From positions 1 through 30,623 of the IMG/VR virus record IMGVR_UViG_3300042892_000612: a stretch of 30,623 nucleotides of DNA. The stretch is one strand, 5' to 3'. Of the stretch, positions 1 to 30,623 are shown in pieces. The first letter of the stretch is position 1. The number at the start of each line of letters is the position of its first letter. The notes below the pieces were generated by a model, which did not search any database, had not been told where the DNA came from, and worked only from the letters and a program-made list of their open reading frames with translations. Source of the DNA: a virus. The position numbers and the translations under genes were made by a program.

Positions 1-21
1 TGGCACAGATACGGGCGTCAC
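1..21 (-). CDS. Possible start of a truncated downstream gene
   Basis: A GTG at 21-19 overlaps the TGA stop of the preceding gene in a GTGA arrangement, and the frame stays open to the window edge (seven codons). The same AAGCCGTGA junction begins another small gene in this window at 17484, and stop/start overlaps are the rule in this operon. Only the start is visible, so no product can be named. It could equally be chance. Confidence 0.3.
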
Positions 22-332
22 GGCTTGGCCTCCTTGGCTTTGTGCCATGAATTAACTGCGTCTTCTTCGTCTTGATATATTCCGTATCCATCTTGTCTAC
101 AAACCATGCGAGTGAGTAAATCCCCCGCCTCCTCCAGCAGTTTGATGCGTTCCTTTAACCGCAGGTTCTCCTCATCCAACAATTGCTGCTGCCGGATGAT
201 TGAGTTTGCTTCGTTGAGTTCGCGTTCGAACCTCCTGCACAGCATACCAAGCTCTGCCACGTTGTGCGGTGTTGAGTCTGATATCGGGGTATCGCTGATC
301 ATTTTCGTGGGGTCAGGAATATGATCGCTCAT
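18..332 (-). CDS. Hypothetical coiled-coil protein, 104 aa
   Basis: Function unknown. Residues about 30-75 are rich in Glu, Leu, Arg and Gln with heptad-like spacing and predict a coiled coil; the C-terminus is charged. No enzymatic motif is visible. The start ATG at 332 is chosen because it forms an ATGA overlap with the stop of the upstream 51-residue gene. An in-frame upstream ATG at 365 would add 11 residues but lies inside that gene. It sits at the downstream end of the recombination module, after the RuvC-like resolvase. A role in DNA metabolism is only a guess from position. Confidence 0.7.
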   Translation of the reverse strand: MSDHIPDPTKMISDTPISDSTPHNVAELGMLCRRFERELNEANSIIRQQQLLDEENLRLKERIKLLEEAGDLLTRMVCRQDGYGIYQDEEDAVNSWHKAKEAKP

Positions 333-484
333 TTCGATTCCTTGTTCTTGCGATTCCTTGTCCAATAACTGACCTCATAGTTCTTCACCTTCTTAGCCGC
401 TTTGTGGATTTCTCCAGCTTCCTTCTTGCTGATGCTGTACACTCCGGTGCCGCCATCGATTATGCTCTTAATCCTGTCGCTCAT
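329..484 (-). CDS. Small hypothetical protein, 51 aa
   Basis: A short basic protein beginning MSDRIKSIIDGGTGVY and ending with a Lys/Arg/Asn-rich tail. No known domain is recognised. Both ends are fixed by coupling: its ATG at 484 overlaps the stop of the resolvase gene (ATGA), and its TGA at 331-329 overlaps the start of the next gene (ATGA). A longer in-frame reading to 595 would run inside the resolvase gene and is rejected. The basic composition would fit nucleic-acid binding, but this is inference. Confidence 0.7.
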   Translation of the reverse strand: MSDRIKSIIDGGTGVYSISKKEAGEIHKAAKKVKNYEVSYWTRNRKNKESK

Positions 485-936
485 CGGCCACCTCCGAGTG
501 CGTAGTGCAGGATCAGGAGCGCATCGCAGTTCTTCAATGTGACGTCTAGTTGCGGGTAAAGCTCCTGGGCCTTCGACTTGAGCTTGCGCTTCCATTCAGG
601 ACCAGTAGCGCATGACCGCTTTCCACCGAGTCCAAGAGGATCCTGCCAGATCTTAGGCTCCACGCGGTGAAGCGCGTAACCTTGAGAGTAGGCCAATCCT
701 TGGACGATGCCGTAGTTTTCATGGAGCGTTGCCACGCTTGCTGAGGGCGTGAGCTTGGACACGAACTTGGGTACCTTCTCGATCCATAGGTGACTGTCCG
801 CCACCTTGAATCCGCTGAGGAGTTGCGCCATATCCGGTAAGGACTCGGGCATTGCGAAGAGAAGGATGCCGTCCTTGGTGTGGATAGCGAACCCCCCGTT
901 TACGCCTGGGTCACAGGCTACGATTGTTTTGTTCAT
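481..936 (-). CDS. RuvC-like Holliday-junction resolvase
   Basis: A 151-residue protein with a RuvC/RNase H-like layout. Strand 1 carries Asp9 in the IVACDPGVNGG motif. Glu53 lies in the LWIEKVP strand. A C-terminal NCDALLILHYA motif supplies Asp138, matching the D...E...D(A) catalytic pattern that binds two Mg2+ ions. The length is close to the usual 150-170 residues. Such enzymes cut branched DNA made by recombination or before packaging, which fits its place after RecE-, RecT- and helicase-like genes. ATG at 936 is preferred over an in-frame ATG at 981, because the motif begins at residue 5 and the leader is the CAA-rich type seen elsewhere here. I expect resolvase activity, but phage RuvC-like proteins can have broader branch specificity. 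Confidence 0.85.
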   Translation of the reverse strand: MNKTIVACDPGVNGGFAIHTKDGILLFAMPESLPDMAQLLSGFKVADSHLWIEKVPKFVSKLTPSASVATLHENYGIVQGLAYSQGYALHRVEPKIWQDPLGLGGKRSCATGPEWKRKLKSKAQELYPQLDVTLKNCDALLILHYALGGGR

Positions 937-1048
937 TGGTTTTTGTTTGTTGGGACCGAATAGTGAGAGAGTGGCCGACATAGATCCCGGCGATCACGCA
1001 GAATGGCAGCAGGACCGCCATGCACACGATTGTGATGACGGTGTTCAT
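911..1048 (-). CDS. Small single-pass membrane protein, 45 aa
   Basis: A short gene wedged between the helicase and the resolvase. Its ATG at 1048 overlaps the helicase TGA (ATGA), and its stop lies 26 bases inside the resolvase gene. Residues about 3-26 form one hydrophobic segment rich in Val, Ile, Leu and Ala with two Cys. They are followed by a polar Gln/Thr/Asn tail, suggesting one transmembrane helix or an uncleaved signal anchor. Function unknown. Coupled start, overlap with a real gene and a clear membrane segment argue that it is expressed. Confidence 0.6.
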   Translation of the reverse strand: MNTVITIVCMAVLLPFCVIAGIYVGHSLTIRSQQTKTNEQNNRSL

Positions 1049-2169
1049 AGGATCGTGCATCCAAGTTCCTTGTAGCACTTGATCCGTTTCTTGGAGTGGG
1101 CTTGACCCAGAGGATGGAAGGTATCCTTGAAGTCATGGATGATTGCAGTGTCCTTACCTGGTGCCCGCCGCAGCGCACGGCTGGCCCGCTGGATGGTTTT
1201 CTGTGCGGACCGCCCTCCAGATACCATTACGAGGGTGTGGACGTTAGGAAGGTCAAGCCCCTCATCGGCCAGCGAGGTGGCGATCATGGTTGAGATGTTC
1301 CCTGCCTTGAACTCTTCCATCGCTTCCCGGCGAAGCTTCTTCGGCATCTTCGAGTGAACGAGTACGGAGCCGCTCAAGGACAGGTTGTAATATTCTCCGA
1401 GTGTGACTCGTGGAACCAGAACGAGTGTGGGATACTGAGGACCACCGGCTGCGGCCATCATGATTGCCATGTGGTTTCTGGCTTTGTTGCCACAGATACC
1501 GATCTCGGTAAGTGCTTCCCAAGCGCACATGGCCCGAAGGATGGGCTGACTGACTTGCATGTAGCGTTTGCGATCCGCAAACAGCCTCTCGATTTGATCA
1601 TCGATCCTCTGCTGGAGATGGAGGTCAGTGGCAGAATGCATGTACACGGTTGCATGAGCGAGTACACCGGCCAGTTCATCACGCTTGATTTCGTACTGCT
1701 GAAAACGAAAAAGCTTTTGAAGTTCATGGTTCCTATCTGGGTCATCGGACCAAGGAGTGGCATCGAAGCCGAAGATTGATCCAGGGCATGACTCAATGAT
1801 CCTGCGCCATGTGACGGCGGGCGCATGCTTCGCCTCATCGACGATCAGGATGGCCTTCTTAGAGAAATCGACTGACTCATGTGGGCACCTGACTTCGACG
1901 CGAGAGATGTCCACTCCAGCAGCGATGAGCGCAATGGTTGCCTGCTGACAGGTCTCACGAGTGGGAGCGAGCCATCCGAAACTCACATTGGGAAATTTGG
2001 TAGCAGCGTATTTGATGATCGAGGAAGCGATCAGTGTCTTACCGCATCCTGCTGGTGCGATGATGAGTCCGCTATGGGCAAGCAATGCCCACTCGACGGC
2101 TCGTTGCTGGTAGGGACGAAGCAGAAATGCTTGCGTCGAATTGGTTTCAGGATGATCTTTGGTCTGCAT
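1045..2169 (-). CDS. SF2 DEAD/DEAH-type helicase
   Basis: A 374-residue superfamily 2 helicase or translocase. Walker A is APAGCGKT (residues 38-45). Motif II is DEAK (111-114), motif III DATPW (136-140), motif V IATSLADEGLDLPNV (296-310) and motif VI QRASRALRR (327-335), whose Arg residues should contact ATP. The N-terminal LRPYQQRAVEW (17-27) is a typical Q-motif-like entry. It is compact, with both RecA-like lobes and no extra nuclease or Zn domain. Phage relatives (T4 UvsW type) remodel branched DNA, which suits the adjacent RecE, RecT and RuvC-like genes. ATG 2169 is chosen; a GTG at 2223 would start inside a perfect hairpin and is disfavoured. Confidence 0.88.
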   Translation of the reverse strand: MQTKDHPETNSTQAFLLRPYQQRAVEWALLAHSGLIIAPAGCGKTLIASSIIKYAATKFPNVSFGWLAPTRETCQQATIALIAAGVDISRVEVRCPHESVDFSKKAILIVDEAKHAPAVTWRRIIESCPGSIFGFDATPWSDDPDRNHELQKLFRFQQYEIKRDELAGVLAHATVYMHSATDLHLQQRIDDQIERLFADRKRYMQVSQPILRAMCAWEALTEIGICGNKARNHMAIMMAAAGGPQYPTLVLVPRVTLGEYYNLSLSGSVLVHSKMPKKLRREAMEEFKAGNISTMIATSLADEGLDLPNVHTLVMVSGGRSAQKTIQRASRALRRAPGKDTAIIHDFKDTFHPLGQAHSKKRIKCYKELGCTIL

Positions 2170-2207
2170 AGCGTTCGTTGCGACTATGTTTGTTTGGGAC
2201 TCGATCA

Positions 2208-2233
2208 CCCCCGGGAGCTGCACCTCCCGGGGG
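2208..2233. terminator. Perfect 10-bp GC hairpin upstream of helicase
   Basis: CCCCCGGGAG (2208-2217) pairs perfectly with CTCCCGGGGG (2224-2233) around a 6-base loop, in the gap between the DUF669-like and helicase genes. On the plus strand the stem is followed by CTTTCGTTT, which resembles a terminator tail. On the minus strand, the direction of the flanking genes, no U-run follows. It may therefore block antisense transcription, act as an mRNA processing or stability element, or attenuate helicase expression. Confidence 0.55.
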
Positions 2234-2247
2234 CTTTCGTTTAGATA

Positions 2248-2667
2248 TTAGATGGCGTCGAGATCAGCGGGCACCTTCTTCATGCGGCGCACTCGGAAGG
2301 TCGTCTGTTCGGCCCCGTGCTTGTCGGTGTACTTCTCCTCCTCGATTACGATCACGAGGGACAAGCCAACGAATCCCTGCAAGAACCGTAGGAAAGCCCC
2401 TCCAATGCTAAAATCGAACTCATCTCCATCAGCGATGTTAGCTTCGGTGGCACTGATGAGTGCCTGAAGCCTCCACATCATCGTGTCCTTGAGAACGAAT
2501 CGGTCGCTGATGACCTCGCCCGCTGGCCCCTTGTAACGGAGGGTTGCGACGGCGTTGCCAGACTTGTCGAGTCCATCGTCCTTGCAGGAGTTGACGGTGA
2601 CGGTGTATTCGCCGGGAGCGGCGAACGGCTTAACTTCTGCGGATGCTCTATCTACTTTGAATGTCAT
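2248..2667 (-). CDS. DUF669-like recombination-associated protein
   Basis: A 139-residue protein whose layout resembles phage DUF669 proteins: an early GEYTVTVNSCK strand, a central DRFVLKD...W.L..L segment, and a C-terminal beta hairpin ending in a basic RVRRMKKVP stretch. DUF669 genes usually lie beside phage annealases or exonucleases and have been suggested to be ssDNA-binding partners. Here it directly follows the RecE-like gene. ATG 2667 is chosen over an upstream ATG at 2781 that lies inside the RecE-like gene. The leader is A/C-rich with no Shine-Dalgarno. Assignment rests on pattern and context, so it is moderate. Confidence 0.6.
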   Translation of the reverse strand: MTFKVDRASAEVKPFAAPGEYTVTVNSCKDDGLDKSGNAVATLRYKGPAGEVISDRFVLKDTMMWRLQALISATEANIADGDEFDFSIGGAFLRFLQGFVGLSLVIVIEEEKYTDKHGAEQTTFRVRRMKKVPADLDAI

Positions 2668-2693
2668 ATTATTGTGCGTTGGTTGATGTTTGT

Positions 2694-3470
2694 TTATTCG
2701 GACTGACGAGCCGCCCACGCGGGCAGCGAGAGTGTTTGTGTGGTTGAAGGGTAACAAGGCCAAGAGTTGAGTTCCTGGCATTCGATAAAGGTGCGGAGCT
2801 GCTCGTCGATAATGGAGTTACCAAGATCGATGGCCTGCTGATCGAGTTCGTAGCAGCAGACTCCGTAGGGTGCTTCCTTCTCGACTGCGATGAAGATGAA
2901 CCGGTTGATGCCGGTGATGCGCTGATACCAAGCGGCTTGAACGTGGTAGCGAAACTGAGCGCATGACTTGGCGAAGGCCGCGGGTGAGGCGTCTTGGGTT
3001 GTCTTGAGGTCGATGATGTAATCCTTGCCAATCCCATCGATACGGGCTTTGACCTCGATGCCGGACCATTCGGCGAAGTAGGAGACCTCGGTCTTGATTC
3101 CATCCAGTAGGCCAGCGGCAGCAGGATGAGCGTGTACCGCATCGGCTGCTCCGGTGAGGTTGTTCCACTGATCTTGAGGCAGCGGGATCTGTCCGTTGTC
3201 GATGATCAGTTGGAAGTCCTCCTTACCCTGCTTGGTGCGACGATCCCCGGTGAACATCCTGTAGGTCAGGATAAATCGTTCCGGCTCCAAGACGGCGCAA
3301 TGGGCGGCGGTACCGAACTCCAGCGCGGGACTGGATTCGTTGCGGGTCTTTCCATCCTGCCAAGAGCGGAAGTGCGCGGGCGACTTACGGAACTGATCGA
3401 GACCGGACTTCGAGAGTGCTTTCTCCGCGTGGTAATCTGAGGCGGGCATGTCGTGCATGATATCAACCAT
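2694..3470 (-). CDS. RecE-like PDDEXK exonuclease
   Basis: A 258-residue nuclease of the RecE/exodeoxyribonuclease VIII PDDEXK type. Visible landmarks are the substrate-side GTAAHCAVLEPERF block with His57 (residues 53-66), Glu128, Asp145 in KARIDG, the catalytic D-x-K of IIDLKTT (Asp154, Lys156), and a following YHVQAAWYQ helix (176-183) typical of the family. Such enzymes resect double-stranded DNA 5' to 3' and hand ssDNA to a RecT annealase, whose gene overlaps this one by 8 bases. ATG 3470 has GAGG a few bases upstream; ATG 3458 is an alternative. The open frame extends far upstream, but that part is a shadow of the RecT-like gene. Confidence 0.85.
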   Translation of the reverse strand: MVDIMHDMPASDYHAEKALSKSGLDQFRKSPAHFRSWQDGKTRNESSPALEFGTAAHCAVLEPERFILTYRMFTGDRRTKQGKEDFQLIIDNGQIPLPQDQWNNLTGAADAVHAHPAAAGLLDGIKTEVSYFAEWSGIEVKARIDGIGKDYIIDLKTTQDASPAAFAKSCAQFRYHVQAAWYQRITGINRFIFIAVEKEAPYGVCCYELDQQAIDLGNSIIDEQLRTFIECQELNSWPCYPSTTQTLSLPAWAARQSE

Positions 3471-4248
3471 TGGAAACCTCCGTGGTGGCGATCTCAGGGG
3501 TGACGATGACGGCGAGCTTGCTGAGGATGAGGTCCGGCTTGGAGATGTACTTGGAAGCGACTGCATCAGGGAGATCGCGGAATGATTGGCCCTCCTGAAT
3601 GCGACCGGCCTTGAGAAGCAGGGCGTTGACCTCTTGCTCGCGATCCTCGAACAGGGCTTCGAGTTTGGCGGTGATGTCGAAGCTCTTGGTAGGAGCGACC
3701 GATACCTCGGTGAGAGCGGGGGTAAACTCCTCGGTCTCTTCAGGTGTATATATGCCGGCCACAACCTCAGGGGCGAGCATGCGAACCGCTTTGGATATAC
3801 AACGAGCGCGGAGCATTGCGGATGGATCCTTGGCCCATCCAGACCCCGGCTTGGCGGGTAATAGACCGGCCATCTTAGCGTCCTCGGTGGTGAAGGAGAT
3901 CTCGCAAGCATTGCCATCGTAGGTCCAGAGGGCGATGGCGGCGCGGGAGTCAAACTGCTTCCAGAGGATCTTGCCTCCGCGGGCACGGTAACCAGCAAGC
4001 ATAGCATCGGAGCGCATGCTCAAGGATCCGTTGATAATGTGGTATTCTCTCTTGAAATCGAACGGGGTCTTCTTCTCGGCGGCGCACTGCCACGCGATAA
4101 GCTTACCTTGTTCGACCTTGGTGCAGCCAAGCATTCCGCTGGCCGCGATCCACTCGCCCATCTTCTCGATGGCTGAGATGGGGTCTTGGATCTTGGAGTA
4201 CATCTCGGAGTTATCCGAGGGTGTTGTCGTTGCGATTGAGTTGTTCAT
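3463..4248 (-). CDS. RecT-like single-strand annealing protein
   Basis: A 261-residue RecT/Bet-type annealase. The core has LGCTKVEQGKLIAWQCA (40-56), the R-x-YHIINGSLSMRSDAMLAGYRARG block (about 67-91), and the diagnostic W-x-K-DPSAMLRARCISKAVRMLAPEVV stretch (138-163) leading into GIYTPEE. The C-terminal third is more variable. It should pair complementary ssDNA exposed by the RecE-like nuclease encoded immediately downstream. ATG 4248 is fixed by an ATGA overlap with the upstream HTH gene. The 58-residue upstream extension is read through that gene in another frame and is rejected. Confidence 0.85.
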   Translation of the reverse strand: MNNSIATTTPSDNSEMYSKIQDPISAIEKMGEWIAASGMLGCTKVEQGKLIAWQCAAEKKTPFDFKREYHIINGSLSMRSDAMLAGYRARGGKILWKQFDSRAAIALWTYDGNACEISFTTEDAKMAGLLPAKPGSGWAKDPSAMLRARCISKAVRMLAPEVVAGIYTPEETEEFTPALTEVSVAPTKSFDITAKLEALFEDREQEVNALLLKAGRIQEGQSFRDLPDAVASKYISKPDLILSKLAVIVTPEIATTEVSNG

Positions 4249-4418
4249 TGTGGGTTTTGTCGGAGGAGTTCCTCGATTACATCGGAGCGGACACGGATGG
4301 TTCTCTTCGTCGCCTTCATGGCTGGAAGTTTTCCTGACCGGATCCACCGCCTCACCGTCTCGGGATGAGTCCCGAGAGCCGAAGCAATCTCTTGGACGGT
4401 TAGAAGTTTTACGCTCAC
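4245..4418 (-). CDS. Excisionase/MerR-like HTH protein
   Basis: A 57-residue DNA-binding protein consisting of one winged helix-turn-helix of the excisionase (HTH_17) or MerR-N type. LTVQEIASALGTHPETVRRWI (6-26) gives helix-turn-helix, and GKLPAMKATKRTIRVRSDVI (29-48) gives the beta wing. It is coupled to the RecT-like gene by ATGA. GTG 4418 is preferred; a TTG at 4445 would add nine residues. In temperate phages such proteins direct excision. Here, with no integrase in view and a dyad-rich gap just upstream, it may equally be a small regulator of the recombination module. Confidence 0.75.
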   Translation of the reverse strand: MSVKLLTVQEIASALGTHPETVRRWIRSGKLPAMKATKRTIRVRSDVIEELLRQNPQ

Positions 4419-4472
4419 GCAAGCCAAAGTAGCAGCGTGTTGCAAACTGTCGAGAGTTTTCTTTCGGAAAGT
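4419..4472 (-). promoter_or_regulatory. Intergenic gap with dyad symmetry before HTH gene
   Basis: This 54-base gap separates the 1551-residue virion gene from the recombination module. It holds AAACT-N6-AGTTT at 4444-4459 and CTTTC-G-GAAAG at 4461-4471, adjacent dyads that could bind the HTH protein encoded next to them. No clear -35/-10 pair is visible, so a promoter here is possible but unproven. Confidence 0.35.
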
Positions 4473-7400
4473 TTACTCGTCGAAACCTCGGCGAGGTGCC
4501 ATCGGGGTCAAAGACTGGCCGGATTTCTTCAATTCCTGAATGAATCGGTACTTTCCGATTGCCATGCCGCGATCGTAGGCTTTGTTCAAAAGTTGAACGC
4601 GAAGGTCATCCGAACCCTGGATGTAACTCTTGCTTCCAAAAACCACTTCAGCGTTTTTTCTTCGCCAGAATCCCACCAGTTGGGCGTAGCGGTCGAACTG
4701 CTCTGGATTGAGCTTCTCGAACGTGGTCTTTCCATAGGTAATCTGAGGATTTGGAATCGAAGGAATAACCCGATTGTCTGCGGTCTTTCGCCACACCTGA
4801 TAGATGGAGGCGTTGAGTGGATCGGCTTCAATCTCGCGGGATTTCCAAGAATTCAGGAAATTAAACAACCAAGGGTTGCTGCCTTTTGGAGTCTGCAACA
4901 CGGCTTCTCCCCAGAGATCCCGCTTGAGAGGAAGCTGCTTGCCATCCACAAATGGAAGCGCAGCATATTTTTCATTCAGCTCATTAGCGAAGCTTTTGAT
5001 CACAGTATCCCCGGTGGTGACTGGAACAAACTCTCGTTGGGCGCGCATCAGGCTCCCTAGAATTCCCGGCTGAAGCGGAGATGTGGCGGTTGATAAGAAT
5101 TTCTTGGTGATCGATTCCAATGCAGAGCCGCTTTCATTTGAAAGGGCTTTGATGAAGCCACTAATTCCATCCAAGAATCCTTGTTTTACCACAAAGTTGG
5201 CAGCACTGAATGCAATGGCACCGCCTGTTACAAGCCAATCTATCTCGTTTGTCCTGCTTCTTTCCTGAAGTCTTCTAGCGGTGCCAACCATCATTCCAAG
5301 TGCGCCGGCTGTTCCAAATTTAGCGAGGTCTTTGACGTCATCTCCCGCTTGAAACCTTGGATCTTGTCCTTTCAAATATCTATACAAACCGCTGGTATTA
5401 AGAGTTCCTGGAGGCATGACACCACCTGACTTGGCCAACTCACGGGCTTTGTTTGTCTCGCCAGGAGTATCAAGGTTAGGTGTAATAATACCTTTGTCGT
5501 ACAGTTGGTTCCAACTTGCTATTACCATCGAACCAATAAGCAACTTAGAGGCCGCAAGATTCCTTTCTTTTGGTGTTAAATTTTTCCAATCTCTAAAAAT
5601 ACCAACAGGAGAAAAAGAAAGAATCTCTGCTGCCACGTTAATTGGCGTCTTTTGAAACAAGCTTAGTATTCTTATTGGTACATACAAAGGGCGAGCCTTG
5701 TTTTGAACAAAACGATTAAATCCAGCAACACCTTCAGTTGCGACATTGTTTTGCTGAAACACTGACCTTGCAGATTCAAACTCAATTAAACCGATATCAT
5801 CAGCCGTGAACCCCTTAGCTCCTTTTTTGAAAGCATTATCTCCAATCAAATACAGGTTAGGATCTCTTTGGGCCGCTTTTATTTGATCGTTGCTTAAACC
5901 TCTTTTAATCCCCATCTCTTCGATTAGAGCGGATCTTTCGGCAGTTTTAAATACGTTATCAACAAATTGATTTATGCGAAATATAACATCTGGATATATG
6001 CCAAGAGTTGCTTCAAATGAGTTTCTTAGTATTGGAACATCTTTGGCACCATTAAACAGTCCGTCGTATACATTGCGGGCCGCTCTTGTAAAATTAAGCG
6101 GAGTTCCTGTATCAGATCCAGCCTCATAAGGATTGTATTCGGAACCTTTCTGCAATATCTTTAGACCTTCTGGAAGAGATCTTCTTAAGCTGTTTAATCT
6201 AGTTGCTGTTCTTGCTTTTAATCCGTATGTGTTACCAAGCTTTCCGCCAAACAAATTCTGATCAATTCCGTAAGCCAACATCTTTGCTGGTTCAGACACA
6301 AGCATGCTTGTTACAGATCCGGCAAGGTTTCCTACAAGAGAGATAGTGTTTTGAACAGATCCTTGAACAAGTGCCAAATACAATTCTGTCAAAGTTGAAG
6401 GATTCATTTTTGATATCTGAGTAATCAGATCAACATCAGCACTTTCCTTTAACGTGTTTGCTAAATCTAAATCTCGCGCAGCAGTTATCTGTGCGTTTTG
6501 ATCTCCAGCATCAGCAGCTTCTTTTAGTTTTAATTTAGCATTTTTTACTGCATCAGAAGTGGTTCTATAAACATCCATCATATCTCCCAACTTTTTAAGC
6601 TGAGGACCGTCTGGAGTTCTGCCCCGCTCCGCCATCGACTTGGTTACAAGATATGTAATTCCTTCTCTGGTGGTAGAGTTTAGGAGTTTGGCCTGATTGA
6701 TAAGTTGGCCAAACGTAGTGAGCTTCTTCGCTGTTTTAAGAGTGGTATCTACTACGTCGCTTATTCCTCCCGCTGCAAGCTGTCGGTTCAGCAGCTCTAC
6801 AGCCGAAGCAATGCGAACATTTGATTCTGGATCTACGATGTCAGCATTAAGTTCACCGGTTGTTTTTGCTGCGGCTTCTTGCCTTGTTTGCTCTAGGTTC
6901 TGCCTTTTGTAAGACGCCTCTGGAGATGCCGCTACGGCTTCACGAATGACCGGAGGAACGCCAGGAGCGGCGGCAACACGCTCTGCAAACCGACGAGGTT
7001 GCATTCCGGTGGGCACTTGAACCGGGGAAGGCCGCTCTATCAGTCGAGCCAGTTGAGACCCAAATTCAGCGTCATCGAACTTGCCTTTGAAGTTCTGTCT
7101 GGCGTAACGGATTCCCGCAGCAACACCATCGGCCACGCTTCCACCAGCGCGGATGACTGCTTGAGCCACTGACAACGCACCGTTCCAAGCCGCGCCCATG
7201 AGCTGAGGGAACGGGTTTGCGCCAAGACCAGCCTCCACTTCAGTGCGAAGACCTTCGAGCTTCTGAGCGACCCCTTCGGCTTTCTGGCGGAACTTACCTT
7301 CTGTGGCAAGCCGCTCATCACGAGCTTTAAGACGTTCAGCCAAGATGTCGTCAACAGACCGAAGCGGAGTTCCTTCTGGTTCTCTGGCTGGAAGCATTCC

Positions 7401-9128
7401 TCCCTCCCTGGGAGCGGGTCGTTCTACCGTAAGTTCAGGAGTGATAATCTCGCCGGAACGAACAGGTTCAGCAGGAACTTCTGGAGTTGGTTCTCCGCGC
7501 ATCAACTCCTCGGCGGTAAACTCCCGTCGTCCAAGTACCTTTCGTATTGCAGCGGATCGTTCGCGAAGTGCCTGACGCTCACTAGCGCGTTGAGCTTGAA
7601 CTCCCTCAGCAGTTGTAAGGGTTTCTGGACGAGCAGACTCAGCTTCTACAGCGATACGCTCATCACGAGTACGGAGTCGTTCAGCCAGCAAATCCTCTAC
7701 AGAACGAAGCGGAGTGCCCTCTGTAGGCGTCGGAGCCTCTGCTTTGATGACAGGGGGTTCAGGAGTTACAGTTCCTCTCCGAACCGCTGTAACTTCTTCA
7801 GGAGTTACAGAAGCTCTCCTCTCCATTACAGGAGGTCTGTTCCTGTCCTCAAATATTTCTGCGACTGTCTTGAGAGGAGTTCCTGAAGCCGCTGCTGACC
7901 TTTCTAAGGCAGCTTGTTGAGCGGCTTCTTGAGACTTTTTCTGCTGCTCGACAAAGGCGTTTTCCTTCTCAAGAGCAACCCTTTCCTCATCGGGAACAAA
8001 TCGAGAACGAGAGCGCGGACCTTCTCCAACGGGTTCCTTGCTATAGACGAACGGTTCATCAGGGTTCAGTTCGTTTACATACTTCCTGAATTGAGTCTTA
8101 AGATTCTCAACCGGAACGATCCGCTCCATCTGATCAAGTAGGCCACTGACTTGGCCTATCGCCTCACCAACGGTTTTCTTCTGGGAAGCAAGGTTGTTAA
8201 GGATATCAACCTGAGTGACATTTTTCCCGGGAACATTAAGCGAACGGGCTACTTCCGCTCCAAGACCAGCGGCAAACAAGGTTCCGATCAAAGCCTCGTA
8301 GGAAGCCTTTAGCTTTTCTTCTGGGGTAGCGTTTGGATCTGAGATCGTCTGCAATGCAATGCCGGCGGACTCAGCGGATCCACGGGTGATCTCTGGAACC
8401 AGCAAACGGGGAATGGTTTTTGCCGCTTGATCAACAGTACGAGCCGCTTCTGACGCACGAGTTAAATCAGCAATCTGTGCAGCGCGAACGGCGGCAGGAG
8501 TTGTTGATTCTGCAAACTCAGCACCTGCTACGAGCGATGGAATGCGAGCAGCCTGACGAGCGGCTCCGGCAATACCGAGGCCCATCACGTTCATGGGGGA
8601 CAAGAGGTCCGCGGACACTTGGCCCAACACTTCGCCAGCAGGGCGGGTGACGTACTCGGGAATCGGAGTGTACTCGCTTATCGTTTCTCCAAGACTGCGA
8701 CCAATTCGAGCTGCTCGCTCACGTTTCTCGGTGGATGCAGATCCAAGAGCCATGATGCCTTCTCGTTCGATACGAGAGGCTGCATCAAGCATTTCCTCTG
8801 GCTTTCGATAAGTGTCCCTACCAAGAGCCTTATCAATCAACACGCCAGGAGTTTCGCTTACTTGCTGAAGAACTCGTCCAGCGGTTGCGACATCTTGTGG
8901 GGTTGGACCACCGAACGCCAACGGAGCGGCAAGACGAGCCAATGAAGGGGCCACAGACTTGGCCTTCTCATACAGGCTAGTCGGCTCTTGAAGCACCGGA
9001 GCATTCGGATACTTCTGCTGCCCAGCAAAAGCGAATGCCCTATTGATATCCTCTTGATCTGGATCCCTGTCGCCTTCTAATTCAAGAGTAACGCCAGTGG
9101 CGTCATTTGTAACTTGATAGATTGGCAT
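4473..9128 (-). CDS. Large internal virion / ejection-type protein, 1551 aa
   Basis: The N-terminus (MPIYQVTNDATGVTLELEGD, then a short helix ending FAFAGQQK) matches the small beta-hairpin cap that begins many podoviral internal-virion or large structural proteins. The rest is largely helical. Residues about 380-610 are charged and proline-rich, with three copies of a G-T-P-L-(K/R)-(T/S)-V-x-(D/E)-(I/L) motif near 416, 472 and 587; two sit in longer repeats containing AERL and RDER. No lytic transglycosylase motif was seen. Size, position after nozzle and adaptor genes, and composition suggest a core or channel-forming protein ejected with DNA. G+C falls sharply in the middle: 16 of 60 bases at 5941-6000 against 35 of 60 at 7381-7440, hinting at mosaic origin. 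The start is 2 bases after the previous stop. Confidence 0.75.
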   Translation of the reverse strand: MPIYQVTNDATGVTLELEGDRDPDQEDINRAFAFAGQQKYPNAPVLQEPTSLYEKAKSVAPSLARLAAPLAFGGPTPQDVATAGRVLQQVSETPGVLIDKALGRDTYRKPEEMLDAASRIEREGIMALGSASTEKRERAARIGRSLGETISEYTPIPEYVTRPAGEVLGQVSADLLSPMNVMGLGIAGAARQAARIPSLVAGAEFAESTTPAAVRAAQIADLTRASEAARTVDQAAKTIPRLLVPEITRGSAESAGIALQTISDPNATPEEKLKASYEALIGTLFAAGLGAEVARSLNVPGKNVTQVDILNNLASQKKTVGEAIGQVSGLLDQMERIVPVENLKTQFRKYVNELNPDEPFVYSKEPVGEGPRSRSRFVPDEERVALEKENAFVEQQKKSQEAAQQAALERSAAASGTPLKTVAEIFEDRNRPPVMERRASVTPEEVTAVRRGTVTPEPPVIKAEAPTPTEGTPLRSVEDLLAERLRTRDERIAVEAESARPETLTTAEGVQAQRASERQALRERSAAIRKVLGRREFTAEELMRGEPTPEVPAEPVRSGEIITPELTVERPAPREGGMLPAREPEGTPLRSVDDILAERLKARDERLATEGKFRQKAEGVAQKLEGLRTEVEAGLGANPFPQLMGAAWNGALSVAQAVIRAGGSVADGVAAGIRYARQNFKGKFDDAEFGSQLARLIERPSPVQVPTGMQPRRFAERVAAAPGVPPVIREAVAASPEASYKRQNLEQTRQEAAAKTTGELNADIVDPESNVRIASAVELLNRQLAAGGISDVVDTTLKTAKKLTTFGQLINQAKLLNSTTREGITYLVTKSMAERGRTPDGPQLKKLGDMMDVYRTTSDAVKNAKLKLKEAADAGDQNAQITAARDLDLANTLKESADVDLITQISKMNPSTLTELYLALVQGSVQNTISLVGNLAGSVTSMLVSEPAKMLAYGIDQNLFGGKLGNTYGLKARTATRLNSLRRSLPEGLKILQKGSEYNPYEAGSDTGTPLNFTRAARNVYDGLFNGAKDVPILRNSFEATLGIYPDVIFRINQFVDNVFKTAERSALIEEMGIKRGLSNDQIKAAQRDPNLYLIGDNAFKKGAKGFTADDIGLIEFESARSVFQQNNVATEGVAGFNRFVQNKARPLYVPIRILSLFQKTPINVAAEILSFSPVGIFRDWKNLTPKERNLAASKLLIGSMVIASWNQLYDKGIITPNLDTPGETNKARELAKSGGVMPPGTLNTSGLYRYLKGQDPRFQAGDDVKDLAKFGTAGALGMMVGTARRLQERSRTNEIDWLVTGGAIAFSAANFVVKQGFLDGISGFIKALSNESGSALESITKKFLSTATSPLQPGILGSLMRAQREFVPVTTGDTVIKSFANELNEKYAALPFVDGKQLPLKRDLWGEAVLQTPKGSNPWLFNFLNSWKSREIEADPLNASIYQVWRKTADNRVIPSIPNPQITYGKTTFEKLNPEQFDRYAQLVGFWRRKNAEVVFGSKSYIQGSDDLRVQLLNKAYDRGMAIGKYRFIQELKKSGQSLTPMAPRRGFDE

Positions 9129-9130
9129 AA

Positions 9131-9973
9131 TTACTTGCTTATACGTCTAACAGTAAAACCCTTAATGTCAGTGGGTTTTGTGGCTTCTGTTTTTTTTGCA
9201 CCAGTAGCAGCCGGTTCATCATCAAAAGCTTTGTTTTCATCCTCTCCGAGTGATTCGTAATATGCTTTTCTCATCTCTCGCGTGTAGTATCTTGGAAACT
9301 CTATTCTTTCCATCCTCTGACCAGTCATAGGGTCCTGAGTAGAAACTACTTTTGGCTCGTCAGTTACTGCTTTCTTAAGTGCATTATCAATCAAAGCTTT
9401 ATACTCAGGATAATTGGCAGCTATGTCTTTAAGTTGATCTGGTGTCCCACCTATTGGACCTAGGCTAATGTACCCTGATTTGCGCTTCCTTTCCTCGTCT
9501 TCTGTTCCCTTTTGCGCCTTCTCGTAAGCAGCCTGTTCTTCAAGAGATTCAATCGGCTCTAAAGCCGGGATTGGCATAGCCATTGATCCACCAAGCTGGT
9601 AATTGGGCCTTGCCCTAAGTTCGCCAACCAATGACGGGCGTTGAGCCTCGCGCTTTTCACTGGCTTCTTTTGCCCGAGTTTCTGAAGCAGCTTTATCGCG
9701 GGCAGCGATTAATTTAATCTCGTCCTGAAGCCTCTGCTGCCGTTCAGCTTCCATTCGACTGCCCAACCTTTCTTCATTCAAAGACTTTAAGTCCTCTTCC
9801 ATCAACGCCCGCTTCGCATAGTTCCGATTCCGGATGTCCTCGTTGGTCCCGGTGAACTCGCCGGCAATACCTCCGGTGAGCATGGAGAGACCCTTCATGA
9901 AAGGGTTGACGCGCTGATTGGCCTGCTGTTGAAGCAAGGCTCTGATCTTGTCGGTTTCTTCTCTGGTAGCCAT
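9131..9973 (-). CDS. Hypothetical coiled-coil virion-type protein, 280 aa
   Basis: Residues about 55-115 are a strongly charged coiled coil (Arg, Glu, Lys, Ala, Gln). The middle holds a short Gly/Met/Pro patch, and the C-terminus is acidic then Lys/Thr-rich. It has no Cys and no enzymatic motif. It lies between the 1551-residue virion protein (2-base gap) and another virion-type gene (10-base gap), so it is probably a minor structural or ejected protein. The leader has no Shine-Dalgarno and is A/T-rich. The 3' half of the gene is more A/T-rich than the 5' half. Family not recognised. Confidence 0.7.
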   Translation of the reverse strand: MATREETDKIRALLQQQANQRVNPFMKGLSMLTGGIAGEFTGTNEDIRNRNYAKRALMEEDLKSLNEERLGSRMEAERQQRLQDEIKLIAARDKAASETRAKEASEKREAQRPSLVGELRARPNYQLGGSMAMPIPALEPIESLEEQAAYEKAQKGTEDEERKRKSGYISLGPIGGTPDQLKDIAANYPEYKALIDNALKKAVTDEPKVVSTQDPMTGQRMERIEFPRYYTREMRKAYYESLGEDENKAFDDEPAATGAKKTEATKPTDIKGFTVRRISK

Positions 9974-9983
9974 AAGATATTAT

Positions 9984-11426
9984 TTAGTAACCCTGCAACG
10001 ACCGCATCGCACCCCGTCTCCTGAATCCGCTCATGGCGGCATTCATGATCTGATCGGGATCGTAGTTGATGTATCGGTACTGGTCCTGCTGCTGTTGGGA
10101 GTTGGCCAGCAAGTCAGCGTAGAGCTTGGCGAAAGGATCGGCCTGACGATCGGGTAGAGGGACTTCCTTGGTTCCCTTGGTGGGGATGACGGTTTCACGC
10201 CTTACGAGAGGGGTGACTGGCTCCCTAGGGGGAAGGGGGGTTCCAGTGTAGGTGCCGGTTCCAGTGCCGGTGCCGGGTCTAACTCCGCCACCGGGAGGAG
10301 TTGTGGTCGTGCCACCGCCAGGAGGAGTAGTCGTGGTTCCACCACCGGGAGGGGTGGTTACAACAGGAGGCTTAGTGGTATCTTCGACTGGATTCTTTTC
10401 AGAACACTTGCCTCCTACACAATCAAATTGTTGTGTTTTATAATTCCACTTATAACCATTTTGATCAGTAGGAAACACTTCTCCGGTTGGGCTGGTGTAA
10501 TCTGCTAACTTATCATCTTTGCCTCTATTACTAGCTATTGTCCAAGGTGAATCCTTAAACTCATCACCCGGCTTAACTTCTGGTTTTGGAACATAACCAG
10601 GGGTAACATTAGTGGTTCCACCAGGACCAGCCGTTACATCTCCACCAGTGTTATCAAACCCACCTACGCTAGTAGTTGTAGGTTCATCCGCTCCAACTGA
10701 TTGATATGATTCAACTGGTGTTGGTGTTACTTGAGAAGTTGAAGGCGCGGTGTTGACTCCAAAATTAAACTTCTGAGGTACAACTCCTTTATCTAAATCT
10801 TCTTGAGATACTGAATACGCACTTGGGCGTATAATTGTATCCCTAATATTGTTTCTGTCAGCATAGAGAACATCTCCATTCTCCATTTGCCCGATAGGTA
10901 TATAATCAGGAATCGTTCTTCCCGGTATTGAAACCGGTTCTCCACGAGTCACAACACCTTGAGGAACAGAAGGTGTTTGGCCTGCAAAGTCAGAGGGGTT
11001 TGCGTCAACCACTCCGATTGTGCCACCAAGATCACCTGGCGGAACCAATACGTTTTCACCCTTGATGTATTGCTCCTGATTTTGCGGTGTATACACACCT
11101 CCTATAAACGCATCCTGCTCATCCGTATTCCCAATGTTGGTTCGTATGGTGGGATTATCGGGTGTAAAATCAATTCCTTCTCCGGTTTTGAAAGTTGAAG
11201 GGTTGCTTAAATCTTGAGGAGCAGCCTGATATTCAAAACCTCCCGTCCTCCAGTTGTATGGAGCTTCTTGTCCATACGGATCTAAACCGTAAAACAAATC
11301 ACCAACCCTGACTCCTGCCATATTGGGGACTAAATCTCCCATCTTGTATCCGGGATATCCCGGGAACTCATCTACGGCATTGGCCTGATTCAGGTCTTGA
11401 GCCAGATTATCGATTGCGTCAGCCAT
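9984..11426 (-). CDS. Low-complexity virion-type protein with TTPPGGG repeats, 480 aa
   Basis: A Gly/Pro/Thr/Asp-rich protein of unknown function. The N-terminal 150 residues carry repeated short motifs with Tyr, Gly and Pro. Around residues 354-380 there are three 9-residue repeats based on TTPPGGGTT, encoded by a 27-base tandem repeat near 10285-10365 and followed by a GTGTGTGTYTG stretch. This is a flexible linker. A pair of Cys occurs just before it (DCVGGKC). The last 100 residues are more ordered and basic. Placement between virion genes suggests a minor structural or spike-like component. The middle of the gene (about 10400-11300) is visibly A/T-richer than its ends. Confidence 0.7.
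   Translation of the reverse strand: MADAIDNLAQDLNQANAVDEFPGYPGYKMGDLVPNMAGVRVGDLFYGLDPYGQEAPYNWRTGGFEYQAAPQDLSNPSTFKTGEGIDFTPDNPTIRTNIGNTDEQDAFIGGVYTPQNQEQYIKGENVLVPPGDLGGTIGVVDANPSDFAGQTPSVPQGVVTRGEPVSIPGRTIPDYIPIGQMENGDVLYADRNNIRDTIIRPSAYSVSQEDLDKGVVPQKFNFGVNTAPSTSQVTPTPVESYQSVGADEPTTTSVGGFDNTGGDVTAGPGGTTNVTPGYVPKPEVKPGDEFKDSPWTIASNRGKDDKLADYTSPTGEVFPTDQNGYKWNYKTQQFDCVGGKCSEKNPVEDTTKPPVVTTPPGGGTTTTPPGGGTTTTPPGGGVRPGTGTGTGTYTGTPLPPREPVTPLVRRETVIPTKGTKEVPLPDRQADPFAKLYADLLANSQQQQDQYRYINYDPDQIMNAAMSGFRRRGAMRSLQGY
10285..10365 (-). repeat. 27-base tandem repeat coding for TTPPGGG units
   Basis: Three imperfect in-frame copies of a 27-base unit lie in the 480-residue gene and encode a nine-residue Thr/Pro/Gly module. 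In-frame repeats of this kind can change copy number by slippage without breaking the gene, so the linker length may vary between strains. Confidence 0.65.
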
Positions 11427-11429
11427 ATA

Positions 11430-12782
11430 TCAGTTTTTGGGGATTATGCTGTTGATTCGAGCTATCATCCAGTTGGCCACAAGCTTCTTTACCTTCGGCT
11501 TGTCCTTGAGCCACTTCGCGAACTTCTCGGCGTTGCTGTCGTAGAAGTTCTTGAACCACTTGGGTCCAACGAGTTCCTTCCAGAAGTAGAACGCCTCCCA
11601 CTGATCGGGAATACACTCGCGAGCGACGAAGCATCCACCAAGCCCGAATCCCGCGTAGGATGATCCAAGGTTTCCAATCGCACCAGCATACCCCTTGAAC
11701 TGATTCATGAAGGAGTTCGCTTGATCGGACTCGTATTGGTTCTGAGCGTTGGTCAGAGCAAAGCCGGTGCCCATCTTCATCAGGTCTCCAGGGCTAGATA
11801 GCTGCATTCCCTGAGTATACTGAGGAGTGATGAACGGAGAAGCACCCTGCTGAAGACCACCTAGCTGGGCAGCTTGAGAGGATACGGGCTGGAGTCCTAG
11901 GGCGGACTGGACGTTGGCGATGTTCTGCTGGCGACCGGACAACATCTGCTGTTGAGAAGTAAGCTGACCTGCAAAGCTCTGTTGCGCCGCGGTGTTCCGC
12001 TGGCCGGTGGCCGCGAGGATGTTCTGGAAGGCTTCCTGAGCGTTCCGATTGGCGGTGTCGCTTGTGCTTTGACCGCTCTGAAGCAATCCCATTGCAGCGT
12101 TCCAGCGTTGAGAATTGGCGTTACCAAGAGCATCTTGAATTGCGAGCGACTCACGAAGAGCCGAAGGATTGCCAAGAACATTGCCAATGGAACTTCCGCG
12201 AGCGCGAGCGGCCTGTTGGACCCGTCGCTCCATGCTTGGATCGAGAGTTCCAACCTGAGAAAGACCCTGCTGGATCTGACGCTCAAGCTCACTGCGAATC
12301 AACTGAGAAGCCCCTGTATCCTGTTGGGCACCAGGCATTCCAACCCTCTCGTAGGTAGGCGATTCTACCCGCGTATCCGGAGCGGCGGCATCCCCTTTAA
12401 CATCGCTGAGGAACTGCTCGTAGAGATCGAACTTCCGAGGATCAAGAGCCTCTAGCTCGTTTCGACGCTGTTGGGCAAACTGCGTTCCATACTGCTTTGC
12501 AAGGTCAAGCTGTTTGCCAGTAAGCTCAGGGGCAATTGCAGCAGCAGCCCTTGCAAATGTTTCAGCTATCTGAACATCACCAATTGGCTTGTAGCCAATG
12601 ATATTACCAGCTTTATCTTTTTGAGCACCGCTAAAATCGTATTCCTTTCCGTCATAAGTAACGGATGTTCCAAGCCTAGCGGCTGCATCTAATGCCCTTA
12701 GCTTTGGATACGTTTCAGCTTGGGCTTCTACAGCCTCTCTGTTAGCGGCTGCTAAATTCGGTGCCTCATATGATGCGCCCAT
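11430..12782 (-). CDS. Q-rich virion protein with C-terminal CFVARE domain, 450 aa
   Basis: Residues about 150-330 are rich in Gln, Ala, Ser and Asn and probably form long amphipathic helices, as in phage core or ejection proteins. The last 75 residues form a distinct module starting GGCFVARECIPDQWEAFYFW, then repeated Trp/Phe-Lys positions and a basic WMIARI end. I recall similar C-terminal modules on other phage and bacterial proteins, with unknown function. The gene overlaps the upstream GNAT-like gene by 17 bases, and AGGA precedes ATG 12782, one of the few Shine-Dalgarno-like sites in this operon. Likely an internal virion protein. Confidence 0.7.
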   Translation of the reverse strand: MGASYEAPNLAAANREAVEAQAETYPKLRALDAAARLGTSVTYDGKEYDFSGAQKDKAGNIIGYKPIGDVQIAETFARAAAAIAPELTGKQLDLAKQYGTQFAQQRRNELEALDPRKFDLYEQFLSDVKGDAAAPDTRVESPTYERVGMPGAQQDTGASQLIRSELERQIQQGLSQVGTLDPSMERRVQQAARARGSSIGNVLGNPSALRESLAIQDALGNANSQRWNAAMGLLQSGQSTSDTANRNAQEAFQNILAATGQRNTAAQQSFAGQLTSQQQMLSGRQQNIANVQSALGLQPVSSQAAQLGGLQQGASPFITPQYTQGMQLSSPGDLMKMGTGFALTNAQNQYESDQANSFMNQFKGYAGAIGNLGSSYAGFGLGGCFVARECIPDQWEAFYFWKELVGPKWFKNFYDSNAEKFAKWLKDKPKVKKLVANWMIARINSIIPKN

Positions 12783-13194
12783 AGGAAATCCTTTCGTTCA
12801 TAATCAGTTTGAAGTACCTGTCAAAATCGTACAATCGGTTAATGCCTTTTCTTAAACCACCCAGCTTAGTGACGTTTTTAGAGCACAACCGCATCATGGC
12901 CAACCAAAGGGTTTGAACCGCATACGGCTCGGTGCCAATGGCAATCTCGATCCACGCGATGTGACCTTCTGGGAAGTTGTTGTTGAGATCCTCGGATTCC
13001 TCAATGGAGTTCAGAAACCGAACAGCTCCCACACCGACACACTTTCCTTCATCGTTCTTCACAATGCCAAACAGTTTCTTGGAACTAAAGATCCCGATCC
13101 AGTTGAGGATCTGATCCTCAGTCCATGACGAGCAGGTTGGCCAATGCTCTCGCAGTAGCTTGGCCGCTTCAATGTTTGTTGGATGTGCGGTCAT
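12766..13194 (-). CDS. Small GNAT-fold-like phage protein, 142 aa
   Basis: Size and pattern resemble the small GNAT-like proteins that many podoviruses encode next to the nozzle gene. There is an N-terminal helix, strands around LFGIVKNDEGKCVGVGAVRF (41-60), the HIAWIEIAIG strand (78-87), and a long helix after it. A canonical acetyl-CoA pyrophosphate loop (Q/RxxGxG/A) is not evident, so it may be a structural relative without transferase activity. It is coupled to the nozzle gene by ATGA and overlaps the next gene by 17 bases. Role uncertain: internal core protein or modifier. Confidence 0.55.
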   Translation of the reverse strand: MTAHPTNIEAAKLLREHWPTCSSWTEDQILNWIGIFSSKKLFGIVKNDEGKCVGVGAVRFLNSIEESEDLNNNFPEGHIAWIEIAIGTEPYAVQTLWLAMMRLCSKNVTKLGGLRKGINRLYDFDRYFKLIMNERISYGRII

Positions 13195-15149
13195 TGCTGA
13201 GGACGCACAGAATCGACGAATCCGGAGAGAATGGTGGATTGCAGAGACAATCGACCAGCGTCTGCGGTTACCTTGAATTGCAAAGTATTCCAGCGGCCTT
13301 GGCTGATCAGGTTGTAAGCCTTCAGGAACTTCTGGCTTGAGGTGATCGCCAACGCGGAATCGAGCGTCACGAATGTGTCCGACATATCCTTGGCTAACGA
13401 CACTGCGGCAGTCGTGGTGGCGGTAGTGTACGGGTTATCGAAGGCGAACTGAACGCTGTACCCAATCTTGTCAGGGATAGGTTCGTTGAGGTTGTAAGCC
13501 TTAGTGATCACCGTGGATTCGTAATTCGCACCGCCATCGGTGTACGCGGAGCTTGAGACCGGCGACAACCGGCTATTCGGGAGGTAATCGTTGAAGGACC
13601 AGACCTGGCCCGCTCCCGCTGACACCGAGATGATGTCGCCGGCAAACATGAGGACGGGTCCAAATGTTGAGAACGAGGTTGGGATGAAGTCGTTTACGAT
13701 CCAGTTGTCCCAATATCCAAGCCAAGAGCGGGCCAGTGAGTGGTAGACGATGACCGCGTTGTTCTCGTTGAGCGCACCTTCGAGGGCGATATCGAGGCTG
13801 TTCTCGGTCAGGAGCGCGTACTCGCTTTCGATTCCGAGGATCGCTGGTTCATCGGCAACGAACGGAACCGCCAACAGATAGCGGTTGTTCCAGAATACAC
13901 CGTCGCAGAGGTCGAGCTTGGTCTTGTCGATGCGACTGATGAGGTCGTTGATCGGGCTGGAGAGCGCGAGACCTACGCTAGTCTGGGTACCGGCTTGGAT
14001 CTGTTGGAGAGATCGGATGCCGTCGCGGGAGAAGAAGAATACGTCAGGACCAACCGCGGTGATGGACCGGTGCGATGAGCAGCCGATATTGCCGCTGATG
14101 AGTGAAATGGTCCAATCGGCAGCATCCTGCGTAGGATCGGCATTTACGCTCCAAATAGAGCGTTCCTTGAAGACGATGAGTTGATAGCCGAACCAAGAGT
14201 AGAGTCCCTTGATGGGATCGCCATCGCCACCGATACGAAGAGACCCGAGAGGATCCCAGGATTCGCCATCGAGGATATCCGAGAAGTAGAGGGTATCGGG
14301 CTGGATGGATGTATCCGCGGAAACTGCGAACAACCGATTGGTATGGGTGGTTAGATAGATCGGCTTGGCAGGAGGCGTGAGCGATACAAAGGCTACGGCG
14401 TGAGACGAGGCGGCAGGAGAAATAGTAATCGCTGGAGCGGTCGTATAGCCGCTGCCAGGATTGGTGATCGTTATGAAAACAAGGTTACCATCGTTAGAAA
14501 CAACCGCAGTGGCCGTAGCCGTGATGCCGCTGGGAGGGGCTGCGACGGTTATCGTTGGAATGGAGCCGTGATTCGATCCCTGATTGATGACATCGATGCG
14601 GCTGATCTTGCCGGCTGCGGTGGAGCTGTTGAGGTTCGCGCTTGAGACGTATTTCAGCGTTCCTAAACCGTCCGAATAAAACAATTTGTCATTTAATTGA
14701 GCAAAATAGACGTAGGAAGCGGCAGCGTTGAGCGTTGAACCCGAAATCAGGTTGTAGGAAACGCCGGGTGACCCGTAGTAGAGGCTCTTGGTAGAGGTGC
14801 TAAGGTCATTAACAGCGATGACAAGGCGTTCGGATGCGGCTGTATCGAAGTAAAAGCCGGACAATACCGTCGCGTTGATGGGAAGATTGCTGCCGAAGTT
14901 GGAAGTCGTTGACTCCCAGTTGGTGATGATGTCCTCCCAGTTGGCCGCGATGCTGTTGCCTGCCAGTGAAACGGCTCCTAGACGAGTGACGAGATTACCG
15001 AAGTCGTCATAATCCATGTTGATGGCCGATTCCATGCTGGTTGCAGGAATGCCATCGGGACGAGTGGCTGAAATTACGCCGGTCGAAAACCCAGTGCTTC
15101 CATCCAGAAGCATCTGGTCATCGAGAGCATCTGAGGATTGGAATGGCAT
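13191..15149 (-). CDS. Tail nozzle protein (tail tubular B-like)
   Basis: A 652-residue beta-rich protein that fits the podoviral nozzle family (T7 gp12 / P22 gp10 type). It opens with an N-terminal GVISATRPDGIP..SMESAINMDYDDFGNLVTR segment marking the entry. Propeller-like repeats follow, such as LYFSDILDGESWDPLGSLRIG, then GYQLIVFKERSIWSV and GIRSLQQI. It should form the hexameric distal tube through which DNA leaves, binding below the adaptor encoded just upstream (6-base gap). A Gly/Ser/Thr-rich insertion around residues 185-255 (TVAAPPSGITATATAVV and similar) may be a surface domain. ATG 15149 is the first start. Confidence 0.8.
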   Translation of the reverse strand: MPFQSSDALDDQMLLDGSTGFSTGVISATRPDGIPATSMESAINMDYDDFGNLVTRLGAVSLAGNSIAANWEDIITNWESTTSNFGSNLPINATVLSGFYFDTAASERLVIAVNDLSTSTKSLYYGSPGVSYNLISGSTLNAAASYVYFAQLNDKLFYSDGLGTLKYVSSANLNSSTAAGKISRIDVINQGSNHGSIPTITVAAPPSGITATATAVVSNDGNLVFITITNPGSGYTTAPAITISPAASSHAVAFVSLTPPAKPIYLTTHTNRLFAVSADTSIQPDTLYFSDILDGESWDPLGSLRIGGDGDPIKGLYSWFGYQLIVFKERSIWSVNADPTQDAADWTISLISGNIGCSSHRSITAVGPDVFFFSRDGIRSLQQIQAGTQTSVGLALSSPINDLISRIDKTKLDLCDGVFWNNRYLLAVPFVADEPAILGIESEYALLTENSLDIALEGALNENNAVIVYHSLARSWLGYWDNWIVNDFIPTSFSTFGPVLMFAGDIISVSAGAGQVWSFNDYLPNSRLSPVSSSAYTDGGANYESTVITKAYNLNEPIPDKIGYSVQFAFDNPYTTATTTAAVSLAKDMSDTFVTLDSALAITSSQKFLKAYNLISQGRWNTLQFKVTADAGRLSLQSTILSGFVDSVRPQQ

Positions 15150-15155
15150 GGCGGA

Positions 15156-15917
15156 TTACAGGATGTCTTGGAACGTGTAATCGTACAAGCTATCTGGGAT
15201 GATGCGGCTGATTTGCTGTTGTTGGCCGCGTTCCATGTCTTTCATGATGGCGACCTGAGCGGCTCCCTCTTGGAACTTGGCTTGGGCTTTACCGTACTGC
15301 CGAGAGTATTCGAGGAGATCGCCTTCAGTGTAGGCCATTAGAGCGTTCTCTACGCCTCGCAGCTCGAAGTTGGTATCGTTTGAGATGGTGACCGCCTCAC
15401 CGAACTGCCGCATCTGCGACTGTTTCTTGGCGAGGATGAACAAGGTGCCATCGGCATTGGGCGTGGGAACAAGCTTGATGCGTGGAACACCGGCCTGTCC
15501 GTAGGCTGTTCCAATGAGCCGAGTCCAGTTAACGAAGTTGCCGGGGGTGGCTTTACGGCTATCGACGTTGTTCCAGGTATTGGGATCGAGCTGGAAGAAC
15601 GAGACCCATTCCGCAGCGGGCACTTCGATGCCATCGGTATCTCCGGTGACCGTGAAGCGGATGGCTACGGGGAAATCGATGAAGGTGTTGTAACCGGTAC
15701 CTGAAGCGTAAGCGGAGGCGACGTAATCCGAGAGGGTGATCATCTCATCGCCGGCGGTGACCGGATGAGAGATAATGCCGAGGGTATCGTTCCACAGGCA
15801 GGAATCCCAGATCATCGAGTAGCGGCGGATACAGAACTTCTTGGCCAACGCGATGGTGGCCGAGTCTGTGAACGACAGCTTGTCGCAAGCCGCCTGAGCC
15901 GCTTCGGAGGGTTTCAT
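15156..15917 (-). CDS. Head-to-tail adaptor (tail tubular A-like)
   Basis: A 253-residue protein resembling podoviral adaptors (T7 gp11 / P22 gp4 group). It has an N-terminal helical segment, a central beta region with ISHPVTAGDEMITLSDYV, and the typical C-terminal helix ALMAYTEGDLLEYSRQYGKA, followed by a helix of Gln and Glu. It would sit under the portal ring and dock the nozzle, whose gene is immediately downstream. The start ATG overlaps the stop of the fibre gene (ATGA). Confidence 0.8.
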   Translation of the reverse strand: MKPSEAAQAACDKLSFTDSATIALAKKFCIRRYSMIWDSCLWNDTLGIISHPVTAGDEMITLSDYVASAYASGTGYNTFIDFPVAIRFTVTGDTDGIEVPAAEWVSFFQLDPNTWNNVDSRKATPGNFVNWTRLIGTAYGQAGVPRIKLVPTPNADGTLFILAKKQSQMRQFGEAVTISNDTNFELRGVENALMAYTEGDLLEYSRQYGKAQAKFQEGAAQVAIMKDMERGQQQQISRIIPDSLYDYTFQDIL

Positions 15918-17188
15918 GCGAAGTATTCTTGCAAGATCATTGAGGAGCTGGTGCGGGCAAGGCTGTCAGCGTTAACTCCATTAGTAACATCTTGTAATGT
16001 TCTATTTAGCCATATTGAGGGGAAATTCGTTGGACCAGTGGCGTACAAATGAATCTTGTAAGTCACAGCGGATGCGGATGCAGGTGAATCAAGAATCTGG
16101 ATGAATTGACTAGTGAAAACACTTCCACTAGTAGATCCAGTGCTATTTAAAGGAGCAATGCCGTACAACAATGAGCCTACGTTATTTGAGCCAATTTCCG
16201 TTCCATTACGAGTTATCCTGAATGCTCCGTAGGTTAAGCTTCCAGAAGCTCCAAGGTTGATAGCTATAGTAACCAACACCGTTGAGGCTGTGGATCTAGG
16301 AGTAATCGATGTGGTAAGCACCGTTATCTCAGTGCCAGATCCAGTGCTTGTAGCAACAAACGGACTTCCTCCAGCGGTGGAGTCTTGATAGAGGGTCTGT
16401 TTTACTTGAGGAGCATTGGAAGCACTTATCCCCAACGAACTCGCAGTGACAAGCCTTACCTTATTATCCGTTGCATCTTTGATCAGTACATTGTCGGCGG
16501 CAAGATCAACCGTTACGGTTGATAAGTTGGGAACCGTGATGTTGTCTGATCTTATCGCCAGCGTGTCGGTACCGGCATTTCCTATGGTAGTGTCCCCTGA
16601 GATATTAAGATCTCCGGTTATCCCAGCGTTTCCGTTAATCGAAAGAGCGTTTCCACCAAGAGTACCGGAGGTGGACAAATTTCCGGTTGCAGTAACCGCT
16701 CCAGTGACACCGAGTGTTCCAGCAATAACCGTATCTCCGCTTGCTGCCGCGACCGTGAATTTGTTGGTATTGACCGCAAAATTGCCGATTACCCCAGTGG
16801 CACCGGTCAGCGTGGAGGTTCCGGTGACCGCGAGGTTTCCTGGGACCGTGAGGTTGCCGGTGAGCGTGGTTGCTCCGGTGACATTGAGCGCACCGCCTAT
16901 GGTCGCTGCACCGCTCGTAATGAGGCTTGAGAGGTTGGTAGCCCCGGTGACAGCCAAAGTACCCGCAATGGCCGTGTTGCCGCTTGCAGAGGCCACTGTG
17001 AGCTTGTTAGTGGCTACGCTGAAGTCTCCGGTGGTATTGACTGCAGCGTTGGAGACTTGGAGTGCGGAGTCATTGCCGCTGCCGTCGCTGATGGCTTTGA
17101 GCGATGCGCCTACGGTGGAGTTGTCGGAGTTCTTGAGTAGGCCAGTGTAGGTCGATGCAACGCTACTGCCTGTGAGTGGTGTTCCCAT
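15914..17188 (-). CDS. Tail fibre-like repeat protein, 424 aa
   Basis: Residues about 45-235 are built from short Gly/Thr/Val/Ala repeats of the L-x-V-T-G-A-T type, expected to form a trimeric beta-helical fibre shaft. A longer block is duplicated: FSVATNKLTVASASGNTAIA (56-75) recurs as FAVNTNKFTVAAASGDTVIA (137-156). From about residue 255 the composition changes to a beta-sandwich-like tip with few repeats. The N-terminus (MGTPLTGSSVASTYTGLLK) is a likely attachment domain. Probable receptor-binding fibre. It starts one base after the stop of the lipoprotein-like gene. The shaft DNA is repetitive and gives a long antisense open frame that is not a gene. Confidence 0.75.
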   Translation of the reverse strand: MGTPLTGSSVASTYTGLLKNSDNSTVGASLKAISDGSGNDSALQVSNAAVNTTGDFSVATNKLTVASASGNTAIAGTLAVTGATNLSSLITSGAATIGGALNVTGATTLTGNLTVPGNLAVTGTSTLTGATGVIGNFAVNTNKFTVAAASGDTVIAGTLGVTGAVTATGNLSTSGTLGGNALSINGNAGITGDLNISGDTTIGNAGTDTLAIRSDNITVPNLSTVTVDLAADNVLIKDATDNKVRLVTASSLGISASNAPQVKQTLYQDSTAGGSPFVATSTGSGTEITVLTTSITPRSTASTVLVTIAINLGASGSLTYGAFRITRNGTEIGSNNVGSLLYGIAPLNSTGSTSGSVFTSQFIQILDSPASASAVTYKIHLYATGPTNFPSIWLNRTLQDVTNGVNADSLARTSSSMILQEYFA

Positions 17189-17189
17189 A

Positions 17190-17420
17190 TCAGTTCTTCG
17201 GTAAAACGTACCAACCTGCCGGCAGAACCACCTTGGATGGCCCCACCAGCTTCTTATCTTTGTCGAATCCGTAGACGCTAGCCTTAGTAGGCTCGGCTAG
17301 CATCACGGGATCACCGTTTGGCACCAGGACCACCTTCGTCATCTGGCAACCCAGGCAGATCGGCAACACGGCCAGCCAGATCATTCTTGAGATCATCAGG
17401 TGCTTTGCCATGTTGCACAT
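17190..17420 (-). CDS. Small lipoprotein-like secreted protein
   Basis: A 76-residue protein starting with a hydrophobic signal (MIWLAVLPICLGC) that ends in two closely spaced Cys, then a short beta-rich domain with NGDPVMLAEPTKASVYGF and VVLPAGWYVLP. The Cys pair suggests lipid attachment, but the lipobox is not canonical (Cys at -3). About 110 bases overlap the 57-residue gene in another frame. That arrangement recalls nested spanin pairs, so an outer-membrane spanin-like role is possible. ATG codons at 17420, 17411 and 17396 are all usable starts; none has a Shine-Dalgarno. Confidence 0.65.
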   Translation of the reverse strand: MCNMAKHLMISRMIWLAVLPICLGCQMTKVVLVPNGDPVMLAEPTKASVYGFDKDKKLVGPSKVVLPAGWYVLPKN

Positions 17421-17484
17421 CGGTGGGTGGTGTTGCTCGTAGGAAGTCGAGGATTGCCCGAAGGATCTGATAGATCCAGTTCAC
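17311..17484 (-). CDS. Small amphipathic/membrane-associated protein, 57 aa
   Basis: A short gene starting with GTG at 17484, overlapping the upstream stop by GTGA, and ending inside the lipoprotein-like gene in a different frame. Residues 2-17 (NWIYQILRAILDFLRA) form an amphipathic or membrane-associating helix. A linker and a polar, acidic KAPDDLKNDLAGRVADLPG segment follow. Similar short phage proteins with an N-terminal NW hydrophobic helix and a polar tail often lie in lysis cassettes, which is my basis for suspecting a lysis role, perhaps the inner partner of the lipoprotein. Function not proven. Confidence 0.6.
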   Translation of the reverse strand: MNWIYQILRAILDFLRATPPTDVQHGKAPDDLKNDLAGRVADLPGLPDDEGGPGAKR

Positions 17485-17672
17485 GGCTTAGGAGCTTCGG
17501 CTTCCTTGGCATCCTTGGCCCAGATCAGGCCGATACCAGCGGTCACCGCGGCAATGGTCGAGGCGATGTCGATGTTGGTGCTGGCATCACCGTCGAAGGT
17601 AGCCCGAAGGGCACCACCGACAGCGATAAGGATTGCACCAACACCGGCGAGAGTTGTTTTCGTGTTTTTCAT
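17481..17672 (-). CDS. Small two-segment membrane protein, holin-like
   Basis: A 63-residue protein with two hydrophobic segments, about residues 8-24 (LAGVGAILIAVGGALRA) and 35-51 (ending AAVTAGIGLIWAKD), separated by an acidic DGDAS loop and ending in a charged tail. Length and topology match class II holins, and the GLIxAKD ending is frequent in small phage membrane proteins. ATG 17672 overlaps the stop of the 56-residue gene (ATGA). A holin role is inferred from topology and neighbours; no endolysin gene is seen in the window. Confidence 0.65.
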   Translation of the reverse strand: MKNTKTTLAGVGAILIAVGGALRATFDGDASTNIDIASTIAAVTAGIGLIWAKDAKEAEAPKP

Positions 17673-17839
17673 TTAGAGCGGAATAATCGAAACGCTGCGT
17701 AACAGGCGCAAAGTAAGCCGATCAGCGCGGTGATAAGCCTTACCCAGTCGGTGAGGATTGGAATAAACGAAACAGCGGTGGCACCTGCCGCTGCTGCTAG
17801 GCTGAGTCCAGGGCTGGTGCTGCTGTTTGTTGGTTCCAT
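17669..17839 (-). CDS. Small two-segment membrane protein, second holin-like gene
   Basis: A 56-residue gene. It starts at ATG 17839, sharing one base with the previous TAA (TAATG), and ends in an ATGA overlap with the next small membrane gene. Residues about 12-29 (LSLAAAAGATAVSFIPIL) and 33-50 (VRLITALIGLLCACYAAF) are hydrophobic; the tail RLFRSK is basic. The two-helix topology with a basic C-terminus suits a holin or antiholin. Together with the 63-residue gene it may form a holin/antiholin pair. This is inference from topology only. Confidence 0.6.
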   Translation of the reverse strand: MEPTNSSTSPGLSLAAAAGATAVSFIPILTDWVRLITALIGLLCACYAAFRLFRSK

Positions 17840-18099
17840 TACTCGGTGGGCTGGACGGCTTCAACCACCGGATTCGCCGCCTTGTAAGCCTCCACAACCG
17901 CCGGAGTCCACAACGCATTGGCAATATTCACCACCTCGGTCGGCTGACCTTCCAGCGAATCACCGGGGACGAGCGTATACTGAGCGGTAATCTCACTTCC
18001 GACAATCGCGCCGTCGCTGTCGTAATCGATTCCGGTCGTGACGAACAGCGAGTTGTTCTGATTGCACTGCACTGCGACAATATCAACTGGTACGATCAT
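17839..18099 (-). CDS. Tandem paralogue B, small conserved phage protein, 86 aa
   Basis: Unknown function. The C-terminal half carries a signature YTLVPGDSLEGQP..VVNIANALWTP.VVEAYKAA that recurs in the upstream neighbour, so the two genes arose by duplication. The N-terminal half predicts a beta hairpin (VDIVAVQCNQNNSLFV, then a D-Y-D-S-D-G loop). It is coupled to the paralogue upstream by ATGA and to the membrane gene downstream by TAATG. The position between fibre and lysis-like genes suggests a fibre-associated or accessory virion role. Confidence 0.65.
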   Translation of the reverse strand: MIVPVDIVAVQCNQNNSLFVTTGIDYDSDGAIVGSEITAQYTLVPGDSLEGQPTEVVNIANALWTPAVVEAYKAANPVVEAVQPTE

Positions 18100-18347
18100 T
18101 GGATGGTGGGGCTAGAGGTTTGAGCGGCGGCGTAGGCTGCGACAGCGGCAGGAGTCCAGACAGCGTTGGCAATCGCTACAACCTGTTCCGGCTGACCCGT
18201 AAGGTCTGAGCCGGGAGCGAGACAGTAGCGGCGGAATGTGGAAGCCTTCACGGCTTCTCCATCGACGATCTGGTCCGCTAGTCGAACCTGAAGGACGGTT
18301 GAAGGGAGAACCTCGCAGAGCGAGAAGATGGTGCGTTCTGTTAGCAT
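18096..18347 (-). CDS. Tandem paralogue A, small conserved phage protein, 83 aa
   Basis: This 83-residue protein shares with its downstream neighbour a block reading YCLAPGSDLTGQP..VVAIANAVWTPAAVAAYAAA (about residues 43-78), with Y, PG, L, GQP, IANA, WTP and AY all conserved. The N-terminal 40 residues differ more. ATG 18347 starts 4 bases after the fibre stop; the longer frame to 18413 would start inside the fibre gene. No enzymatic motif. Duplication followed by N-terminal divergence suggests two versions of one adaptor-like part, possibly for the two fibre genes that flank the pair. Confidence 0.65.
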   Translation of the reverse strand: MLTERTIFSLCEVLPSTVLQVRLADQIVDGEAVKASTFRRYCLAPGSDLTGQPEQVVAIANAVWTPAAVAAYAAAQTSSPTIQ

Positions 18348-18351
18348 AGGG

Positions 18352-19476
18352 TTAGGCTGTAAAGTAAGTTGCAGTAAACATAATGCCCCCATTATCATCA
18401 TAAGGAACGGCACTTATTGCGCCGCCTCCAACAGGAGATTGATACAATAAAAAACTAATTGAATTAGGGCTTGCATAAAGAAGTGGAAAATTGGATGCGG
18501 TTAAAGCAATGTTAGAGAAGTATCCAATTGTGCCGCTTGTGTAATTGTTTGCAATATTTCCAGTTGTAAAAGGAAGCCCCGCAAAAGCAAGATCTCCTGT
18601 TCCTGTTCCACCACCACCGTAAGCAAGATAAACTTGAACGGTTACAAGCCTTCCTACTTTAGTGTATCTTCCTGTGTTGGCAAAATAAGTCCCAATTGTT
18701 CCAGCGGTCGTGGTTCCAATCACAGTCGGCGTAAACGTCCCCTCCTCGTAATCGTTCAGTACGTTCGCAGTAGCCGTTCCGGTTCCGCCGGTAACAGCGG
18801 AGAAGTCGATGCCGGTGCCGGACGTAGTCATCACTACGTTGCCGTTGGCTATTTTTACGTTGCCAGTGGAGTCGATTCGCATCCGTTCAGCAGTTGCCAC
18901 TCCGTTTGCGGTAACACCAAACACCATTGCGCTGGCGTAATTATTGTCCGTAGCGTTTTCCTTGATTGTTTTAATGTATCCCGCACGGCCAATCACCGTG
19001 CTTGGAGCTTGGAAAACATAACCCATGCTCAATCCGCCGCCGTTATTAATGGCAAGAGGAGATGTATCAATCACAGCCAGCGATTGAATGTCTGTTCCAG
19101 TTCCAATTGCACTGCGAACATCAAGTTTTGAACCAGCAATCGGTGTCGCCGTACCAATACCCACCCGATCATTTGTCGCATCAACCTTCAGCGTCGAGGT
19201 GTCCACCGTCAGATCGCCGGTAACAACAGCGGATGCAAGTGTCGAAACACCAGTCACACCCAGCGTCGTCCCCACCGTAGCCGCGCCGGTGATGGTGGCG
19301 GAAGCGAGGGTGGCGGTGCCGCCGGAGCCTAGGATCTGGTTGACGGTTACCTTCTTAGTGGTGCCGCTCGCGGTTATGGTGTTATCCAGCAGATCCACCA
19401 TTGGCATGGGGAAGGTTGCCGGATTAACCGGATTAGCTGAAATGGCCGTTAAGGCTGTGATTTTTACGTCTGCCAT
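18352..19476 (-). CDS. Tail fibre/appendage protein, 374 aa
   Basis: A second fibre-type protein. Residues about 45-105 contain T-G-A/A-S-A repeats like those of the other fibre, then a NDRVGIGTATP motif common in fibre shafts. A middle region has MRIDSTGNVKI. The C-terminal head from about residue 240 begins LNDYEEGTFTPTVIG, a motif frequent at the start of phage fibre tip domains, and has a glycine-rich beta core. A likely receptor-binding or appendage protein. It starts one base after the stop of the 79-residue gene. DNA for the tip is A/T-richer (18360-18720) than the shaft, consistent with tip exchange. Confidence 0.75.
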   Translation of the reverse strand: MADVKITALTAISANPVNPATFPMPMVDLLDNTITASGTTKKVTVNQILGSGGTATLASATITGAATVGTTLGVTGVSTLASAVVTGDLTVDTSTLKVDATNDRVGIGTATPIAGSKLDVRSAIGTGTDIQSLAVIDTSPLAINNGGGLSMGYVFQAPSTVIGRAGYIKTIKENATDNNYASAMVFGVTANGVATAERMRIDSTGNVKIANGNVVMTTSGTGIDFSAVTGGTGTATANVLNDYEEGTFTPTVIGTTTAGTIGTYFANTGRYTKVGRLVTVQVYLAYGGGGTGTGDLAFAGLPFTTGNIANNYTSGTIGYFSNIALTASNFPLLYASPNSISFLLYQSPVGGGAISAVPYDDNGGIMFTATYFTA

Positions 19477-19477
19477 A

Positions 19478-19717
19478 TTAGTTAACTGTTAAGATTAGTT
19501 TTCCCAAGTCTTCTTGTGTTAAAAATGTAGAGCCATCCTCAATCACTATGCTTTCAAATGTCCCATCTGATATCACAATGTAGTCCGTTATTAACTCTAA
19601 AGTAAGCGGCTGTGCATCTTCGGTAACAAGAGCGCGTCTCTCGACAGGCGGATCGACGGGCGTGACGTTTCCGCCAGACCCACTCGAAGCCAATCGTGTT
19701 CCGAGAGCGAGTGTCAC
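19478..19717 (-). CDS. Hypothetical virion-type protein, 79 aa
   Basis: A GTG at 19717 follows the previous TAA after two bases and gives a compact 79-residue protein. It has a Ser/Gly-rich N-terminal segment, then alternating hydrophobic/acidic strands (TLELITDYIVISDGTFESIV) ending LGKLILTVN. It is probably a small beta-rich fibre-linked or decoration protein. The open frame continues to 19828 but would overlap the neighbour for more than 100 bases, so the GTG is preferred. Family not recognised. Confidence 0.6.
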   Translation of the reverse strand: MTLALGTRLASSGSGGNVTPVDPPVERRALVTEDAQPLTLELITDYIVISDGTFESIVIEDGSTFLTQEDLGKLILTVN

Positions 19718-19719
19718 GG

Positions 19720-19986
19720 TTAGGAGCTGATGATTCCGTTGAACGCAACCACCTGACCACTGGAAATCTGGAAGCTTGTGATCGGCCCGGGAAGCGTAAT
19801 GCCAGCGGGGATAGCCACTGCGGACCAAGTGCCGCTGATTCCATTACCGGTGATCGAGGTAAAGGTTGTTGCGGCAATCGTGGTGATCGCAACGAATGGG
19901 CCAGTGGTCAACGCGGTAGAGGTCACGAGCTGGAAGCCCGCATTGCCCATCGAATACTCGGTTGCCAGATTAGATTCTATGCTCAT
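19720..19986 (-). CDS. Conserved small phage virion-type protein, 88 aa
   Basis: Resembles a widespread phage family of about 90 residues with an N-terminal EYSMGNAGFQLVTST motif, a central AITTIAATTFTSITG stretch, and a C-terminal IPAGITLPGPITSFQISSGQVVAFNG strand set. The fold is probably a small beta sandwich. Function is not established; it commonly lies near fibre or capsid genes, as here. The start at 19986 is fixed by an ATGA overlap with the upstream gene; three more residues are possible. Confidence 0.7.
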   Translation of the reverse strand: MSIESNLATEYSMGNAGFQLVTSTALTTGPFVAITTIAATTFTSITGNGISGTWSAVAIPAGITLPGPITSFQISSGQVVAFNGIISS

Positions 19987-20237
19987 ATGTCCCAAATTTT
20001 ACGGATCTGATTCTTGCTGAAAGTGCTTTCAAAGCGGGTACCCTGCCGGTCTTCCATCCGGCTAAAGCCCTGCTTCACCTTGTCCTTGAGTTCGGCTTCG
20101 CGGGCAAAACCGGTAACCCCGAAGCGGGCTACCGGCTGCCTCGTCCAGCGTTCACCCTTGATCACAAGAGAATCGGTTCCCATTGGAGCGATTTGCTCCA
20201 AGGACTTGCCTTTGTTCTCGAAGGTGTAGATCGGCAT
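19983..20237 (-). CDS. Hypothetical basic protein, 84 aa
   Basis: An 84-residue Lys/Arg-rich protein beginning MPIYTFENKGKSLEQIAP, with a central RWTRQPVARFGVTG stretch and a C-terminus rich in charged helices. The opening recalls FmdB-like zinc ribbons, but there are no Cys, so it is not one. It starts one base after the previous stop and ends in ATGA. Its position after the capsid suggests a minor head or connector protein. Unknown family. Confidence 0.6.
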   Translation of the reverse strand: MPIYTFENKGKSLEQIAPMGTDSLVIKGERWTRQPVARFGVTGFAREAELKDKVKQGFSRMEDRQGTRFESTFSKNQIRKIWDI

Positions 20238-20238
20238 G

Positions 20239-20625
20239 TTAGGACTCCATCTCGCTGTCGTACTCGGAAACCATGTTTCGCATACCTTCTTCGTCCATTG
20301 GTTCCATTGATTCCTTGCCGGCCTTCTCGTACTCGGCGGGCATACCGTTCACGCTTTGGATCTCAACGTAAGCCTCACCGTTTTCAAGCTTCTTGAGAAT
20401 ACCCCGAACTTCCTGTAGGACAACTTCATCACCAACCTCGGGGGAAGCCTGTTGGCCATCTTCCGTGTCAGTGGAAAGAGCCTCGACTGGAATCGCAATC
20501 ATTGGCGCATTGTTGTCAGCCTCATCACATCCGCAAGCGGAATGAGAAGGGGCACCACCGATTTCTCGACGATGCCCCTTTGGGCCGACGGCAATCACCA
20601 TGATGGTGGCCGTCTTAGGTCGCAT
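20239..20625 (-). CDS. Hypothetical acidic protein, 128 aa
   Basis: A 128-residue protein in two parts. The N-terminal part (to about 40) is basic and ends in a HSACGCDEAD motif with two Cys. The C-terminal part is acidic, with VGDEVVLQEVRGILKKLENGEAYVEI (about 65-90), which looks like a small beta domain, and then a very acidic Met/Glu tail. It directly follows the capsid gene (one-base gap), a frequent place for capsid-associated or decoration proteins. That is inference from position. Confidence 0.6.
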   Translation of the reverse strand: MRPKTATIMVIAVGPKGHRREIGGAPSHSACGCDEADNNAPMIAIPVEALSTDTEDGQQASPEVGDEVVLQEVRGILKKLENGEAYVEIQSVNGMPAEYEKAGKESMEPMDEEGMRNMVSEYDSEMES

Positions 20626-20626
20626 A

Positions 20627-21781
20627 TTACAGCGTGGTAGAGGTCTTCGTACGATGCACCAGGTACCACACCGGGTTAGCAGTCGAGCCAGTGTTACCAG
20701 CGGCCAAACGCAGAGCGGCGAAGTAGAGCTTCACACCAACGGTGACGAGCTGGTTCAACGGATCGCTCTTGTCGGGGGTATCGGTGATCACAACCTTCGG
20801 GGACAACGGATCATCACCGGTCAAGGCAGGGATACCGAACGACTCGTTACCGAAGAAGAACGAGGCGATGATGTCCTTGCTAACCGCCAGACCGCCACCA
20901 GCCGCAGTGGCCTGATACACGAACTCATCACCAGCGGTGCTGGAACCGGTGCTGACAAACGAGTTGGTCTGAGTGACAACGCGGCAACCGTAGATGGAAC
21001 CCACCTCGCCCTTGTAGAACGGGGTACCCTTGTTGCCGTAGTTGGAGGCGTTCAACCAATCGGCATCGCGCATCAAATCACGGGTAACACGAGGATCGGT
21101 CGCCAGGACGTAGCCGCCATTGATCATCGGAGCGCGGTTACGCTTCAGACGAGTCATGGAATCGAGGACAGCAGAAGCGGTCATCGTGGTGTTGGCGGCG
21201 GTCGTATCGCTGTTCAACGCGGAGAAGGTCTGAGTGGTCAGCGTAGCGGGGTTACCGTACACCTTGATACCACCAGAACTTGCAACAGTGTTACAAGCGT
21301 CCGAGTTATCGAACGTACCAGCACCCTCAGCAGCGGAACCGATAGAGGAACCGCTGGCGGTGAGGTTAGAACCGATCAGGGTGTTACGAATGACCGAGTC
21401 AACCCAGAGGGCCATGTCCAGACCGGAAGTCTTGGTGGCCTGCTGGAGCGAGTTGAACAGGTCCGTAGCGCGGAGGATGTCGGTCAATCCGATCACCTGA
21501 CCGTACTGAGCGAGGCTCTTGCTGAGGCTGTTGAGAACAAGGGAACGATAGTTTCCAGAGCTGATAGGAGTACCTTCAGAACTGATGGTCTGGACGCCAG
21601 CAACGCTCGGCGCACCAAAGCGGAACATCGTGATGGCCTTGTTACCATTATTCTTGGGGATCGGAGCCTTCATGGAGAACTGATCAAGAATCGTCTCCTG
21701 TTGGACGATCGAGAGAAGCTCCTTGCTGAAGAAGTTCTGGAACTGACTGGTTAGCGTGGTTGAAGTAGTAATGCCTGCCAT
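20627..21781 (-). CDS. Major capsid protein (N4-gp56-like, HK97 fold)
   Basis: A 384-residue protein that matches the N4-gp56 family of HK97-fold capsids. It has an N-terminal arm (ITTSTTLTSQFQNFFSKELL), an IPKNNGNKAITMFRFGAPS strand region, the EGTPI...L.LSLAQYGQVIGLTDILRAT segment, the spine-like helix ALWVDSVIRNTLIG, and a late NGGYVLATDPRVTRDLMRDADW block. It is preceded by a scaffold gene and followed by small head genes. The leader is A/C-rich (CACAACCACAACTAAAAT) with no Shine-Dalgarno. A same-length antisense open frame (20600-21754 plus) is a composition artefact. Confidence 0.88.
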   Translation of the reverse strand: MAGITTSTTLTSQFQNFFSKELLSIVQQETILDQFSMKAPIPKNNGNKAITMFRFGAPSVAGVQTISSEGTPISSGNYRSLVLNSLSKSLAQYGQVIGLTDILRATDLFNSLQQATKTSGLDMALWVDSVIRNTLIGSNLTASGSSIGSAAEGAGTFDNSDACNTVASSGGIKVYGNPATLTTQTFSALNSDTTAANTTMTASAVLDSMTRLKRNRAPMINGGYVLATDPRVTRDLMRDADWLNASNYGNKGTPFYKGEVGSIYGCRVVTQTNSFVSTGSSTAGDEFVYQATAAGGGLAVSKDIIASFFFGNESFGIPALTGDDPLSPKVVITDTPDKSDPLNQLVTVGVKLYFAALRLAAGNTGSTANPVWYLVHRTKTSTTL

Positions 21782-21799
21782 ATTTTAGTTGTGGTTGTG

Positions 21800-22756
21800 C
21801 TATTGGTTGCTTTCCCGATCGAACTCTCGTGTCGCTCGCATGAGCGCATCCCTTTGCTCCTTCATGGATAGCTTGGAAAAATCCTTTTCCTCTGCTTTGA
21901 GTTGTCCTGCCGGAACGCTTTTACCAATGGCGGTCTTCTGCTGGAGCTTATTGAGCTGTTCTTTCAGAGACTTATTCTCGGCTTCTACAGACTGAAATCG
22001 ACCCGCAGTATCTTGGAGCTTCATCAATTCTACCGCATGGGCTAACCCATTGGGCAGCGTTGTTAAGATCGGAATGCGCTGCAACAACTCAACCGTTCGC
22101 TTGTACTCGTTACTGGACTGATCCTTCAACCAAGTCTCTTTCTCGGACAACTTGTTGAAATTATCTGCCCAGGTCTTCGTAAAGCGTTCCTGTTGAACCT
22201 GCTGCTGCTTCACACTCACGGTCTTACGGACGCCATCAGCCTTGGCTCGCGCTGCCTTGGCCAACTGAGAGTCACCGTCCGCATCGAATTCCTTGGCCGC
22301 AGCCTCGTAATCCTCCGCAGTGTAACCCTTCTCGTCCCGAAAAGAATTGGTATCGGCAACCGTGGATTGCTCCCGTTGCTTGATCCACTCTTCCCGTTCA
22401 CGCCTCACCGCCTCGCGCTCGGCCCTGATAGCCTCCTTCTCAGCGTTGATTTGTTCCCAGGTCTTGGTCTTTCGATTCTGATCCTGGGCGAATTTGCTTT
22501 TCTGATCCTTCGGCTTCTCCTCCTTCTGCTTGGCCTTTGAATCGGTCTCTGACTTACTGCTCGTGCCTACATCATCTTGCTCGCGGTTATTAACCTCTTT
22601 ACTGGCACTCCCCTCATTGGAGGAATCTTGCTCAACCGAAGCTGACTCGTTTTTATTTTGAGTCTGCTCCCGTGGTTGGCTGTCGATATCGACACCAGCA
22701 TCGTGATCATTGGCCAAAGCGAGCATCGCATCGGCACTCATTGTTTCATCTGACAT
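21800..22756 (-). CDS. Scaffolding protein
   Basis: A 318-residue protein with the typical scaffold profile: no Cys, very charged, an acidic Ser/Asn/Gln-rich N-terminal third, and coiled-coil stretches around residues 90-135 (ERE and RRE repeats) and 235-270. It is encoded between portal-side genes and the capsid gene, the usual scaffold position. It should nucleate procapsid assembly and then leave. A basic C-terminus (LMRATREFDRESNQ) may contact the capsid. ATG 22756 is preferred over 22804: it begins the acidic region and has a CAA-type leader ending AGCACAAT. Confidence 0.8.
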   Translation of the reverse strand: MSDETMSADAMLALANDHDAGVDIDSQPREQTQNKNESASVEQDSSNEGSASKEVNNREQDDVGTSSKSETDSKAKQKEEKPKDQKSKFAQDQNRKTKTWEQINAEKEAIRAEREAVRREREEWIKQREQSTVADTNSFRDEKGYTAEDYEAAAKEFDADGDSQLAKAARAKADGVRKTVSVKQQQVQQERFTKTWADNFNKLSEKETWLKDQSSNEYKRTVELLQRIPILTTLPNGLAHAVELMKLQDTAGRFQSVEAENKSLKEQLNKLQQKTAIGKSVPAGQLKAEEKDFSKLSMKEQRDALMRATREFDRESNQ

Positions 22757-22812
22757 ATTGTGCTTGTATTCGTTTGCTGGTCCGCACAGACGCAGCAACC
22801 GCAACTTTGATC

Positions 22813-23136
22813 CTATGTATTCGTGACAGAATCCGGATCATCTTCCTGTCCCGTAATTGATTCTCGGTCGGCCATCATCTCGATGACCTTCACAAGACTG
22901 GCCTGACCCATTGCAAATCCAGAGGAGTATTGCAAATGGTTTCTGTCCGTAATTGCAGAAGCGTTCTGCATAAGAACAGTGTTCAGGAGAGCGTCCTTGA
23001 ACTTTTTTCCGGTCTCGCTCTTGAAAAAGTTATTGAGGGTTGTCGCGTCATCCCTGTTCCAAGGAAGCGCATCGACCCAGCATTGATGCCGGCCAAAAGT
23101 CCATGCGGCGCGGACTCGTGAAATGAGTGAGATCAT
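22813..23136 (-). CDS. Conserved small head protein, 107 aa
   Basis: A 107-residue protein of a type often found between portal and scaffold genes. A WNRDDATTLNNFFKSETGKKF motif (about 26-46) is followed by two helices with Gln/Asn/Met and a final GMAG-like turn (GFAMGQASLVKVIEMMADRE). No enzymatic residue is apparent. Its start can be ATG 23136 (TGATG overlap) or GTG 23139. A head-assembly role is inferred from position. Confidence 0.65.
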   Translation of the reverse strand: MISLISRVRAAWTFGRHQCWVDALPWNRDDATTLNNFFKSETGKKFKDALLNTVLMQNASAITDRNHLQYSSGFAMGQASLVKVIEMMADRESITGQEDDPDSVTNT

Positions 23137-23291
23137 CACTTAGCCTTCTTGCGACCGGCTGCGGCGCGGCGCATGAACTCTGCGGCCCCAAGATTCTTGC
23201 GACCAATGTATGCCGCGAGAGCTTTGGGATCATCCGCGCCCTCCTTCTTGAGTTGCGTTGCCAGTTTGCTGAACTTCGATTTCTTTTTCAT
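23136..23291 (-). CDS. Small basic phage protein, 51 aa
   Basis: A very basic 51-residue protein (MKKKSKFSKLATQLKKEG, then AAYIGRKNLGAAEFMRRAAAGRKK). The type is common in phages, with Lys-rich ends and a helical AAYIGRK core; it may bind DNA or RNA. It starts four bases after the previous stop and shares one base with the next ATG. The longer frame to 23420 lies inside the neighbouring gene. Role unknown. Confidence 0.65.
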   Translation of the reverse strand: MKKKSKFSKLATQLKKEGADDPKALAAYIGRKNLGAAEFMRRAAAGRKKAK

Positions 23292-23295
23292 AAAT

Positions 23296-23541
23296 CTACC
23301 ATGCCCGACATGACCAAGTTCTGGGTTTCGTAGGATCTTTCGCCGTATCGCAGTTGTGCCTCGCTCGGAAGCTTTTCCGCCGTTCCGGATCGTCCTTCTT
23401 AACCTCCATATTGGGATCACCGAAGCGAACCTTGATCACAGTGCCCTTCGGATTGCGGACGTACACCGCTTTCTTCTTGGACTCGCCCGGTGTGTAGAAA
23501 GGTTTGCCAAGCGATACTTTCTTTCCTTGGTACTCGGCCAT
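23296..23541 (-). CDS. DUF5872-like small protein
   Basis: An 81-residue protein with a conserved layout I recognise from large phages and some algal viruses. It has AEYQGKKVSLGKPFYTPGES, the AVYVRNPKGTVIKVRFGDPN core (39-58), and RRKSFRARHNCDTAKDP ending WSCRAW. Two Cys and a His (RARHNC, WSC) could bind a metal. Function unknown; in other viruses it lies in head-gene clusters. It starts one base after the previous stop. Naming of the DUF is from memory and should be taken as moderate. Confidence 0.65.
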   Translation of the reverse strand: MAEYQGKKVSLGKPFYTPGESKKKAVYVRNPKGTVIKVRFGDPNMEVKKDDPERRKSFRARHNCDTAKDPTKPRTWSCRAW

Positions 23542-23542
23542 A

Positions 23543-23845
23543 TCAAGATTGGAATAGGGGTGAATCCTGCAACTCCTTGATGTTCTCCTGCCTCTTAGCC
23601 TTCTGGAACCTGATCTTCGGTGCCACACCCTCCTCAAGCTGCTCCATTAACGGAGCTTGGGGCTGGGTTTGCACCGGAATCGAGGTCAAAACGGGCTGAG
23701 GCTCCACAATAATAGCGGTCATAGCGTAAAATTCTCCGCACCAATCAAAATCCAGCACAGTGGGCCAGCAAGTTGGCCTACTGGTGGGCGGAAACCGCCG
23801 GCAGGTCTTGTCGGAGGCTCGATATCGGCAATCTTTGCAGGTCAT
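23543..23845 (-). CDS. Cys-rich small protein, 100 aa
   Basis: Residues 1-40 hold five Cys (CKDC, CRR, CWP, WCGEF), matching short phage proteins that end this part in DWCGEF and look like a zinc- or iron-binding mini-domain. The remainder is Pro/Gln-rich then charged and probably unfolded. It sits directly after the portal gene (3-base gap). Function unknown; a structural or regulatory mini-protein is plausible. Confidence 0.6.
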   Translation of the reverse strand: MTCKDCRYRASDKTCRRFPPTSRPTCWPTVLDFDWCGEFYAMTAIIVEPQPVLTSIPVQTQPQAPLMEQLEEGVAPKIRFQKAKRQENIKELQDSPLFQS

Positions 23846-23848
23846 AGC

Positions 23849-25741
23849 TTATTGAACCATCTGCGGCTCCGGTCCGGCGGGCGGCATTGGCATTTGGGGC
23901 TGCTGCTGCTGCAACAAACCGCTGCTGGTCAGGAACTTCTGGATCTCAGCCCTTAGTTTCCGCGCTTCATTGGTCGCCACCTGCTCGTACCCTTGCAACA
24001 GGCTGTCAATCCGCACCATGAACGCATTCTTGGAAGCCGGACTGAACTGCTGCCCCTGCTGGATTGCCCCATTCAGGTACTGCATCAGCACACCGATACG
24101 GCCCGCGAAGTTCTGACCTGGTTTAGCCGGCACCGGGATGCCGATTAGCAGTGTCGGGATCGTCTTGGTCTCGTCCTCCAACTCATCCTGCTGCTTCTGA
24201 CCTGGATCCCGTATCAATCGCTTGATCAGGGACGGGTCATCCAGCTCCATGATGCTCTTATCCAGCTCCACCTGATCGACCCAGGGGCTGTTCTGGAAGA
24301 GTTGCTTACGGTTAATGGCCTGCTGAACCATCATCTGCCGGCTGACCATGTCCATACCGCCCTTCGGTTCCAGCTCATATTGATCGTGCAATGCCACCGG
24401 ATCCGCATCCAGCGAGTCCTCCGCAAATCGATATCGTAAACTCTTGGAATCATACTGAACATAAAGTCCCCAAGCTTGCCGGTACATCTTGCCCAGTGCC
24501 ATACGGAATAGTCGCGCCCGCAGATCCCCACTCTGCATTGCCTGAGCATTGATACTCTGAATCTCGGTCGCCGTCCGCCGGTCGCTGCCCCCGCCCATCG
24601 CACTACCCATCGCGTAATCCGGACTACCGATCCGGTTCTCCGCGACCGCCCGAGTCTGGTTCAGCTCCTGATCGAAGCTCACCGGCGGCTGCGGCATCTG
24701 GACCGGGGCCACGCCATACGGCAAGATCTGACCGGGCGAGAACCGCAAGTTGATGCTGTTCGGCAGCTCCCGTTCCGCTCGGAATAGCGGGCGATTATAC
24801 AGCGTCATCGCGTCGTGTTTGTGGTTCCACATCGAGGTCATGGACAACTCGAATGGAGCCAGGATCTCGCACACGCCCCGCGGGCTGAACCATCCCTTGT
24901 CCTTGATCTCATACGGGAAGTCCACAAAGGGACATTGGCCATGATCATATGGCAACTCCATCGGATCTCGCAGATCCATGTCCACTGCCGCGGGGCTGTA
25001 CAGGTAAACCTCCCACACCCCGTCATCCCGCTTCTTGTACACCTCCCACACAATCACACCATCGGTATTGCTCGTGTAAGTGATACCCTCACGAAGTTGC
25101 TTTGCGTCATCCTCGGTCGCTGCTCCCGGGACGTTATCGTCCTGCTGCGGATTACCCCGAATTTTCTCGATCGTCTTGGAATCGCTCTTCCACCCGAACT
25201 GCCCAGCCATCCGCTTGTACGCCCCCACACTCATCGGCATCACATGCACCGCCCAATCTGCATCCTGCAAATCCACGGTGTAGGCCGGCACAATAAAATA
25301 CATCGGGTCAATCGCCTCAAACCCCACCCGCTTATCACCGGGATTCCAGAAGCACTTGATCACCCCGCGCCCGCTCATCAGCGTGTAATCCACCCAGCTC
25401 AGGACTTCGTCCGTAAAGTTGGTCTTGTCCCGAATCTTATAATTGAACCAGTCCTCAGCCACCTTCGTATACGCATTCAACTGCTGGCGCATCGGAACAA
25501 AGCTGGCCACAACATCCATGCCTAACGCCTGCTGGAGGAACAGCGGCTTGAGCTTCTCGATCGCCGTATCAATGAGCGGCCAATGCAGATCCGCGGCCTT
25601 GGGCCAGGGCTTATTGGTACGTCGCAATCCGTGATGGCGTAACTCATACCACCGCGTCTGCCTTATCTCCCACGGGCTTCGCTGGGCAACAGCCTCAACA
25701 ATCTGGCCCTGCAACGAATTCCGCTGTTTGTCGCTCATCAT
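23849..25741 (-). CDS. Portal protein
   Basis: A 630-residue portal of the P22/N4-like group. Recognisable parts are the N-terminal YELRHHGLRRTNKPWP segment, the DWFNYKIRDKTNFTDEVLSWVDY helix, the wing region with FEAIDPMYFIVP, the stem-associated MTSMWNHKHDAMTLYNRP region, and a Gln/Pro/Met-rich C-terminal barrel tail. It forms the dodecameric gate through which the terminase pumps DNA and where the adaptor docks. ATG 25741 or 25738 are both possible; an AGGAAGAGG tract lies about 15-20 bases upstream. It follows the large terminase gene by 18 bases. Confidence 0.85.
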   Translation of the reverse strand: MMSDKQRNSLQGQIVEAVAQRSPWEIRQTRWYELRHHGLRRTNKPWPKAADLHWPLIDTAIEKLKPLFLQQALGMDVVASFVPMRQQLNAYTKVAEDWFNYKIRDKTNFTDEVLSWVDYTLMSGRGVIKCFWNPGDKRVGFEAIDPMYFIVPAYTVDLQDADWAVHVMPMSVGAYKRMAGQFGWKSDSKTIEKIRGNPQQDDNVPGAATEDDAKQLREGITYTSNTDGVIVWEVYKKRDDGVWEVYLYSPAAVDMDLRDPMELPYDHGQCPFVDFPYEIKDKGWFSPRGVCEILAPFELSMTSMWNHKHDAMTLYNRPLFRAERELPNSINLRFSPGQILPYGVAPVQMPQPPVSFDQELNQTRAVAENRIGSPDYAMGSAMGGGSDRRTATEIQSINAQAMQSGDLRARLFRMALGKMYRQAWGLYVQYDSKSLRYRFAEDSLDADPVALHDQYELEPKGGMDMVSRQMMVQQAINRKQLFQNSPWVDQVELDKSIMELDDPSLIKRLIRDPGQKQQDELEDETKTIPTLLIGIPVPAKPGQNFAGRIGVLMQYLNGAIQQGQQFSPASKNAFMVRIDSLLQGYEQVATNEARKLRAEIQKFLTSSGLLQQQQPQMPMPPAGPEPQMVQ

Positions 25742-25759
25742 AAATGTATACCCCTCTTC

Positions 25760-27295
25760 CTACCCGCCAACCTCGCATCCAGCAAGCGGAGACCCAGTTT
25801 CCTCCACCGGACCTATCTCATCCTCCATCCTTTCAAGCAAGCTCCTTCCATCCTCTCCCAATGCTTTCAGGTACTCATCCATCCGCTTCCCGCCACCACC
25901 GCAAAACGCCAGTACCATAGCATCCGCCCGATCCGGACTATTCACCCCGCGGGATCGCAACTCGTCCTTACCCTCCAGAGTCAACTTCCCCTTGCCATTA
26001 GTCCGCACCTTCCTGCTCACGAACTGCTGCAATAGAATCTCGTCCGTTCCCACCGGCCCCAGATTCACCTTCGCTTCCTCCACCATCCGCCCGAACTCGA
26101 TCCACATCTCCGCCGCCCTATTCACGAACTGATCATCCCGAATGGCCCGCTCCCCAAAGTTCACTCGCCGCACATCCCAACCCTCAGAGCGCAGCGCATC
26201 ACACATCACAACACCCATCCCGCCCACATCCGCATAGATATCCGCCGCCTTCAGATTCCACTTCCTGAACTCCGCTATGAACCTACCCACACTGGCCATC
26301 GTGTCCTTATCCCGCCACCGCACCAGCCCCTTAACGGTATTACCCTGGCGAATAACGAGAACGCTTTCATCACCACCAGCCGAGAAGTCACATCCCGCGG
26401 TCAACGGCTGACCCTCTGTATCCTCCTTAGGTGGGCCACTAACCACCCTCTGCCAATCGATCGTCTTCACCGCCGTCAAACTCCCATCGTCCTCCATGAA
26501 CTCCGCGTAGATCATCGATCTCACCAGCGGATGCCCCTCGCCCCATCTCGCGAACTGATCGTCAATCCACTCCTTCCGGATATGCGGACAATCAAACGCG
26601 GTCACCGTAAAGGTATTCCACTTCCCATCGTTGCGCCGGAATACATCGTAGAAATAGCCGCTGCTCCCACCGGGGCTACTCATCAACAGAGTCCGCGTTG
26701 GCTGGCACCGTTCCATCGACTGGAATATCCCGTCCGGTACCGCCTTCGCCTCATCCACAATATACATCAAATCATTGCTCGGACCCTGCACATGCCAGCC
26801 CTCCGCCTTCTCAGGATTGCTCGCGCTAAACCCAATACACCTACTCACCAACTCCTGACCATCCACCTTCTTCGGGTACACATAGCGGATCTCGCCATCC
26901 TTGATCGAGAATCCATTCTCCTCGCCACCCAATCCATTGATCATCTTACGCAGGTGCGGCCACAGAGCATCGGCCACCTGTCGGTACACACCCGCCGTAC
27001 ATACCACAAGGCTCCCAGGCCAGCGGAGCATGTGCCAGACAACGGCTGACGCGGCTACCATGCTCGTCTTTCCAGAACCATTCGCGGCTTTGAGTGCCAC
27101 CTTGGAATGCTTCTCGTTCAACGCTCCCAGCACCTTCTCCTGCCAAGGATAGGTGTCGCGAAGCCCCAACATCATCTTAGGGAAGTTGGCCAAATGTTGT
27201 GCCTCCTCCAGGAGCTTACGCTGCTTCCATGCAGGGATATGCGAACCCATTCCTAGTGAAGGGGATTTCTTCCGTTTAATTTGCTTGACACTCAT
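25760..27295 (-). CDS. Terminase large subunit
   Basis: A 511-residue packaging motor with both terminase domains. ATPase: Walker A ANGSGKTS (71-78), Walker B LMYIVDEA with Asp181/Glu182, and motif III LLMSSPGG (203-210). RNase H-like nuclease: Asp303 (GCDFSAGGDE), Asp356 (ADVGG) and Asp455/Asp458 (SPDRADAM). The enzyme cuts concatemers and pumps DNA through the portal. The leader is A/C-rich (CCCAACCCAATTTT) with no Shine-Dalgarno. A 125-base gap of C/G runs separates it from the small subunit. Confidence 0.9.
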   Translation of the reverse strand: MSVKQIKRKKSPSLGMGSHIPAWKQRKLLEEAQHLANFPKMMLGLRDTYPWQEKVLGALNEKHSKVALKAANGSGKTSMVAASAVVWHMLRWPGSLVVCTAGVYRQVADALWPHLRKMINGLGGEENGFSIKDGEIRYVYPKKVDGQELVSRCIGFSASNPEKAEGWHVQGPSNDLMYIVDEAKAVPDGIFQSMERCQPTRTLLMSSPGGSSGYFYDVFRRNDGKWNTFTVTAFDCPHIRKEWIDDQFARWGEGHPLVRSMIYAEFMEDDGSLTAVKTIDWQRVVSGPPKEDTEGQPLTAGCDFSAGGDESVLVIRQGNTVKGLVRWRDKDTMASVGRFIAEFRKWNLKAADIYADVGGMGVVMCDALRSEGWDVRRVNFGERAIRDDQFVNRAAEMWIEFGRMVEEAKVNLGPVGTDEILLQQFVSRKVRTNGKGKLTLEGKDELRSRGVNSPDRADAMVLAFCGGGGKRMDEYLKALGEDGRSLLERMEDEIGPVEETGSPLAGCEVGG

Positions 27296-27420
27296 AAAAT
27301 TGGGTTGGGTGGGGAGAGGGGGGTATAGGTATCACCCACCCCCCCTCCTGGGTGGTCCCCCGCCCCCGTCGTCCTATTACCATATCCGCCATCCGTATAC
27401 CGCTATTGCTATTGCCTATC
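27296..27420 (-). promoter_or_regulatory. G/C-tract-rich gap between small and large terminase
   Basis: On the coding (minus) strand this gap has G5-C-G5 (27367-27357) and G7-T-G3 (27345-27335), four G-runs that could form a G-quadruplex. On the plus strand CACCCA (27333-27338) pairs with TGGGTG (27349-27354), and a competing GGAGAGGGGGG/CCCCCCCTCC stem is possible. No gene is seen. It may be a control element for large-terminase translation or a packaging recognition site, since pac/cos sites often lie near small-terminase genes. Confidence 0.45.
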
Positions 27421-27843
27421 CTATTTAGATTGCCCACCGAATGCGCCAAGTAAATTGCCGCTAACTGATAGTTCCTTACCACCTTTACCAGTATGCTCAA
27501 GTGATGCTCTTGCAACGTAGCCTCTAGTCCGTTCCAGCATCCACCCCGCCGCTTGCCAATTGGCTTCGCCGCTTATGATCTTCCTTTGAAGTAGCAACTC
27601 GCCCTCTGCCCTGGCTTGATCAAGCTCTTTCCGGAAAGCCGGGTTAGCGTTGATCCACCGCGCCCATTGTGTCTCGGTGGATGAGAACCCGCAGAGCATC
27701 GCGATGCGTTCGAGCGGCATGCCGTATCGCGCAGCTTCCATCGCCTTGTTTTTTGTTTCGGGTGACAAGGTCATTTTAGTGCCCTTCTCCGGCTTCGCCC
27801 TCATCCTAGGCTTCTCCAGGACAACCCCCGCTTTCGCTTTCAT
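27421..27843 (-). CDS. Terminase small subunit
   Basis: A 140-residue protein with a basic N-terminal tail and a helix-turn-helix about residues 30-66 (AARYGMPLERIAMLCGFSST, then ARWINANPAFRKELDQARAEGE). A long helix and a Gly-rich C-terminus follow. This matches phage small terminases that form rings and recognise the packaging site. It is the first gene of the minus-strand unit. Its ATG 27843 is preceded by a strong GGGGGTGG purine tract, unlike most downstream genes. Confidence 0.85.
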   Translation of the reverse strand: MKAKAGVVLEKPRMRAKPEKGTKMTLSPETKNKAMEAARYGMPLERIAMLCGFSSTETQWARWINANPAFRKELDQARAEGELLLQRKIISGEANWQAAGWMLERTRGYVARASLEHTGKGGKELSVSGNLLGAFGGQSK

Positions 27844-27850
27844 CCACCCC

Positions 27851-27879
27851 CTTTACCTCGGATTTATTTTCTTTACCTC
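27851..27879 (-). repeat. Two GAGGTAAAG direct repeats upstream of small terminase
   Basis: The 9-base word GAGGTAAAG (minus strand) occurs twice, at 27859-27851 and 27879-27871, starts 20 bases apart, about two helical turns. One copy lies near the ribosome-binding position and one overlaps the predicted -35/-10 spacer, so they may be protein-binding half-sites or a duplicated ribosome-binding element. Confidence 0.4.
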
Positions 27880-27891
27880 TTTTGTTGCCAA
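27863..27891 (-). promoter_or_regulatory. Candidate promoter for the minus-strand operon
   Basis: Minus strand: TTGGCA (27891-27886), a 17-base spacer, then AATAAA (27868-27863). The -35 matches sigma-70 consensus in 5 of 6 bases and the -10 in 4 of 6, with ideal spacing and a short leader to ATG 27843. It sits in the divergent gap and could drive the 27.8-kb unit. It is unverified. Confidence 0.4.
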
Positions 27892-27950
27892 CCCTCAGCA
27901 ACTGTGATCTCCTTTGCGCACGGCCTGATTTACGGGCCTGCAAAAAACTT

Positions 27951-28166
27951 ATGATCCTCCTCCTCGATCACTTCAATCACACGCGGATCAGCACCCACCG
28001 CACGGTCGCGGCCGCGATCAAAGCCCGCATCGCCCATGCGAAACGGCTCAACCGCAACTCTCCCGGTTCCTACGTATGGTATCGGATCACGGACGCCGAA
28101 GGCCGCGCTATCTGCGGAGAACTGCAGATGGAAATTGAACTCGCCCTTCAAACCTCAGCCCGCTAA
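27951..28166 (+). CDS. Small hypothetical phage protein, 71 aa
   Basis: First gene of the plus-strand cluster. The protein begins MILLLDHFNHTRISTHRTVAAAIKARIAH, a pattern seen in short phage proteins, then a SYVWYRITDAEGRAI strand pair and a hydrophilic end. ATG 27951 is chosen because the conserved pattern starts there; an upstream ATG at 27882 would add 23 unlike residues. Function unknown. It lies in the early-type region with other small genes, so a host-takeover role is possible. Confidence 0.6.
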   Translation: MILLLDHFNHTRISTHRTVAAAIKARIAHAKRLNRNSPGSYVWYRITDAEGRAICGELQMEIELALQTSAR

Positions 28167-28170
28167 TCCA

Positions 28171-28278
28171 ATGAAACTCCGAATCCCCCCTCGCTTCCAC
28201 GGCCCGCTATGCGCCCTTGGCTTCATTCTCCTTATGGCTCTTGTGGCTTTAATCGAAAGCCTCGGAGGTTCCCTTTGA
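28171..28278 (+). CDS. Tiny single-pass membrane protein, 35 aa
   Basis: MKLRIPPRFHGPLCALGFIL opens the protein, followed by a continuing hydrophobic LMALVALIESLGG. There is one predicted transmembrane helix (about 12-29) with a basic N-terminus, so the C-terminus probably faces out. Its last codons form the first copy of the 16-base GGAGG start cassette that serves the next gene. It starts four bases after the previous stop. Function unknown. Confidence 0.5.
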   Translation: MKLRIPPRFHGPLCALGFILLMALVALIESLGGSL

Positions 28279-28529
28279 CTCTCTACCGTTGCAACGGCTT
28301 TCGCTCGGTTCGCGCCGAAGGCATCGCCGCCGCCGCTGAGATCTTCGCCCGCCGTGCCGCTCGCCGCGCATTCGGTCGCCGCGGATATGTTCGGACCCTT
28401 GTGGAAGATTCTTACGTCCCGAATCTCTCGATTGTAGAATTCGCCGCTTTCATCGGTTACTCGAGCGGCCGCAACGAAACTACCGGACATAACGTCCGTT
28501 TCACCGTAGTCAACGGAGGTTCCCTTTGA
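28263..28529 (+). promoter_or_regulatory. Two identical 16-base RBS/TTG start cassettes
   Basis: CGGAGGTTCCCTTTGA occurs at 28263-28278 and again at 28514-28529. Each copy contains GGAGG, a six-base spacer, a TTG start and the overlapping TGA stop of the upstream gene; each also encodes the same GGSL end of the upstream protein. These cassettes set the starts of the 84- and 234-residue genes. Confidence 0.75.
28275..28529 (+). CDS. Hypothetical Arg/Ala-rich protein, TTG start, 84 aa
   Basis: An 84-residue protein starting at TTG 28275, six bases after GGAGG and overlapping the previous TGA by TTGA. It reads YRCNGFRSVRAEGIAAAAEI, then an Arg/Ala helix, GRRGYVRTL, and VEFAAFIGYSSGRNETTGHN, which looks like a conserved small domain. 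There is no ATG in a useful place, so the TTG is supported by the Shine-Dalgarno and coupling. It probably binds nucleic acid given its basic helix, but no function is established. Confidence 0.65.
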   Translation: MTLYRCNGFRSVRAEGIAAAAEIFARRAARRAFGRRGYVRTLVEDSYVPNLSIVEFAAFIGYSSGRNETTGHNVRFTVVNGGSL

Positions 28530-29230
28530 ACGGCTTCATTCTCCACGAGGATCGCGACCGCGTGATCATCGCGACCGGCTTTGAAACTCCGAGCGATAAC
28601 CGGAAAACCGGCGACATGATTCAAATTTGGATCCTAGTCAAAGCCTGTAGCCCTACCGAAGCAATCCGCACGGGCTTGGATCGTTTGATCTGTGGATCTT
28701 GTGTCCATCGCGGGCACGAAGAAAACGGCCGCTTCGGTGTTGAGCGCACTTGCTACGTGAACCCCGGCCAAGCCCCACAGGGTATCTGGAAGTCGTGGAA
28801 AGCCGGAAACTATGCGCCCTTGCGTAGTCTCGAGTGTTTCGTCGGAAGGAAAGTCCGTTTCGGAGCTTATGGCGATCCCGTGCACATCCCGCTTTCCCTT
28901 GCGCTTGCAATTGCGGGTGTGGCTTCGGGGTGGACAGGCTACACACATCAATGGCGGAAACCCTCCTTGCAAGGATGGAAAACCCTTTTGATGGCCTCGG
29001 TGGATTCCATCGCGGAACTTGTGATCGCCCGGTCGCTCGGGTGGAGCACCTTTCGTGTTGGCTCCGAAGCTTCGGTAGGGGAATCCCTTTGCGCGTCCGA
29101 TCGCGATGGAACCCCATGCGCTGTGTGCCTGCTGTGTGCGGGTGCTCGCGGGGGTCTCGAGTCTGTCCACATTCCGCCCCATGGAACCGGTGCCCGTCAC
29201 TTCGTGGACATGCCCGCTTTGATTGCGTGA
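28526..29230 (+). CDS. Cys-rich phage protein with Gp88-like motif order, 234 aa
   Basis: A 234-residue protein starting at TTG 28526, with GGAGG six bases upstream in an exact copy of the preceding start cassette. Motif order: CGSC (51-54), CYVNPGQAPQGIWKSW, VRFGAYGDPVHIP, GYTHQW, MASVDS, and a C-terminal CAxxRDGTPCAVCLLC cluster followed by a terminal H-x-x-x-H-G region. The order resembles phage gene-product-88 proteins (C..C..CY, then a G-D, a Y-T and a C..C..C..H cluster). Function of that family is unknown. The Cys sets suggest metal binding. Several other frames are open here, but only this one has a consistent pattern. Confidence 0.7.
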   Translation: MNGFILHEDRDRVIIATGFETPSDNRKTGDMIQIWILVKACSPTEAIRTGLDRLICGSCVHRGHEENGRFGVERTCYVNPGQAPQGIWKSWKAGNYAPLRSLECFVGRKVRFGAYGDPVHIPLSLALAIAGVASGWTGYTHQWRKPSLQGWKTLLMASVDSIAELVIARSLGWSTFRVGSEASVGESLCASDRDGTPCAVCLLCAGARGGLESVHIPPHGTGARHFVDMPALIA

Positions 29231-29290
29231 ATTCCCCGGTGAGTCCATCGGCAACGGTGGATTCCACGGGCAATTGATGCCCTTTAAACT

Positions 29291-29560
29291 ATGCAATCCA
29301 TCCAAACCAAATACCTACCCCCCACGGACACGAAGGGGGCACGCATCAAAGCAGCCTGTGAAAGGGGAACCCGTACAATCCCCTACCCTTACGAGTTGTC
29401 CGGTGATTCGGTCCATCGGGAAGCTGCCCTTCAATTGATTGAGCGATTCGTTGCCGAAGATTGGAAGGAGCGGGCCACGCCCCCATCGCAGAACCCGTGG
29501 AAAAGGGTTTTCGTGACTGGTTCCCTTCCCGATGGAACTATGGCCCACGTTTTCCTTTGA
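29291..29560 (+). CDS. Conserved small phage protein, 89 aa
   Basis: Opens MQSIQTKYLPPTDTKGARIK, then AACERGTRTIPYPYELSGDS and REAALQLIERFVAEDWK. This matches a short family common in phage early regions (KYLxPTxxxGxRIKAxxxxGxxTIPYxY). It ends with VTGSLPDGTMAHVFL. Probably a small beta-alpha fold, function unknown. Start ATG 29291 follows a 60-base gap in which I see no gene or clear signal; no Shine-Dalgarno is visible. Confidence 0.7.
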   Translation: MQSIQTKYLPPTDTKGARIKAACERGTRTIPYPYELSGDSVHREAALQLIERFVAEDWKERATPPSQNPWKRVFVTGSLPDGTMAHVFL

Positions 29561-29564
29561 CCCC

Positions 29565-29660
29565 ATGAAACCCCTCCTTCGCGTCCTTGGGTATCTTGCC
29601 CTGTGTCTACTTTTCACCCTCCTTCTCATCCTATCTGCCCTTGCCGGCAACGGTAAGTAA
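29565..29660 (+). CDS. Tiny single-pass membrane protein, 31 aa
   Basis: MKPLLRVLGYLALCLLFTLL and a further hydrophobic LILSALAG give one membrane helix with a basic start, typical of tiny phage membrane proteins. It begins four bases after the previous stop and ends 21 bases before the terminator hairpin. No function assigned. The case for it is the hydrophobic pattern and the fit between stop and terminator. Confidence 0.5.
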   Translation: MKPLLRVLGYLALCLLFTLLLILSALAGNGK

Positions 29661-29681
29661 ATCCCAAGCCATTCACCACAC

Positions 29682-29712
29682 CCCGTAGGTTTACCCCTAC
29701 GGGCTTTTCTTT
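29682..29712 (+). terminator. Rho-independent terminator of plus-strand cluster
   Basis: CCCGTAGG (29682-29689) pairs with CCTACGGG (29696-29703) around a 6-base loop and is followed by CTTTTCTTT. A clear intrinsic terminator just after the last gene of the cluster. Confidence 0.85.
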
Positions 29713-29742
29713 GCCCGTGTGGTCTCATCACCCCGCTTGCCG

Positions 29743-29757
29743 CCTTCCTTCCTTCCT
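29743..29757 (+). repeat. CCTT microsatellite, first tract
   Basis: Three CCTT units plus CCT, inside a pyrimidine-rich stretch. A second tract of four units lies at 29817-29832. Confidence 0.7.
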
Positions 29758-29816
29758 AGGGCCTTGCCGCTTGTCTTCCTAGTCGGCCAATCGATTGCCC
29801 CCCTTGTGTGTGGTTC

Positions 29817-29832
29817 CCTTCCTTCCTTCCTT
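29817..29832 (+). repeat. CCTT microsatellite, second tract
   Basis: Four perfect CCTT units, directly before the GTCACTG array. Such tracts can slip, so length may vary between strains. Confidence 0.7.
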
Positions 29833-29859
29833 GTCACTGGTCACTGGTCACTGGTCACT
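29833..29859 (+). repeat. GTCACTG heptamer tandem array
   Basis: Three perfect GTCACTG units and a partial fourth (GTCACT), 27 bases, period 7. An inverted GTGACCA copy lies 17 bases downstream. The form suits an iteron or binding array. Confidence 0.75.
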
Positions 29860-29895
29860 TTCGATTTGACACTAGGTGACCAGGATACCCCCTAG

Positions 29896-29965
29896 GACAT
29901 CGAATGTCCCACCCCGCTATTTGCATAGCACTCCAAGGTAAGACATCCCATGTCCCACCCCGTTA
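29896..29965 (+). promoter_or_regulatory. Pair of repeated dyad operators
   Basis: GACAT-CGA-ATGTC (29896-29908) and GACAT-CCC-ATGTC (29942-29954), starts 46 bases apart, each followed by CCACCCCG and then CTA or TTA. The dyads are typical of homodimer operators. GCTAT-TTGC-ATAGC lies between them. Confidence 0.55.
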
Positions 29966-29990
29966 CATCCACTGCGACCTTGCCGGTATC

Positions 29991-30012
29991 ATCCCGAAAT
30001 CTGTTTCGGGAT
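29991..30012 (+). promoter_or_regulatory. 9-bp perfect hairpin
   Basis: ATCCCGAAA (29991-29999) pairs with TTTCGGGAT (30004-30012) around the loop TCTG. No U-run follows, so it is not a standard terminator. It may be a regulator site or structural RNA element. Confidence 0.6.
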
Positions 30013-30021
30013 CATGCAATC

Positions 30022-30158
30022 TCATGGTGCGGTATTCGGGATTCTCCATACGCCATACGGAATTCGGAATTCGGAAATCCAGAATCGGGAATCGGGGTAC
30101 AGGGAAATCTCCATGCCATGAAAGATTACCCCTTGACGAGGAGGATCATGGTGCGGTA
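30022..30158 (+). repeat. 13-base direct repeat flanking the heptamer array
   Basis: TCATGGTGCGGTA occurs at 30022-30034 and 30146-30158, bracketing the heptamer array with starts 124 bases apart. The second copy overlaps the candidate promoter spacer. Confidence 0.7.
30034..30096 (+). repeat. Nine-unit heptamer array, consensus ATTCGGR
   Basis: Read in sevens: ATTCGGG, ATTCTCC, ATACGCC, ATACGGA, ATTCGGA, ATTCGGA, AATCCAG, AATCGGG, AATCGGG. All nine begin with A, and most fit A-T/A-T/A-C-G-G-R. The phase is kept for 63 bases. Confidence 0.7.
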
Positions 30159-30162
30159 GGTT
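30133..30162 (+). promoter_or_regulatory. Weak candidate promoter before the 51-aa gene
   Basis: TTGACG (30133-30138), 18-base spacer, TAGGTT (30157-30162). The -35 is strong and the -10 weak (3 of 6). The GTG start at 30170 is only about 8 bases beyond the -10, which would give a leaderless message. A GAGGAGG tract at 30138-30144 precedes an ATG that stops after three codons. Confidence 0.3.
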
Positions 30163-30169
30163 GGGCGGC

Positions 30170-30325
30170 GTGAACCAACAAACCATTGTCGCCACCTTCC
30201 GCAAGCCGGATGGAGAGATCGAGAAGGACTTCAGCTACCATGAACCGATCGGCGAGGCCCGCGAGGCTGCTGAGGAGGACGCTCATCGCTACGGGTGGGA
30301 GTTCCTGAGTGTGGAGGTTCAATGA
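30170..30325 (+). CDS. Small acidic hypothetical protein, 51 aa
   Basis: A 51-residue acidic protein starting at GTG 30170, reading NQQTIVATFRKPDGEIEKDF, SYHEPIGEAREAAEEDAHRYGWEFLSVEV. It looks like a short beta strand, helix and strand unit. Its stop overlaps the next gene in ATGA, which supports the frame, and its 3' end carries the GGAGG used by that gene. Function unknown. Confidence 0.6.
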   Translation: MNQQTIVATFRKPDGEIEKDFSYHEPIGEAREAAEEDAHRYGWEFLSVEVQ

Positions 30326-30623
30326 AGCCCCGCATCCTTGTGGCCTGTGAGTACAGTGGCCGGGTTCGCGATGAGTTCGCGGCCCGAGGCTGGGATGCGT
30401 GGAGTTGCGATTTCGAGGAGTCAGACACGGTGGGCCAGCATTACCGCGGTGATGTGCGGGATCTTCTCAACCAGCAATGGGACATGCTGATCGCGTTCCC
30501 GCCATGCACCTACCTCTGTGGAAGCGGCATGCACTGGACTACACGGGGACTTCGCGACCCCAAGCTGACCGAGGAAGCACTCACATTCGTCCATCTGTTA
30601 ATGAATAGTACCCCCCCCCGTAT
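30322..30623 (+). CDS. DNA cytosine methyltransferase-like protein, partial
   Basis: The first 100 residues of a C5-methyltransferase-like protein. The SAM-binding start is ILVACEYSGRVRDEFAARGWDAWSCD, then YRGDVRD and WDMLIAFPPC (residues 53-62); the PPC motif carries the likely catalytic Cys62. I recall phage relatives of this type, some of which act as solitary methylases. GGAGG lies five bases upstream of ATG 30322. The window ends at a run of nine C. Family members usually continue IPRIAIENP, but the read frame gives PPPY, so a one-base shift in the C-run is likely. Confidence 0.75.
   Translation, partial: MKPRILVACEYSGRVRDEFAARGWDAWSCDFEESDTVGQHYRGDVRDLLNQQWDMLIAFPPCTYLCGSGMHWTTRGLRDPKLTEEALTFVHLLMNSTPPR

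Follow-up and report, generated by a model that had tools for sequence, protein, structure and literature searches.

A near-invariant array of contiguous 7-base units in uncultured phages as a candidate initiator-binding site of a replication origin

The window, by which we mean the whole stretch of 30,623 nucleotides analysed here, is a phage contig that carries terminase, portal and capsid genes on the minus strand and, beyond these towards its left end, genes for RecT-like, exonuclease, single-strand-binding, helicase and resolvase proteins. Among phage records, the nearest named terminases belong to the Akkermansia phages Chantilly, Chambord and DTMo-2021a (31-36% identity). A scan of IMG/VR yielded 261 relatives of the window phage. 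Further along the window lies a plus-strand gene (28526-29230), the version of which in a relative matches PHROG 2554 (E=7e-61), a family with no function assigned. At its right end, the window stops just past a C run (30606-30623) inside a gene that continues in contig L002, which shares 3,328 identical bases with the window; the end at 30623 is probably an assembly break.

The region studied here follows a plus-strand gene cluster, the last member of which is an ORF of 31 aa that encodes a short hydrophobic peptide (29565-29660, +). The end of this peptide (...LSALAGNG, then stop) recurs in relatives upstream of the region. The cluster is closed by a terminator-like hairpin (CCCGTAGG/CCTACGGG) with a T-rich stretch (29682-29712, +), which is kept in relatives with altered arms, e.g. 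CCCCTAGG/CCTAGGGG, and the non-coding hub starts after this hairpin at 29682. It contains a GTCACTG tandem array (29833-29859, +) and two GGACAT-N3-ATGTCC palindromes, GGACATCGAATGTCC (29895-29909) and AGACATCCCATGTCC (29941-29955), which are spaced by 46 bp as compared to 33 bp in many relatives. Next comes a perfect 9-bp inverted repeat with a 4-base loop (ATCCCGAAA/TTTCGGGAT, 29991-30012), which is also present in L066, L062, L080 and L054 and missing from most relatives. A first copy of the motif CATGGTGCGGT (30023-30033, +) is found just upstream of an array of nine in-phase heptads (30032-30094, +), within which a near-invariant core of two CCATACG units, two GAATTCG units and a final GAA (CATAnnCCATACnnnnTTCGGAATTCGG) occupies 30046-30076 (+). 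The second motif copy (30147-30157) is embedded in the spacer of a promoter-like sequence, TTGACG-18-TAGGTT (30133-30162, +). Such a sequence accompanies downstream accessory genes; several of these loci have it 85-87 bp beyond the first base of the core, and a few at other distances. The ORF, hairpin, inverted repeat and promoter-like sequence of the window were read directly from its letters.

Among relatives, 134 of 146 loci have one or two GGACAT-N3-ATGTCC palindromes in the 350 bp preceding the core. Across nine long genomes, exact or near-exact copies of CATGGTGCGGT, found around the core, cluster together with the palindromes at this one hub. Outside it, these genomes have only single mismatched motif copies and, in three of them, an extra palindrome (one exact, two mismatched) between about -2.2 and -2.4 kb, close to the divergent terminase promoter region.

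Downstream of the element, a slot holds either no gene or one to several plus-strand genes (methyltransferase-like and others). The window has here the start of an accessory gene (MKPRILVACEYSGRVRDEF..., 30322-30623, +), methyltransferase-like by eye and cut by the contig end, whose full ORF is found in L002. Differing methyltransferase-like and small genes occupy the slot between element and primase in L254, L265, L002 and others. After the slot, many loci continue with a plus-strand ORF of ~200 aa and then a convergent gene for a primase-helicase (AAA_25, E=2e-15; PHROG 2597 DNA primase, E=9e-50). The latter lies 0.76-2.25 kb from the element, so that a replication gene is close by, as at iteron-type origins. 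The window phage's own layout is visible in L002, where the slot is followed by the primase at 1,664 bp from the element. While the genes in between vary from none to several, the element is constant. Moreover, loci with an empty slot show no convincing gene start for ~300-450 bp after the core, and serving as the promoter of one fixed gene would therefore not account for the core.

A preliminary description of this DNA had pointed out two arrays that share a 7-base period and differ in sequence, namely GTCACTG in 3.9 units and ATTCGGR in nine, the latter run being called unlikely by chance. Tandem Repeats Finder (TRF) recovered the first as described (period 7, 3.9 copies, 100% matches), with 20 consecutive lag-7 matches against a maximum of 10 in 100 order-1 simulations of the window. 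At lag 7, the second gave 42 of 56 matches around 30034, a value that no other lag between 4 and 12 approaches anywhere in the window and that compares with a maximum of 31 in 300 whole-window simulations. Both arrays thus exceed every simulation, and their units indeed differ (GTCACTG versus CCATACG/GAATTCG). Read in phase from 30032, the heptads of the second array are GTATTCG, GGATTCT, CCATACG, CCATACG, GAATTCG, GAATTCG, GAAATCC, AGAATCG and GGAATCG. Nine in-phase units therefore hold, although calling them all ATTCGGR was generous, as two read CCATACG and those on the outside are degenerate. The array is a composite, with CCATACG twice, GAATTCG twice and then degenerate heptads, and not nine copies of one unit.

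Comparison with relatives separates the two arrays. To keep the element itself from picking the relatives, loci were selected by the terminase protein only, retaining those whose contig covers the site and extends 3.5 kb or more upstream. The core is present in 43 of these 43 loci (40 strict, three with 1-3 edits), at 2.07-3.36 kb from the terminase. Selection by the primase-helicase found it in 55 loci, 756-2253 bp from the 3' end of the primase gene; the other 24 primase-selected loci have at most 2.14 kb of flank, too short to tell. In each of 17 long records, the core occurs once. Nearly all viral matches of the 17-base GAATTCGGAATTCGGAA also have the CATAC half, and three perfect GAATTCG units instead of two were seen in 3 of 92 distinct sequences. 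Mean pairwise identity amounts to 0.914 in the core, a figure somewhat favoured by the use of 37 loci matching the strict core pattern, to 0.648 at terminase fourfold sites and to ~0.30 in the flanks, where a comparison without gaps lowers the value. As the element stays nearly unchanged while its surroundings drift, a role as a protein-binding site is very probable, and the heptad core is likely to be under strong selection in this role. The GTCACTG array, in contrast, is missing in 104 of 146 loci, with one unit in 22, two in 5, three in 5 and four in 10. It is a lineage-specific and dispensable local expansion that is not conserved, for which neutral repeat expansion is likely. An inverted GTGACCA copy, also mentioned in the preliminary description, does exist at 29876-29882; relatives show GGCAACC, GGCGACC or CCCACC, and we rejected it as a part of the element for lack of conservation.

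The analysis of GC skew, which had been suggested as a check, revealed a local change from negative to positive around the heptad array in all nine long genomes. The cumulative minimum is located 0.2-1.4 kb from the element in seven of the nine and elsewhere in two. At fourfold sites of minus-strand genes alone, the skew is -0.50 and -0.18 before the element and +0.41 and +0.33 after it (3-kb bins), which excludes gene direction as the cause of the switch. The pattern is not the textbook one with two arms: the block of negative skew spans only ~-8 kb to 0, and elsewhere the skew is near zero or positive. Within this terminase-portal block (nine genomes), the skew is opposite to that of the other minus-strand genes, fourfold sites included. 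The core is also a local, shallow minimum of helix stability, with no strongly A+T-rich unwinding region. We take the skew switch as supportive of a replication origin without deciding the matter.

With these data at hand, we propose that the heptad array (30032-30094) may be the initiator-binding, iteron-like part of the phage replication origin, a reading that we consider about equally likely to be right or wrong. According to this model, the contiguous CCATACG/GAATTCG units would be bound cooperatively by a DNA-binding protein that the phage or its host encodes, and binding would open the adjoining DNA or mark it for loading. The next step would be recruitment of the primase-helicase, whose gene is 0.76-2.25 kb away, and the GGACAT-N3-ATGTCC palindromes and CATGGTGCGGT motifs would serve as sites for accessory regulators in the same hub. 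We infer protein binding at the heptads, the initiator identity of that protein and the start of replication there, all three, from conservation, single copy, non-coding placement, a neighbourhood that is constant although its genes change and the local skew switch. Like iteron-type origins, the locus has multiple short direct repeats at one non-coding site per genome, and its core is conserved among relatives independently of neighbouring genes. The idea of origin iterons, offered earlier for both arrays, is supported for the second by conservation, single copy, primase-helicase and skew, and finds no support for GTCACTG. The refuting outcome named in the preliminary description, a lack of conservation in relatives and of a skew change, speaks against GTCACTG, whereas the heptad array passes this check. 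A binding protein for the arrays was not found, and no gene could be assigned as the initiator; two small HTH proteins with weak matches are candidates. More tentatively still, and with less confidence than in the origin itself, the array might represent a new type of origin, in which two different 7-base units form one contiguous array for an undescribed initiator in widespread uncultured Verrucomicrobiota phages.

The strongest competing explanation, which we regard as possible though rather doubtful, is a hub of transcriptional control, in which a phage regulator would bind both palindromes and heptads as tandem operators or an enhancer and so set the expression of the short plus-strand operon or of the downstream slot of accessory genes. 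The upstream terminator would fit such a hub, as would the TTGAC-N17/18-TA promoter-like sequence with CATGGTGCGGT downstream where accessory genes exist. The palindromes resemble repressor operators, three of nine genomes have the extra copy near the divergent terminase promoter, and the phage encodes HTH proteins. However, the core is equally conserved in genomes that lack accessory genes and any convincing gene start over the next ~300-450 bp, it lacks a fixed promoter, and an operator alone does not predict a skew switch. Both functions may also coincide at the element; in lambda, origin and transcription control do so. Separately, contig L191 encodes a 183-aa phage protein (2949-3500, -) with a weak match to a sigma-region-4-like HTH. 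By eye only, its C-terminal segment is like the RNA polymerase alpha C-terminal domain and it has a CxxC motif, while a comparison with solved structures gave no significant match. This protein is a candidate for regulating or binding the site.

Two further explanations are far less probable than either the origin or transcriptional control. The array could serve partition or clustering through a ribbon-helix-helix (RHH) protein in the manner of the omega heptads of pSM19035, whose architecture is one of contiguous, unspaced 7-base repeats with one protein dimer on each (PMC9499535). Yet the unit sequence and the orientation pattern differ from pSM19035, nothing points to a plasmid-like state, and a Pfam and PHROG search of 44 ORFs of a 36-kb relative gave neither RHH nor ParA proteins among the matches listed (25 of 28-29 families). 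Just as improbably, the site could be where packaging starts or where the genome ends (pac/cos). Many contigs do end within ~250 bp of the site, and the terminase genes are 2-3 kb away. These ends are scattered (-72, -88, -94, -156, -167, +30, +32, +37, +96 and others) rather than fixed, though, and three genomes assembled with end repeats of 105-127 bases cross the site without interruption, while near-complete contigs begin at unrelated places.

Slightly less probable again is that the element as a whole arose by neutral repeat expansion or is a heptamer repeat of host type. The number of GTCACTG units varies like a microsatellite, and the occasional third GAATTCG unit could be viewed in the same way, but conservation of the core exceeds that of synonymous sites. 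The host-repeat option, for which cyanobacterial heptamers had been named as a precedent, finds no support: a 22-base version of the element was found in only one of 195 Verrucomicrobiota genomes, a test that sampled the probable host phylum, and the full element was confined to one phage-like contig. The least probable reading is that the element acts as RNA (a leader, small RNA or antiterminator signal); it is non-coding and downstream of a terminator-like hairpin, but the RNAalifold consensus of 30 relatives has 8 pairs at -3.2 kcal/mol with almost no compensatory change, and an Rfam search gave no match.

In a collection of 84,980 genomes, the full element occurs once, on a 5-kb contig that belongs to a Verrucomicrobiota MAG and has the same flanking phage sequence. 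Together with the nearest named terminases being those of Akkermansia phages, this allows Verrucomicrobiota to be reasonably inferred as the host phylum. The carriers of the element constitute a large, uncultured family of freshwater phages with probable hosts in this phylum. Phages of Verrucomicrobiota are little studied, and the 31-base signature, which marks well over a hundred contigs, provides a tag for the family. A replication assay could be aimed precisely at its core, and the element may lead to an initiator or regulator with an unusual binding unit of seven contiguous bases.

Searching phage records, Akkermansia phages included, with the element at the nucleotide level gave no match covering 80% of it, and no direct match turned up in a literature search on heptamer iterons, or on repeats of 7 bp, in the origins of phages. 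With the STRR (short tandemly repeated repetitive) heptamers of cyanobacteria, the element shares the seven-base period. STRR heptamers are dispersed through host genomes, whereas the element is present once per phage genome and almost absent from the sampled Verrucomicrobiota genomes. For contiguous 7-base units, the closest described architecture that we found is parS of pSM19035, in which non-palindromic repeats without spacers form arrays of 7-10 bound by the RHH protein omega (PMC9499535). There, the unit is WATCACW in mixed orientation and six parS sites exist (PMC9499535), whereas the phages have one array per genome and units (CCATACG, GAATTCG, GTCACTG) that do not fit WATCACW; the matches listed included no homologue of omega or ParA. 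Iteron-type origins of phages, satellites and plasmids have in common with our element that short direct repeats lie at one non-coding, replication-associated site per genome. Examples are the lambda ori, which contains iterons for the O protein, and the origin of the PLE satellite. The usual iterons are longer than the contiguous 7-base units seen here. The PLE origin likewise sits in a non-coding region (PMC7145576). What sets the phage element apart from these origins is that its units are 7 bp long, contiguous and of two sequences, CCATACG and GAATTCG, and that the replication gene nearby encodes a primase-helicase and is convergent with the site.
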